Source: Candidatus Rokuibacteriota bacterium
Lineage (GTDB): Bacteria > Methylomirabilota > Methylomirabilia > Rokubacteriales > CSP1-6
NCBI GenBank assembly: GCA_016179925.1
Contig: JACPCG010000098.1
Location: 1-46,792 of the forward strand
Reading direction: 5' to 3'
DNA: 46,792 nucleotides
In this document: in pieces, positions 1 through 46,792 of the stretch
Position numbering within the stretch: the first letter of the stretch is position 1
Layout of the letters: every line of letters starts with the position of its first letter
The notes under the pieces: generated by a model
Databases searched by the model: none
What the model saw: the letters and a program-made list of their open reading frames with translations, nothing else
Told to the model about the DNA's origin: nothing
Position numbers and translations under genes: made by a program

Positions 1-1056
1 CTCTGGTACACGGTCGTGGACAACCACATCCTGAACTTCACGCGGCAGCGCGTCTTCCCCGACGAGGACGTGCCGCTCGGCTCGGTGGAGTTCCTCGTGG
101 TCACGCTGGCGGCCTTCCTCCCGTGGGCGCTCGCGCTGCCCTGGGCGCTCGGCCGCGCGTTCCGCCGGCCGTGGGGCGACGCGACGGCCCGCCTCTGGCT
201 CCTCTTCGGACTCTGGGCGGTCCTCCTGATCGGCTTCTTCACGGTGTCGGCCTTCAAGCTGCCGCACTACGGGCTGCCCGCCTTCCCCGCGCTCGCCCTG
301 CTCGTCGCGCGGGTCTGGGACGAGACGATCGACGGGGTCCCGCGCGCCGCCTCCCCGCGCGCGCTGCTGGCGCCGCTGCTCGTCCTGTTCGCCCTCGTCA
401 CGGCCGCATTCGCGGCGGTGTGGAGCGGGCTGGTGCGGATTCCGCCCGACGTGCTCGCCAGCGTGGACATGGCCACGCGGAACCTCGTGGCCAAGGGGCG
501 GAGCGCGCCCCAGTCGCCGCTGGAGGCCTGGCTCCCGATCCTCCTGCGCGGCGCCGCGATCTTCGGGCTCGCCGCCGTGGCCATGGCGGTGGCGGTCTGG
601 CGCCGCGCCGCGGCGCTCGGCGTCGGCGTCGCCCTCGCGGCGACGATCGCCTTTCTGTCGGTGGTGGCGGGCGAGGGCATGACCCAGTTCGTCCGCACGC
701 GCGCGGTCCGGCCGCTCGCGCAGACGCTGGCGCAGCGCGCCCTGCCGGGCGATCTCATCGTGCACGAGGGGCCGCTCGAGAACAGCGCCTCGGCGCTGAT
801 CGTGCTCGGGCGCCGCGTCGCGGTGGTGAACGGGCGCCAGTCGAACCTCGCCTTCGGCGCGACGTTTCCGGAGGCGAAGGACATCTTCTGGGACCCGCCG
901 CGCCTGCGGACCGCGTGGGCCGCGGCGGGGCGCCACTACCTCCTCTCGACCGTGGAGCCCGAGAAGAGCGTCGTCCGCTCGCTCCCTCCGGAGCGCGTGC
1001 ACCTCATCGCCGAGGCGGGCGGCCGCTGGCTCTATTCGAATATGATGGGACGGTGA
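1..1056 (+). CDS. ArnT/PMT-type glycosyltransferase, C-terminal part (5' end cut by window)
   Basis: The frame is open from base 1, so the gene starts outside the window. The visible 351 codons hold several hydrophobic segments (about residues 25-50, 65-90, 115-145, 180-225) and a soluble C-terminal domain of about 120 residues. This layout matches membrane glycosyltransferases of the ArnT/PMT (GT83/GT39) group, which move sugars from polyprenyl-phosphate donors to lipid or protein on the outer face of the inner membrane. The phrase FKLPHYGLPAFPALALLVAR is typical of the ArnT C-terminal membrane region. The catalytic N-terminal loops are not visible, so donor and acceptor are unknown. The stop overlaps the next start (GTGA), so the cluster is probably one transcript. 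Confidence 0.75.
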   Translation, partial: LWYTVVDNHILNFTRQRVFPDEDVPLGSVEFLVVTLAAFLPWALALPWALGRAFRRPWGDATARLWLLFGLWAVLLIGFFTVSAFKLPHYGLPAFPALALLVARVWDETIDGVPRAASPRALLAPLLVLFALVTAAFAAVWSGLVRIPPDVLASVDMATRNLVAKGRSAPQSPLEAWLPILLRGAAIFGLAAVAMAVAVWRRAAALGVGVALAATIAFLSVVAGEGMTQFVRTRAVRPLAQTLAQRALPGDLIVHEGPLENSASALIVLGRRVAVVNGRQSNLAFGATFPEAKDIFWDPPRLRTAWAAAGRHYLLSTVEPEKSVVRSLPPERVHLIAEAGGRWLYSNMMGR

Positions 1057-1763
1057 GCCCCGCGACACCCCGGTACGTCCTCAAGCCGGATCCGCACTCG
1101 AGCCACTCGATCATCCTCGCGTGGCTCGGCGAGGGGCGCGGGCGCCGAATTCTCGACGTCGGCGCGGCGGACGCGCTCGTGAGCCGGCAGCTCACCGCGC
1201 GCGGCTGGCGCGTCACCGGGATCGAGGGCGACCCGGCGCAGGCCCTGGCGGGCGCGCCGTACTGCGAGCGGATGATCACCGCCAACCTCAACCGCGAGGT
1301 CCCCGAGGTCCAGGGGCCGTTCGACGCGATCCTCTACGGCGACGTCCTGGAGCACCTGATCGAGCCGCTGCGCGTGCTCGTCGAGCTGAACCGCGCGCTG
1401 GCGCCCGACGGCTTCGTGATCGTCTCGGTCCCCAACATCGCTCACCTGTACATCCGCCTGTTGCTCCTGCTCGGGCGCTTCGACTACATCGACCGGGGCA
1501 TCCTCGACAACACGCACCTCCGGTTCTTCACGGCGCGCTCGCTCCGGGCGCTGCTCGCCGACGCCGGGCTCGCCGTCGAGCGCTTCGCGGCGACCCCTGC
1601 GCCGCTCTACCAGATGCTGCCGGCGCGGTGGCACAAGCGTTGGGTGGCCGTGACGCACACGATCAACGCGGCGATCGCGCGGAACCTCCCACGGGTGCTC
1701 GGGTATCAGTTCATCGTGCTGGCGCGGCCGACCGACGGCGCGCCCGGAGCGGGCCGTGAGTGA
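1053..1763 (+). CDS. class I SAM-dependent methyltransferase
   Basis: 236 residues starting at a GTG that overlaps the upstream stop. Motif I is ILDVGAADALVSRQL (about residues 30-44), the acidic end of strand 2 is GIEGD, and the motif IV region reads FDAILYGDVLEHL. VSVPNIAHLYIR and the following NTHLRFFTARSLRALL are typical of Methyltransf_11/23-type enzymes found in surface-polysaccharide and lipid clusters. It sits between two glycosyltransferase genes, so the substrate is probably a glycan, polyprenol or lipid-linked sugar (inference). The last eight bases overlap the GT2 gene. A much longer open frame upstream in the same frame only shadows the preceding gene. Confidence 0.85.
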   Translation: MSPATPRYVLKPDPHSSHSIILAWLGEGRGRRILDVGAADALVSRQLTARGWRVTGIEGDPAQALAGAPYCERMITANLNREVPEVQGPFDAILYGDVLEHLIEPLRVLVELNRALAPDGFVIVSVPNIAHLYIRLLLLLGRFDYIDRGILDNTHLRFFTARSLRALLADAGLAVERFAATPAPLYQMLPARWHKRWVAVTHTINAAIARNLPRVLGYQFIVLARPTDGAPGAGRE

Positions 1764-2532
1764 GCGAGTGGAGAAGCCGAAGGTCGTCGTCGTCATGCCG
1801 GCCTACAATGCGGGGCGCACGCTCCGTCTGACCTACGAAGAGCTGCCGAAGGACACGGTCAGCATGGTCATCCTCGTGGACGACGGGTCCACGGACGCGA
1901 CGCTCGAGATCGCCCGGCAGCTCGGCCTCGAGATCTTCGTCCACAACCGGAACTACGGGTACGGGGCGAACCAGAAGACGTGCTACGCGGAGGCGCTGCG
2001 CGCGGGCGCGGATATCGTCGTGATGGTGCACCCGGACTACCAGTACGACCCGCGGCTCGTGCCGCAGATCGTCGCGCCGATCCTCAGCGGCGAGGCGGAC
2101 GTGGTGCTGGGCTCGCGGCTCAAGGCGGGCCTGGCGCGCCAGCAGGGCATGCCGTGGTGGAAGTATGTGTCGAACCGGTTCCTGACGGGGGTCGAGAACC
2201 GCGTCTTCGGGCTCACCCTCTCCGAGTACCACACGGGGTACCGGGCCTTCCGGCGCGAGGTGCTCGAGACGGTGAACTTCGGGGCGAACTCCGACAGCTT
2301 CGTCTTCGACCAGGAGATCATCGCGCAGGCCGTCGCGGCCCGCTTCCGGATCGCCGAGATCGCGGTGCCGACGCGCTACTTCCCGGAGGCGTCCTCGGCG
2401 GGCTTCGTCGCGTCCTCCGTCTACGGCCTGCGGATCCTCGCGGTCCTCTTCTGGTACACGCTGCACAAGCGGGGCCTGCGGCGCTCCCGCCGGTTCGACA
2501 GCCTCCGCGCGAGGTACACGCGGCTTCCATGA
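1756..2532 (+). CDS. family 2 glycosyltransferase, DPM1/polyprenyl-phosphate sugar synthase type
   Basis: 258 residues. The GT-A nucleotide-sugar fold is clear: VVVMPAYNAGRTL at the N-terminus, VILVDDGSTDATLEIA about residue 35, and the DxD-like site MVHPDYQYDP near residue 90. The acceptor region contains GSRL and GYRAFRREVLE. There are no long membrane segments, so this is the short soluble DPM1-like form that loads a sugar onto polyprenyl phosphate. Such enzymes feed ArnT/PMT-type transferases like the one at the window start. The end overlaps the next ATG by four bases. Confidence 0.9.
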   Translation: MSERVEKPKVVVVMPAYNAGRTLRLTYEELPKDTVSMVILVDDGSTDATLEIARQLGLEIFVHNRNYGYGANQKTCYAEALRAGADIVVMVHPDYQYDPRLVPQIVAPILSGEADVVLGSRLKAGLARQQGMPWWKYVSNRFLTGVENRVFGLTLSEYHTGYRAFRREVLETVNFGANSDSFVFDQEIIAQAVAARFRIAEIAVPTRYFPEASSAGFVASSVYGLRILAVLFWYTLHKRGLRRSRRFDSLRARYTRLP

Positions 2533-4076
2533 CGGCGCTGGCGCGCCCGCTGGAAGTCGTGGCGGCCGCCGTCTCGCTCCTGACCCTGGCGGTTCTCGCG
2601 ACCGGCGGCTGGCGCGTCGCCGGCCTCGCGCTCACGCGCGCCGAGGACCTGGTCGTCCTGCTTGCGGCGCTGGTCGCGGTCCGCCTGCTGGTCGCTCCGG
2701 TGACGCTGCCGGCGGTGCGCCCCGCGCGGGCCGTCGCGGTGGGCGTCGGCGTCTACGCGCTCGTCATGGGATTCATCGTCGTCACGCGGCATCTGGCGCT
2801 GCAGACCCACGCGCTCGACCTCGGCTACTACGTCCAGGTCGTGTGGTCGATCGGCCGGGGGCACGGTGCCCGCGTCACGCTGCCGCCCATGCACGCCTGG
2901 GGCGACCACTTCTCGCCGGTCCTCTACCTGCTCGTGCCGCTCGGCTGGCTGGCGCCGGGCGGAACGGCGCTGCTGCTGGTGGAGACGCTGGTCTTCGCCG
3001 CGGGCGGCGTCGTCGTGTTCAGGTACGCCGCGCGGCGGCTCGCCCCGCACGCGGGTGGACCGCGGGCGGCCGCGGCGTTCGCGTTGCTCTTTCTGCTCAA
3101 CCCGTCGCTCCACGGCATCAATCTCCGGGCGATCCACCCGCAGGCGTTCGCGATCGCGCTCCTGCCGGCCGCGGCGCTGGCGTTCGACGCGCGGCGCTAC
3201 GGCTGGTGCGCGGCGGCGTTGCTCGTGACGCTCGGGGGCAGGGAGGACTGCGCGATCGCGGTGATGGGCTTCGGCATCTGGCTCGCGCTCGCGCGCGGTC
3301 GCTGGGCCCTCGGCGCGGGGGTGGCCGCGGCGAGCGTCGCCCTCCTGTTCGCCGACATCACGTGGGTCATGCCGTACTTCCGCGGCAGCCCGTACCCGCA
3401 CCTCGGCCGGTACCGGCATCTGGGATCGTCACTGGACGAGATCCTCCTGACGCTCGCGACGCGGCCGTGGCAGTGGGTCGGCATGGTCGTGTCGGCGAAG
3501 AAGATCGTGTATCTGCTGGCCCTGCTGGCGCCGCTCGGCTTCCTGCCGCTCCTGGCGCCGCGCGTGCTCGCCGCGGCGCTGCCGGCGCTCGCGCTGAATT
3601 TGCTGGCCCTCGACCCGATCCTCGTCAATCATCGGGGACAGTACCAGTCCTTCGTCCTGCCGTTTCTGGTTCTCGCCGCCGTGGACGGCTGGGCGCGGCT
3701 CTCCGTCTGGACCGGTGAGCGGCCACGCGTCCGGCTGCTGCGGCCCGGCGCCGCCCTGGGCTTCGCGTTCGTCGCGAGCGTCGCGCTCACGGCCCGTACC
3801 GTGAACGACCTCACGCTGACGCGCTGGATGCCGGCGCCCTGGCAGCGCGCCGGGCGCACCCTCGCGCGCGAGATCCCCGCCGGCGCCGCCGTCAGCGTGA
3901 ACGAGCGGCTCGTGCCCCACCTGGCGATGCGACGCGAGGTCTACGTCTTCCCGTCCGGTCTCGAGCGGGCGGAGTACGTCCTCGACTCCGACGTCGAGGT
4001 GGCGAAGGCGCCGCCGGCAGGGTACGCCGTGGTGAGGCGGGCGGAGGGCTGGGTCCTGCTGAAGCGCGGCGGCTAG
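2529..4076 (+). CDS. DUF2079 multi-spanning membrane protein
   Basis: 515 residues starting at the ATG that overlaps the GT2 stop. It has at least ten hydrophobic segments. Phrases such as ALDLGYYVQVVWSIGRG, HAWGDHFSPVLYLL and LGGREDCAIAVMGFGIWL match DUF2079, a family of predicted integral membrane proteins related in architecture to GT-C glycosyltransferases. The acidic and His residues in the first periplasmic loop (LDLGYY, HFSP) are the conserved ones. Its position at the end of the glycosylation cluster suggests a polyprenyl-linked sugar transfer role, but no activity is established. In-frame sequence before 2529 belongs to a shadow of the GT2 gene. Confidence 0.82.
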   Translation: MTALARPLEVVAAAVSLLTLAVLATGGWRVAGLALTRAEDLVVLLAALVAVRLLVAPVTLPAVRPARAVAVGVGVYALVMGFIVVTRHLALQTHALDLGYYVQVVWSIGRGHGARVTLPPMHAWGDHFSPVLYLLVPLGWLAPGGTALLLVETLVFAAGGVVVFRYAARRLAPHAGGPRAAAAFALLFLLNPSLHGINLRAIHPQAFAIALLPAAALAFDARRYGWCAAALLVTLGGREDCAIAVMGFGIWLALARGRWALGAGVAAASVALLFADITWVMPYFRGSPYPHLGRYRHLGSSLDEILLTLATRPWQWVGMVVSAKKIVYLLALLAPLGFLPLLAPRVLAAALPALALNLLALDPILVNHRGQYQSFVLPFLVLAAVDGWARLSVWTGERPRVRLLRPGAALGFAFVASVALTARTVNDLTLTRWMPAPWQRAGRTLAREIPAGAAVSVNERLVPHLAMRREVYVFPSGLERAEYVLDSDVEVAKAPPAGYAVVRRAEGWVLLKRGG

Positions 4077-4087
4077 CCCAGGGCTAG
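4073..4087. repeat. short perfect palindrome at stop codon (CTAGCCC-A-GGGCTAG)
   Basis: Two 7-base arms separated by one base include the TAG stop of the DUF2079 gene. CTAG is scarce here and recurs at several stop codons next to CCGG-type sequence (6823, 16301, 29509). This may be a short relic of the end of the repeat elements described below, or chance. There is no T-run to make it a strong terminator. Confidence 0.4.
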
Positions 4088-4121
4088 GGGGATGAGCTTG
4101 TCGGTCGCCGGCGACGCATCG

Positions 4122-4469
4122 TCACTCATGGCAGCGGACGACGAGGCTGTCGCCCTCGAGGCTCAACGGCAGCGGCGTCAGGCGATCGCCCGCGCACGGC
4201 CCACCGGTGCAGCGCCCCGTATCCGGCTCGTAGAGCGCGCCGTGCGTCGAGCAGATCAGCGAGCGGCCGTCCTCGGTGAAGAACTCGTTCGGCCAGAGGT
4301 CCAGGGGCGTGCCGACGTGGGGGCAGCGGTTGACGTACGCGCGGTAGCGGCCGTCGTGGTTCACGACGAAGCCGCGGATCGCCCGCCCGCCGCACTCGAG
4401 CCTGAACGTCGCCGTGTGGCCGGGAGCCACGCCCGCGGCGGGGCAGCGCCACTCGCCCGAGGCCGTCAT
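4122..4469 (-). CDS. small Rieske [2Fe-2S] domain protein
   Basis: 115 residues, with an alternative ATG 9 bases upstream. The cluster ligands are in CPH (Cys49, His51) and CSTHG (Cys73, His76). The stretch between is longer than in respiratory Rieske proteins and reads LDLWPNEFFTEDGRSL, as in free-standing soluble Rieske proteins of unknown electron partner. A second cysteine-containing loop (GRCTGGPCAG) follows, as usual in this subgroup. No signal peptide or membrane anchor is present, so it is probably cytoplasmic. It is divergently transcribed from the ABC transporter genes across a 24-base gap. Confidence 0.85.
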   Translation of the reverse strand: MTASGEWRCPAAGVAPGHTATFRLECGGRAIRGFVVNHDGRYRAYVNRCPHVGTPLDLWPNEFFTEDGRSLICSTHGALYEPDTGRCTGGPCAGDRLTPLPLSLEGDSLVVRCHE

Positions 4470-4476
4470 GCGCCGC

Positions 4477-4487
4477 ATGTTACCATC
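4477..4487. promoter_or_regulatory. compact divergent promoter with back-to-back -10-like boxes
   Basis: Only 24 bases separate the Rieske ATG (4469) from the ABC ATPase GTG (4494). A minus-strand TAACAT (4482-4477) lies 7 bases before the Rieske start and a plus-strand TACCAT (4482-4487) lies 6 bases before the GTG. Each matches TATAAT at 4 of 6 positions. Transcripts from them would be nearly leaderless. No good -35 box is visible. Confidence 0.35.
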
Positions 4488-4493
4488 GGCCTT

Positions 4494-5429
4494 GTGCTCG
4501 CGATCGACGCGCGCGATGTGACCAAGACGTTCCGCTCGGGCTGGCTCCGGCGGCGCGAGACGCACGCCCTGCGCGGCGTGTCGCTCGCGGTCCCGCGCGG
4601 CGCGATCTGGGGCCTCCTCGGCCCGAACGGGGCGGGGAAGACCACGCTGCTCTCGATCCTGGCGACGCTCCTCACGCCCGACGGCGGAAGCGTGACCGTG
4701 CTCGGCCACGACGTCCTGCGCGAGGCGGCGGCGCTCCGCCACCGGCTCAACATGGCGAGCGGGCGGCCGTCGTTCCTCTGGAGCCTCCGCGTCGACGAGA
4801 TCATCGCGTTCTACGGCCGGCTCTACGGCCTCCACGGCGCGGCGCTCCGCCGGCGCGTGGACGAGCTCGTCGAGCTCTGCGAGCTGGTGCCCTTCCGGCG
4901 CGTGCAGTACAGCGAGCTCTCGACCGGGCTCAAGCAGCGGGTGGCGCTGGCGAAGTCGCTCGTGAACGATCCGGAGCTCCTCTTCCTCGACGAGCCGACG
5001 CTCGGCCTCGACCCCGACGTCTCCGTGCGGGTCCGCCAGCACATCGCGCGGCTCCGGCGCGAGCAGGGCATCACGATCGTGCTCACGACCCACTACATGC
5101 GTGAGGCGGAGGAGCTCTGCGACGAGATCGCCTTCATCAAGGCAGGCCGGATCCCCGCGCGCGGCACGCCCGGGGAGCTGAAGCGCCAGATCCGTCTCGG
5201 CGAGGTGATCGCGCTCAAGCTCGACCCGGCGGCGGTGGAGTGGCTCGCCGAGGCGCCCGGCGTGCTCCGCTGCGCGGAGGCCGGCGGGTGGGTGGAGTGC
5301 ACGGTGGACGAGGCGGAGAAGCGGCTGCCGGAGCTCCTGCGCGCGCTCCACGCCGACGGCGTCGTGGTGAAGAACGTCCAGGTCCGCGAGCCGGACCTCG
5401 AGGAGGTCTTCGTTGAACTGGCGAAATGA
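4494..5429 (+). CDS. ABC transporter ATP-binding protein (ABC-2 exporter type)
   Basis: 311 residues from a GTG start. Walker A is GPNGAGKTT (about residues 43-51), the signature is LSTGLKQRV, Walker B is LLFLDEPTLGLDP, and the switch His is in TTHYM. The C-terminal about 80 residues form the regulatory extension seen in CcmA/DrrA/NatA-type ATPases. The signature has Leu where Gln is usual (LSTGL), which occurs in this group. It is coupled to the permease gene by a 17-base overlap. The pair should form a homodimeric or heterodimeric exporter for a drug, lipid or polysaccharide; the substrate is not evident. Confidence 0.92.
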   Translation: MLAIDARDVTKTFRSGWLRRRETHALRGVSLAVPRGAIWGLLGPNGAGKTTLLSILATLLTPDGGSVTVLGHDVLREAAALRHRLNMASGRPSFLWSLRVDEIIAFYGRLYGLHGAALRRRVDELVELCELVPFRRVQYSELSTGLKQRVALAKSLVNDPELLFLDEPTLGLDPDVSVRVRQHIARLRREQGITIVLTTHYMREAEELCDEIAFIKAGRIPARGTPGELKRQIRLGEVIALKLDPAAVEWLAEAPGVLRCAEAGGWVECTVDEAEKRLPELLRALHADGVVVKNVQVREPDLEEVFVELAK

Positions 5430-6207
5430 GCTCCTCGCCGTGTGGGCGGTGGCCGTGAGAAACGCCCTCATGGCCTCGCGCAACGTCTTCTTCTTCTTCG
5501 AGCTGCTCTTCTGGCCCATCGTCGGGGTGGTCTCGATCGGCCTCATGACGCGGTTCCTCGAGCTCACGCCGGAGCAGGCGTCCTTCGTCCTGATCGGCAC
5601 GATCGCCCTCTCCGTGGTGAACGTCTGTCAGCTCGAGGTCGCGTACGCCGTCCTGATGGACGTCTGGTCGAAGTCGCTGAAGCACCAGTTCCTCGCCCCG
5701 ATCGGCATCCGCCACCTCACCCTGGGCTCCTGGCTCGTGGGGATCGCCCGCGGCCTGGCGATCTTCGTCCTCCTCGCGGCGTTCGGCTGGTGGGCGTTCG
5801 GCTTCGCGGTGCTGGCGCCGGGGCTCCCGGCGGTCGCCGTGTTCGTCTTCGGGTGCTTTCTCACCGCGTGGATCGTCGGCGTCGCCGTCTGCGCGCTGAT
5901 CACCCTCTTCGGCAATCGCGCGGAGGCCTTCGCCTGGGCGAGCGTGAACCTCGTGCTCGTTCTCGCCGGCCTCTATTATCCCGTCTCCGTGCTGCCCGAG
6001 TCGCTCGGCGCGGTCGCGGCCGCGATCCCGCTCACGTACTTCCTCGACGCCTATCGCGCGCACTTCGGCTTCGCCTCCGAGTTCCGGGCGCCGATCGCGA
6101 CGGGGCTCGCGCTGGGGGCGCTCTACACGGCGCTCGCCCACTGGGCCTTCTTCGCCGCAATCCGGCGTGCGCGGCGCACCGGGCTTCTCCTCAAGATGTC
6201 GGAGTGA
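5413..6207 (+). CDS. ABC-2 type transporter permease
   Basis: 264 residues from a TTG start that overlaps the ATPase gene by 17 bases. Six hydrophobic helices are visible, and the layout, including the conserved region LYYPVSVLPESL before the last helices, matches ABC2_membrane proteins. It is the membrane partner of the preceding ATPase. No substrate-binding protein is nearby, which supports export. Later ATG codons exist, but they would remove the first amphipathic segment. Confidence 0.88.
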   Translation: MNWRNELLAVWAVAVRNALMASRNVFFFFELLFWPIVGVVSIGLMTRFLELTPEQASFVLIGTIALSVVNVCQLEVAYAVLMDVWSKSLKHQFLAPIGIRHLTLGSWLVGIARGLAIFVLLAAFGWWAFGFAVLAPGLPAVAVFVFGCFLTAWIVGVAVCALITLFGNRAEAFAWASVNLVLVLAGLYYPVSVLPESLGAVAAAIPLTYFLDAYRAHFGFASEFRAPIATGLALGALYTALAHWAFFAAIRRARRTGLLLKMSE

Positions 6208-6211
6208 CCGC

Positions 6212-6826
6212 ATGGACATCCACGCGTTCGCCAGGCTCCCCACGACGACCTTCGCCGACGTGCTGACGCGCGATCGGGTCATGGACCCGTCCATCCGCCC
6301 GCTCTGGGGTCCGATGCCGCGCCTGGCCGGCCCCGCGTATCCCGTCGCGTGCCCGGCGGGCGACAACCTGATGCTTCACGTCGCGATCCACCGCGCGCCG
6401 GCCGGATCGGTGATCGTCTGCGCCGCCGGCGACTCGAACTGGGCGATGGCGGGCGGCAACGTGTGCGCCTACGCTCAGCAGCGCGCCATCGCCGGCTTCG
6501 TGGTGGACGGCGCGATCCGCGACCTCGCCGAGACGCGGGAGCGGCGCTTTCCCGTGTTCGCGCGCGGCGTGATCCCGATCCCGGGCGTCAGGAAGACGGC
6601 CGGGCTCATCGACGTCCCGGTGGTGTGCGGCGGCGTCACCGTGGCGCCCGGCGACGTCGTCGTCGCCGATGAGGAGGGGATCGTCGTCCTGCCGAAGGGG
6701 CAGGCGGAAGCGATCCTCGCGCGGGCGGTCGAGAGGGCGGACAAGGACGCGAAGACGCCGCTCGCGGACTGGGTGAAGGCGCACAAGGCGCGGATCGACG
6801 AGGCGACGCGGAGCCTCGGGATCTAG
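6212..6826 (+). CDS. RraA-like / HMG-aldolase family protein
   Basis: 204 residues. Family motifs are present: TTFADVLTRDRVMDPSIRPL near the N-terminus, VIVCAAGDSNWAMAGGN in the middle, and GFVVDGAIRDL, where the Asp and Arg-Asp pair bind the divalent metal and keto-acid. RraA proteins either inhibit RNase E or are 4-hydroxy-4-methyl-2-oxoglutarate/oxaloacetate lyases. Isolated homologues like this one are usually lyase-type, and no RNase E partner is visible. It starts 5 bases after the permease stop. The TAG stop lies inside a 14-base palindrome. Confidence 0.85.
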   Translation: MDIHAFARLPTTTFADVLTRDRVMDPSIRPLWGPMPRLAGPAYPVACPAGDNLMLHVAIHRAPAGSVIVCAAGDSNWAMAGGNVCAYAQQRAIAGFVVDGAIRDLAETRERRFPVFARGVIPIPGVRKTAGLIDVPVVCGGVTVAPGDVVVADEEGIVVLPKGQAEAILARAVERADKDAKTPLADWVKAHKARIDEATRSLGI

Positions 6827-6836
6827 TCCGGACTAG
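6823..6836. repeat. 14-bp perfect palindrome CTAGTCCGGACTAG at stop codon
   Basis: The palindrome contains the RraA TAG stop and reaches the GTG of the next gene. Its first 13 bases match the tip of the outer terminal repeat at 16301 (CTAGCCCGGACTA) at 12 positions. It could be the scar of a lost repeat element or a small regulatory palindrome. Confidence 0.45.
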
Positions 6837-7579
6837 TGGACCCGGTCTTCTCGGCCGTGCTGCTCGGCTTCGTCCTCGGGCTCCAGCACGCGACCGACCC
6901 CGACCATCTGGTCGCCGTCGCGACGATCGTGACGCGCGAACGCCGCTTCGCCGACGGCGCGCTGGTCGGCGTGCTCTGGGGCCTCGGGCACATGGCGACG
7001 CTCACGCTCGCGGGAGCGGCGATCGTCGCGTTCAGGCTGACGATCGGTCCGGAGGTCGCGGGCGGATTCGAGTTGCTCGTTGCGGCGATGCTCGTCCTGC
7101 TCGGGGTCTGGCGCCTGCGGGACGCGGCGCGAGGGCTCGACGCGGTGCCGCCGGTCCATCTCACGGCCGATCACGAGCACGGCCATCTCGAAGCCGTCCA
7201 CAGCCATCCGCACCTCCACGGCGAACACGTCCACGCGCATCCGCACGTCCATCCATCGCGCAGCCTGCTCGCGGCGCTGAGCGGGCGACGCGGTCGATTG
7301 CCGGCGCGGGCGCTGCTGGTCGGCGCGGTGCACGGCATGGCGGGGAGCGCCGCCGCTTCGCTCCTCGTCCTGGTGACGCTGCGCTCGACGTCGAGCGTCG
7401 TCGGCTATCTCGCGGTCCTCGGGGTCGGAACAATCCTCGGCATGACGCTGTTGACCGCAGCCATGGCCTACCCGGTGTCGCTGGCGCTCCGCTTCCGCCA
7501 CGCCCGCCGCGCGCTCGCGCTGTGCGCGGGCGTTGGCTCGATCGCGTTCGGCGTCGCGTACGGCTACGCGGCGCTCTGA
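6836..7579 (+). CDS. nickel/cobalt transporter-like membrane protein (UreH/NicO/NiCoT type)
   Basis: 247 residues from GTG. The first helix carries LGLQHATDPDHLVAVATIV, close to the NiCoT metal-selectivity signature (HAxDADHI). A cytoplasmic loop (about residues 105-140) is packed with His in HxH repeats (for example HSHPHLHGEHVHAHPHVH), a usual metal-buffering loop. VGAVHGMAGSAA gives the second family motif. Six helices are expected. It likely imports Ni2+ or Co2+. Nickel would be needed by the nickel-pincer cofactor enzymes encoded by larEBC 31 kb away, but that link is only inference. It is convergent with the transketolase genes across 16 bases. Confidence 0.82.
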   Translation: MDPVFSAVLLGFVLGLQHATDPDHLVAVATIVTRERRFADGALVGVLWGLGHMATLTLAGAAIVAFRLTIGPEVAGGFELLVAAMLVLLGVWRLRDAARGLDAVPPVHLTADHEHGHLEAVHSHPHLHGEHVHAHPHVHPSRSLLAALSGRRGRLPARALLVGAVHGMAGSAAASLLVLVTLRSTSSVVGYLAVLGVGTILGMTLLTAAMAYPVSLALRFRHARRALALCAGVGSIAFGVAYGYAAL

Positions 7580-7595
7580 GTTCCGCGGCTGAGGG

Positions 7596-8522
7596 TCAGC
7601 GGTTCAGGAACTTCCTTACGCTGGCCGCGATCCCGGCGGGGTCGAGGCCGTGCTTGGCGTAGAGGCTCTTCGGGTCGCCCGACTCGCCGAACCCCTGGAC
7701 GCCCAGGCGCTTGAGCGGGGTCGGCAGCGCCTCGGCGAGCGCCTCGGCGACGGCGCCGCCGAGCCCACCCGTGATCGCGTGGTCCTCCGCGGTCACCACG
7801 TGGCCGGTCTTGCCCGCCGAGCCGAGCAGTCCTTCCTCGTCCAGCGGCTTGATGCTGGCCGCGTTGACGACCTCCGCCGAGATCGAGTCGGCTTCGAGGA
7901 GCTTCGCGGCCTCCAGGCAGTTGAACACGGTGCCGCCCGAGCCGATCAGCGTGACCTCGTTGCCGGGGCGCAGCACGAGCCAGCGGCCTGGCCGGAAGCG
8001 GTAGTCGGGCGGGCACACGGGCTCGAGGTTCTGGCGCGTGAGGCGCAGGTAGAGCGGACCCTCGTGCTCGACGGCCCAGGCGACGGCCTGCCGGGTCTCG
8101 AGCTCGTCGGCCGGCTGGATGACCGGCAGGTTCGGCAGCGCGCGGATGCACGCGATGTCCTCGAGCCCCATCTGGCTGTAGCCGTCCTCGCCGATGGCGA
8201 TGCCGGCGTGGGTGCCGACGATCTTCACGTTGGCGTTCGTGTAGGCGACGGAGATGCGGATCGTCTCGAACCGACCGACGACGAAGCAGGCGAATGAGCA
8301 GACGAACGGGATCCTGCCCGCGAGCGCCAGGCCCGCGCCGATCCCGACCATGTTCGACTCGGCGATGCCGAGATTGAAGGCGCGGTCGGGGTAGGTCTTG
8401 GCGAACCTCGCGGTCATCGTGGACTTCGAGAGATCGGCGTCCACGGTGACGATCCGGTCGTCTTTTGCGCCGAGCTCGAGGAGCGCTTCGCCGAACGCCG
8501 CGCGGCTCGCCTTGGCGGGCAT
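7596..8522 (-). CDS. transketolase C-terminal subunit (split transketolase)
   Basis: 308 residues carrying the pyrimidine-binding and C-terminal transketolase domains. RIVTVDADLSKSTM opens the fold, AFNLGIAESNMVGIGAGLAL carries the Glu that activates thiamine diphosphate, and GEDGYSQMGLEDIACIR is typical. The start codon shares one base with the stop of the N-terminal gene (TGATG), so the halves should be translated in equal amounts. Split transketolases serve the pentose phosphate pathway or act as 1-deoxy-xylulose-type paralogues in many bacteria and archaea. It is the last gene of the minus-strand operon. Confidence 0.93.
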   Translation of the reverse strand: MPAKASRAAFGEALLELGAKDDRIVTVDADLSKSTMTARFAKTYPDRAFNLGIAESNMVGIGAGLALAGRIPFVCSFACFVVGRFETIRISVAYTNANVKIVGTHAGIAIGEDGYSQMGLEDIACIRALPNLPVIQPADELETRQAVAWAVEHEGPLYLRLTRQNLEPVCPPDYRFRPGRWLVLRPGNEVTLIGSGGTVFNCLEAAKLLEADSISAEVVNAASIKPLDEEGLLGSAGKTGHVVTAEDHAITGGLGGAVAEALAEALPTPLKRLGVQGFGESGDPKSLYAKHGLDPAGIAASVRKFLNR

Positions 8523-9433
8523 CACGTCTTCTCCAGCGCGGAGAGCTCGTCCACGAGCGCACGGGTTGGGGGGTTCTTCGCCAGGTAGCCGTCCCACGCC
8601 GCCTCCCCCACACCGAGGATCTCGCGAATCGCCCGGATCGCCTCGGCGGGCTTCGGCGCTTTGCCGTGCCACTCCGGGTCGTTCTCCATGAACGAGACGC
8701 CCTTGCCCTTGACCGTGTGCGCGACGACGATGACGGGCCCGACCGTGGCCTCGGCCTGGTCGAGGGCCTTCGCGATCTGGTCGAAGTCGTGGCCGTCGAT
8801 CTCGATCACGGTCCAGCCGAAGGCCTGCCACTTGGCCAGGACCGGCTCGAGGTCGAGGATCTTCGCCACGAAGTTGTCGAGCTGGATCTTGTTGTAGTCG
8901 AGGATGACGGTGAGGTTGTCGAGCCCGTGCATGGGCCGGCCGAGCTTCGGCGCCGACATCGCCGCCTCCCAGACCTGGCCCTCCTGGATCTCGCCGTCGC
9001 CGAGGATGCAGTAGACGCGGGCGGGGGAACGCCGCAATCGGAGGCCGAGCGCCAGCCCCAGCGAGATCGAGAGTCCCTGGCCGAGCGAGCCCGTTGCGGC
9101 CTCGATGCCGGGCAACATCGTGCGGTCGGGATGACCCTGGAGCGGCGAGCCCAGCTTGCGCAGCGTGATGAGCTGCGACTCGGGGAAGTAGCCGGCCTTG
9201 GCCATCACCGTGTAGAGCGCGGGCACCGCGTGGCCCTTCGAGAGGACGACGCGGTCGCGGTCGGGCCAGTCGGGGTACCGCGGATCGTGCCGGAGCCGCC
9301 CGAAGTAGAGCGCGGTGAGGATGTCGATGACCGAGAGCGAGCCGCCCGGGTGCCCGGAGCCCGCGTGGGTGAGCATGCGGATGATCTGCACGCGGCACTC
9401 GCGGGCCGTCAGGACCAGACGCGCGTCTGCCAT
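8522..9433 (-). CDS. transketolase N-terminal subunit
   Basis: 303 residues with the thiamine-diphosphate/Mg-binding half: GHPGGSLSVIDILTALYF, LSKGHAVPALY, GSLGQGLSISLGLALG, and the GDGEIQEGQVWEAAM metal motif followed by LDYNKIQ. Together with the next gene it makes the complete enzyme. Its ATG shares one base with the pmbA stop, linking carbohydrate metabolism genes to the tldD-pmbA set by translational coupling. Confidence 0.93.
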   Translation of the reverse strand: MADARLVLTARECRVQIIRMLTHAGSGHPGGSLSVIDILTALYFGRLRHDPRYPDWPDRDRVVLSKGHAVPALYTVMAKAGYFPESQLITLRKLGSPLQGHPDRTMLPGIEAATGSLGQGLSISLGLALGLRLRRSPARVYCILGDGEIQEGQVWEAAMSAPKLGRPMHGLDNLTVILDYNKIQLDNFVAKILDLEPVLAKWQAFGWTVIEIDGHDFDQIAKALDQAEATVGPVIVVAHTVKGKGVSFMENDPEWHGKAPKPAEAIRAIREILGVGEAAWDGYLAKNPPTRALVDELSALEKT

Positions 9434-11004
9434 CAGTCGGGGCTCCTTGCGATCGCGTCGACGCGAACACCCCGGACGGCGATCTCGGGGGCGTAGACGA
9501 CCTCGTCCGCCGCCCAGACGATCGTGCCCTTCACGTCGCTGGTGATGCCGACGATGTTGTTGAGAATCGTGGCAATGTTGTCGTTGATCCGGATCGCGTT
9601 GGCCCGGATGGGCGCCGTGAGCCGCCCGTCGCGAATGATATAGGAATCCGCGACGACCGTACAGGTGAAATCGCCCGCGCGCAGGCCGTTGATCGGGTAC
9701 GTGTACCAGATCCGGCCGATGTACAGGCCGTCTCGCACGCGGCGAAAGAGCTCCTCGCGCGTCACCCCCTCGGCGCCCTGGACGACGACGTTGGACGCGG
9801 CGATATCCGGCTGGCTGTCGAACCGGCGCCCGCCGCCGGCCCCGAAGCGGAAGCCGTTGCGGGGTACCAGCGCGGCTTCGGCGGTCGGGCCGGTGGCGCC
9901 CAATTTTTCGGCGAGCGTCGGATCGCGCAAGAGCCGCTGGGTCTCGTACCAGCTCGAGAGGCTGCCGGCGAGGACGCCGTTCCTGATGAGGTCCGTGCGG
10001 CCGGTGGGCAGCCCCTCGCACGTGATCCCCTTGGAGCCCATGAGCCCCGGGCCGGCGCCGTGGTCGTAGACCGTGAGGAGGGGCGAGGCGACGGGCCGCC
10101 CGAGCTTGCCGAGGAACGGCGTGTTCGAGGCGTAGAACGCGCGCGCCGTGCAGGCCGGGACGACGATGTTGTTCAGGAGGTCCGCGACGGGCTGCCGGGC
10201 GAAGACCACGGTGTACTCGCCCGGCGGCACCCGCTCGCCGCCGATCGCGCTGATCGCGTTCTGGGCGGCGTCCACGCCCGCCTCGTCGGTGAAGTGGTCG
10301 AGGCGCGTCCCCGTGAACGCGCCGGAGCCCTTGGCGGCGTGCGCCTCGACCATCGCGGTCACGAACGCGGTGAGGAGCGTCGACTCGTCGGTCTGGACGG
10401 AAGGCATGCGGGTCGAGACGATCGCGATCCGCTCCTGGAGGATCGTGACGTCGCCGCCCAGGATGAGGGCGAGGCGGCGGAGCGCCGCCTCGCTCCCCGC
10501 GAGGTCTGCGAGCCGCGCGGACGCCATGAACGTCGTGAGCGCGCCGTTGACGACCCTCCAGCCCGCCTCGACGAGCTGCGCGTCGTCGAGCGCCATCAGG
10601 GCGGGGTCGTGGTACCCGGTGAGGGCGCGCGGCTCGCGCGAGGGCTGCGGCAGCGAGACGAACTCGGGATCGGCGACGGCGGCGCGGCGCGCCTTGTCGA
10701 GCGCCCGCTCGGCGCCCCGGAGCGTCAGGTCGCTCGGCTCGCTCCCGAAGCCGATGAGCCGCCCCGCCGGCGAGTCGAACACCGCCTGGATGCCGAGGCC
10801 GTGGGACTCGACTGACTTCGGCTCCTCGACGCCGTTGCAGGGCACGTGCGAGGTGTAATTGAGGCGCGTGAGCAGCGCGCCGTTGGCTGCCGTGAAGACC
10901 TCGGCCTCGACCACGCCGCGCTGGCTCCTGACGAAGTCGAACGCCTGCTGGGCCGCCCGCGCGAGCTCGGCCGCCGTCCGGATCCCGTCAGTGAGCGGGA
11001 ACAC
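9433..11004 (-). CDS. pmbA: TldE/PmbA-like subunit of a TldD/E-type protease
   Basis: About 523 residues from a GTG at 11004. The N-terminal TldD/PmbA domain, middle domain and C-terminal region are present. The HExxxH metal motif of TldD is absent, as expected for the non-catalytic TldE/PmbA partner. Conserved phrases include TYPINGLRAGDFTCTVVADS and GLMGSKGITCEGLPTGRTDL. TldD/E heterodimers trim unfolded or modified peptides (microcin B17, CcdA). Its GTG lies inside the last 17 bases of the rhodanese gene, and its stop overlaps the transketolase start. No ATG lies at a sensible position, so the start is inferred. Confidence 0.88.
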   Translation of the reverse strand: MFPLTDGIRTAAELARAAQQAFDFVRSQRGVVEAEVFTAANGALLTRLNYTSHVPCNGVEEPKSVESHGLGIQAVFDSPAGRLIGFGSEPSDLTLRGAERALDKARRAAVADPEFVSLPQPSREPRALTGYHDPALMALDDAQLVEAGWRVVNGALTTFMASARLADLAGSEAALRRLALILGGDVTILQERIAIVSTRMPSVQTDESTLLTAFVTAMVEAHAAKGSGAFTGTRLDHFTDEAGVDAAQNAISAIGGERVPPGEYTVVFARQPVADLLNNIVVPACTARAFYASNTPFLGKLGRPVASPLLTVYDHGAGPGLMGSKGITCEGLPTGRTDLIRNGVLAGSLSSWYETQRLLRDPTLAEKLGATGPTAEAALVPRNGFRFGAGGGRRFDSQPDIAASNVVVQGAEGVTREELFRRVRDGLYIGRIWYTYPINGLRAGDFTCTVVADSYIIRDGRLTAPIRANAIRINDNIATILNNIVGITSDVKGTIVWAADEVVYAPEIAVRGVRVDAIARSPD

Positions 11005-11416
11005 CGCGGGGGTTCTTCCCCTCGACGGGATAGCCCTTGGCGATCCACCCCGGGAGCCCTTCGTCGAGGACGCGGTGGTTCCGCCATCCGAGCCGGTAGA
11101 GGACGTTGCTGGCCCCACGGGACAGCGCGTGGGGGCAGGTTCAATAGAAGACGACGAGCCCCGTCTTCGAGATCTCGTACGCGCGGTCGGGCACGGCGCG
11201 GAGCGGCATCGAGCGGGCGCCCTTGATGTGGACCTCGACGTACGCGTCCCAGCGGCGCACGTCGATGATGTCGGCCCTGATCCCGCGGTCGAGGAGGGCC
11301 TTGAGCTCGTCCACCGAGATGAAGGCGACGGGCGACTCGGGCGGCGCCGCCGGCGCGGCGCCGACGAGCAGGACGGTGACGGCCACGGCGACGCCGAGGG
11401 CGCCGCGCACGCTCAA
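10988..11416 (-). CDS. secreted rhodanese-domain protein with in-frame TGA at the catalytic Cys (candidate selenoprotein)
   Basis: Read through one TGA (11143-11141), this is 142 residues. A signal peptide (about residues 1-23, ending GAAPA) follows a TTG start that overlaps the tldD stop; a GTG at 11410 is the alternative. The rhodanese fold is intact on both sides of the TGA: ADIIDVRRWDAYVEVHIKGA before it, and LDEGLPGWIAKGYPVEG after it. The TGA is codon 92 in VVFY-TGA-TCPH, exactly where related rhodaneses have the persulfide-forming Cys (YCTCPH). A hairpin begins six bases after it. I read it as selenocysteine. The alternatives are a nonsense mutation or a TGC-to-TGA sequencing error. 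Annotation software would truncate it or miss the second half. Confidence 0.7.
11113..11134 (-). promoter_or_regulatory. candidate bacterial SECIS-like hairpin after the TGA
   Basis: Directly 3' of the TGA on the coding strand, CCCCACG pairs with CGTGGGG (7 bp, all Watson-Crick) around the 8-base loop CGCTGTCC. The loop has G at its second position and an internal GU, features used by models of bacterial SECIS elements. The loop begins 13 bases after the TGA, somewhat closer than the roughly 17 bases in E. coli fdhF, which weakens the case. Confidence 0.5.
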
Positions 11417-12975
11417 CGCCCCGTGAGCCTGGCGCGGCTGCGCATCGTCGGCCCGCCGTTGCCGAGCTTCCTGGTCTGCATGGGTTGCCCCTTGCCGCAG
11501 TTCGGGATCGGATAGAGGCGGAAGTCCGAGCCTGCCGCGTCCACGTTCATGAGATAGTCGCGCGAGTCGGCGGCGATGCCGCCGTCCCGGTAGAGGCGGC
11601 CGAGCTCGCCGTTCCTGATCTCGTAGACCCGGCGCGCCGAGATGCGGAAGTTCTCGCGGCTCTCGGCGATGGACGGCGTGCGGTGCCCCGCCAGGTACCA
11701 GCCGCGGTCCACCTCGCGGACGATCTCCTCGGCCGGGCGCGTCCCCGCCGCGAACACCGTGTTCGACATGCGGACGAGCGGCACGAGCGCCGCGTCCGTC
11801 GCCTTCCAGTGCCCGTTCGGCGCGCCGCCGAAGATCGCCGCGGTCTGGCGGCTGTTCATGAAGCCGCGGAAGATGCCCTCCTCGATGTGGACGACGCGGC
11901 GCGCGGGCGTGCCCTCGTGGTCGTACGCGTAGTGGCCGTAGCCGGGGAGCGACGGGTCGGAGTACGCGGTCACGAGGGACGAGGCGACCCGCCGGCCGAC
12001 GTGGTGCTCCGTGAGGCCGCCGAGGAGCCACGAGCGCCCCGCGTACGCAGTCTCCATCTTGAGCGCGCGGTCCAGCTCGACGGGATGGCCGACGATCTCG
12101 TGCGCGACGAGGGTGTTGTAGTGCGGGTCCGTGACGACGACGACCTCGCGCTCGGTCGAGGGCAGCGGCGGCGCGGCGGCGAGCTCCACACCCTCGCGCG
12201 CCAGGGCCAGCGCGAACTCGCGGAACGTCGGGAACCGGATGAGCGGCTCGTCCACGCCCGCGAGCAGGATCTCCCAGCCGCGCTGGTGGCCCAGGGCGTC
12301 GTGGAGGCCCTGGCTCGTCTCGCCCGCGACCGCCACGACCGAGCACGATCCCTGTGTGAGGGCGAAGGCCTGGTCGATCAGGGCGCCGTCGGTGGAGGCG
12401 AAGAGCTCGCGTGAGAGCTGGGTGAGGGTCGTGATGGCGTTGTACTTGAGCGCCGGCGCCACCGCGGCGACCTGCCGAGAGACGTCCGCGGCGTAGCGGA
12501 TCATCTCGGCGAGGCCGACCGTGCGGGGGTCCACGCGATAGACGGCGGCAACCGAGTCCTCGCGGACCTCGACCCGGTGGAGCCGCGTGTCGGCGAGCGC
12601 CTCGCCGAGGGCGCCGAACTTCTCCCGCGCGTCCGCCTTCATCTCGGCGTTGACCGCGGCGCGGCGGCGGGCGCGCTCGAGCGCCTCGCGGATGAGCGTG
12701 GCGAGCTCACCCGCATCGACGGCGCCGAGCGTGAGGCCCACGTAGCCGGGCGCGACCGTCCGGCCGCCCGCGAGGACCCGCACGCCCAGCGCGAGCGTGG
12801 CGTCGTCCCCCGAGCCCTTCGGCGTTCCGTTCTCGGCGGAGGCGTACTTGCCCTCCACCACCTCCAGGCGCAGGTCGGCGTAGCGCAGGTCGGGGAACCG
12901 CCGCACGTCCTCCAGGCACGCCTGGACGACGGGCTTGAGGGCGTCGATCAGCTCGACGGCGATCGGCCACGACAC
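11413..12975 (-). CDS. tldD: TldD-family metalloprotease, catalytic subunit
   Basis: About 520 residues from a GTG at 12975. The zinc motif HEIVGHPVE (His292, Glu293, His297 by my count) and the C-terminal NCGKGQPMQTRKLGNGGP, with the conserved Cys metal ligand, mark the active TldD subunit. YDHEGTPARRVVHIEEG is also typical. It should pair with the pmbA product 1.5 kb downstream. Repeat element copy 1 ends 18 bases upstream, so the promoter or ribosome site may lie in or next to the element. The open frame extends far upstream through the element but shows no protein-like sequence there. Confidence 0.92.
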   Translation of the reverse strand: MSWPIAVELIDALKPVVQACLEDVRRFPDLRYADLRLEVVEGKYASAENGTPKGSGDDATLALGVRVLAGGRTVAPGYVGLTLGAVDAGELATLIREALERARRRAAVNAEMKADAREKFGALGEALADTRLHRVEVREDSVAAVYRVDPRTVGLAEMIRYAADVSRQVAAVAPALKYNAITTLTQLSRELFASTDGALIDQAFALTQGSCSVVAVAGETSQGLHDALGHQRGWEILLAGVDEPLIRFPTFREFALALAREGVELAAAPPLPSTEREVVVVTDPHYNTLVAHEIVGHPVELDRALKMETAYAGRSWLLGGLTEHHVGRRVASSLVTAYSDPSLPGYGHYAYDHEGTPARRVVHIEEGIFRGFMNSRQTAAIFGGAPNGHWKATDAALVPLVRMSNTVFAAGTRPAEEIVREVDRGWYLAGHRTPSIAESRENFRISARRVYEIRNGELGRLYRDGGIAADSRDYLMNVDAAGSDFRLYPIPNCGKGQPMQTRKLGNGGPTMRSRARLTGR

Positions 12976-12992
12976 GGGCCCGGCGCTCAACC

Positions 12993-13218
12993 CGGACGAT
13001 CCATGAACGGGTCGGCGGCGACCGAGCGGGTGGCGCAGGGGGCGTGCGACAGGGGTCGCGGGGACCCGTTCCCGCCCCGTGGACGCGGACCGCGCGCGCC
13101 CGGATGGAGCCCAGCCGCAACGGGGCAGCGGACGCGTGCCGCGTGGTCCCGGGACCCCTGTCGCACGCCCCCTGCGCCACCCGCTCGTCTCGTGCGTTCG
13201 ACGTTCATGAATAGTCCG
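12993..13218. repeat. long inverted-repeat intergenic element, copy 1 (core in minus orientation)
   Basis: Outer terminal repeats CGGACGATCCATGAACG (12993-13009) and CGTTCATGAATAGTCCG (13202-13218) match at 15 of 17 positions when inverted. Inside are perfect 34-bp inverted arms at 13024-13057 and 13153-13186. The roughly 95-base centre contains a core of about 85 bases shared, in opposite orientation, with the copies at 24.1 and 29.5 kb. The element fills the gap between the moeA stop and the tldD start. No transposase and no credible ORF is inside. RNA from it would fold into a very stable hairpin. Confidence 0.9.
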
Positions 13219-13220
13219 CG

Positions 13221-14414
13221 TCAGAACGGCTCGACGAGGACGGTCTCGCCGGCGGCCACGTCGCCGCGCTCTTCCTCGAGCACGACGAGGCAGTTGCCGG
13301 CGACCATGGACGAGAGGATGCCCGAGCCCTGCGGACCCGTGGTGCGCACCTCCCAGGCACCGTCCCTGAACCGGAGCACGCCCCGCTTGAACTCGCGCCG
13401 CCCTTTCTTCTTGCTCATCGGCTCGGTCGCGCGTGCCGCGTACGTCTCGTGGAACAGCCGCCGGCGACCGGCGAGCTTGTAGATCGCGGGACGCACAAAG
13501 AGCATGTACGCGAGCATCGAGGCGACGGGGTTGCCCGGGAGCCCGAAGAAGTGCGCCGAGCCGATCCGGCCGAACGCCAGCGGGCGGCCGGGCTGCATCG
13601 CGACCTGCCAGAAGTCGATCGCGCCGATCTCGTCGAGCACCTCCTTCACGAAATCGTAGACGCCGACGGACACGCCGCCCGAGGTGACGACGATCTCGCC
13701 GAGCGCGCCCGCCTCGAGGAGGCGCGCGCGGAGCTCGGCCCGCGCGTCGGGGACGATGCCGAGATCGATCACCTCGCCGCCGGCCTCGACGATCGAGGCG
13801 GCGAGCGTGAAGCGGTTGGCGTCGTAGATCTGGCCCGGCTTCCGCGGCGAGCCCGGCTCGACGACCTCGTCGCCGGTTGAGAGGAGGACGGCGCGCGGGC
13901 GGCGGTGGACGAGGACCTGACACCGGCCCAGCGAGGCGATGAGCCCGAGCTCCTGCGGGCGGAGCGCCGTGCCGCCCTCGATGACGACGGTGCCGGCCTG
14001 GATGTCCTCGCCGCGCATCCGCACGTTCGCGCCCTTCCGGATCGAGCCGACCCGCACGCGGCCGTCGAGCCGCTCGACGGTCTCCTGGGGATAGACGGTG
14101 TCGGCGCCGCGGGGCATCGGCGCACCCGTCATGATGCGGACGGCCTGCCCCGGCCCGAGCGCCCCGTCGAAGACGGCGCCGGCGGGCAGGTCGGCGACGA
14201 CGTCGAGCTCGCGCGCGCCGGCCGCCGGGACCTCCGCGCTGCCGACGGCGTAGCCGTCCACGGCGGAGTTGTCGGTCGGCGGCACGTCGAACGGCGCGCG
14301 CAGGTCCTCGGCGAGGACGCGGCCGCGCGCGGCGCCGACGGGGACGAGCTCGGGAGGTGTGGGGCGTGCGATCTGGGCGAGGATCTGATTTTGACCATCC
14401 CTCACCGAAATCAT
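13221..14414 (-). CDS. moeA: molybdopterin molybdenumtransferase MoeA
   Basis: 397 residues, normal for MoeA. Motifs are PPTDNSAVDGYAV near the N-terminus, MTGAPMPRGADTV, LSTGDEVVEPG, TSGGVSVGVYDFV and FGLPGNPVASM. The enzyme inserts molybdate into adenylylated molybdopterin. The molybdenum hydroxylase and MocA genes at 41-46 kb are likely clients. The ATG lies 6 bases from a TATAAT on the minus strand, so the mRNA may be leaderless. It heads the minus-strand operon. Confidence 0.95.
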   Translation of the reverse strand: MISVRDGQNQILAQIARPTPPELVPVGAARGRVLAEDLRAPFDVPPTDNSAVDGYAVGSAEVPAAGARELDVVADLPAGAVFDGALGPGQAVRIMTGAPMPRGADTVYPQETVERLDGRVRVGSIRKGANVRMRGEDIQAGTVVIEGGTALRPQELGLIASLGRCQVLVHRRPRAVLLSTGDEVVEPGSPRKPGQIYDANRFTLAASIVEAGGEVIDLGIVPDARAELRARLLEAGALGEIVVTSGGVSVGVYDFVKEVLDEIGAIDFWQVAMQPGRPLAFGRIGSAHFFGLPGNPVASMLAYMLFVRPAIYKLAGRRRLFHETYAARATEPMSKKKGRREFKRGVLRFRDGAWEVRTTGPQGSGILSSMVAGNCLVVLEEERGDVAAGETVLVEPF

Positions 14415-14419
14415 GGCGA

Positions 14420-14426
14420 TATTATA
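14420..14426. promoter_or_regulatory. overlapping divergent -10 boxes between moeA and the RDD gene
   Basis: The 18-base gap between start codons contains GATATTATAC. On the minus strand this gives a perfect TATAAT (14426-14421), six bases before the moeA ATG. On the plus strand TATTAT (14420-14425) lies seven bases before the RDD ATG. Both transcripts would start at or next to their ATG. The two boxes overlap, so polymerase could serve only one direction at a time. Confidence 0.5.
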
Positions 14427-14432
14427 CGCGGC

Positions 14433-14912
14433 ATGGTCGAGACCCGTCCCGCCGGCTTCTGGATTCGCGCCGTCGCGCTCGCGATCGATTTCGCGATCTT
14501 CCTGATCGTGAAGCTGTCGTTCGATCTGCTGGGCTTGAGGATCTGGGGTCTGGAGGTCGGGAGCTCGATGGAGTTCGTGGTCGCGCTCTGGACGTTCACG
14601 CTCGTGTTCACCGCCGCGTACACGACGATCCTCCACGCGCTGTTCGGCCAGACGGTCGGCAAGATGGTCGTGGGCGTGCGCGTCATGATCGGTGACGACG
14701 GCGCGCCGCCGGCGCTCGGCGCCTCACTCCTCCGGTACTGCGCCTACTTCGCGTCGCTCGCGACGCTCGGGTTCGGCTACGTCATGGCGGGGCTCCGGCA
14801 CGACAAGCGCGCGCTCCACGACCTCATCGCCGGCACGCGCGTCGAGCGGGACGCCCCCCGCAGGCCGGCGCGCGAGAGCCGGGACGCGGCGCCGCCCCCG
14901 GCGCTCGCGTGA
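14433..14912 (+). CDS. RDD-family membrane protein
   Basis: 159 residues with three hydrophobic segments. The RDD signature residues are seen: Arg-Ala-Val-Ala-Leu-Ala-Ile-Asp in helix 1, GQTVGKMVVGVRV after helix 2, and RHDKRALHDLIAGTRV near the end. RDD proteins are small inner-membrane proteins of mostly unknown role; some act in Na+/H+ exchange or sit beside transport genes. The Arg/Asp-rich C-terminal tail is disordered. The last four bases overlap the DUF309 gene. Confidence 0.85.
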   Translation: MVETRPAGFWIRAVALAIDFAIFLIVKLSFDLLGLRIWGLEVGSSMEFVVALWTFTLVFTAAYTTILHALFGQTVGKMVVGVRVMIGDDGAPPALGASLLRYCAYFASLATLGFGYVMAGLRHDKRALHDLIAGTRVERDAPRRPARESRDAAPPPALA

Positions 14913-15484
14913 TCCCGCCATTGCCGCTCCGACCGCGAAACCGCCTGGCCGGGATGATCCTCGCGGCGCTCCACGATGCGCAGGCCCGCGAGGCGCTGGC
15001 GGCGCTGGCCGGCGCTTCCGAGACCGACGTCGCGCGCGACTGGCTCGACGCGGGCGAGCGCGGCCACGCGGGCGCGCTCCGCGAGCGCGCGCGCCGGGCG
15101 CGGGAGGCGTTGGCGACGCTGCCGCTCGCTCCGGGCGGCCGCGCGCTCGCCGAGGCGCTCGCGGAGGCCGCGACGCTCTACGACGCCGGCCTCTACTTCG
15201 AAGTCCACGAGCTGCTCGAACCGTGGTGGCTCCAGGCGCGCGGGGAGGCCCGAGAGGCGCTCCAGGGCCTGGTCCAGGTCGCCGTCGGCTACCAGCACCT
15301 GGCGAACGGCAACACGCGCGGCGCGCGGGCGCTCCTCGAGGAAGGAAGCGCGCGGCTCCACGGACGCGCTCTCGAAGGGCTCGCCCTGGACGCGTTCGCC
15401 CGCGCGGCCACGCGTTCCATCGAGCGGCTCGCGGACTTTGACTGGACTCTCGTCCCGCGGTTCCCGCGGAGAGGAAAGGACTGA
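14909..15484 (+). CDS. DUF309 family protein
   Basis: 191 residues from a GTG start. The DUF309 signature is present in the second half: YDAGLYFEVHELLEPWW, followed by LQGLVQVAVGYQHLANGN and a helical tail. The family forms a small all-helical fold with a conserved HE pair and has no established activity. The first 60 residues are Ala/Arg-rich helix not usual in the family core. It overlaps the RDD gene by four bases. Confidence 0.75.
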   Translation: MIPPLPLRPRNRLAGMILAALHDAQAREALAALAGASETDVARDWLDAGERGHAGALRERARRAREALATLPLAPGGRALAEALAEAATLYDAGLYFEVHELLEPWWLQARGEAREALQGLVQVAVGYQHLANGNTRGARALLEEGSARLHGRALEGLALDAFARAATRSIERLADFDWTLVPRFPRRGKD

Positions 15485-15577
15485 GAAGTCTGCTTCCTCG
15501 TCTCCGCCCGCGCCTCCTTCCTCACCGGCATCTGCATCAGCCTGGACGGCGGGGCGACGCGGGGCGTCTATCTCTGA
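15485..15577 (+). pseudogene. C-terminal remnant of a short-chain dehydrogenase (SDR)
   Basis: Thirty codons directly after the DUF309 stop read FLVSARASFLTGICISLDGG then ATRGVYL and a TGA. This is the normal C-terminal strand-helix of classical SDRs (SFITG...DGG...RG). There is no start codon and no upstream SDR body, so it is a decayed gene tail left by a deletion or rearrangement. The complete SDR at 23.2 kb is a different subfamily and not its source. Confidence 0.7.
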
Positions 15578-15617
15578 TGCCCATGGCCTCCCGAGGGCGT
15601 GGTACGGTGGCGCTCGC

Positions 15618-16304
15618 ATGATCGACGAGGCGCCGAAGGTGGTCGAGCAACGCCCGGCCCGCACACGGTATGAGGCCGCCCACTTCGTCGAAGCGTACGA
15701 TCGGCTGCGATATCACGGCCTGGGCGGCCGGTACAACAACTGGAGACTTCGGCGGCTGCTCGGCAAGGCCGTGAAGGCTCTCCCGGCCGGGGCGGTCGTG
15801 CTCGACGTGCCGTGCGGCACCGGGCGGATCGACAACTGGCTCCTGAGGGCATCGCTGAGGGTCATCGCGGCGGACACCTCGGCCGCCATGCTGGCGGTGG
15901 CACGGCGAAACGTCCGGCCGACCCCGTTCTCGGCGGGATTCCTCAATGCCGATGCCGGTCGGCTCCCCCTGCGCAGCCGGAGCGTCGAGGCGGTGTTCAG
16001 TGTCCGGTTGCTCCATCTCATCGATCGGCCGACCCGGCTGGCCGTCTTGAGCGAGATGGCGCGGGTCACCCGGCAGTGGGTCGTGGTCGAGTACCGCACC
16101 ATCGAGAAGCGCGTCAAGACCGCGAAGCGTGTGGTGATCCAGCGGCTCACGGGACGACCGAGGCCGCGGAAGAAAATGGCGCTGGCCGACGTCGCGCACG
16201 AGCTGAGCCTGTGTGGGCTCGTCGCCGAACGCTACTATTTCCCGAGTCGTTGGTTTTCTGGCAGCGTCGTCGTCATGGCCCGGCGGCGGCACACCACCGG
16301 CTAG
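15618..16304 (+). CDS. class I SAM-dependent methyltransferase
   Basis: 228 residues from ATG. Motif I is VVLDVPCGTGRIDNWLL (about residues 57-73), AADTSAAMLAVARRN marks the SAM-ribose acidic strand, and AGRLPLRSRSVEAVFSVRLL gives the Methyltransf_11 motif IV region. The C-terminal part is rich in Arg/Lys (TGRPRPRKK). The substrate is unknown. It stands alone between an SDR remnant and the RRM gene. Its TAG stop begins a sequence matching the tip of the repeat-element ends. Confidence 0.85.
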   Translation: MIDEAPKVVEQRPARTRYEAAHFVEAYDRLRYHGLGGRYNNWRLRRLLGKAVKALPAGAVVLDVPCGTGRIDNWLLRASLRVIAADTSAAMLAVARRNVRPTPFSAGFLNADAGRLPLRSRSVEAVFSVRLLHLIDRPTRLAVLSEMARVTRQWVVVEYRTIEKRVKTAKRVVIQRLTGRPRPRKKMALADVAHELSLCGLVAERYYFPSRWFSGSVVVMARRRHTTG

Positions 16305-16322
16305 CCCGGACTACTCATGAGC
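16301..16322 (+). repeat. solo copy of the repeat-element outer terminal sequence
   Basis: CTAGCCCGGACTACTCATGA(GC) overlaps the methyltransferase stop and matches the outer ends of copies 1 and 3 (consensus CGGACTnyTCATGAAC). No partner end, inner arm or core follows, so it looks like a relic or a solo end. Confidence 0.6.
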
Positions 16323-16347
16323 GCACCAGCAGGGGGCTCAGCGTGGC

Positions 16348-16377
16348 TTGACATGCGTCACCCCCTGTCACTATGCT
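16348..16377 (+). promoter_or_regulatory. sigma70-type promoter of the RRM gene
   Basis: TTGACA (16348-16353), an 18-base spacer and TATGCT (16372-16377) precede an untranslated leader of about 60 bases. The leader ends with AGGAGGG seven bases before the ATG. This is the best consensus promoter in the window and suits a highly expressed small RNA-binding protein. Confidence 0.75.
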
Positions 16378-16445
16378 CTCACGCGGGAGGCTGTAAGTAG
16401 TTGTCCCTATGCCGCCGCTTTCGTTAGGGCTAGGAGGGTCGCGCG

Positions 16446-16778
16446 ATGGCCGCAAAGTTGTTCGTGGGTAACCTCTCCTTCCAGGCCACGGAGGAGGATC
16501 TTCGCGAGCTGTTCGCGCAGGCCGGGACCGTCGAGACGGTTCGGATCATCACCGACCAGTTCACGGGCCGGCCGCGCGGGTTCGGGTTCGTTGAGATGGC
16601 GACGAAGGAAGAAGCCACCAAGGCGATCGAGATGCTGAACGGGCGCCTTTTCCGGGACCGGAATCTCGTCGTGGACGAAGCGCGCCCGCAGCCGCAGCGC
16701 GGTGCCGGCGGTCCTCGCGGCGATCGCGGTCCTCGTCCCGGCGGCGGGGGTCCAGGCGGGGGAGGCTGGCGCCGCTAG
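16446..16778 (+). CDS. RRM-domain RNA-binding protein, glycine-rich
   Basis: 110 residues. RNP2 is LFVGNLSF at residues 4-11 and RNP1 is RGFGFVEM near residue 43, which together define one RRM. A short tail rich in Gly, Arg and Pro (residues 83-110) follows. Such proteins (Rbp type of cyanobacteria and many GC-rich bacteria) bind single-stranded RNA and often respond to cold. It is a single-gene unit with its own promoter and intrinsic terminator. Confidence 0.95.
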   Translation: MAAKLFVGNLSFQATEEDLRELFAQAGTVETVRIITDQFTGRPRGFGFVEMATKEEATKAIEMLNGRLFRDRNLVVDEARPQPQRGAGGPRGDRGPRPGGGGPGGGGWRR

Positions 16779-16796
16779 AACGCGGAGCACTGACGA

Positions 16797-16826
16797 CCCG
16801 GGGGCCGCGAGGTCCCCGGGTTTTTT
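16797..16826 (+). terminator. intrinsic terminator of the RRM gene
   Basis: CCCGGGG and CCCCGGG form a 7-bp GC stem around a 10-base loop, followed directly by TTTTTT. It begins 18 bases after the RRM stop. Confidence 0.93.
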
Positions 16827-16848
16827 CTTGACATGGAGCACTCAACAG

Positions 16849-17844
16849 ATGACGACAGGCAAGCGGTCGGAGATCAGGCCCGGCGTGCCCGCCCCTGGAA
16901 TGGCGGGGCGGATGGGAGCGTCGATCGACGCGCGACGGGGCGTGGAGTATCGCGAGCTTCGGGCCGCGAGTCTCGTGAATCGCTTCAACGGGCGGCCGAT
17001 GCCCTTCGGCTGGACGGTGAATCCCTATCGCGGATGCGAGATGGCCTGTCGGTACTGCTATGCCCGCTACACCCACGAGTTCCTCGGGCAGAACGACCCG
17101 GAAGCGTTCGAGCGGTGCGTCTGGGTGAAGAAGACCAACCGTGTTGCGCTGGTCGCCGAGTTGAGGCGCGCCAGGAAGAGCGGGCGTCTCGTCGCCCTCG
17201 GGACGGCGACGGATCCCTACCAGCCTGCCGAGGCGAGGTTCGAGGTCACGCGGCGCCTGCTCGAGGCGGCACGCGACGTCCCCGGCGTGAGGCTCTCGAT
17301 CACCACGAAGGGAACGCTCGTCGCGCGCGACGCGGAACTCCTCGCCGAGATCGCGCGGGGCTCGGAGCTCTCGGTGAACTTCTCGATCACGACGGCCGAT
17401 CCCGCACTCGCGCGGCGTCTCGAGCCCCGGGCCCCCCGCCCCGACTTGCGCTTCGGCGCGATGGCAGCGCTGGTAGGGGCGGGAATCGAGACGCGCCTCT
17501 TCGTGATGCCGGTCCTGCCGCTCATCACCGACGGCGAGGACAACCTCCGGGCTCTCCTCGGCGCGGCGCGCGCCGCGGGCGCCTCCACCGCCGAGTCCAA
17601 CGTGCTGTTCCTCCGCGCCGGCACGCGCGAGACGTTCTTCGCGTTCCTCGCCGCCGAGTTTCCGCAGCTCGTGCCGGAGTACGAGCGGCTCTACGCAGGC
17701 TCCGCATACGCGGCGCGGAGGTGCGTCGCCGAGATCGAGGCCCGCGTGAGCCGGCTGTCGAACGAAGCGGGATTCCCGGCCCGCCGCCTCTGCGACCGGC
17801 CCGATGATGGCCGACGCGGACGGCAGCTCTCCCTCGTCTGGTGA
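16849..17844 (+). CDS. radical SAM protein, SPL/Rv2578c-like
   Basis: 331 residues from the ATG at 16849. Three cysteines in CEMACRYC (about residues 63-70) form the 4Fe-4S/SAM site, preceded by FGWTVNPYRG, typical of the spore-photoproduct-lyase-like radical SAM group (COG1533). GTATDPYQPAE and SITTKGTLVARD are characteristic. True SPL activity is doubtful because homologues are common in non-spore-formers; the substrate is unknown. The C-terminus QLSLVW resembles a clamp-binding motif, an unusual feature shared with the polymerase encoded opposite. Confidence 0.88.
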   Translation: MTTGKRSEIRPGVPAPGMAGRMGASIDARRGVEYRELRAASLVNRFNGRPMPFGWTVNPYRGCEMACRYCYARYTHEFLGQNDPEAFERCVWVKKTNRVALVAELRRARKSGRLVALGTATDPYQPAEARFEVTRRLLEAARDVPGVRLSITTKGTLVARDAELLAEIARGSELSVNFSITTADPALARRLEPRAPRPDLRFGAMAALVGAGIETRLFVMPVLPLITDGEDNLRALLGAARAAGASTAESNVLFLRAGTRETFFAFLAAEFPQLVPEYERLYAGSAYAARRCVAEIEARVSRLSNEAGFPARRLCDRPDDGRRGRQLSLVW

Positions 17845-17854
17845 GGGAGCGCCG

Positions 17855-17878
17855 CTTCTGAGGCGAGCGCCTCAGAAG
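17855..17878. terminator. bidirectional hairpin between convergent genes
   Basis: A perfect 10-bp inverted repeat, CTTCTGAGGC/GCCTCAGAAG, has a 4-base loop. It lies between the radical SAM stop and the polymerase stop and overlaps the latter. There is no long T-run on either strand, so termination strength is uncertain. Confidence 0.6.
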
Positions 17879-20139
17879 AGGGAGAGCTGGCTCCGGGTCT
17901 CGGGCTCGTCGGCGTACGGGCGGAGCCCGTCGAACTCGGTGAACGCCCGGAAGCGCTCCCAGACCTCGCGGACCTTGGCCTTGTAGTGCTCCACGTTCTC
18001 GTCGGGCCGGGCCGGGTCCCAGTCGCTCGCGAGCCGCGCGTACTCGTTGACGGCGACGCCCGCGGTCCGGCCGGCGACGTAGTAGGAGATCTGGTCGCCG
18101 GGCTGCACGGCGCGTCCGGACGCGATCGCGAGCTCATAGGGCGCCGACGGCGGCCGCGCGCCCGCGGCGACCTTCGCCCGGTACGCGTCGAGCGAGTCCT
18201 GGAGCGTCTCCGTCCGCGCGAAGACGCGCGGCGCGACGCGGTGGGCGGCGAAGTCCTCGAGCCATCCGTCCACGATCCGCCGGACCTCGTGGGGCCGGCC
18301 CGCGAGCAGCGCGCGCACGATCTGCTCGATGAGCTGGCGCAGGAACGGCTCGAGCCCGCGCGAGCGAAAGGCGGAGCCCTTGAGGAAGAGGCGCCCGCGC
18401 TCGTCGAGGAGCGCGTAGGTCTTCATCTTGTAGCTGAACATCGCGGGGTAGCGGCCGTCGAGCTCGAGCTGGAGCCCGGGCGGCAGGCCCTCCGCGATCC
18501 GCTCGAGGAGCGCCTCGTCGGCGGCGGGAGCGTGGCCGGGCGGCGGGACGAAATAGACGCCGTCCGTGTCCGCCTCGACCGGGGTCGCGCCGAGCCCGGC
18601 CAGCCGCTCGAGGAGGGTGGTCAGGACGGCGCGGCCCTCGGCGGTCACGCGGTTGGCGGCGTCGAAGTCGTTCCAGTGGCCGCTCGAGAACGCCAGGTAG
18701 CCGTAGAAGGCGTTGGTGAGGATCTTGAACGACTGCTGGAGCGCCAGGAGGTGGGCGCGCTCGCGGGCGTCGCCGCTGTCGCGCGCCAGGCGCTTGGCGC
18801 GGACGCGGAACTGGTACAGGTGGCGCAGCAGCTCCGTGAACACGCCGAGCGCGTCGGAGGCGGGCGCGATGGGCCCGGCGAGCATCAGCGACGGGTAGAG
18901 CGAGGTGACGTCCACGTGGAGGACCGGCCGCGCGACGCCCTGGTGAAGGACCGCGGTGTAGCCGCCGCCGACCGGGGCCACCGGTCGCGGCAGGGGGACC
19001 GCCTGGCCGCGGCGGAGGTACTCGCGGAGCATGAGCGCGTCGATCTTCGCCGCGGCACCGCGGAGCGTGCACGACTGGTAGTCGAAGGGGACGACCTGCG
19101 CCTGGGCGAAGTACGGCGGCGCCAGGACGGAGGCGACGCCGAGCGTCTCGACGGCATCGTCCGCCGCGTACGCCATGAGTCTCTCGGGCGCTTCCGTGAA
19201 CTCGCGGGAGATGCGTGAGGGATCCAGGTACGTGCGCTCGGGCGCGGCGGCGCCGAAATGGCGGGCGAGGTCCTTCAGGCCGAAGCCCGGCAGGTCGCGC
19301 GTGCCCGCATCGTGGAGCATGGCGAGCATCCAGGTGTCCACGATGTGGCGGCCGGCGACTTCCCAGCGGCGGTAGCCGATCGTCCGCTCCGCGATCTGGA
19401 GTCGCGAGACGCGGCCGCTGAGCGCGCTTCCGTCGCGCCCCCAGGCCAGCGCGATCCCGTGGCGCCTGGCCCGCGCCTCGAGGTACTCGAGGTCGAAGCG
19501 GAAGATGTTGTGCCCTTCGATGACGTCCGGGTCGCGCTCGCGGATCAGGCGGGTGCACTCCCCGAGGAGCCCGGGCTCGTCGAGGCGGTCGCCGCGCACG
19601 ACGTGGCGGAAGCCTGTCGAGTCGGCGAGGGCGATCGCGACGATCCGGTCGCCCGGGCGCGCTGCGCTCGGGAACTCGTGGCCCTCGGTCGTGAGCACCT
19701 CGATGTCGAGCGCCAGGCGCCGGAGGTCTTCGAACCCGAGGCCGCCGAAGGACGTCCGGCCGGTGAGGAGGAGGTACTGGTGGACCGGATCGGGGAAGAA
19801 GCGGTACGGGGCCGACGGCGCGTTGGCCGGCTGGCCGCTCGCCTCCCGGCACCTGTCACGCGCCGCAAGGGCGTCGCCCCACGCGCCGAAGCGGGCGAGC
19901 CGGCGCAGCTCGCCCGGGCCCGCCAGGGGCTCGATCGAGACGAGTCCGGGCGCACCCCTCACGAGATCGGCGTCGGCCAGCAGGAGAAACGGCAAGAACG
20001 GCACCAGCTCGCTGGTGACCGTGTCGCCCTCGCGGCGATAGAGGGTGAGCGCACGGCCGCCGTCGGCCAGCGCGTAGGCGAGGAGCCCGGGGGTCGGGTC
20101 GCGCCCGAAGAGGAGTGGTGCCCGCTCCAGGGTGAGCAC
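17872..20139 (-). CDS. family B DNA polymerase (PolB/Pol II-like)
   Basis: 755 residues from a GTG. The 3'-5' exonuclease motifs are LALDIEV (Exo I, about residue 145), EGHNIFRFDLEYL (Exo II) and YAADDAVET (Exo III). Polymerase motifs are DVTSLYPSLM (A), LQQSFKILTNAFYGYL (B) and EADTDGVYF (C), with both catalytic Asp present. So proofreading and synthesis both look intact. The last residues QLSLF are a canonical beta-clamp-binding pentapeptide. Related enzymes act in repair or translesion synthesis. The start directly follows the TAA of a small upstream gene, implying coupled translation. Confidence 0.95.
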   Translation of the reverse strand: MLTLERAPLLFGRDPTPGLLAYALADGGRALTLYRREGDTVTSELVPFLPFLLLADADLVRGAPGLVSIEPLAGPGELRRLARFGAWGDALAARDRCREASGQPANAPSAPYRFFPDPVHQYLLLTGRTSFGGLGFEDLRRLALDIEVLTTEGHEFPSAARPGDRIVAIALADSTGFRHVVRGDRLDEPGLLGECTRLIRERDPDVIEGHNIFRFDLEYLEARARRHGIALAWGRDGSALSGRVSRLQIAERTIGYRRWEVAGRHIVDTWMLAMLHDAGTRDLPGFGLKDLARHFGAAAPERTYLDPSRISREFTEAPERLMAYAADDAVETLGVASVLAPPYFAQAQVVPFDYQSCTLRGAAAKIDALMLREYLRRGQAVPLPRPVAPVGGGYTAVLHQGVARPVLHVDVTSLYPSLMLAGPIAPASDALGVFTELLRHLYQFRVRAKRLARDSGDARERAHLLALQQSFKILTNAFYGYLAFSSGHWNDFDAANRVTAEGRAVLTTLLERLAGLGATPVEADTDGVYFVPPPGHAPAADEALLERIAEGLPPGLQLELDGRYPAMFSYKMKTYALLDERGRLFLKGSAFRSRGLEPFLRQLIEQIVRALLAGRPHEVRRIVDGWLEDFAAHRVAPRVFARTETLQDSLDAYRAKVAAGARPPSAPYELAIASGRAVQPGDQISYYVAGRTAGVAVNEYARLASDWDPARPDENVEHYKAKVREVWERFRAFTEFDGLRPYADEPETRSQLSLF

Positions 20140-20427
20140 TTAGAGGTCGAGGTGGACCTTCCCGAAGAGCTCGTCGCCCTGTTTGGCGGCGCACTTTGCG
20201 CCCTCGAGGGCGGGGAGACTCCACGCCGCGAAGCCCTCGTGGGGCCACGGCGTGAAGCGAATGCCGTCGGCCGCCGACATCTGCGCGCATCGGCGCCAGC
20301 CCTCCTCGCGGTACGTGCCCTTGAAGCGCGCGGAAGGGTCGGGCACCGGTCGCAGCGGGAACGCGCGCGATTCGATGCGCACGGAGAGATAGTCGGAGTA
20401 CGCGACGACGCGGACGGGGCGGCTCAC
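20140..20427 (-). CDS. 95-residue protein of unknown function, coupled to the polymerase gene
   Basis: I do not recognise the family. The sequence is soluble and mixed, with a hydrophobic core pattern (VRVVAYSDYLSVRIESRAF), three Trp, and two Cys that do not form a CxxC pair. There is no signal peptide or helix-turn-helix that I can see. Its TAA stop touches the polymerase GTG with no gap, so the two should be co-translated. It may therefore support the polymerase, but nothing in the sequence shows how. Confidence 0.6.
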   Translation of the reverse strand: MSRPVRVVAYSDYLSVRIESRAFPLRPVPDPSARFKGTYREEGWRRCAQMSAADGIRFTPWPHEGFAAWSLPALEGAKCAAKQGDELFGKVHLDL

Positions 20428-20433
20428 GGCGCC

Positions 20434-20459
20434 AGCATACGCGGGTCGCGGTGTATGCT
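20434..20459. promoter_or_regulatory. symmetrical divergent promoter/operator region
   Basis: AGCATAC (20434-20440) and GTATGCT (20453-20459) form a 7-bp inverted repeat. Each arm supplies a TATGCT -10-like box pointing outward, about 6 bases before the ATG of the lipoprotein gene and before the start of the small polymerase-linked gene. Either a divergent leaderless promoter pair or a repressor site would fit. No -35 boxes are evident. Confidence 0.4.
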
Positions 20460-20465
20460 CAACCC

Positions 20466-21305
20466 ATGCTCCGGCGCGCGCTCGGAGTGCTGCTCGTCTC
20501 GACGGTACTCGGCGGCTGCGCCGCCGCCACTCTCTCCTTTCCGAACCCCGGCAAGCCCCTGGAGGTGCCCGCGTGGGAGTATCGGCCCGAGGGCGCAGGC
20601 CCGTTCCCGGCCGTCGTGCTCCTGCACGGCTGCCACGGCGTGTCGGCCTCGAACCACGAGTGGGCGCGGTGGTTCCGCGACCAGGGCTATGTCGCCCTCA
20701 TCGTGGACAGCTGGGGCGCACGCGACATCGGCCGTGGGTGCGACGCGGACACGCCGGAGCTGCCGCCCACGGAGCGGTTCGACGATGTCGTGGGCGCGCT
20801 CAGGTTCCTCCACGGCCGGTCCTACGTGGATCGCGCGCGGATCGGCGCCATCGGCTGGTCGAACGGCGGGGTCTACGCCATTGCGGTGATCAACGGCCCG
20901 AGCCTCGAGCGGGCGCGCCGGCGCGGCGTCACGCTGCCCGAGCCGGGCTTCCGCGCGTCGGTGGGCGTGCATCCCGGCGGGTGCTTCTCGCTCGTGAACG
21001 AGCTGGTGACGCGGCCCCTCCTCGTCCTGATGGGTGACGCGGATGACTGGACGATTCCCGGGCCGTGCGTCGAGATGGTGGCGAACATGCGGCGCCGCGG
21101 CGCCGACGCCACGATCGTCCTTTACCCCGGCGCCTATCATTACTTCGACGTGGTCGGCCAGCCGCTCGCGTACCTGCCCGAGGTCGGCAACCGCAACAAG
21201 CCGGGGGAGTGCTGCGGCGCGACGGTCGGGTACGACCCCGCCGCGGCGGCCGACGCCCGTCGCCGCGTCGCCGAGTTCTTCGGCTATCATCTGAGGCACA
21301 GGTAG
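20466..21305 (+). CDS. dienelactone-hydrolase-like lipoprotein (alpha/beta hydrolase)
   Basis: 279 residues. A signal peptide ends in the lipobox LGGC, so the mature protein is probably lipid-anchored. The hydrolase fold is clear: VVLLHGCHG oxyanion loop, nucleophile Ser in GWSNGG, acid in MGDADDW, and His in YHYFD. The DLH family cleaves dienelactones and other small esters. Several extra Cys (GCD, GGCF, GPC, GECCG) suggest disulfides, consistent with export. An ATG 15 bases upstream in frame would give a less typical signal. Confidence 0.82.
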   Translation: MLRRALGVLLVSTVLGGCAAATLSFPNPGKPLEVPAWEYRPEGAGPFPAVVLLHGCHGVSASNHEWARWFRDQGYVALIVDSWGARDIGRGCDADTPELPPTERFDDVVGALRFLHGRSYVDRARIGAIGWSNGGVYAIAVINGPSLERARRRGVTLPEPGFRASVGVHPGGCFSLVNELVTRPLLVLMGDADDWTIPGPCVEMVANMRRRGADATIVLYPGAYHYFDVVGQPLAYLPEVGNRNKPGECCGATVGYDPAAAADARRRVAEFFGYHLRHR

Positions 21306-21314
21306 GGATCGCCC

Positions 21315-22220
21315 ATGGACGCCTCCGTCGAGCTGGTCAAGCATCTGCTGCAATCCGTCGTGTACATCCACGCGACGGTGCCGCGCGAGCACCCGTCCAC
21401 GCGGATCCTCGGCGACGAGCGGATGGGCAGCGGCGTCATCGTGGACTCCTCCGGGCTGATCCTGACGGTCAACTACGTGGTGATGGGGGGCCAGTCCGTC
21501 GACGTCACGTTCCAGAAGGGCCGGCGCGTCAAGGGCGAGGTCGTCGCCCAGGACTATGAGGTCGGCCTGGCCCTCGTGCGGGTCAAGCGCCAGGGGCTGC
21601 CCGCGGTGCGGCTCGGCTCGGGCGACGCGCTCGAGCGCGGCGATGCCGTAATCAGCCTCGCGGCGATCGGCGCGCAGGAGCGCCGCATCGCAGGCGGCGT
21701 CGTCACCTACCTCGGCGAGTTCGAGGCGTACTGGGAGTACCTGCTCGAGCGCGGCATCGTGTCGAGCGCGCCGAACCCGGGCTTCGGCGGCGGAGGGCTC
21801 TTCGCCATGACGGGCGCCATGGTGGGCACCCTCTACCTGAACCTGAGCGAGATCGCGCGCAACTCGCTCGCGATCCCGGTGGATTTCTACCGCGCGCACG
21901 AGCAGGAGCTGCTGCGCTACGGCCGCGTCGTGAGCCGCCCGCGGCGCGCGTGGCTCGGCGTCTTCGCCCATGCCCTGGAGGAGGGCGTGGTGGTGGCGGG
22001 CGTGGTGCCCGACGGGCCCGGCGACCGGAGCGGGCTCCAGGAGGGCGACCTGATCGTCTCGGTCAACGCCGAGGAAGTGGCGACGCGCCGCGACCTCTAC
22101 CTTTCCCTCTGGCGGCACGAGCCCGGCGAGTCGCTGACGCTCGAGGTGATGCGCGAGAAGAAGGTGCGGCGGTTCGAGGTGAAGGGCGGCGACCGCGCCT
22201 ACTTCTTCCGCCCCCAGTGA
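21315..22220 (+). CDS. HtrA/DegP-like protein with PDZ domain but no catalytic triad
   Basis: 301 residues. The trypsin-like fold is recognisable (GSGVIVDSSGLILTVNYVV), but all three catalytic positions are changed. The His position is Tyr54 in TVNYVV, the Asp position is Gly84 in YEVGLALV, and the Ser loop (normally GNSGGP) reads GFGGGG with Gly158. A complete PDZ domain follows (about residues 205-295: WLGVFAHALEEGVVVAGVVP, GLQEGDLIVSVN). There is no signal peptide. It is probably a regulatory or scaffold pseudoprotease, and the open frame is intact, so this is not simple decay. It overlaps the YihY gene by four bases. Confidence 0.82.
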   Translation: MDASVELVKHLLQSVVYIHATVPREHPSTRILGDERMGSGVIVDSSGLILTVNYVVMGGQSVDVTFQKGRRVKGEVVAQDYEVGLALVRVKRQGLPAVRLGSGDALERGDAVISLAAIGAQERRIAGGVVTYLGEFEAYWEYLLERGIVSSAPNPGFGGGGLFAMTGAMVGTLYLNLSEIARNSLAIPVDFYRAHEQELLRYGRVVSRPRRAWLGVFAHALEEGVVVAGVVPDGPGDRSGLQEGDLIVSVNAEEVATRRDLYLSLWRHEPGESLTLEVMREKKVRRFEVKGGDRAYFFRPQ

Positions 22221-23014
22221 GCGGCCCCGGCAGAGTCATCTCCCGCTTCCTCGCGGCCGACGGCTTCTTCCTCAGCGCCGGACTGGCCTTCGTCTTCCTG
22301 CTGTGCATGATCCCGATCCTGCTGCTGGGCGTCTCGGTGGTCGGCTTCGTGGTGTCCACCGAGCAGGCCGCGCGCGAGGTCGTGGGGCAGCTCACCCGCC
22401 ACTTTCCCGTCTACCAGAGGCAGATCACGCGCGCCCTGGTCCGGATCGTGGAGGCCCGCACGGTATCGGGCCTCGTCGGCACCGGTGTCCTCGTCCTGGT
22501 CTCGACGCCGCTCTTCGGCACCTCGCGCCTCGTCCTGCACCGGCTCCTCGGCGTCAAGGCCGGCGGAAGCTTCGTGCGCAATCTGGTCGTGGACTCGGGG
22601 ATGGTGCTCCTGCTGAGTGTCCTGCTGTTCGTCGCCATCGCCGGGACGTGGCTCTACCACTGGTTCCGGGTGCTCGCCCTCGACGCGCTGCCGCTGCCGC
22701 CGCGGTGGTTCGAGCTGGCGCCGGTCGGCCTGAGCCTGATGTTCTCGACGCTCATGTTCTATCTCGCCTATCGCTACGTCCCGCGGCGGCGGGTGCGCCC
22801 GGGCGCGGCGCTGGCGGGCGCGATTCTCGCGAGCCTGCTCTGGGAGGTCGCGAAGCAGCTGTTCGGGCTGTACATCCTGAACGTGGGGCTCTACGACCAG
22901 ATCTACGGCCCGCTCGGCATTCTCGTCGCGTTCGTGATGTTCGTCTACTACTCCGCGATCGCCTTCGTGTTCTCCGGCGCCTTCGTCGCCGCCCTCGAAT
23001 CCCGCCGCCGCTGA
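22217..23014 (+). CDS. YihY/UPF0761-family membrane protein
   Basis: 265 residues from a GTG overlapping the upstream stop. Six hydrophobic segments are present. Family phrases include ILASLLWEVAKQLFGLYILN, YDQIYGPLGILVAF and YYSAIAFVFSGAF. The family was once called ribonuclease BN, which is now regarded as a misassignment; it is a predicted inner-membrane transporter or flippase-like protein. Coupling to the HtrA-like gene suggests they work together at the membrane (inference). Confidence 0.85.
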   Translation: MSGPGRVISRFLAADGFFLSAGLAFVFLLCMIPILLLGVSVVGFVVSTEQAAREVVGQLTRHFPVYQRQITRALVRIVEARTVSGLVGTGVLVLVSTPLFGTSRLVLHRLLGVKAGGSFVRNLVVDSGMVLLLSVLLFVAIAGTWLYHWFRVLALDALPLPPRWFELAPVGLSLMFSTLMFYLAYRYVPRRRVRPGAALAGAILASLLWEVAKQLFGLYILNVGLYDQIYGPLGILVAFVMFVYYSAIAFVFSGAFVAALESRRR

Positions 23015-23187
23015 CGCCGGGCGCGCGGGTGCGGCCGGGCGCAACACGGGGAGGCGATCGCGCGGGGCGGTTGCTGGCGTGGTCGAAGCGGGCGCTGCGG
23101 CCCCGCCCCGCCCGTTCGGCCCGGCGACCGGCCGGCGGGTGTGCTATCGTGACCCCCGCTTTCTACTCGGCGCCAGAGGAGCGGCTC

Positions 23188-24099
23188 ATGATGCTCAAGG
23201 GGAAGGTGGCGGTGGTGACCGGGGCGGCGCGCGGCATCGGGCGGGAGATCGCCCTCTTGATGGCGCGCCATGGCGCCCAGGTGGTCGTGAACGACTACGG
23301 TGGGTCGGAGGCGGGCGCCGGGGCCTCGCGCCAGCCGGCGGACGAGGTCGTCGACGCCATCAGGAAGGCGGGCGGCCAGGCCGTGCCGAACTATGAGTCG
23401 GTCGCGTCCATGGCCGGCGGGCAAGCGATCATCAAGACCGCGGTGGACGCGTTCGGACGGATCGACATCGTCGTCAACAACGCCGGCATTCTCCGCGACC
23501 GGATGATCTTCAACATGACCGAGGAAGAGTGGGACGGCGTCATCAACACCCACCTCAAGGGCGCGTTCGCCGTGACGCGCGCCGCGGCGCCGCTCATGCG
23601 TGAGCAGAAGTGGGGCCGCTTCATCAACATGACCTCCACCTCGGGCCTCGTCGGCAACGTCGGGCAGGCGAACTACGCCGCCGCGAAGCTCGGCATCGTC
23701 GGGCTCACCAAGGCGACGGCGCTCGACATGGCCCGGTACAACGTCACCGCGAACTGCATCTCGCCCTTCGCCTGGACGCGCATGATCGGCACGATCCCGG
23801 CGGAGACCGAGGCGCAGAAGGCGCGGGTCGAGAAGATCAAGAAGATGTCGCCCGCCCACATCGCGCCCGTCGCGGCGTTCCTGGCAACCGACCAGGCCAA
23901 GGACATCACTGGCCAGATCTTCGGCGTGCGCGGCAAGGAGATCATGCTGTTCGGCCACCATCGCCCGATCATGCGGGTCCACAACGACGAGGGCTGGACG
24001 GTCGAGAAGCTGCTCGACATCTTCCCGGGCACGCTCCAGCACCATCTGGTGCCGAACGTGACGTCGGGCCAGTATTTCAACTACGACCCGCTCGTCTAA
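23188..24099 (+). CDS. short-chain dehydrogenase, 3-hydroxyacyl-CoA dehydrogenase (MFE-2/HSD17B4) type
   Basis: 303 residues. The NAD(P) motif is TGAARGIG, followed by NNAGILRDRM. Catalytic residues are Ser in MTSTSGLVGN and the Tyr-Lys pair in YAAAKLG. The acyl-CoA-type phrase QPADEVVDAIRKAGG and the long C-terminal tail (VEKLLDIFPGTLQHHLVPNV) resemble the hydroxyacyl-CoA dehydrogenase domain of peroxisomal multifunctional enzyme, suggesting beta-oxidation. A 173-base gap precedes it, with AGAGGAG eight bases before the chosen ATG and a possible TATCGT -10 near 23147. Element copy 2 follows it. Confidence 0.88.
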   Translation: MMLKGKVAVVTGAARGIGREIALLMARHGAQVVVNDYGGSEAGAGASRQPADEVVDAIRKAGGQAVPNYESVASMAGGQAIIKTAVDAFGRIDIVVNNAGILRDRMIFNMTEEEWDGVINTHLKGAFAVTRAAAPLMREQKWGRFINMTSTSGLVGNVGQANYAAAKLGIVGLTKATALDMARYNVTANCISPFAWTRMIGTIPAETEAQKARVEKIKKMSPAHIAPVAAFLATDQAKDITGQIFGVRGKEIMLFGHHRPIMRVHNDEGWTVEKLLDIFPGTLQHHLVPNVTSGQYFNYDPLV

Positions 24100-24111
24100 C
24101 GTCCCGTCGCC

Positions 24112-24314
24112 GAACTCATGTCACCCCCCAGGCCCGGGGCCGACGGGCAGGTACGACAGGGGTCGCGGGACCACGCGGCACGCGTCCGCTGCTCCGTCGC
24201 GGCTGGGCTCCATCCGGGCGCGCACGGTCCGCTCGCCCCGCGGCGGGAACGGGTTCCCGCGATCCCTGTCGTACCTGCCCGTCGGCCCCGCCGCGAGGTC
24301 GTCGACATGAGTTC
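24112..24314. repeat. long inverted-repeat intergenic element, copy 2
   Basis: Outer ends GAACTCATGTC (24112-24122) and GACATGAGTTC (24304-24314) are perfect inverted repeats. Inner 35-base arms at 24136-24170 and 24255-24289 pair at 34 positions; the exception would be G-U in RNA. The roughly 85-base core matches copies 1 and 3 with scattered differences. The outer half of the arm (GCCGACGGGCAGGTACGACA) differs from copies 1 and 3, but both arms differ together so pairing is kept. It lies between two plus-strand genes and has no convincing ORF. Confidence 0.9.
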
Positions 24315-24343
24315 ACGGACGCGACGGTAGGGAGGCAGGGCCC

Positions 24344-25696
24344 GTGTTCCGGCGGCTCCCGGCGGCGCTCGCCCCCGTCCTGGCGCTGGCACTTGCCGGC
24401 GCCGCGGGCGCGCCGGAGCTCCTCGTCACCACCGGCGAGGTGACCGCGACGACGGCGGTCGTGTGGGTGCAGAGCGAGAGCGGGGGCGAGGTGGCGATCG
24501 AGGCACGCCCCGCGGGCGGCGAGGACGCCGTCACGGGCCTGCTCCGCATCACGCGGCGGAACGACTCAACGGGCAAGCTCCTCCTCACCGGGCTCACACC
24601 CGCGACGCGCTACGCCTGGCAGGTCCGGGCGGCGGGGCACACGGTGAAGGGCGAATTCGTGACGGCGCCGGCTCACGACGGGGCGGCGAGCGTGACCTTC
24701 CTCTGGAGCGGCGACCTCGGCGGCGCCGGGCTCTGCAGGCCCGTGGACGGCGGCTACCGGATCTTCACGACGATGGCGCGTCGCCGCCCCGACTTCTTCC
24801 TCTTCGTCGGCGACACGATCTACGCCGACCGCAAGTGCGACGCTCCCGGCGTGGTCCCCGGCGCGGCCTTCGTGGCGGAGACGCTCGCCCAGTACCGCAG
24901 CCGCCACCGCTACCAGCGCAAGGATCCGGCGATGCAGGAGTTCCTGCGGCTCACCTCGGTCTACGCGATCTGGGACGACCACGAGGTGAAGAACGACTTC
25001 GCCGGGCCCAGCGAGCCGCTGATGCCGACGGGCCGCCGCGCGTTCCTCGAATACTGGCCGATCCTCCCGCCCGACGAGGAGCCGACGCGCCTCTACCGGA
25101 AGTTCCGCTGGGGCAAGCTCCTCGAGGTCTTCATCCTCGACACCCGCCAGTACCGGAGCCCCAACACGGACCTGGACGGGCCGGGCAAGACGATGCTGGG
25201 CGCCGCGCAGCGCCGCTGGCTCGTGGACAACGTGTCGGTGTCGACCGCGGTCTGGAAGGTGGTCGTCTCGAGCGTGTCGCTGTCCATCCCGACGGGCAGG
25301 CCCGAGCGTCGGGACTCGTGGTCGAATGCCGGGCCGTTCGGCCTGCCCCTGGAAGGGGGGACCGGCTTCGCCGTCGAGCGCGATGCGATCCTCCGGCAGC
25401 TCCGCGAGCGGGGCGTGAAGAATCTCGTCTTCATCGTGGCCGACGTCCACCACGCCGAGCTCATCCGTCACCACCCTACGCCTTCGTTCGCGTTCCACGA
25501 ATTCGTTGCGGGCCCGCTCTCGGCCTCGCTCGGACGCCCGCGGCCGCTGGACGATGGGCTCAACCCCCGCTCGCTCTTCGCCAGGGGGGGCGTCAACAAC
25601 TTCGGCGAGGTCACGATCGAACCCGCGCGCCTCACCGTCCGGCTGATCGACGAGGAGGGCACGGTCCTCTTCACCCACACGATCGGGCCGGACTAG
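24344..25696 (+). CDS. PhoD-like secreted phosphatase/phosphodiesterase
   Basis: 450 residues from a GTG with a signal peptide (about 1-22). An N-terminal Fn3-like PhoD_N domain (about 25-110) is followed by the metallophosphatase domain. Metal-ligand motifs are FLWSGDLGGAG, FVGDTIYADRKCD, WDDHEVKNDF and VADVHHAEL. PhoD enzymes use Ca2+/Fe3+ to cleave phosphate mono- or diesters outside the membrane. Element copy 2 occupies the space upstream, so its promoter is in or beyond the element. It is convergent with, and just overlaps, the membrane protein gene. Confidence 0.9.
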   Translation: MFRRLPAALAPVLALALAGAAGAPELLVTTGEVTATTAVVWVQSESGGEVAIEARPAGGEDAVTGLLRITRRNDSTGKLLLTGLTPATRYAWQVRAAGHTVKGEFVTAPAHDGAASVTFLWSGDLGGAGLCRPVDGGYRIFTTMARRRPDFFLFVGDTIYADRKCDAPGVVPGAAFVAETLAQYRSRHRYQRKDPAMQEFLRLTSVYAIWDDHEVKNDFAGPSEPLMPTGRRAFLEYWPILPPDEEPTRLYRKFRWGKLLEVFILDTRQYRSPNTDLDGPGKTMLGAAQRRWLVDNVSVSTAVWKVVVSSVSLSIPTGRPERRDSWSNAGPFGLPLEGGTGFAVERDAILRQLRERGVKNLVFIVADVHHAELIRHHPTPSFAFHEFVAGPLSASLGRPRPLDDGLNPRSLFARGGVNNFGEVTIEPARLTVRLIDEEGTVLFTHTIGPD

Positions 25697-27600
25697 CCAG
25701 CCCGCCGCCGCATCGCGAGCGCTCCCCAGGCGGAAAGCCCGGCGGCGCTGACGGCGAGCCCGAGCTTCTCCGCCAGGGCGGCGCCGTAGACCAGCTCGAC
25801 CGTCGTCGCCCGCCCGGCCTGGATCTCGAGGTCGCCCCACTCGCCCCGTCGCACGGGCAGCCGCGTTCCGCTGGCGCGCGCCTGCCACAGGGGATAGTAG
25901 GCGATGCGCGCCGAGGCCCAGCCTCCGCCGGACGCCGCCACCTGCCACCGACCCGGCGCGGTCTCCCGTGGAATCGCGATCCCCGTACCGCGCTCGAAGA
26001 CGGTGAACGGGGGGAGCGTGACACGCCGGCCGAAGACCGCGTTGTCCTCGAGCGCGCGCAGGCGGGGCAGATCCTCATCGAGGACGACGACGGCGCCGAT
26101 GCCGAGGCGGTCGGCGTAGGCGTTGAACGTCGTGGCGTCGAGGGCGTCGAGCGGACGCCCGAAGAGCGATCGCCCATCGAGCCGCTCGACCAGCGTGGTG
26201 ATCGCTGCGCGGCCGGCGTCGCCCCGGTAGACCAGCGCCGCGGCAGGAGAGGGGTGGGTGAAGGTCCCGTTCACGATCGCGCGGCCGGTCATCATCGGCG
26301 TGAGCGCCGTCAGGTGAGTGTGCAGGCGGTACCACGCGGTGCCGTGGACGAGCGGGACGCCCGAGCGCGGGAAGAGCACGCGTCCTTCGGGAGCCCGCCG
26401 GATCGCCGCCCAGAGGTCGGCAAGCCGCAAGCCGCGCTCCGTGGCGGGGAGCTTGGGCCACTCGGCGGCTCGCGGCCAGAGCACCAGGGTGGTTCCGGGG
26501 AGCGCGAGCAGCACGGTGAGGCCGATCGCGATCAGCGCGCCGGGCGCTGGCCGCACGAGACGGCGGCAGAGCCGGCCCCAGCCGAGGCCGGCGGCGAGGA
26601 TCAGCGCGAGCCACGCCCCGTCCACGATGCGGTCGGCGGGAAGCCACCGGATCCCGAGCGGCTCGAGCGCCATGCGGTCCAGGAGTGTGACGGCGACCAT
26701 GACGGGGAAGAGCCGGGCGATGACGCCTTCCGTGCGCGCGCCGGGCGCCGAGAGATCGCGCCGGGCGAAGACGACGAGGACGGCGAAGGCGAGCAGCACG
26801 GGGACGAGCGGCTGGCGCATGAAGGCGTCCACGGCAGCGCGGAACGTCAATTCGCCCCAGGCGAGGGCCCGCGTGTGCGGCAGGCGCGCGAGGAGCGGCA
26901 CCGTCCAGAAACCGGTGAGCGCGGCGGCGACGGCGAGGATGCCGGCGGCCGCGCGGAATCGTTCCCGGCGCGGCTCCGCGACGTGCGCCGCGAGGAGGAC
27001 CAGCGCGACCGCCGTGGGGAGCTGAGCCGGGTGAGTCAGGACGATCGCCGCGAGGATCGGGACGGCAAGCCGCGGCAGCGGGCCGCCGCCCTCGACCCAG
27101 CGGATGAGCGCCAGGAGGAGCAGGGGCAGGAGCGCCCAGGCCAGTCGCGCCCCCACCATCCCGGCGTGGACGCCGCCCTCGACGCCGCTCGCGGCGCCGG
27201 CCGAGAACGTGAGCGCGACGAAGGCGCCCGGAAGCGCGAGCCAGCCGTTGCCGAGAAGGCGCGCGAGGACCAGGAACGTCGTGAGCCCGGGCGCGAGATA
27301 CGCGATCCAGAGGAGCGTCTGGTACGTGGCGTCGACCGAGAGTGAAGTGAGCGTCGCGTAGTGCAGCAGCGCGCCCGCGTAGGCGAAGCCCGGCGGATAG
27401 AACTGGAGCTCGGGATAGCCGGTCCACCAGCCGGCGTTCCACGCCCACGGCGCAGGCCCGCGCGTGAGGACGTGCCAGAGGCGGTAGAGCTGGCCGGGAT
27501 GGTCGTCGGCGACGAGGAGGGAGCCGCCGAGCGCCGCCCACGCGAAGGCGAGTCCGTACGCGAGGAGCGCCGCGAGGGGAAGGAGCCGGCCGCGAGCCAC
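25693..27600 (-). CDS. large multi-spanning membrane protein, GT-C/YfhO-like architecture
   Basis: 635 residues from a GTG. There are about 11-12 hydrophobic helices up to residue 370, then a soluble C-terminal domain of about 250 residues and a final helix (about 610-630). The first loop reads ADDHPGQLYRLWHVLTRG and GYPELQFYPPGFAY. An Asp-rich first loop followed by FYPP is common in GT-C-like and 6-pyruvoyl-tetrahydropterin-synthase-related membrane proteins. Function is not established; transfer of polyprenyl-linked sugar is a guess. It is divergent from the threonine-synthase-like gene. Confidence 0.75.
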   Translation of the reverse strand: MARGRLLPLAALLAYGLAFAWAALGGSLLVADDHPGQLYRLWHVLTRGPAPWAWNAGWWTGYPELQFYPPGFAYAGALLHYATLTSLSVDATYQTLLWIAYLAPGLTTFLVLARLLGNGWLALPGAFVALTFSAGAASGVEGGVHAGMVGARLAWALLPLLLLALIRWVEGGGPLPRLAVPILAAIVLTHPAQLPTAVALVLLAAHVAEPRRERFRAAAGILAVAAALTGFWTVPLLARLPHTRALAWGELTFRAAVDAFMRQPLVPVLLAFAVLVVFARRDLSAPGARTEGVIARLFPVMVAVTLLDRMALEPLGIRWLPADRIVDGAWLALILAAGLGWGRLCRRLVRPAPGALIAIGLTVLLALPGTTLVLWPRAAEWPKLPATERGLRLADLWAAIRRAPEGRVLFPRSGVPLVHGTAWYRLHTHLTALTPMMTGRAIVNGTFTHPSPAAALVYRGDAGRAAITTLVERLDGRSLFGRPLDALDATTFNAYADRLGIGAVVVLDEDLPRLRALEDNAVFGRRVTLPPFTVFERGTGIAIPRETAPGRWQVAASGGGWASARIAYYPLWQARASGTRLPVRRGEWGDLEIQAGRATTVELVYGAALAEKLGLAVSAAGLSAWGALAMRRRAG

Positions 27601-27619
27601 GGCTCCGCATGATACGTGA

Positions 27620-27648
27620 TTGACTTCGCTCGAAGTTGAGTGTTAAGT
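27620..27648 (+). promoter_or_regulatory. promoter with embedded palindrome upstream of the thrC-like gene
   Basis: TTGACT (27620-27625), a 17-base spacer and TTAAGT (27643-27648; only 3 of 6 match the -10 consensus). Between the boxes sits a perfect inverted repeat ACTTCG-CT-CGAAGT (27623-27636), a plausible operator. Base composition here is clearly less GC-rich than in the genes. Confidence 0.5.
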
Positions 27649-27660
27649 GATGGAAATGTC

Positions 27661-27678
27661 TTGCTGTCGGTGCAGCAA
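27661..27678 (+). promoter_or_regulatory. leader hairpin of the thrC-like operon
   Basis: TTGCTG and CAGCAA form a perfect 6-bp stem with loop TCGGTG, and GGGG/CCCC nearby can form a second small stem. It lies in the 5' leader between the promoter and the ATG at 27718. It does not resemble any riboswitch I can name. Confidence 0.35.
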
Positions 27679-27717
27679 AACTCGGGGCTCAATTCCCCTA
27701 CCGATGGAGACGACGCA

Positions 27718-28965
27718 ATGGAGAAGCTGAACGGTCTGCGGTGCCGCGAGTGCGGCCGCCGCTATCCCGCCACCCCCGTCCACGTCTGCGAGTTCTGCTT
27801 CGGTCCCCTCGAGGTGGATTACCGCTACGACGCGCTCAAGCGCGTCGTGACGCGCGAGTCCATTACGGCGGGGCCGCCGAGCATGTGGCGGTACAAGGAC
27901 CTGCTGCCGATCGAGGGCGACGTCGCCGTCGGCCACCACGTCGGCTTCACGCCGCTGATCCGCGCCCGCAATCTGGCCGACGAGCTCGGCTGCCGCGAGG
28001 TCTGGATCAAGAACGACTCCGTCTGCCACCCCTCGTGGTCCTTCAAGGACCGCGTCGTGTCCGTGGCGGTGACGAAGGCCAAGGAGTTCGGCTTCGACAC
28101 GGTCGCCTGCGCCTCGACGGGCAACCTCGCCAACTCGGTCGCGGCCCACGCGGCCGAGGGGCGGCTCAGGTCCTACATCTTCATTCCCGCCGACCTTGAG
28201 CAGGGCAAGGTCCTGGCGACGCTCGTCTACAACCCGACGCTGGTCGCCGTCCACGGCACCTATGATGAAGTGAACCGGCTGTGTTCGGAGATCGCGGACA
28301 AGTACCGCTGGGCGTTCGTCAACGTGAACTTCCGCCCCTACTACTCGGAGGGCTCGAAGAGTTACGGCTTTGAAATCGTCGAGCAGCTCGGCTGGAGGAC
28401 GCCCGGACACATCATCGTCCCGTGCGCCGGTGGCTCGCTGATCGCCAAGATCTGGAAGGCGATCAAGGAGTTCGAGCAGCTCGGGCTGATCGACGGCCCG
28501 GTGACGACGAAGATGCACGCCGCCCAGGCGCTCGGGTGCGGGCCGATCGTCACGATGGTCAAGAACGACACCGATGTGCTCGTCCCCGTGCGGCCGAACA
28601 CGATCGCGAAGTCGCTCGCGATCGGCAACCCGGCCGACGGCTACTACGCCTACCGGACGACCAAGGAGTCCGGCGGCTTCGGCGAGCACGCGACCGACGA
28701 GGAGATCGTCGAGGGGATGCTGCTGCTGGCCCGGACGGAGGGCATCTTCACCGAGACCGCGGGCGGCGTCACGGTCGCGGCGGCGAAGAAGCTGATCGAG
28801 AGCGGCGTCATTCCGCGCGACGAGTCCATCGTCATCTGCGTCACGGGCAACGGGCTCAAGACGCCGGACGCGCTCTACGACCGCCTCGAAGCCCACGTGA
28901 AGATCAAGCCGTCGCTCTCGGCCTTCGACAAGGCCCTGGCCGAGCTCAAGGCTCAGACGGCATAG
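27718..28965 (+). CDS. threonine synthase-like PLP enzyme with N-terminal zinc ribbon
   Basis: 415 residues. A zinc ribbon (Cys9, Cys12, Cys24, Cys27) precedes the fold-II PLP domain, whose Schiff-base lysine is Lys110 in SWSFKDR. ASTGNLANSVAAHAA binds the substrate carboxylate or PLP phosphate, and PCAGGSLIAK is the phosphate loop. The family makes threonine from O-phosphohomoserine. Here it is followed at once by a MoaD/ThiS-like sulfur carrier and a NIL-domain protein. Such partners are linked to protein-thiocarboxylate-dependent cysteine or homocysteine synthesis in other bacteria, so the enzyme may use a sulfur carrier instead of hydroxyl (inference). Confidence 0.85.
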   Translation: MEKLNGLRCRECGRRYPATPVHVCEFCFGPLEVDYRYDALKRVVTRESITAGPPSMWRYKDLLPIEGDVAVGHHVGFTPLIRARNLADELGCREVWIKNDSVCHPSWSFKDRVVSVAVTKAKEFGFDTVACASTGNLANSVAAHAAEGRLRSYIFIPADLEQGKVLATLVYNPTLVAVHGTYDEVNRLCSEIADKYRWAFVNVNFRPYYSEGSKSYGFEIVEQLGWRTPGHIIVPCAGGSLIAKIWKAIKEFEQLGLIDGPVTTKMHAAQALGCGPIVTMVKNDTDVLVPVRPNTIAKSLAIGNPADGYYAYRTTKESGGFGEHATDEEIVEGMLLLARTEGIFTETAGGVTVAAAKKLIESGVIPRDESIVICVTGNGLKTPDALYDRLEAHVKIKPSLSAFDKALAELKAQTA

Positions 28966-28976
28966 GAGGGACGCGC

Positions 28977-29255
28977 ATGCCGCTGCTCGTACGGATTCCC
29001 ACGCCGCTGCGCACGCTGACGAAAGGCGCCGCCGAGATCCAGGCCAGGGGCGACACGGTCGAGAGCCTCGTGGATGACCTCGAGCGCCAGTTCCCCGGGC
29101 TGAAAGAACGATTGGTGGACGAGACGGGCGAGCTGCGGCGCTTCATCAACATCTATGTGAACCAGGAGGATATCCGCTTCCTCCAGGCGAAGAAGACGGC
29201 GCTCAAGGACGGCGACGAGGTCTCGATCGTGCCCGCCATCGCCGGAGGGCGCTGA
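28977..29255 (+). CDS. MoaD/ThiS-family small sulfur-carrier protein
   Basis: 92 residues with an AGGAGGG ribosome site six bases before the ATG. The ubiquitin-like fold pattern is clear: VRIPTPLRTLTKG, TVESLVDDLERQFPGLKERL, FINIYVNQEDIRFL, and LKDGDEVSIVPAIAGG. It ends Gly-Gly-Arg, so the C-terminal diglycine that would carry a thiocarboxylate is followed by one extra residue and may need trimming. The position after the thrC-like gene suggests a CysO-like role rather than molybdopterin synthesis. Confidence 0.85.
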   Translation: MPLLVRIPTPLRTLTKGAAEIQARGDTVESLVDDLERQFPGLKERLVDETGELRRFINIYVNQEDIRFLQAKKTALKDGDEVSIVPAIAGGR

Positions 29256-29260
29256 GCCGG

Positions 29261-29512
29261 GTGAACGCGATGACCCGCATGCGGCTGCGCCTCACGTTCC
29301 CGCCGCACCTCATCCAGGAGCCGATCGTCTACCGGCTCGTGAAGGACTTCGACATCGTCATCAACATCCGGCGGGCCGACGTCAAGGCGGACTACGGCTG
29401 GATGGCGCTCGAGCTCGACGGCGAGGAGGCCCAGCTCGAGCGCGGCGTGAAGTGGCTCAAGGAGAAAGGCGTCCAGGTCGATCCGATCGAGCGCGACGTG
29501 ATCAGCCCCTAG
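29261..29512 (+). CDS. NIL-domain protein
   Basis: 83 residues from GTG, or 80 from the ATG at 29270; the upstream GGAGG favours the GTG. The sequence RLRLTFPPHLIQEPIVYRLV, VKADYGWMALELDGE and the KWLKEKGVQV end fit the NIL domain, a ferredoxin-like substrate-binding domain found at the end of methionine ABC ATPases and as a stand-alone protein in sulfur-metabolism clusters. Its TAG stop starts element copy 3. Confidence 0.85.
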   Translation: MNAMTRMRLRLTFPPHLIQEPIVYRLVKDFDIVINIRRADVKADYGWMALELDGEEAQLERGVKWLKEKGVQVDPIERDVISP

Positions 29513-29746
29513 CCTGGACTCCTCATGAACGACGAACGCGCGAGACGGGCGGGTGGCGCAGGGGGCGTGCGACAGGGGGCGCGGGACCACGCGGCACGCG
29601 TCCGCTGCCCCGTTGCGGCTGGGCTCCATCCGGGCGCGCGCGGTCCGTGTCCACGGGGCGGGAACGGGTTCCCGCGCCCCCTGTCGCACGCCCCCTGCGC
29701 CACCCGCCCGGTCGCCGCCGGCCCGATCACGAAGAGTCCGCGCTAG
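29509..29746. repeat. long inverted-repeat intergenic element, copy 3
   Basis: Outer ends are CTAGCCTGGACTCCTCATGA(AC) at 29509-29530 and its imperfect inverse at 29725-29746, both bounded by CTAG. Inner arms of 41 bases (29546-29586 and 29670-29710) are perfectly complementary. The core between them is nearly identical to copy 1 in opposite orientation. The left end contains the stop of the NIL gene, and the right end touches the GTG of the aminotransferase, so the element fills the intergenic space exactly. Confidence 0.92.
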
Positions 29747-30838
29747 TGGCGCCCGCGCGTTCGATCTCCACGCGCGTCCAGGGGTTCACCGAGTCGGTCA
29801 TCCGCGAGATGACCCGCGTGGTCGCCGAGCACGGCGGCGTGAACCTCGCCCAGGGCATGCCGAACTTTCCCCCGCCCCGGGAGCTGATCGACGCCGCGCA
29901 CCGGGCGCTCGAGGACGACTTCCACCAGTACGCGATCACCTGGGGCGCGCCGCGCCTGCGCCGCGCCGTCGCCGACAAGTACCGGAAGTTCTACGGGCTG
30001 GACGTCGACCCCGAGCGCAACGTGACGATCTGCTGCGGCTCCACGGAGACGATGCTGTCGACGCTCCTGGCCGTCCTGAACCCGGGCGACGAAGTGATCA
30101 TCTTCGAGCCGTTCTACGAGAACTACGGCCCGGGCTGCATCATCGCCGACGCCCAGCCGGTGTTCGTGCCCCTCGAGCCGCCGGACTTCTCCTTCGACCT
30201 CGACCGCCTGGCGCGGGCCGTGACGCCGAGGACGCGGGCGATCATCATCAACAGCCCGAACAACCCCACGGGGAAGGTCTTTTCCCGCACCGACCTCGAG
30301 GCGATCGCGGCACTCTGCCTCAAGCACAACCTGCTCGCCATCACCGACGAGATCTACGAACACATCGTCTACGACGGCCTCGGCCACACGCCGATCGCGA
30401 CGCTGCCGGGGATGGCCGAGCGTCGGGATCCGCCGCGCCCACGACTTCGTCACGGTCGGCGCGGCCCATCCGTTGCAGGAAGCGGCGGTGACGGCGCTCG
30501 GGCTGCCCGACGCCTACTACGTGCGCCTGCGCCAGGAGTACCAGGCGCGTCGCGATCTCCTCTGGGGCTACGTCGAGAAGGCCGGGTTCGTTGCCTGGAA
30601 GCCGCGGGGCGCCTACTACATCCTCACGGACGTCGCCCACTTCCTCAAGGGCTACGGGGTGGAGGACGACACCGCGTTCGCGATGTGGCTCATCAAGAAC
30701 GTCGGGGTCGCGACCGTGCCCGGCTCGTCCTTCTACGCCCATCCCGAGCTGGGGAAGACCAAGATCCGGTTCTGCTTCCCGAAGACCGACGACATGCTTC
30801 GGGACGCGGGAGAACGCCTGCTCAAGCTCCGGCCGTGA
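29746..30838 (+). pseudogene. class I/II aminotransferase, interrupted by an internal deletion and frame change
   Basis: The first part (29746 to about 30421) encodes the N-terminal 225 residues, with CCGSTETMLSTLLAVLNPGD and NSPNNPTGKVFS typical of aspartate/kynurenine-type aminotransferases. The second part (about 30422-30838, another frame) continues GIRRAHDFVTVGAAHPLQEA and runs to a normal C-terminus. Between GMAER and GIRRAHDF about 25-30 residues are missing. That is the segment that should hold the PLP lysine (SKTxSVTGWR). As written the gene cannot make an active enzyme. A true deletion or an assembly collapse are both possible. Its stop overlaps the glycerate kinase start. Confidence 0.8.
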
Positions 30839-32229
30839 CGGCGCGCGACCACGCGCGGGCCATCTGGCAGGCAGCGCTCGCGGCCGGCGACGTTGCCCCG
30901 CTCGTGCGGGCTCAGCTTCGCGTTGATCCGCCTCACCGGCGCGTCCTGGTCCTCGGCTGTGGCAAGGCGAGCGGCGCCATGGCGCGTGCGGCGGAGGAGG
31001 TCCTGGGCGACCGCGTCGCCGGAGGCTTCGTCGTCGTCAAGGATGGCTACACCGTGCCTCTCCAGCGGGTCCGTCTCGCCGAGGCCGGCCACCCGGTGCC
31101 CGACGAGCGCGGTCTCGCCGCGGCGACTCGGCTCCTCGAGCTCGCAGGGAGCGCCGGAGAGGACGACCTCGTGCTCTTCCTCGTCTCCGGCGGCGGCTCG
31201 GCGCTGACTCCCGCGCCGGCTGCGCCCGTCACGCTCGCCGAGAAGCAGCAGGTGACGCGGCTCCTCCTGGGCGCGGGAGCGACGATCGGTGAGCTGAACG
31301 CCGTGCGCAAGCATCTCTCCCGATTCAAAGGGGGCCTGCTCGCTCGCGCCGCGTGGCCGGCGACCGTCCTCACGCTAGCGCTCTCCGACGTCATCGGCGA
31401 TCCCCTCGACGTCATCGCCTCGGGTCCGACCGCGCCCGACCCCACCACGTTCGCCACGGCCCTCGAGGTCCTCGAGCGTCGCAGGGTCCGGGTCCGGACG
31501 CCCGCCTCGGTGCTCGACCGGCTGCAAGCCGGGCTCAAAGGAGAGGTCGGGGAGACGCCGAAGCCCGGGGACCGGGTCTTCTCCCGCGTGACGAATCTCG
31601 TTATCGGCAACAACGCCCTGATCACCAACGCGGCCGTCGCGGCGGCGCAGCGGCTTGGCTATCGCCCTCACTTCCTCACGCGGGAGCTGCAGGGCGAGGC
31701 GCGCGAGGTCGCGCGCGAGCTGATCGAGCGCGCCCGGGCGCTCGATCCCACCGCCTGCCTGGTGGCGGGGGGCGAGACGACGGTGACGGTGAAGGGGCAG
31801 GGGAAGGGCGGCCGCTGCCAGGAGTTCGCCCTCGCCGCCGCGCTCGAGCTCCGACCGGGCGACGGCTTCACGGTCCTGGCCGCTGGCACCGATGGCACTG
31901 ACGGCCCGACCGACGCAGCCGGGGCGATCGTGGACGGGGAGACGGTCGGCCGCGGCAGGGCGGCCGGCGCCGACCCGGAGCGGGCGCTCGACGACAACGA
32001 CGCCCACCGGTTCCTCCGGGCGAGCGGCGATCTGCTCGTCTCCGGTCCGACGAACACGAACCTCCTCGATCTCTACGTCCTGCTCCGTTCCCGGCACGGC
32101 GCGCGAGTGGTAAGCTCCTCCCTATGCGTTCCCGTCGTCTCGGCTGCGCTCGTGGCGGGCGCGTTGTTCGCGCCCGGCTGGCTCAAGCGGGCGGCCCGGT
32201 TCCTCGAAGCGGTCGCCGAGGGGCGCTGA
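30835..32229 (+). CDS. glycerate 2-kinase, GckA/TtuD (MOFRL) family, with C-terminal extension
   Basis: 464 residues from a GTG. The N-terminal DUF4147 domain has VLVLGCGKASGAMARA and FLVSGGGSALTPAP; GELNAVRKHLSRFKGG and TLALSDVIGDPLDVIASGPT are characteristic. The C-terminal MOFRL domain ends in LLVSGPTNTNLLDLYVLL. It phosphorylates glycerate in the serine or glyoxylate pathways. About 45 extra residues follow (hydrophobic VPVVSAALVAGALFAPGWL then a charged helix), which the family normally lacks. This could be a fused small membrane peptide or an old stop lost by a frameshift. Confidence 0.88.
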   Translation: MTARDHARAIWQAALAAGDVAPLVRAQLRVDPPHRRVLVLGCGKASGAMARAAEEVLGDRVAGGFVVVKDGYTVPLQRVRLAEAGHPVPDERGLAAATRLLELAGSAGEDDLVLFLVSGGGSALTPAPAAPVTLAEKQQVTRLLLGAGATIGELNAVRKHLSRFKGGLLARAAWPATVLTLALSDVIGDPLDVIASGPTAPDPTTFATALEVLERRRVRVRTPASVLDRLQAGLKGEVGETPKPGDRVFSRVTNLVIGNNALITNAAVAAAQRLGYRPHFLTRELQGEAREVARELIERARALDPTACLVAGGETTVTVKGQGKGGRCQEFALAAALELRPGDGFTVLAAGTDGTDGPTDAAGAIVDGETVGRGRAAGADPERALDDNDAHRFLRASGDLLVSGPTNTNLLDLYVLLRSRHGARVVSSSLCVPVVSAALVAGALFAPGWLKRAARFLEAVAEGR

Positions 32230-32235
32230 GTCGCC

Positions 32236-34188
32236 GTGGTCACCGAGCCGATCCTCTTCCGCGACCTCGCCTACGTGTTCCTGGCCGCGGTCCTGGGCGG
32301 ATCGATCGCCTGGCTGGCGCGCCAGCCGCTCATCCTGGGGTACGTGGTCGGCGGCATCCTCGTGAGCCCGTTCACGCCGGGGCCCGCCGTGTCGGCGGTC
32401 CGCACCTTCGAGCAGTTCGCGGAGATCGGCGTCGTCCTCTTGATGTTTTCCATCGGGATCGAATTCTCCCTGAAGGACCTGCTGCGCGTGCGATGGGTCG
32501 CGATCCTCGGCGGCCCGCTGGGCATGCTGCTCTCGATCGCCCTCACGTTCGGTGTCGGCGCGCTGCTCGGCTGGAGCCCACTTCAAGGGGTGGCCGTCGG
32601 CATGGCGGTCTCGGTGGCGAGCACGATGGTCATGGCCCGGCTGCTGCTCGATCGCGGCGAGCTCCATGCACAGCACGGGCGGGTGATGATCGGCATTGCC
32701 CTCGTCCAGGACCTCGCGGTCGTGGTCCTGATCGTGCTGATGCCGACGCTGAGCGCTCTCCGGGGCGACCGCGCGCTCGACGTCGCGAAGGCGCTCCTCT
32801 TCGCGGCCACGATCCTGCTGCCGTTCTTCTACCTCGCCGGCCGGATCCTCCCGCCCCTCCTGGCTCGCGTCGCGCGGACCCGGAACGACGAGCTGTTCCT
32901 CCTGGTGGCGCTGGCGGTGGCGCTGGGAGCCGCGGCCCTCACGCAGGCGGCGGGCTTGTCGCTCGCGCTCGGGGCGTTCCTGGCGGGCCTCCTCATCAGC
33001 GAGTCCGACTACGCCCACGAGACGCTCGCGCGTCTCCTGCCGCTTCGTGACGCGTTCGTCGCGCTCTTCTTCGTCACCATAGGAGTCCTCATCAACCCGC
33101 GCAGCATCGTCGGCAACCTCGCCCTGCTGGGTGTGCTCGTCTGCCTCATTGTGCTCGGCAACTGCGCCATCTGGACCGCGGTCGCGCTGGTCTTCCGCCA
33201 GCCGCCCTGGACGGCGCTGCTGGTGGGTGTCGGGCTCACCCAGATCGGCGAGTTCTCCTTCATCCTGATCCAGGTGGCCCGACAGTTCGGGCACGTCGGA
33301 GCCGACGTGTACAACGCAACGCTCGCCGCGTCCGTCGTGACGATCCTCGTGAACGCGGCGCTCGTCCAATTTGTCCCGTCCTGGATTGGACGCTGGCGCG
33401 TCGCCCGCGCCCCGGCCCCGGTGTGGGGCCTGCCGTCGGCGAGAGCGCTCCAGGGACACGTGGTCCTGTGCGGGTTCGGGCGCGTCGGCAGCGCGATCGG
33501 TGAGGCGCTGGAGACCTTCGGTATCCCGTACGTCGCGATCGAGACCGATCCCGACATCGTCAAGAGCCTCCGCGTCCGTGGCGTTCCCGCCGTCTTCGGC
33601 GACGCCGCCCAGCCGATCATCCTCGCCGCCGCCCAGGCCGAGCGTGCCGCCCTGGTCGTCCTGACGACGCCGGAGAGCGGCCGGGCGAGCCTCGCCATCC
33701 GGCGCGTGCGGGTGCTGAACCCCACGGTCCCGATCCTGGCGCGCGCGCACGATCTCGCCGGACGCGACCGTCTGGTGGGCGCGGGTGCCGCCGAGGCGAT
33801 CCAGCCCGAGCTCGAGGCTGCGACGACGCTGATCCGCCACGCGCTGGAGCGGCTGTCGCTGCCCCGTGAGCGGGTCCTGGCGTATCTCAATCGCTTTCGG
33901 GGCGCGATGGAGAGCCCGGAGGCGGCCGAGGAGGCGCCGGCTCCGGGCCTGCCGCGGCTCTACGAGGTCATGCTGAGGGGCGGCAACCTCGTCGACCAGA
34001 CCCTGCGCGAGGCGCGCGTCCGGGAGCGCTTCGGCGTGACGGTGGTGACGATCGCGCGCGCGAGCGGCGAAACCGTGCTCCACCCGAGCGCCGACACCGT
34101 CCTGCGCCCCGGGGACCAGCTCCGGCTCTTCGGCCTCCCGGCGCAGGTCGACGCGCTCCTCGCCGGCTCCGACGTGCTCATCCGGTGA
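32236..34188 (+). CDS. CPA2 cation:proton antiporter with TrkA-N and TrkA-C domains (KefB/YbaL type)
   Basis: 650 residues from a GTG. Residues 1-380 form about 12 helices, with LILGYVVGGILVSP and the ion-site region GIALVQDLAVVVL. The Rossmann RCK domain begins GHVVLCGFGRVGSAIGEALE near residue 407 and ends about 520. A TrkA-C domain (about 560-645) closes the protein: VTIARASGETVLHPSADTVL then RPGDQLRLFG. It probably exports K+ or Na+ in exchange for H+ under nucleotide or glutathione-type gating. Confidence 0.93.
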   Translation: MVTEPILFRDLAYVFLAAVLGGSIAWLARQPLILGYVVGGILVSPFTPGPAVSAVRTFEQFAEIGVVLLMFSIGIEFSLKDLLRVRWVAILGGPLGMLLSIALTFGVGALLGWSPLQGVAVGMAVSVASTMVMARLLLDRGELHAQHGRVMIGIALVQDLAVVVLIVLMPTLSALRGDRALDVAKALLFAATILLPFFYLAGRILPPLLARVARTRNDELFLLVALAVALGAAALTQAAGLSLALGAFLAGLLISESDYAHETLARLLPLRDAFVALFFVTIGVLINPRSIVGNLALLGVLVCLIVLGNCAIWTAVALVFRQPPWTALLVGVGLTQIGEFSFILIQVARQFGHVGADVYNATLAASVVTILVNAALVQFVPSWIGRWRVARAPAPVWGLPSARALQGHVVLCGFGRVGSAIGEALETFGIPYVAIETDPDIVKSLRVRGVPAVFGDAAQPIILAAAQAERAALVVLTTPESGRASLAIRRVRVLNPTVPILARAHDLAGRDRLVGAGAAEAIQPELEAATTLIRHALERLSLPRERVLAYLNRFRGAMESPEAAEEAPAPGLPRLYEVMLRGGNLVDQTLREARVRERFGVTVVTIARASGETVLHPSADTVLRPGDQLRLFGLPAQVDALLAGSDVLIR

Positions 34189-34299
34189 GCGAAGCGCTCT
34201 AAGTAATCGAAACCCCGTAGGCGAGATCGACTTGCGCACGCGGTTATCCACGGGTCTCGAACACGCGCGGTGGAAAACTCTCGACGCGAGTGCTCGTGA

Positions 34300-34305
34300 T
34301 ATTCT
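34300..34305 (+). promoter_or_regulatory. -10-like box seven bases before the rlmN ATG
   Basis: TATTCT in the AT-richer sequence GTGATATTCTTCC. The intergenic space (34189-34312) has no gene. It also contains TTATCCACG, an 8/9 match to a DnaA box, without a cluster of such boxes. The transcript would be leaderless or nearly so. Confidence 0.35.
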
Positions 34306-34312
34306 TCCTGCG

Positions 34313-35350
34313 ATGTCGCGCGTGAATCTCGTCGGACTCCTGCCCTCGGAGCTGGAAGACCTCGCCGTCGAGCTCGGCGCCTCGCGCTATCGCGGCCGCC
34401 AGGTGGCGACGTGGATCTACCGCAAGTCCGTTTTCGACCTCGAGGCGATGACCGACCTCCCCAAGGACTTCCGCGCGGGCCTGGCCGAGCGCGCCGTCAT
34501 CGAGGTCCCCGAGCCAGAGCGGGTGACGCCGTCCCAGGATGGGAGCCAGAAGCTCGTCTTCCGCCTCGCCGGGGACAGCCGGATCAGCTCGGTGGTCATG
34601 CCCGACGACGACCGGATCACGCTGTGTGTCTCCACCCAGGTGGGGTGCGGCTTCCAGTGCCTGTTCTGCCTGACCGGGGTCATGGGACTCGAGCGGAACC
34701 TGACGCCGGCGGAGATCGTCGGCCAGGTGCTCGCCGCCAACCGGCTCTTGGCGCCGGACCGGCGCGTGACGCACATCGTCTTCATGGGGATGGGCGAACC
34801 GCTCGCCAACTACGCCGCACTCGTGACGTCGCTCAGGATCCTGACCGACGCGAAGCTCGGTCTCGGCTACTCGCCGCGGCGCATCACCGTCTCGACCGTC
34901 GGCCTGGTGCCCGGGATCGAGAAGCTCGGCCGGGAGAACCTGAAGGTCAACGTCGCGATCTCGCTCCACGCGGCGACCGACGAGGTACGGTCGAAGCTCA
35001 TGCCCGTGAATCGCTCGTTCAACCTCGTCGCGCTGATGGCGGCGCTCAGGAGGTACCCGCTCGCGCCGCGCCAGCGGATCTTCTTCGAGTACGTCATGCT
35101 CGACGGCGTGAACGATTCGCCCGAGGACGCCAGGCAGTTGGTCAAGCTTCTCCGCGGCCTCCGCTCCAAGGTCAACCTGATCCCGTTCAACGACTGGGAG
35201 GGCGCCCCGTTCCAGCGGCCGCCGCTCCAGCGGATCCTCGCGTTCCAGTCCATCCTCCTCGACGCCGGCCTCACGACGACCGTCCGCTGGAGCAAGGGCG
35301 AGGACATCGGCGCCGCCTGCGGTCAGCTGAGGGAGCCGGTCCCGGCGTGA
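34313..35350 (+). CDS. rlmN: 23S rRNA/tRNA adenine-C2 methyltransferase RlmN
   Basis: 345 residues, standard length. The radical SAM cluster motif is CGFQCLFC (about residues 112-119), preceded by ITLCVSTQVG. FMGMGEPLANY is the SAM-binding motif, SLHAATDEVRSKLMPVN is family-specific, and the C-terminal methyl-carrying Cys lies in DIGAACGQL. It methylates A2503 of 23S rRNA and A37 of some tRNAs. Its stop overlaps the mtaB GTG, pairing two RNA-modifying radical SAM enzymes. Confidence 0.96.
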   Translation: MSRVNLVGLLPSELEDLAVELGASRYRGRQVATWIYRKSVFDLEAMTDLPKDFRAGLAERAVIEVPEPERVTPSQDGSQKLVFRLAGDSRISSVVMPDDDRITLCVSTQVGCGFQCLFCLTGVMGLERNLTPAEIVGQVLAANRLLAPDRRVTHIVFMGMGEPLANYAALVTSLRILTDAKLGLGYSPRRITVSTVGLVPGIEKLGRENLKVNVAISLHAATDEVRSKLMPVNRSFNLVALMAALRRYPLAPRQRIFFEYVMLDGVNDSPEDARQLVKLLRGLRSKVNLIPFNDWEGAPFQRPPLQRILAFQSILLDAGLTTTVRWSKGEDIGAACGQLREPVPA

Positions 35351-36648
35351 GCCCGCGGACGGTCGCCTTCGCCACACTGGGCTGTCGCCTGAATCAGGTG
35401 GACACGCAGCAGCTCCAGACGCTCTGCGAGGCGCGCGGGTTCAGAGCGGTGCCGTTCGAGGAGCCCGCCGACGTTGTCGTCGTCAACACGTGCACGGTGA
35501 CGGCGCGCGCCGAGTTCTCCGACCGCCAGGCGATCCGCCGCGCCGCCCGTGTCAGCCCCCGGGCGCGGCTCGTCGTGACGGGTTGCTGGGCGCAGACCAG
35601 CCCCGGTGACGTCGCCGGATTGCGCGAGGTCGATCTGGTCGTCGGCAACGCCGACAAGCGGCGCCTGCCCGAGCTTCTCGACGATCTCCTGGCCGGACGG
35701 ATCCAGGTGTCGGACATCGCGGGAGAGCGGACGCTCCCGGCCGTGCCGCCGGCGCGGGTCGCCGGCCGCTCGCGCGCGTTCCTCAAGATCCAGGACGGCT
35801 GCCAGCACCGCTGCGCATTTTGCGTCGTGCCCTTCGCCCGCGGGCAGAGCCGGAGCCTCGAGCCCCAGGTGGCGCTCGACCAGGCCCGGCTCCTCGTCGA
35901 GGCCGGCCACCCGGAGATCGTCCTGACCGGCGTGGACCTCGGTCACTACGGCGCCGACCTCATACCGAGGACGACGCTCGCCACGCTCCTGCAGGAGCTC
36001 GTCGAGATCCCCGGGCTCAGGTGGATCCGGCTCTCGTCGGTGCTGCCCGCGTATTTCACGCCGGCGCTCACCGAGATCGTGACGTCGTCGCCGGTGATTG
36101 CGCCGCACTTCCACGTTCCGCTCCAGAGCGGCAGCGATCGGGTGCTCCGGCTGATGCGACGCCCCTACAACCGCGCGATGTACCGGCGGCTCGTCGAGCG
36201 ACTCACGACCGCGATCCCGTCGCTCGGCCTCGGCGCTGACGTCATCGTCGGGTTCCCGGGGGAGCGCGACGGCGACTTTGCCGAGACACTCGCGCTGATC
36301 GAGGCGCTGCCGTTTTCGTATCTCCACGTCTTCCCGTACTCGCCGCGGCGGGGGACCGAGGCGGCGACCTTCGCCGACGTCGTGGACGCGCGGACGATCG
36401 CCCGGAGGAGCACGAGGCTCCGCGAGCTGGCGCGCGCCAAGAGCCTCGCGTTCCGCCGCGGGCTCGTCGGGAGCCTCGCGGAGGTGCTGGTTCTCGAGAC
36501 GCGCGACCGCGCCACGGGCCGGCTCACCGGCCTCACCGGCAACTACGTCGAGGTGCTGTTCGACGGCGCGGACGCGCTCATGACCGGGCTCGCCCGGGTC
36601 CGCGTCACGGACGCCGAGCGGGACCGGACCCTGGGGGAGATAGCGTGA
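35347..36648 (+). CDS. mtaB: tRNA t6A37 methylthiotransferase MtaB
   Basis: 433 residues. The N-terminal UPF0004 domain binds an auxiliary 4Fe-4S cluster through Cys residues in [23 protein letters not shown] and VVTGCWAQ. The radical SAM motif is [34 protein letters not shown] and [10 protein letters not shown] are conserved in MiaB/MtaB enzymes, and a TRAM-like domain closes the protein. The GCRLNQ form and short TRAM favour MtaB over MiaB or RimO. It converts t6A to ms2t6A at position 37. Confidence 0.93.
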
Positions 36649-37551
36649 GAGCCGCTGAACGAGTCGCGTTGTCGAAGGGCGCCACGGCTGTGCCGGGGCG
36701 CCCTGAGCGCCGGGGGGCTTGGGGGGCGCCCGGAGCCCCCCATGTACTGAGAGACGCCGCCATCGGCATCATCGGGGGGAGCGGGCTCTACCAGCTCGAG
36801 GGCATGACGGAGGTCCGCTGGCGGCGCGTGCGCACGCCCTTCGGCGCCCCCTCCGACGCCTATTGCGTCGGCCGACTCGGGGGGCGCCGGGTCATCTTCC
36901 TGCCGCGCCACGGGCGCGGCCACCGCCTCACGCCGGGCGAGCTCAACTTCCGCGCCAACATCTGGGGGCTCAAGTCGCTCGGCGCCGAGTGGGTCATCTC
37001 GATCTCGGCGGTCGGCAGCATGAAGGAGGCGATCCGGCCGCTCGACCTCGTCCTTCCCGACCAGTTCCCTCGCGACGGCGCTGGAGAAGGCGGCCCGCCA
37101 GACGGGCGCGACGGTGCATCGGGGCGGCACCTATATCTGCATCGAGGGACCCCAGTTCTCGACGAGGGCGGAGTCGCGCATCTATCGGGGCTGGGGGGTG
37201 GACGTGATCGGCATGACCAACATGCCGGAGGCGAAGCTCGCGCGGGAGGCGGAGCTCTGCTACGCCACGCTGGCGCTGGCGACGGACTACGACGTCTGGC
37301 ACGAGACCCACGAGGCGGTGTCCGTCGAGTCGGTGATCCAGAACCTCCTGAAGAACGTGGCGACCGCCAAGGACGTGCTCCGCGCGGTCATTCCGGCGAT
37401 CGGCCCGGAGCGCCCGTGCGAGTGCCCGAGCCTCCTCAAGAACGCGGTCATCACGAACCCGAAGGCGTTCTCGCCGGGGGCGCGCAAGAAGCTCGCGCTC
37501 CTGCTCGACAAGTACTTCCCGGTGACGCGGAGCCGGCGGCGCCGTGGCTGA
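36645..37551 (+). pseudogene. MTA phosphorylase-like purine nucleoside phosphorylase with internal deletion and frame change
   Basis: The body begins [35 protein letters not shown] is the MTAP phosphate/ribose region. After DQF (about 37067) the frame changes and resumes [20 protein letters not shown], then [20 protein letters not shown] to a normal end. Comparison with MTAP proteins indicates about 35 residues lost between DQF and the helix before the IEGP motif. The N-terminal 38 codons from GTG 36645 translate a spacer with a hairpin, so the real start is uncertain (perhaps CTG 36747). A deletion or an assembly gap would explain it. In methionine salvage the enzyme splits 5'-methylthioadenosine. 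Confidence 0.8.
36712..36741 (+). terminator. GC hairpin in the mtaB-MTAP junction
   Basis: GGGGGGCT (36712-36719) and AGCCCCCC (36734-36741) form a perfect 8-bp stem with a 14-base loop. No T-run follows. It may end part of the mtaB message or control entry to the MTAP frame. Confidence 0.4.
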
Positions 37552-38455
37552 GCTCCTCGTCGTCGGGTCGGTCGCGCTCGACAGCGTCGAGACGCCCTTC
37601 GGCAAGGTCCGCGAGGTCCTCGGCGGCTCGGCGACCTACTTCTCCTACTCGGCGAGCTTCTTCACCCAGGTGCGCCTGGTCGCGACCGTGGGCGAGGACT
37701 TCCCCGAGCCCCACCGTCGCCTGCTCGAGGACCGCGGCGTGGATCTCCACGGACTCCAGACCTCCAAGGGGAAGACCTTTCGCTGGGTCGGCCAGTACGG
37801 GTACGACCTGAACGAGGTGAAGACCCTGGACACGCAGCTCAACGTGCTCGCGGAGTTCCGGCCGACGCTCGGCGAAGCGCTCCGGCGTTCGCCCTTTCTC
37901 TTCCTGGCCAACATCGACCCCCAACTCCAGCTCGACGTGCTCCGTCAGATGAAGGAGCCGCCGCGGCTCGTCGCGCTCGACACGATGAACTTCTGGATCC
38001 AGGGCAAGCCGGAGGCGCTGCGGCGCGTCCTCGCGAAGGTGGACGTGATCACGATCAACGACGGCGAGGCGCGCCAGCTCGCGAGCGAGCCCAACCTGAT
38101 CCGCGCGGCGCGCGCGATCGCCTCGATGGGGCCGCGGACCGTCGTCGTGAAGCGGGGCGAGTACGGCGCCCTGATGCTGGCGGACGACACGTTCTTCTTC
38201 GTCCCGGCCTATCCGCTCGACTCCGTCTACGACCCGACGGGCGCCGGCGACACGTTCGCGGGCGGCTTCATGGGCTACCTCGCGGCCCAGGACCGGATCG
38301 ACGGCCCCGCGATGCGGCGGGCGGTCGTGTACGGGTCGGTCATGGCGTCGTTCACGGTCGAGGACTTCTCGCTCACGCGGCTCACGCGGCTCAAGCCCGC
38401 CGACATCGCCGATCGCTACGCCGCGTTTCACGACCTGATCCGGCTGGAGCCGTGA
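37544..38455 (+). CDS. PfkB-family sugar/nucleoside kinase
   Basis: 303 residues from a GTG overlapping the MTAP end by eight bases. [17 protein letters not shown] is the first PfkB region. [17 protein letters not shown] is the second signature with the catalytic Asp, and [12 protein letters not shown] precedes it. Linkage to an MTAP-type phosphorylase suggests adenosine, methylthioribose or a related nucleoside as substrate, which is inference from position only. The enzyme is cytoplasmic, with no signal peptide. Confidence 0.88.
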
Positions 38456-38462
38456 CCCGACG

Positions 38463-39290
38463 ATGAGCCGGGCCAAGTACGAGCGGTTGCTCACGATCCT
38501 CCGGGAGATGGAGAGCGTCGTGGTCGCCTTCTCGGGCGGCGTGGACTCGACGCTCCTGGCGCGGGCGGCGAAGGACGCGCTCGGCGACCGGGCGCTCCTG
38601 GTGACGGCGGACTCCGCGACCTATCCCGCCAGCGAGCTCGCCGAGGCCAGGCGGCTCGGCGAGCTCCTCGGCATGCGCCATCTCATCGTCCGCACGGCCG
38701 AGCTCCAGAACCCCGACTACGCGAAGAACCCGATCAACCGGTGCTTCTTCTGCAAGGAAGAGCTGTTCAGCCGGCTCGCGCCGATCGCGGAGCGCGAAGG
38801 CTGCCGCGCGCTCGTCTACGGCGCCAACATGGACGACCTCGGGGACCACCGCCCGGGGATGAAGGCGGCCGAAGAGCACGGCGTGAGGGCGCCCTTGATC
38901 CTCGCCGAGCTATGGAAGGCGGAGATCCGCGAGCTCTCGCGCGCGCTCGGGCTGCCGACGTGGGACAAGCCGTCGTACGCGTGCCTCTCGTCGCGCTTCC
39001 AGTACGGCGACGGGATCACGCGCGAGAAGCTCCGCCAGGTGGACGCCGCGGAGGAGTTCATGAAGTCGCTGGGCTTCCGCCAGTTCCGCGTCCGCCATCA
39101 CGACCGGCTGGCGCGGCTCGAGATCGCGCGGGAGGAGATGGACCGGCTCTGGGCCGAAGGCAGGCACGAGGCGATCGTGACGCGCTTCCGGGAGCTCGGG
39201 TATCTCTACGTCGCCGTGGATCTCGCGGGGTTCCAGTCGGGCAGCGCCAACCTGCTGCTGGGACCGCGTCGGAAGGCGAACGGTGGATAG
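38463..39290 (+). CDS. larE: LarE, sulfur transferase of the nickel-pincer (NPN) cofactor
   Basis: 275 residues. The PP-loop ATP site is SGGVDS (residues 24-29). NPINRCFFCKEEL and ANMDDLGDHRPGMKAA are LarE signatures. Cys174 in PSYACLSSRF matches the cysteine that some LarE enzymes sacrifice as sulfur donor, so this is likely the sacrificial-Cys type and not the three-Cys cluster type. It is the first of three consecutive lar genes. Confidence 0.94.
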   Translation: MSRAKYERLLTILREMESVVVAFSGGVDSTLLARAAKDALGDRALLVTADSATYPASELAEARRLGELLGMRHLIVRTAELQNPDYAKNPINRCFFCKEELFSRLAPIAEREGCRALVYGANMDDLGDHRPGMKAAEEHGVRAPLILAELWKAEIRELSRALGLPTWDKPSYACLSSRFQYGDGITREKLRQVDAAEEFMKSLGFRQFRVRHHDRLARLEIAREEMDRLWAEGRHEAIVTRFRELGYLYVAVDLAGFQSGSANLLLGPRRKANGG

Positions 39291-40041
39291 GGCAGCGCTC
39301 CGCAAGCTCCTGGAAGACCTGGAGGCGGGACGCGTCGGCATCGAGGCCGCGTTCACCCGGCTGCGCGATCTGCCGTACGAGGACCTCCGGTTCGCCAAGG
39401 TGGACCACCACCGGGCGCTGCGCGGTGGCGCGGCCGAGGCCGTCTTCTGCCCAGGCAAGACTCCCGAGCAGATCGTCGGCATCGTGGAGCGGCTCGCCGC
39501 CCATCACACGAACGTCGTGGCGACCCGCGCGGAGGCCGAGGTGGCGGCGGCCGTCGCCGCCGCCGGGCTCCCGCACACGTACCACGCCGCCTCACGCGTC
39601 CTGCTCGTCCGCCCGGAGCGGGTCGAGGGCGTCGGGCTCATCGTGGTGGCCGCCGCGGGGACCGCCGATCTCCCCGTGGCGGAGGAGGCGGCGCTCGTCG
39701 CCGAGGCGCTCGCAAACCGCGTCGAGCGCGTGTACGACTGCGGCGTCGCGGGCCTGCACCGGCTGCTGGACCACTATGATCTCCTCGCCGCCGCCAACGT
39801 CATCGTCGCCGTGGCGGGGATGGAAGGCGCGCTTCCCAGCGTGATCGGCGGTCTGGTCGACCGCCCGGTCATCGCGGTGCCGACCAGCGTCGGCTACGGC
39901 GCCTCCTTCGGCGGGCTCGCGGCGCTCCTCGCCATGCTGAACTCGTGCGCCCCGGGGGTGTCCGTCGTGAACATCGACAACGGCTACGGTGCCGCCCACC
40001 AGGCGAGCCAGATCAACCACCTCGTCGCCAAAGTTCGATGA
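39283..40041 (+). CDS. larB: LarB, nicotinic acid adenine dinucleotide carboxylase/hydrolase of NPN synthesis
   Basis: 252 residues from a GTG overlapping larE by eight bases. The C-terminal half is PurE-like: VAAAGTADLPVAEEAALVAE, VYDCGVAGLHRLL, VAGMEGALPSVIGGLVDRPV, and VPTSVGYGASFGGLAALLAM. The N-terminal VDHHRALRGGAAEAVFCPGK is typical of LarB. The enzyme carboxylates the NaAD pyridinium ring and releases AMP, giving the pyridinium dicarboxylate nucleotide used by LarE. Confidence 0.95.
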   Translation: MDRAALRKLLEDLEAGRVGIEAAFTRLRDLPYEDLRFAKVDHHRALRGGAAEAVFCPGKTPEQIVGIVERLAAHHTNVVATRAEAEVAAAVAAAGLPHTYHAASRVLLVRPERVEGVGLIVVAAAGTADLPVAEEAALVAEALANRVERVYDCGVAGLHRLLDHYDLLAAANVIVAVAGMEGALPSVIGGLVDRPVIAVPTSVGYGASFGGLAALLAMLNSCAPGVSVVNIDNGYGAAHQASQINHLVAKVR

Positions 40042-40057
40042 CGATGCTAGACCCCCG

Positions 40058-41239
40058 ATGAAGATCGCGTATTTCGACTGTCCGAGCGGCGCGGCGGGCG
40101 ACATGATCATGGCGGCCCTGGTGGACGCGGGCGCGCCTCTGGACGCGCTGCGCGCCGAGCTCAGGAAGCTCCCGCTCCGCGGCTGGGAGCTCACGGCGCG
40201 CGGGGTGCGGAAGGGCGCGTTCCGCGCCACGAAGGTCGACGTCCACATCGACCGCCAGGCGCACCCGGAGCATCGGTCCCTCGACGCCATTCTCGCGATC
40301 CTCGAGGAGAGCTCGCTGGCTGCGCCCGTGAAGGACAAGGCGGCGAGGATCTTCACGCGCCTCGCGGACGCGGAAGCGCGGGCCCACGGCTCCACGCGGG
40401 AGGCCGTCCGCTTCCACGACGTCGGCGCGGTGGACGCGATCGTGGACGTGACGGGTGGGGTCGTCGCCCTGGGGCTTCTCGGCGTCGAGGCCGTGCACGT
40501 CTCGGCGCTGCCGGTCGGCGGCGGCTTCGTGGAAGGGCCGCACGGGAAGATCCCGGTGCCCGGCCCCGGCACGGCCGAGCTGCTTCGTGGCTTCCCGGTC
40601 GCGGACCCAGGCGTGCGCGCCGAGCTGGTCACGCCGACGGGTGCCGCGATCCTGACGACGCTGGCCGCGTCCGCCGGGCGGATGCCGGCGATGACCGTGA
40701 GTGCCGTGGGGTACGGCGCCGGGACGATGGATCTGCCCGAGATGCCGAACGTCCTGCGCTGCTTCGTCGGGGAGACGGCAGAGGCGGGCGGCGACGAGAC
40801 CGTCCTCCAGGTGGAAACGACGATCGACGACATGTCGCCGCAGCTCTACGAGCCGCTGGTCGAGCGGCTCTTCGAGGCCGGGGCGCTCGACGTGTTCCTC
40901 CAGCCGGTCATCATGAAGCGGGGCCGGCCGGGGGTCGTGGTGACTGCGCTCTGCCCCCACGACCGGCTCAACGAGCTCTCGCGGGCGCTCTTCGAGGAGT
41001 CGCCGACGCTGGGTGTCAGGTGGTCGGAGTGGCGCCGGGCCCGGCTCGAGCGGGAGATCGTGACGCTCCCGACCGCGTATGGCGCGATCCCGTTCAAGGT
41101 CTCCCGCCTCGGGGGCCGCGTCGTCACGGTCACGCCGGAGTTCGCGGACGTCGCCCGCATCGCCCGCGAGAAATCGCTGCCCGTCCGCGAGGTTCTCGAC
41201 CAGGCGCGGGCCGACGGACGCCGCCTCCTTCACGATTGA
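40058..41239 (+). CDS. larC: LarC, nickel insertion protein of NPN synthesis
   Basis: 393 residues in one unbroken frame, unlike Lactobacillus where LarC is made by frameshifting. MKIAYFDCPSGAAGDMIMAA opens the protein. FHDVGAVDAIVDVTGG, HGKIPVPGPGTAELL and ELVTPTGAAIL are diagnostic. The C-terminal part contains ETTIDDMSPQLYEPLVERL and MKRGRPG. It uses CTP to insert nickel into the pincer. LarA, the enzyme using the cofactor, is not in this window. Confidence 0.95.
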   Translation: MKIAYFDCPSGAAGDMIMAALVDAGAPLDALRAELRKLPLRGWELTARGVRKGAFRATKVDVHIDRQAHPEHRSLDAILAILEESSLAAPVKDKAARIFTRLADAEARAHGSTREAVRFHDVGAVDAIVDVTGGVVALGLLGVEAVHVSALPVGGGFVEGPHGKIPVPGPGTAELLRGFPVADPGVRAELVTPTGAAILTTLAASAGRMPAMTVSAVGYGAGTMDLPEMPNVLRCFVGETAEAGGDETVLQVETTIDDMSPQLYEPLVERLFEAGALDVFLQPVIMKRGRPGVVVTALCPHDRLNELSRALFEESPTLGVRWSEWRRARLEREIVTLPTAYGAIPFKVSRLGGRVVTVTPEFADVARIAREKSLPVREVLDQARADGRRLLHD

Positions 41240-41323
41240 CAGGCCGCCAGCGAAGTCTTAGTCTCTGACCCGCACCCGGGCATCAGGACCTCTCTCAAAC
41301 CGCCGAATCCCGGAGGACGAGTC

Positions 41324-41800
41324 GTGAAACTGCCAGTCAAGATGACGATCAACGGCCAGAGCGTCAGCCACGAAGTCGAGCCGCGCCTGCTCCTGGTCCA
41401 CTACATCCGCGAGGTCGTCGGGCTCACCGGGACGCATGTCGGCTGCGACACGAGCCAGTGCGGGGCGTGCACGATCCTCATGAACGGCCAGGCGGTCAAG
41501 GCATGCACGCTGTTCACCGTCCAGGCCGACGGCGCCAGGATCATGACGATCGAGGGGCTCGCGAAGAACGGCGAGCTGCACCCGATCCAGATGGGCTTCT
41601 GGGAGAAGCATGGTCTCCAGTGCGGGTTCTGCACGCCGGGAATGATCATGGCCGCCTATCAGCTGCTCGAGCGGTATCCGAAGCCGACGGAGGAGCAGAT
41701 CCGCCACCAGCTCGAGGGCAACCTGTGCCGGTGCACGGGCTATCACAACATCGTGAAAGCCATCGAGTGGGCCGCGGACCACATGGCCGGAACGAAGTGA
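41324..41800 (+). CDS. [2Fe-2S] small subunit of a molybdenum hydroxylase (CoxS-like)
   Basis: 158 residues from a GTG. The plant-type cluster ligands are in [16 protein letters not shown] plus a later Cys in VKACTLF. The second cluster uses CGFCTPGM and CRCTGYHNI. Length and motifs match CoxS/XdhC-type subunits. It passes electrons from the molybdenum centre to the FAD subunit. The order small-large-medium here differs from the classical coxMSL order. Confidence 0.94.
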
Positions 41801-41809
41801 GGGGACGCC

Positions 41810-44147
41810 ATGGCCGTCACTGAAGAGCGTCTGTTCGGCAAGGCGATCAAGCGGCGCGAGGACCCGCGCTTCATCACGGGCCGCGCGACGTACGTGGACG
41901 ACGTGAAGCTCCCCGGCATGACATACGCCGCGTTCGTGCGGAGCCCGCACGCCCACGCGAGGATCAAGAGCGTGGACGCCTCCGCGGCGAAGAAGCTGCC
42001 GGGCGTCGTCGCGGTCTACACGGCGCAGGACGTCAAGGTCGGCGGGCTCCCGTGCGGCTGGATGCTGCCCGGGATCAAGGTTCCCGCGCGGCCCGTGCTG
42101 GCGCAGGGCAAGGCGCGGTACGTCGGCGAGCCGGTAGCGATCGTCATCGCGGACTCGGCCTACGCGGCGAAGGACGCGGCCGAGGCTGTCAGCGTGAGCT
42201 ACGAGCCGCTCAAGGGCGTGAGCGACGGGAAGAAGGCGCACCAGCAGGGCGCGCCGCAGCTCTTCGACGAGATCGCGCAGAACGAGTGCTTCTACTGGAC
42301 GATCGGCGACAAGGCCGCCACGGAGGCCGCCTTCAAGTCGGCCGCGACCGTCGTCAGCCAGCCGCTGCTCAACCAGCGGCTCATCCCGAACGCGATCGAG
42401 CCGCGCGCCTGCGTGGCGTCGTACGCGGCCGCGACGGGCGAGCTGACGCTCTGGGTCACCTCCCAGAACCCCCACGTCCACCGGCTCCTGATGGCGGCGT
42501 TCGTCCTGGCGATCCCCGAGACGAAGATGCGGGTCATCGCCCCGGACGTGGGCGGCGGCTTCGGCTCGAAGATCTTCGTCTACAACGAGGAGGTCGTCTG
42601 CTCCTGGGCCTCCAAGGCGCTCGGGCGGCCGGTGAAGTGGACGGCCGAGCGGCGCGAGAGCTTCCTGAACGACGCCCACGGCCGCGACCACGTGACCGAG
42701 GCCGAGATGGCGTTCGACCGGGACGGCAAGGTCACCGGCCTCCGCGTGAAGACCCACGCGAACCTCGGCGCCTACCTCTCGACCTTCGCGCCGCTGATCC
42801 CGTCGTACCTCTACGGCCCGCTCCTCTCGGGGGTCTACACGATCCCGGCGATCTTCTGCGAGGTCTGGGGGATGCTCACGAACACCGCGCCCGTGGACGC
42901 GTACCGCGGCGCCGGGCGGCCCGAGGCGACGTATCTCCTCGAGCGGTTGATGGAAGATGGACCCCGCCGAGCTGCGGCGGAAGAACCTGATCCCGAAGTT
43001 CACCGAGGGAGCGCCCTACCAGACCCCCGTCGCGTTCGCCTACGACAGCGGCAACTACGAGCCCGCGCTCAAGCGCGCACTCGAGCTCGCGGGCTACGAG
43101 CAGGCGCGGCGCGACCAGGCGGCCGGCCGCGCGAAGGGCAAGTACCTCGGCGTCGGCGTCAGCACTTACATCGAGGCGTGCGGCCCCGCGCCCTCGGCGG
43201 TGGCCGGCTCGCTCGGCGCCGGCGCCGGCCTCTGGGAGTCGGGCCTGGTCCGCGTCCATCCCACGGGCGCGGTGACCGTGTTCACGGGCTCGCACTCCCA
43301 CGGCCAGGGGCACGAGACCACGTTCGCCCAGCTCGTCGCCGACGAGCTCGGCATCCCGATGGAGCAGGTCGAGGTCGTCCACGGCGACACGGCCCAGATC
43401 CCGTTCGGGATGGGCACCTACGGCAGCCGCTCGGCGTGCGTCGGCGGCAGCGCCATCGTGAAGTGTCTGGACAAGATCAAGGAGAAGGGCCGCAAGATCG
43501 CCGCGCATCTGCTCGAGGCCAACGAGCAGGACCTCGCCTTCGGCGGCGGCGCGTGGTCCGTGAAGGGGTCGCCGGACAAGAAGAAGGCGTGGGGCGAGGT
43601 CGCGCTCATGGCGTACCTCGCGCACAACATCCCGCAGGGCATGGAGCCGGGCCTCGAGGCCACGTCGTTCTACGACCCGGTGAACTTCACGTTCCCGTTC
43701 GGCGCCCACATCGCCGTGGTCGAGGTCGATCCCGACACGGGGGCCGTGAAGATCCTGAAATACGTCGCCGTGGACGACGTCGGCAGGGTGATCAACCCGA
43801 TGATCGTCGACGGCATGGTCCACGGCGGCATCGCCCAGGGCGTGGGCCAGGCGCTGTGGGAGCACGGCGTCTACGCGGACGACGGTCAACTCCTGTCGGG
43901 CACCATGATGGACTACGCCATGCCGAAGGCCGACTCGCTCCCGAGCTACGTGACCGAGCGGACGGTGACGCCGAGCCCGCACAACCCGCTCGGCGTGAAG
44001 GGCGCCGGCGAGACGGGGACGATCGCGTCCACGCCGGCGATCGCGAACGCGGTCATCGACGCGCTCGAGCCCTTCGGCGTCACGCACCTCGACATCCCGC
44101 TGACCCCGCAGAAGATCTGGAAGGCCGTCGCGGCCGCCAGGAAATAG
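41810..44147 (+). pseudogene. molybdopterin-binding large subunit (CoxL form II-like), broken by a small deletion/frameshift
   Basis: The first 381 residues (41810 to about 42955) hold the MoCo motif VGGGFGSK (247-254) and the active-site loop AYRGAGR (364-370). AYRGAGR marks form II; form I CO dehydrogenases have AYxCSFR. The second part (from ATG 42957, another frame) resumes MDPAELRRKNLIPKF and runs to the C-terminus with KGAGETGTIAS. Only about 7-9 residues seem missing between ERLM and MDPAEL, plus the frame change. The first frame stays open by chance through 45031 into the FAD gene, giving a false 1073-residue fusion. The substrate of form II enzymes is unsettled: CO or another small compound. 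Confidence 0.85.
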
Positions 44148-44161
44148 AGGAGGCGCCATCC

Positions 44162-45031
44162 ATGTATCCCGCATCGTTCGAGTACCACGCGCCGACCAGC
44201 GTGAAGGAAGCGATCGGGCTGCTGGGGAAGCTCGGGGACGACGCCAAGCTCCTCGCGGGCGGCCACAGCCTCGTGCCGATGATGAAGCTCCGGCTCGCGC
44301 AGCCGAAGCACCTCATCGACCTCCGCAAGGTGCCCGGGCTCTCGGGCATCAGGCAGGACGGCAACGCGCTCGTGATCGGCGCGATGACCACCCACTGGGA
44401 GGTCGAGTCCTCGTCGGTGGTGACGTCGAAGCTGCCGGTGCTCTCGGAGGTCGCGGGCGTCATCGGCGATCCGGCCGTGCGGAACAAGGGGACGGTCGGC
44501 GGCGCGGCCGCCCACGCCGATCCCGCCGCCGACTGGCCCGCCGCGATGATCGCGCTCGGCGCGGAGTTCGTCTGCGAAGGCCCGAAGGGCCGGCGGACGG
44601 TCAAGGTGGACGAGTGGTTCAAGGGCCTGATGGCGACGGCCGTGAAGGAGGACGAGATCCTCGTCGAGATCCGCGTTCCCGTCCCGGCCGCGGGCTCGGG
44701 CGCGGCCTACATGAAGTTCCCGCATCCGGCGTCACGGTTTGCGGTGGTGGGCGTCGCGGCGGTCGTGACGCTCGACAAGCAGGGCGTGTGCGCCAATGCG
44801 GGCGTCGCGGTCACGGGCGCCGGCACGAAGGCGGTGCGCGCCAAGGGCGTCGAGGCGGCGCTGAAGGGGAAGAAGCTCGACGCGGCGGCGATCGAGGCCG
44901 CGGCGCAGAAGGCCGCCGAGGGCGTGGACGTTCAGGCCGACCTTCAGGGCAGCGTCGAGTACAAGTCGCACCTCTGCCGCGTCTTCGCGAAGCGCGCGAT
45001 CGCCGAGGCCGTCAAGCGCGCCGGCGGGTAG
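44162..45031 (+). CDS. FAD-binding medium subunit of the molybdenum hydroxylase (CoxM-like)
   Basis: 289 residues. LLAGGHSLVPMMKLRLAQP is the FAD pyrophosphate loop and NKGTVGGAAAHADPAADWPA the second FAD motif. The C-terminal CO_deh_flav_C domain begins near residue 180. It follows the large-subunit gene by 14 bases and completes the three-subunit set, carrying electrons to an acceptor such as quinone. Confidence 0.94.
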   Translation: MYPASFEYHAPTSVKEAIGLLGKLGDDAKLLAGGHSLVPMMKLRLAQPKHLIDLRKVPGLSGIRQDGNALVIGAMTTHWEVESSSVVTSKLPVLSEVAGVIGDPAVRNKGTVGGAAAHADPAADWPAAMIALGAEFVCEGPKGRRTVKVDEWFKGLMATAVKEDEILVEIRVPVPAAGSGAAYMKFPHPASRFAVVGVAAVVTLDKQGVCANAGVAVTGAGTKAVRAKGVEAALKGKKLDAAAIEAAAQKAAEGVDVQADLQGSVEYKSHLCRVFAKRAIAEAVKRAGG

Positions 45032-45036
45032 TCGCC

Positions 45037-45182
45037 GGGAGAGAGCGAGCTGGGGCCGGGGAGCCTTCCTCGACCACGCTAGCAACCGACCCCGGGGCGG
45101 GCGTGTCAGGTACGTGGCGCCCGAGTAACGCCCAGAAGCAACGGGTCTCGGAAGGCTCCCCGGCCCCAGCTCGCTCTCTCCC
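45037..45182. repeat. inverted-repeat element of a second type (33-bp perfect arms)
   Basis: Arms 45037-45069 (starting GGGAGAGAGCGAGCTGGGGC) and 45150-45182 are perfect inverted repeats around an 80-base centre. Arm and centre sequences differ from the three elements at 13.1, 24.2 and 29.6 kb, although the plan (long perfect arms, 80-100 base centre, between co-directional genes, no ORF) is the same. It begins five bases after the CoxM-like stop. The next 86 bases up to mocA hold nothing I can identify. Confidence 0.85.
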
Positions 45183-45268
45183 TGTCACCACGCCTCGGAC
45201 TTGAACAGCCTCTGCCGCTCCCCGCTTCCTGAAACGCATCGGGATGCAGCCTTGACCCTCATTGCCGC

Positions 45269-45844
45269 ATGATCGCCGGGATCGTGCTCGCCGCCGGCTT
45301 TGCCCGGCGGATGGGGCGGCAGAAGCTCCTCCTTCAACTCCAGGGCAAGCCAGTCCTGCGCTGGGCCGTCGAGCGTCTCCTCCCTCACGTCGAAGATCTC
45401 GTCGTGGTCACCGGTCAGGACGACGCGCCCGTCCGCGAAGCCCTCGCCGGCCTCACCGTCCGCTACGCCGTGAACCCCAATCCACAAGCGGGGCAGGGGA
45501 GCTCCATCGCCGTCGGCGTCGGCGCGCTGAAGCCGTGGACGCGGGCGGCCCTGATCGCGCTCGGCGACCAGCCGCGGATCCCCGAGGCCGTGGTCCCGCG
45601 GCTCGTCGAAGCGTTCACGCGGAGCGGCAAGGCGATTGTGGCCCCGGTCTATCGAGGTACGCAGGGCACGCCCGTGCTCTTCGCCTCCGAGGTGTTCCCG
45701 GAGCTCCGAGCGCTCACGGGTGACGCGGGCGCGCGTGCCGTGGTGCACGCGCGGCCCGAGCGCGTGGAGAGCGTGCCCGTCGACGCGCCGATGCCGCCCG
45801 ATGTGGACACGCCCGAGGACTTCGCGAGGCTTCATGTACAATGA
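45269..45844 (+). CDS. MocA/MobA-like nucleotidyltransferase (molybdenum cofactor cytidylyltransferase)
   Basis: 191 residues. The nucleotide-binding start is GIVLAAGFARRMGRQKLLL. GQGSSIAVGVGAL and ALGDQPRIPEAVVPRLV are typical of MocA, and GTQGTPVLFASEVFPEL follows. It most likely attaches CMP to the molybdenum cofactor to give the MCD form used by CO dehydrogenase-type enzymes. Position between the hydroxylase genes and a MoxR ATPase matches cox-type maturation clusters. Confidence 0.9.
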   Translation: MIAGIVLAAGFARRMGRQKLLLQLQGKPVLRWAVERLLPHVEDLVVVTGQDDAPVREALAGLTVRYAVNPNPQAGQGSSIAVGVGALKPWTRAALIALGDQPRIPEAVVPRLVEAFTRSGKAIVAPVYRGTQGTPVLFASEVFPELRALTGDAGARAVVHARPERVESVPVDAPMPPDVDTPEDFARLHVQ

Positions 45845-45850
45845 GTCGAT

Positions 45851-46792
45851 ATGCGTGACGAGATCCGGAAGATCCAGGAGATGATGGAGGCCGCGGAGTA
45901 CGTGACCGACGCGCCGGTCGCGACCTCCGTCCACCTGGCGATGCGCCTCCGGAAGCCGCTCCTCATCGAGGGCCCGGCGGGCGTCGGCAAGACCGAGGTC
46001 GCCAAGGTGATGGCGCGGATGCTGCGGACGAACCTGATCCGGCTCCAGTGTTACGAGGGGCTCGACGCCTCGACGGCGCTGTACGAGTGGAACTACCAGA
46101 AGCAGCTCCTCCACATCAAGCTCGAGGAGGCCGGCCACAACAACCGGCCGATGGGCGAGAAAGAGCACGAGATCTTCTCCGAGCCCTTCCTGCTCCGACG
46201 CCCGCTGCTGCAGGCGATCACGCAACACGACCAGTCGCCGGTGCTGCTGGTCGACGAGGTCGACCGCTGCGTCACAGCGCACACACTTGTCGCGACGCGC
46301 ACAGGGCTTCAGAGGGCGGAGACGGTTCGGGTCGGTGACGAGCTGGTCAGCTTCGATCCCGAGGAGTTCCGCCTGGCGCGAGCGACGGTCAAGAAAGTAA
46401 TCCCCCGTGAGACCGCGACCGTTCTCAGGATTCTGGTTGGTGGGCGGTTTCTCGAGGTTACCGCGGAGCATCGATTCGTCCGGTACTCCGACCGCGGACA
46501 TGAGGTCGTCCGCGCGTCAGATCTACGAGTGGGTGATCGGCTGCCGCTCCACAAGGCCCTGCACCCGAGGAAGCTCGAGGAGCCGGAGTTCGAGTTCGGC
46601 GACAGCATCCTGAAACTCACTGCGTCGGGCAGGGAGTTGCTGCACGCCGCGTACAAGGCTTCAGGCAAGACCTACGATGAGATCTCTGCGAGGGTCGGCG
46701 TCTCCAGGAATCATCTCCGCAACGTGATCCAACCCCGCCCATTCCGTGATTCGCCCCGGGCAGGAGTGGTGGATCGGCTTGCTGAAGAGCTG
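45851..46792 (+). CDS. MoxR-family AAA+ ATPase (CoxD-like), split by an intein and cut by the window end
   Basis: The 314 visible codons start at an ATG 6 bases after mocA. Residues 1-139 are the N-extein: Walker A GPAGVGKTE (41-49), HNNRPMGEKEHEIFSEPFLL, and Walker B VLLVDEVDR (131-139). Residue 140 onward is an intein and not the expected DEEFEAFLLE-type continuation. MoxR/CoxD proteins remodel the molybdenum active site of CO dehydrogenase-type enzymes. A TACAAT box inside the end of mocA, eight bases before this ATG, could be an extra promoter. The C-extein lies beyond the window. Confidence 0.9.
   Translation, partial: MRDEIRKIQEMMEAAEYVTDAPVATSVHLAMRLRKPLLIEGPAGVGKTEVAKVMARMLRTNLIRLQCYEGLDASTALYEWNYQKQLLHIKLEEAGHNNRPMGEKEHEIFSEPFLLRRPLLQAITQHDQSPVLLVDEVDRCVTAHTLVATRTGLQRAETVRVGDELVSFDPEEFRLARATVKKVIPRETATVLRILVGGRFLEVTAEHRFVRYSDRGHEVVRASDLRVGDRLPLHKALHPRKLEEPEFEFGDSILKLTASGRELLHAAYKASGKTYDEISARVGVSRNHLRNVIQPRPFRDSPRAGVVDRLAEEL
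46268..46792 (+). mobile_element. intein in the MoxR Walker B region (N-terminal part)
   Basis: The intein begins at Cys140 of the ORF, right after DEVDR. Block A reads CVTAHTLVATRTGLQRAETV followed by RVGDELVSFD. Block B reads VTAEHRFVRY, with the Thr and His of the TxxH motif. A second ASDLRVGDRL completes the Hint half. Then comes a charged linker and a helix-turn-helix-like segment (TYDEISARVGVSRNHLRNVI), probably the start of an endonuclease or DNA-binding insert. Blocks F and G (C-terminal His-Asn and the Ser/Thr/Cys +1 residue) lie outside the window. Confidence 0.88.

Follow-up and report, generated by a model that had tools for sequence, protein, structure and literature searches.

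Selenocysteine (Sec)-containing rhodaneses have been described in several forms. A 2026 inventory lists five, with the motifs UxxS, UxxG, CxU, UxxG, and UxxxxU, and the UxC motif that we sought among its Sec-rhodanese motifs was absent (PMC13188914). Forms 1, 2, and 4 (UxxS and UxxG) have a rhodanese domain and a predicted active-site Sec (PMC13188914, PMC9312934; also PMC1088965), as does the Rokubacteria protein analyzed here, but judged by the listed motifs alone they are without the Cys at +2 seen in its UxCPH loop. The best NCBIfam match of this protein was rhodanese-like selenoprotein form 3 (NF041203, rhodanese_LYCAU), at 45.8 bits, under the curated cutoff of 115. Form 3 likewise combines a rhodanese domain with two chalcogen residues one apart, one of which is Sec. 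However, its arrangement is CxU, in contrast to UxC in all 38 orthologues found here, and its loop reads UPxEATSAR rather than CPHALxRGA. The 2026 inventory also draws attention to one MAG from Methylomirabilota in which 63 selenoproteins were predicted (PMC13188914). Thus, the Sec richness of this phylum was already known. Rokubacteria belong to it.

The window analyzed was a stretch of 46,792 nucleotides from a Candidatus Rokuibacteriota contig (JACPCG010000098.1, assembly GCA_016179925.1). Read from 11416 on the minus strand, one frame encodes a continuous rhodanese of about 140 amino acids, the only interruption being a TGA at 11143-11141 (LSVRGALG...VVFY-TGA-TCPHALSRGAS...GWIAKGYPVEG...PAH-TGA). 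The original prediction had placed the gene at 10988-11416 with TGA at codon 92, and both were borne out, with the gene itself lying on the minus strand. The TGA is codon 92 counted from 11416 and codon 90 counted from the GTG at 11410-11408, which is the probable start codon. This GTG was preferred over the TTG upstream of it because that TTG overlaps the stop codon of tldD and because relatives start with MR or VR at this point. The coding sequence would then span 10988..11410 (minus strand), with its terminal TGA at 10990-10988, and yield about 140 amino acids if UGA is read as Sec. The predicted Sec codon (11141..11143, minus strand) occupies the catalytic position of the rhodanese in the motif YUTCPH, and an invariant Cys (TGC; 11135..11137, minus strand) is the second active-site residue and completes the UxC motif. 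Five TGAs in the window had coding-like composition on both sides, and among them only that at 11143-11141 was seen to lie within a protein domain.

When the TGA was entered as Cys, the Pfam Rhodanese domain (PF00581) covered residues 34 to 126, across the TGA, with an E value of 1.9e-13 and 51.1 bits against a gathering cutoff of 22.2. Both halves of the rhodanese lie in one frame with a single TGA between them, as first claimed. A rhodanese fold was predicted by AlphaFold2 (pLDDT of 86, pTM of 0.76), and the best PDB matches of the model were single-domain rhodaneses (E values down to 1.5e-9). In profile alignments, Sec was aligned with the Cys that opens the active-site loop of solved rhodaneses. 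The single-domain rhodaneses BH2092 (3nhv), Alr3790 (3ilm), PspE (2jtq), and the YgaP rhodanese (5hbo) share the fold or sequence family, and it was their catalytic Cys region that these alignments placed at the Sec of the Rokubacteria protein. To our knowledge, they all use Cys and are without the UxCPH loop.

For a candidate Sec codon, whether Cys or TGA occupies the site in homologues is informative, and such an alignment had been proposed with the original prediction. In a search of 148 related genomes, orthologues with an in-frame TGA were found throughout the family of the source genome. TGA stood at the Sec codon in 38/38 distinct orthologues, with Cys two codons on in every one, and their shared motif was Y-U-[TASG]-C-P-H-A-L-[AS]-[RS]. 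The terminal stop varied among the same orthologues (27 TGA, 11 TAG), which argues that the internal TGA is selected as TGA. A non-exhaustive scan of 85,462 species genomes with two short peptide patterns gave 32 relatives, 30 with TGA and 2 with Cys at the site. The genomes with TGA comprised 28 named Rokubacteria or Rokuibacteriota, one Proteobacteria MAG, and one Deltaproteobacteria MAG. The Cys versions (loci L117 and L119) came from Melainabacteria (YCSCPH) and WOR-3 (FYCACPH). SelB exceeded its cutoff in both distant (non-Rokubacteria) TGA genomes and in neither Cys genome. The decoding of UGA as Sec is supported by the conservation of TGA within the family and beyond it and by the homologues that carry Cys instead, whose genomes had no SelB over the cutoff.

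A bacterial SECIS is a hairpin directly 3' of the UGA, with a small apical loop containing G at about 16 to 37 nt from the UGA. A conserved hairpin of the family (GCTG-K-CC-CG-K-GG-GG-CCAGC) fits this description, with a GKG triloop from 22 nt past the UGA. At the present locus, the putative SECIS is GCTG-T-CCC-GTG-GGG-C-CAGC (11108..11126, minus strand), with its apical triloop at 11118-11116; the loop begins 22 nt from the TGA. Third-position entropy was compared over 63 degenerate codon columns, and the five in the stem (CTG, TCC/GCC, GGG, GCC, and AGC) had the five lowest values (Mann-Whitney p=1.2e-4 versus the rest, whose median was 1.03 bits), and the codon with its third base in the loop varied freely. 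Stem pairing was 6.9/8 pairs, compared with 4.2 in synonymous shuffles, and the hairpin pattern occurred once in the window, where none was expected. At both distant TGA loci, the amino acids changed from RG to SL and the stem was kept, with one pair changed from C-G to A-U in a compensatory manner; this is probably a single evolutionary event seen twice. The hairpin was not retained in the two Cys homologues.

Pairs 22-32 and 25-29 were disrupted in some orthologues. Within the close orthologues no covariation was found, because the stem is nearly invariant. The free energy was not distinctive against synonymous shuffles (mean of -12.3 versus -11.0). Thus, it is synonymous constraint and stem pairing that carry the argument for a SECIS. 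Minimum-energy folding of this sequence alone favored another hairpin (-12.2 versus -9.8 kcal/mol). A 7-bp hairpin, CCCCCAC/GTGGGG, had been named originally; it is present in this sequence and slightly more stable, but it is not conserved, as 23 of the 38 orthologues have CCG where CCC is required (Pro third position). The conserved hairpin begins a few bases 3' of the start of the 7-bp one. Thus, a constrained SECIS-like hairpin does support the Sec reading, though not the hairpin first proposed.

The selenocysteine machinery was sought in the source assembly (G000), a Rokubacteria-type MAG that is 81% complete in 223 contigs. The selD gene was found (G000:C102:4243-5184, locus L011) with one in-frame TGA, in AACAGUASKM, where SelD usually carries its Sec; the gene that follows encodes a phosphonate-type substrate-binding protein. 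Of the sel genes proposed for checking, the search of the 81%-complete assembly recovered selD but not selA, selB, or selC. Each tRNA-Sec match proved to be a tRNA for Ser, Leu, or Thr, and the best SelB matches were under the cutoff and covered the N-terminal GTPase part only. Among 60 relatives, SelB was over the cutoff in 55 and tRNA-Sec in 52, and in three of the relatives (G004, G011, and G016) selC-selA-selB are clustered with ileS and lspA as a single block. In the source genome, the ileS orthologue was also absent, the best matches being 29 to 32% identical and resembling a different synthetase. Since the adjoining and essential ileS is missing too, there is a strong case that the sel block is missing from the assembly and not from the organism. 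The absence of sel genes from a complete genome, named earlier as evidence against Sec, is thus inapplicable to this assembly. The reading of UGA as Sec is further supported by two other finds in the source genome, a SelD with Sec and a second Sec rhodanese, together with selB and tRNA-Sec in nearly all relatives.

The inserted residue is not identified by an in-frame UGA alone, and reassignment of UGA (e.g., to Trp) or low-level readthrough without Sec would also carry translation through the codon. However, UGA is the apparent terminator of the same gene in 27 of the 38 orthologues, Cys takes the position of the UGA in homologues, genes for SelB and tRNA-Sec are common among the relatives, and the UGA in selD falls on the Sec site known for SelD. 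This explanation is very unlikely.

The neighborhood of the gene raises another alternative. Upstream lies a tldD-type metallopeptidase gene (11413..12975, minus strand, start approximate), the stop of which overlaps the rhodanese start region. Downstream lies a tldE/pmbA-type gene (9433..11004, minus strand), the likely GTG start of which, at 11004, overlaps the rhodanese 3' end. Both products match the PmbA_TldD C-terminal domain. Across 9433-12975 the flanking genes slightly overlap the rhodanese, and a stop at the UGA might influence how tldE is translated. Thus, UGA could be imagined as a true stop and the 3' half as a separate or regulatory frame, for example, one that makes tldE translation respond to selenium status, given the 17-base overlap of tldE with the end of the rhodanese. 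But the active-site loop and the second half are highly conserved as protein past the UGA, the fold requires both halves, and regulation through Sec decoding would add to Sec insertion, not replace it, so that two separate proteins are highly improbable. A sequencing error or pseudogene, in which a Cys codon was mistaken or had decayed in one assembly, would need just one base (TGC or TGT to TGA) in what is a fragmented MAG, but with the same TGA in all 38 distinct orthologues, from about two dozen genera, and a strongly constrained flanking protein, its probability is close to nil. From the sequence evidence, we are therefore highly confident that this is a functional selenoprotein gene, with UGA predicted to encode Sec in a single-domain rhodanese.

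The Sec rhodanese was located between tldD and tldE at almost all Rokubacteria loci that had sufficient flanking sequence and not at the distant loci. At two Rokubacteria loci (L093 and L094), neither tldD nor tldE adjoined it. As reported previously, TldD/TldE is a heterodimeric metalloprotease in Escherichia coli (PMC5810440). The Sec rhodanese may have a functional tie to the flanking TldD/TldE. The N-terminus encoded at 11335..11410 (minus strand) is hydrophobic and, judged by eye, resembles a Sec-type signal peptide (MRGALGVAVAVTVLLVGAAPAAPP); in the orthologues, a hydrophobic N-terminus followed by an AAPAAPP region is conserved. The protein is thus probably exported. A Sec rhodanese that is exported and keeps its place between tldD and tldE would hint at an unexplored selenium-dependent process.

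In the proposed mechanism, SelB and tRNA-Sec would decode the UGA at 11143-11141 as Sec, guided by the SECIS directly downstream. Sec would take the place of the catalytic nucleophilic Cys in the rhodanese loop, paired with the invariant Cys at +2. The selenolate would attack the substrate (sulfane-sulfur, disulfide, or peroxide), after which the neighboring Cys would resolve the intermediate as a selenenyl-sulfide. We give this course of catalysis about an even chance of being correct. With export, catalysis, and substrate as suggested, the extracytoplasmic role of the UxC protein may be that of a sulfurtransferase or thiol oxidoreductase.

According to a 2022 review, proteins with the same domain and a different Sec motif belong to different subfamilies (PMC9312934). 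By this motif criterion, UxC would represent a new subfamily. Relatives of NF041203 with the CxU arrangement (Y-C-T-U-P-[ND]-E) coexist with UxC in the UxC-bearing genomes. We consider it likely, with less assurance than for the Sec reading itself, that the Rokubacteria proteins form an uncatalogued exported UxC Sec-rhodanese subfamily that sits between tldD and tldE across the group and mirrors the coexisting CxU type in its motif, with UxU in a sister family. If so, Sec would have been introduced at one or the other position of a single rhodanese active-site motif, or at both. The occurrence of UxC, CxU, UxU, and CxC versions of one motif within one bacterial class would offer a natural test of the contribution of selenium at each position. 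Since standard gene callers would stop or split the protein at the UGA, this conserved enzyme is likely misannotated in Rokubacteria, which are common in soil and groundwater.

Several further rhodaneses with in-frame TGA were observed. The second Sec rhodanese of the source genome (G000:C38:11545-11880, locus L145) is of the CxU type, with an in-frame TGA in AYCTUPDEATSARV. In one genome of the sister family (G068:C195, loci L077 and L139), TGA stands at both active-site positions (YUTUPGEGSAAGA), a possible double-Sec UxU, and other relatives from the class also have matches with two TGAs. In another genome (G024:C266:15751-16449, locus L122), two CxU-type rhodanese genes adjoin each other, each with TGA at the Sec position, and their motifs are IVLYCTUPNEATSARA and IIFYCAUPAEATAAGQ.
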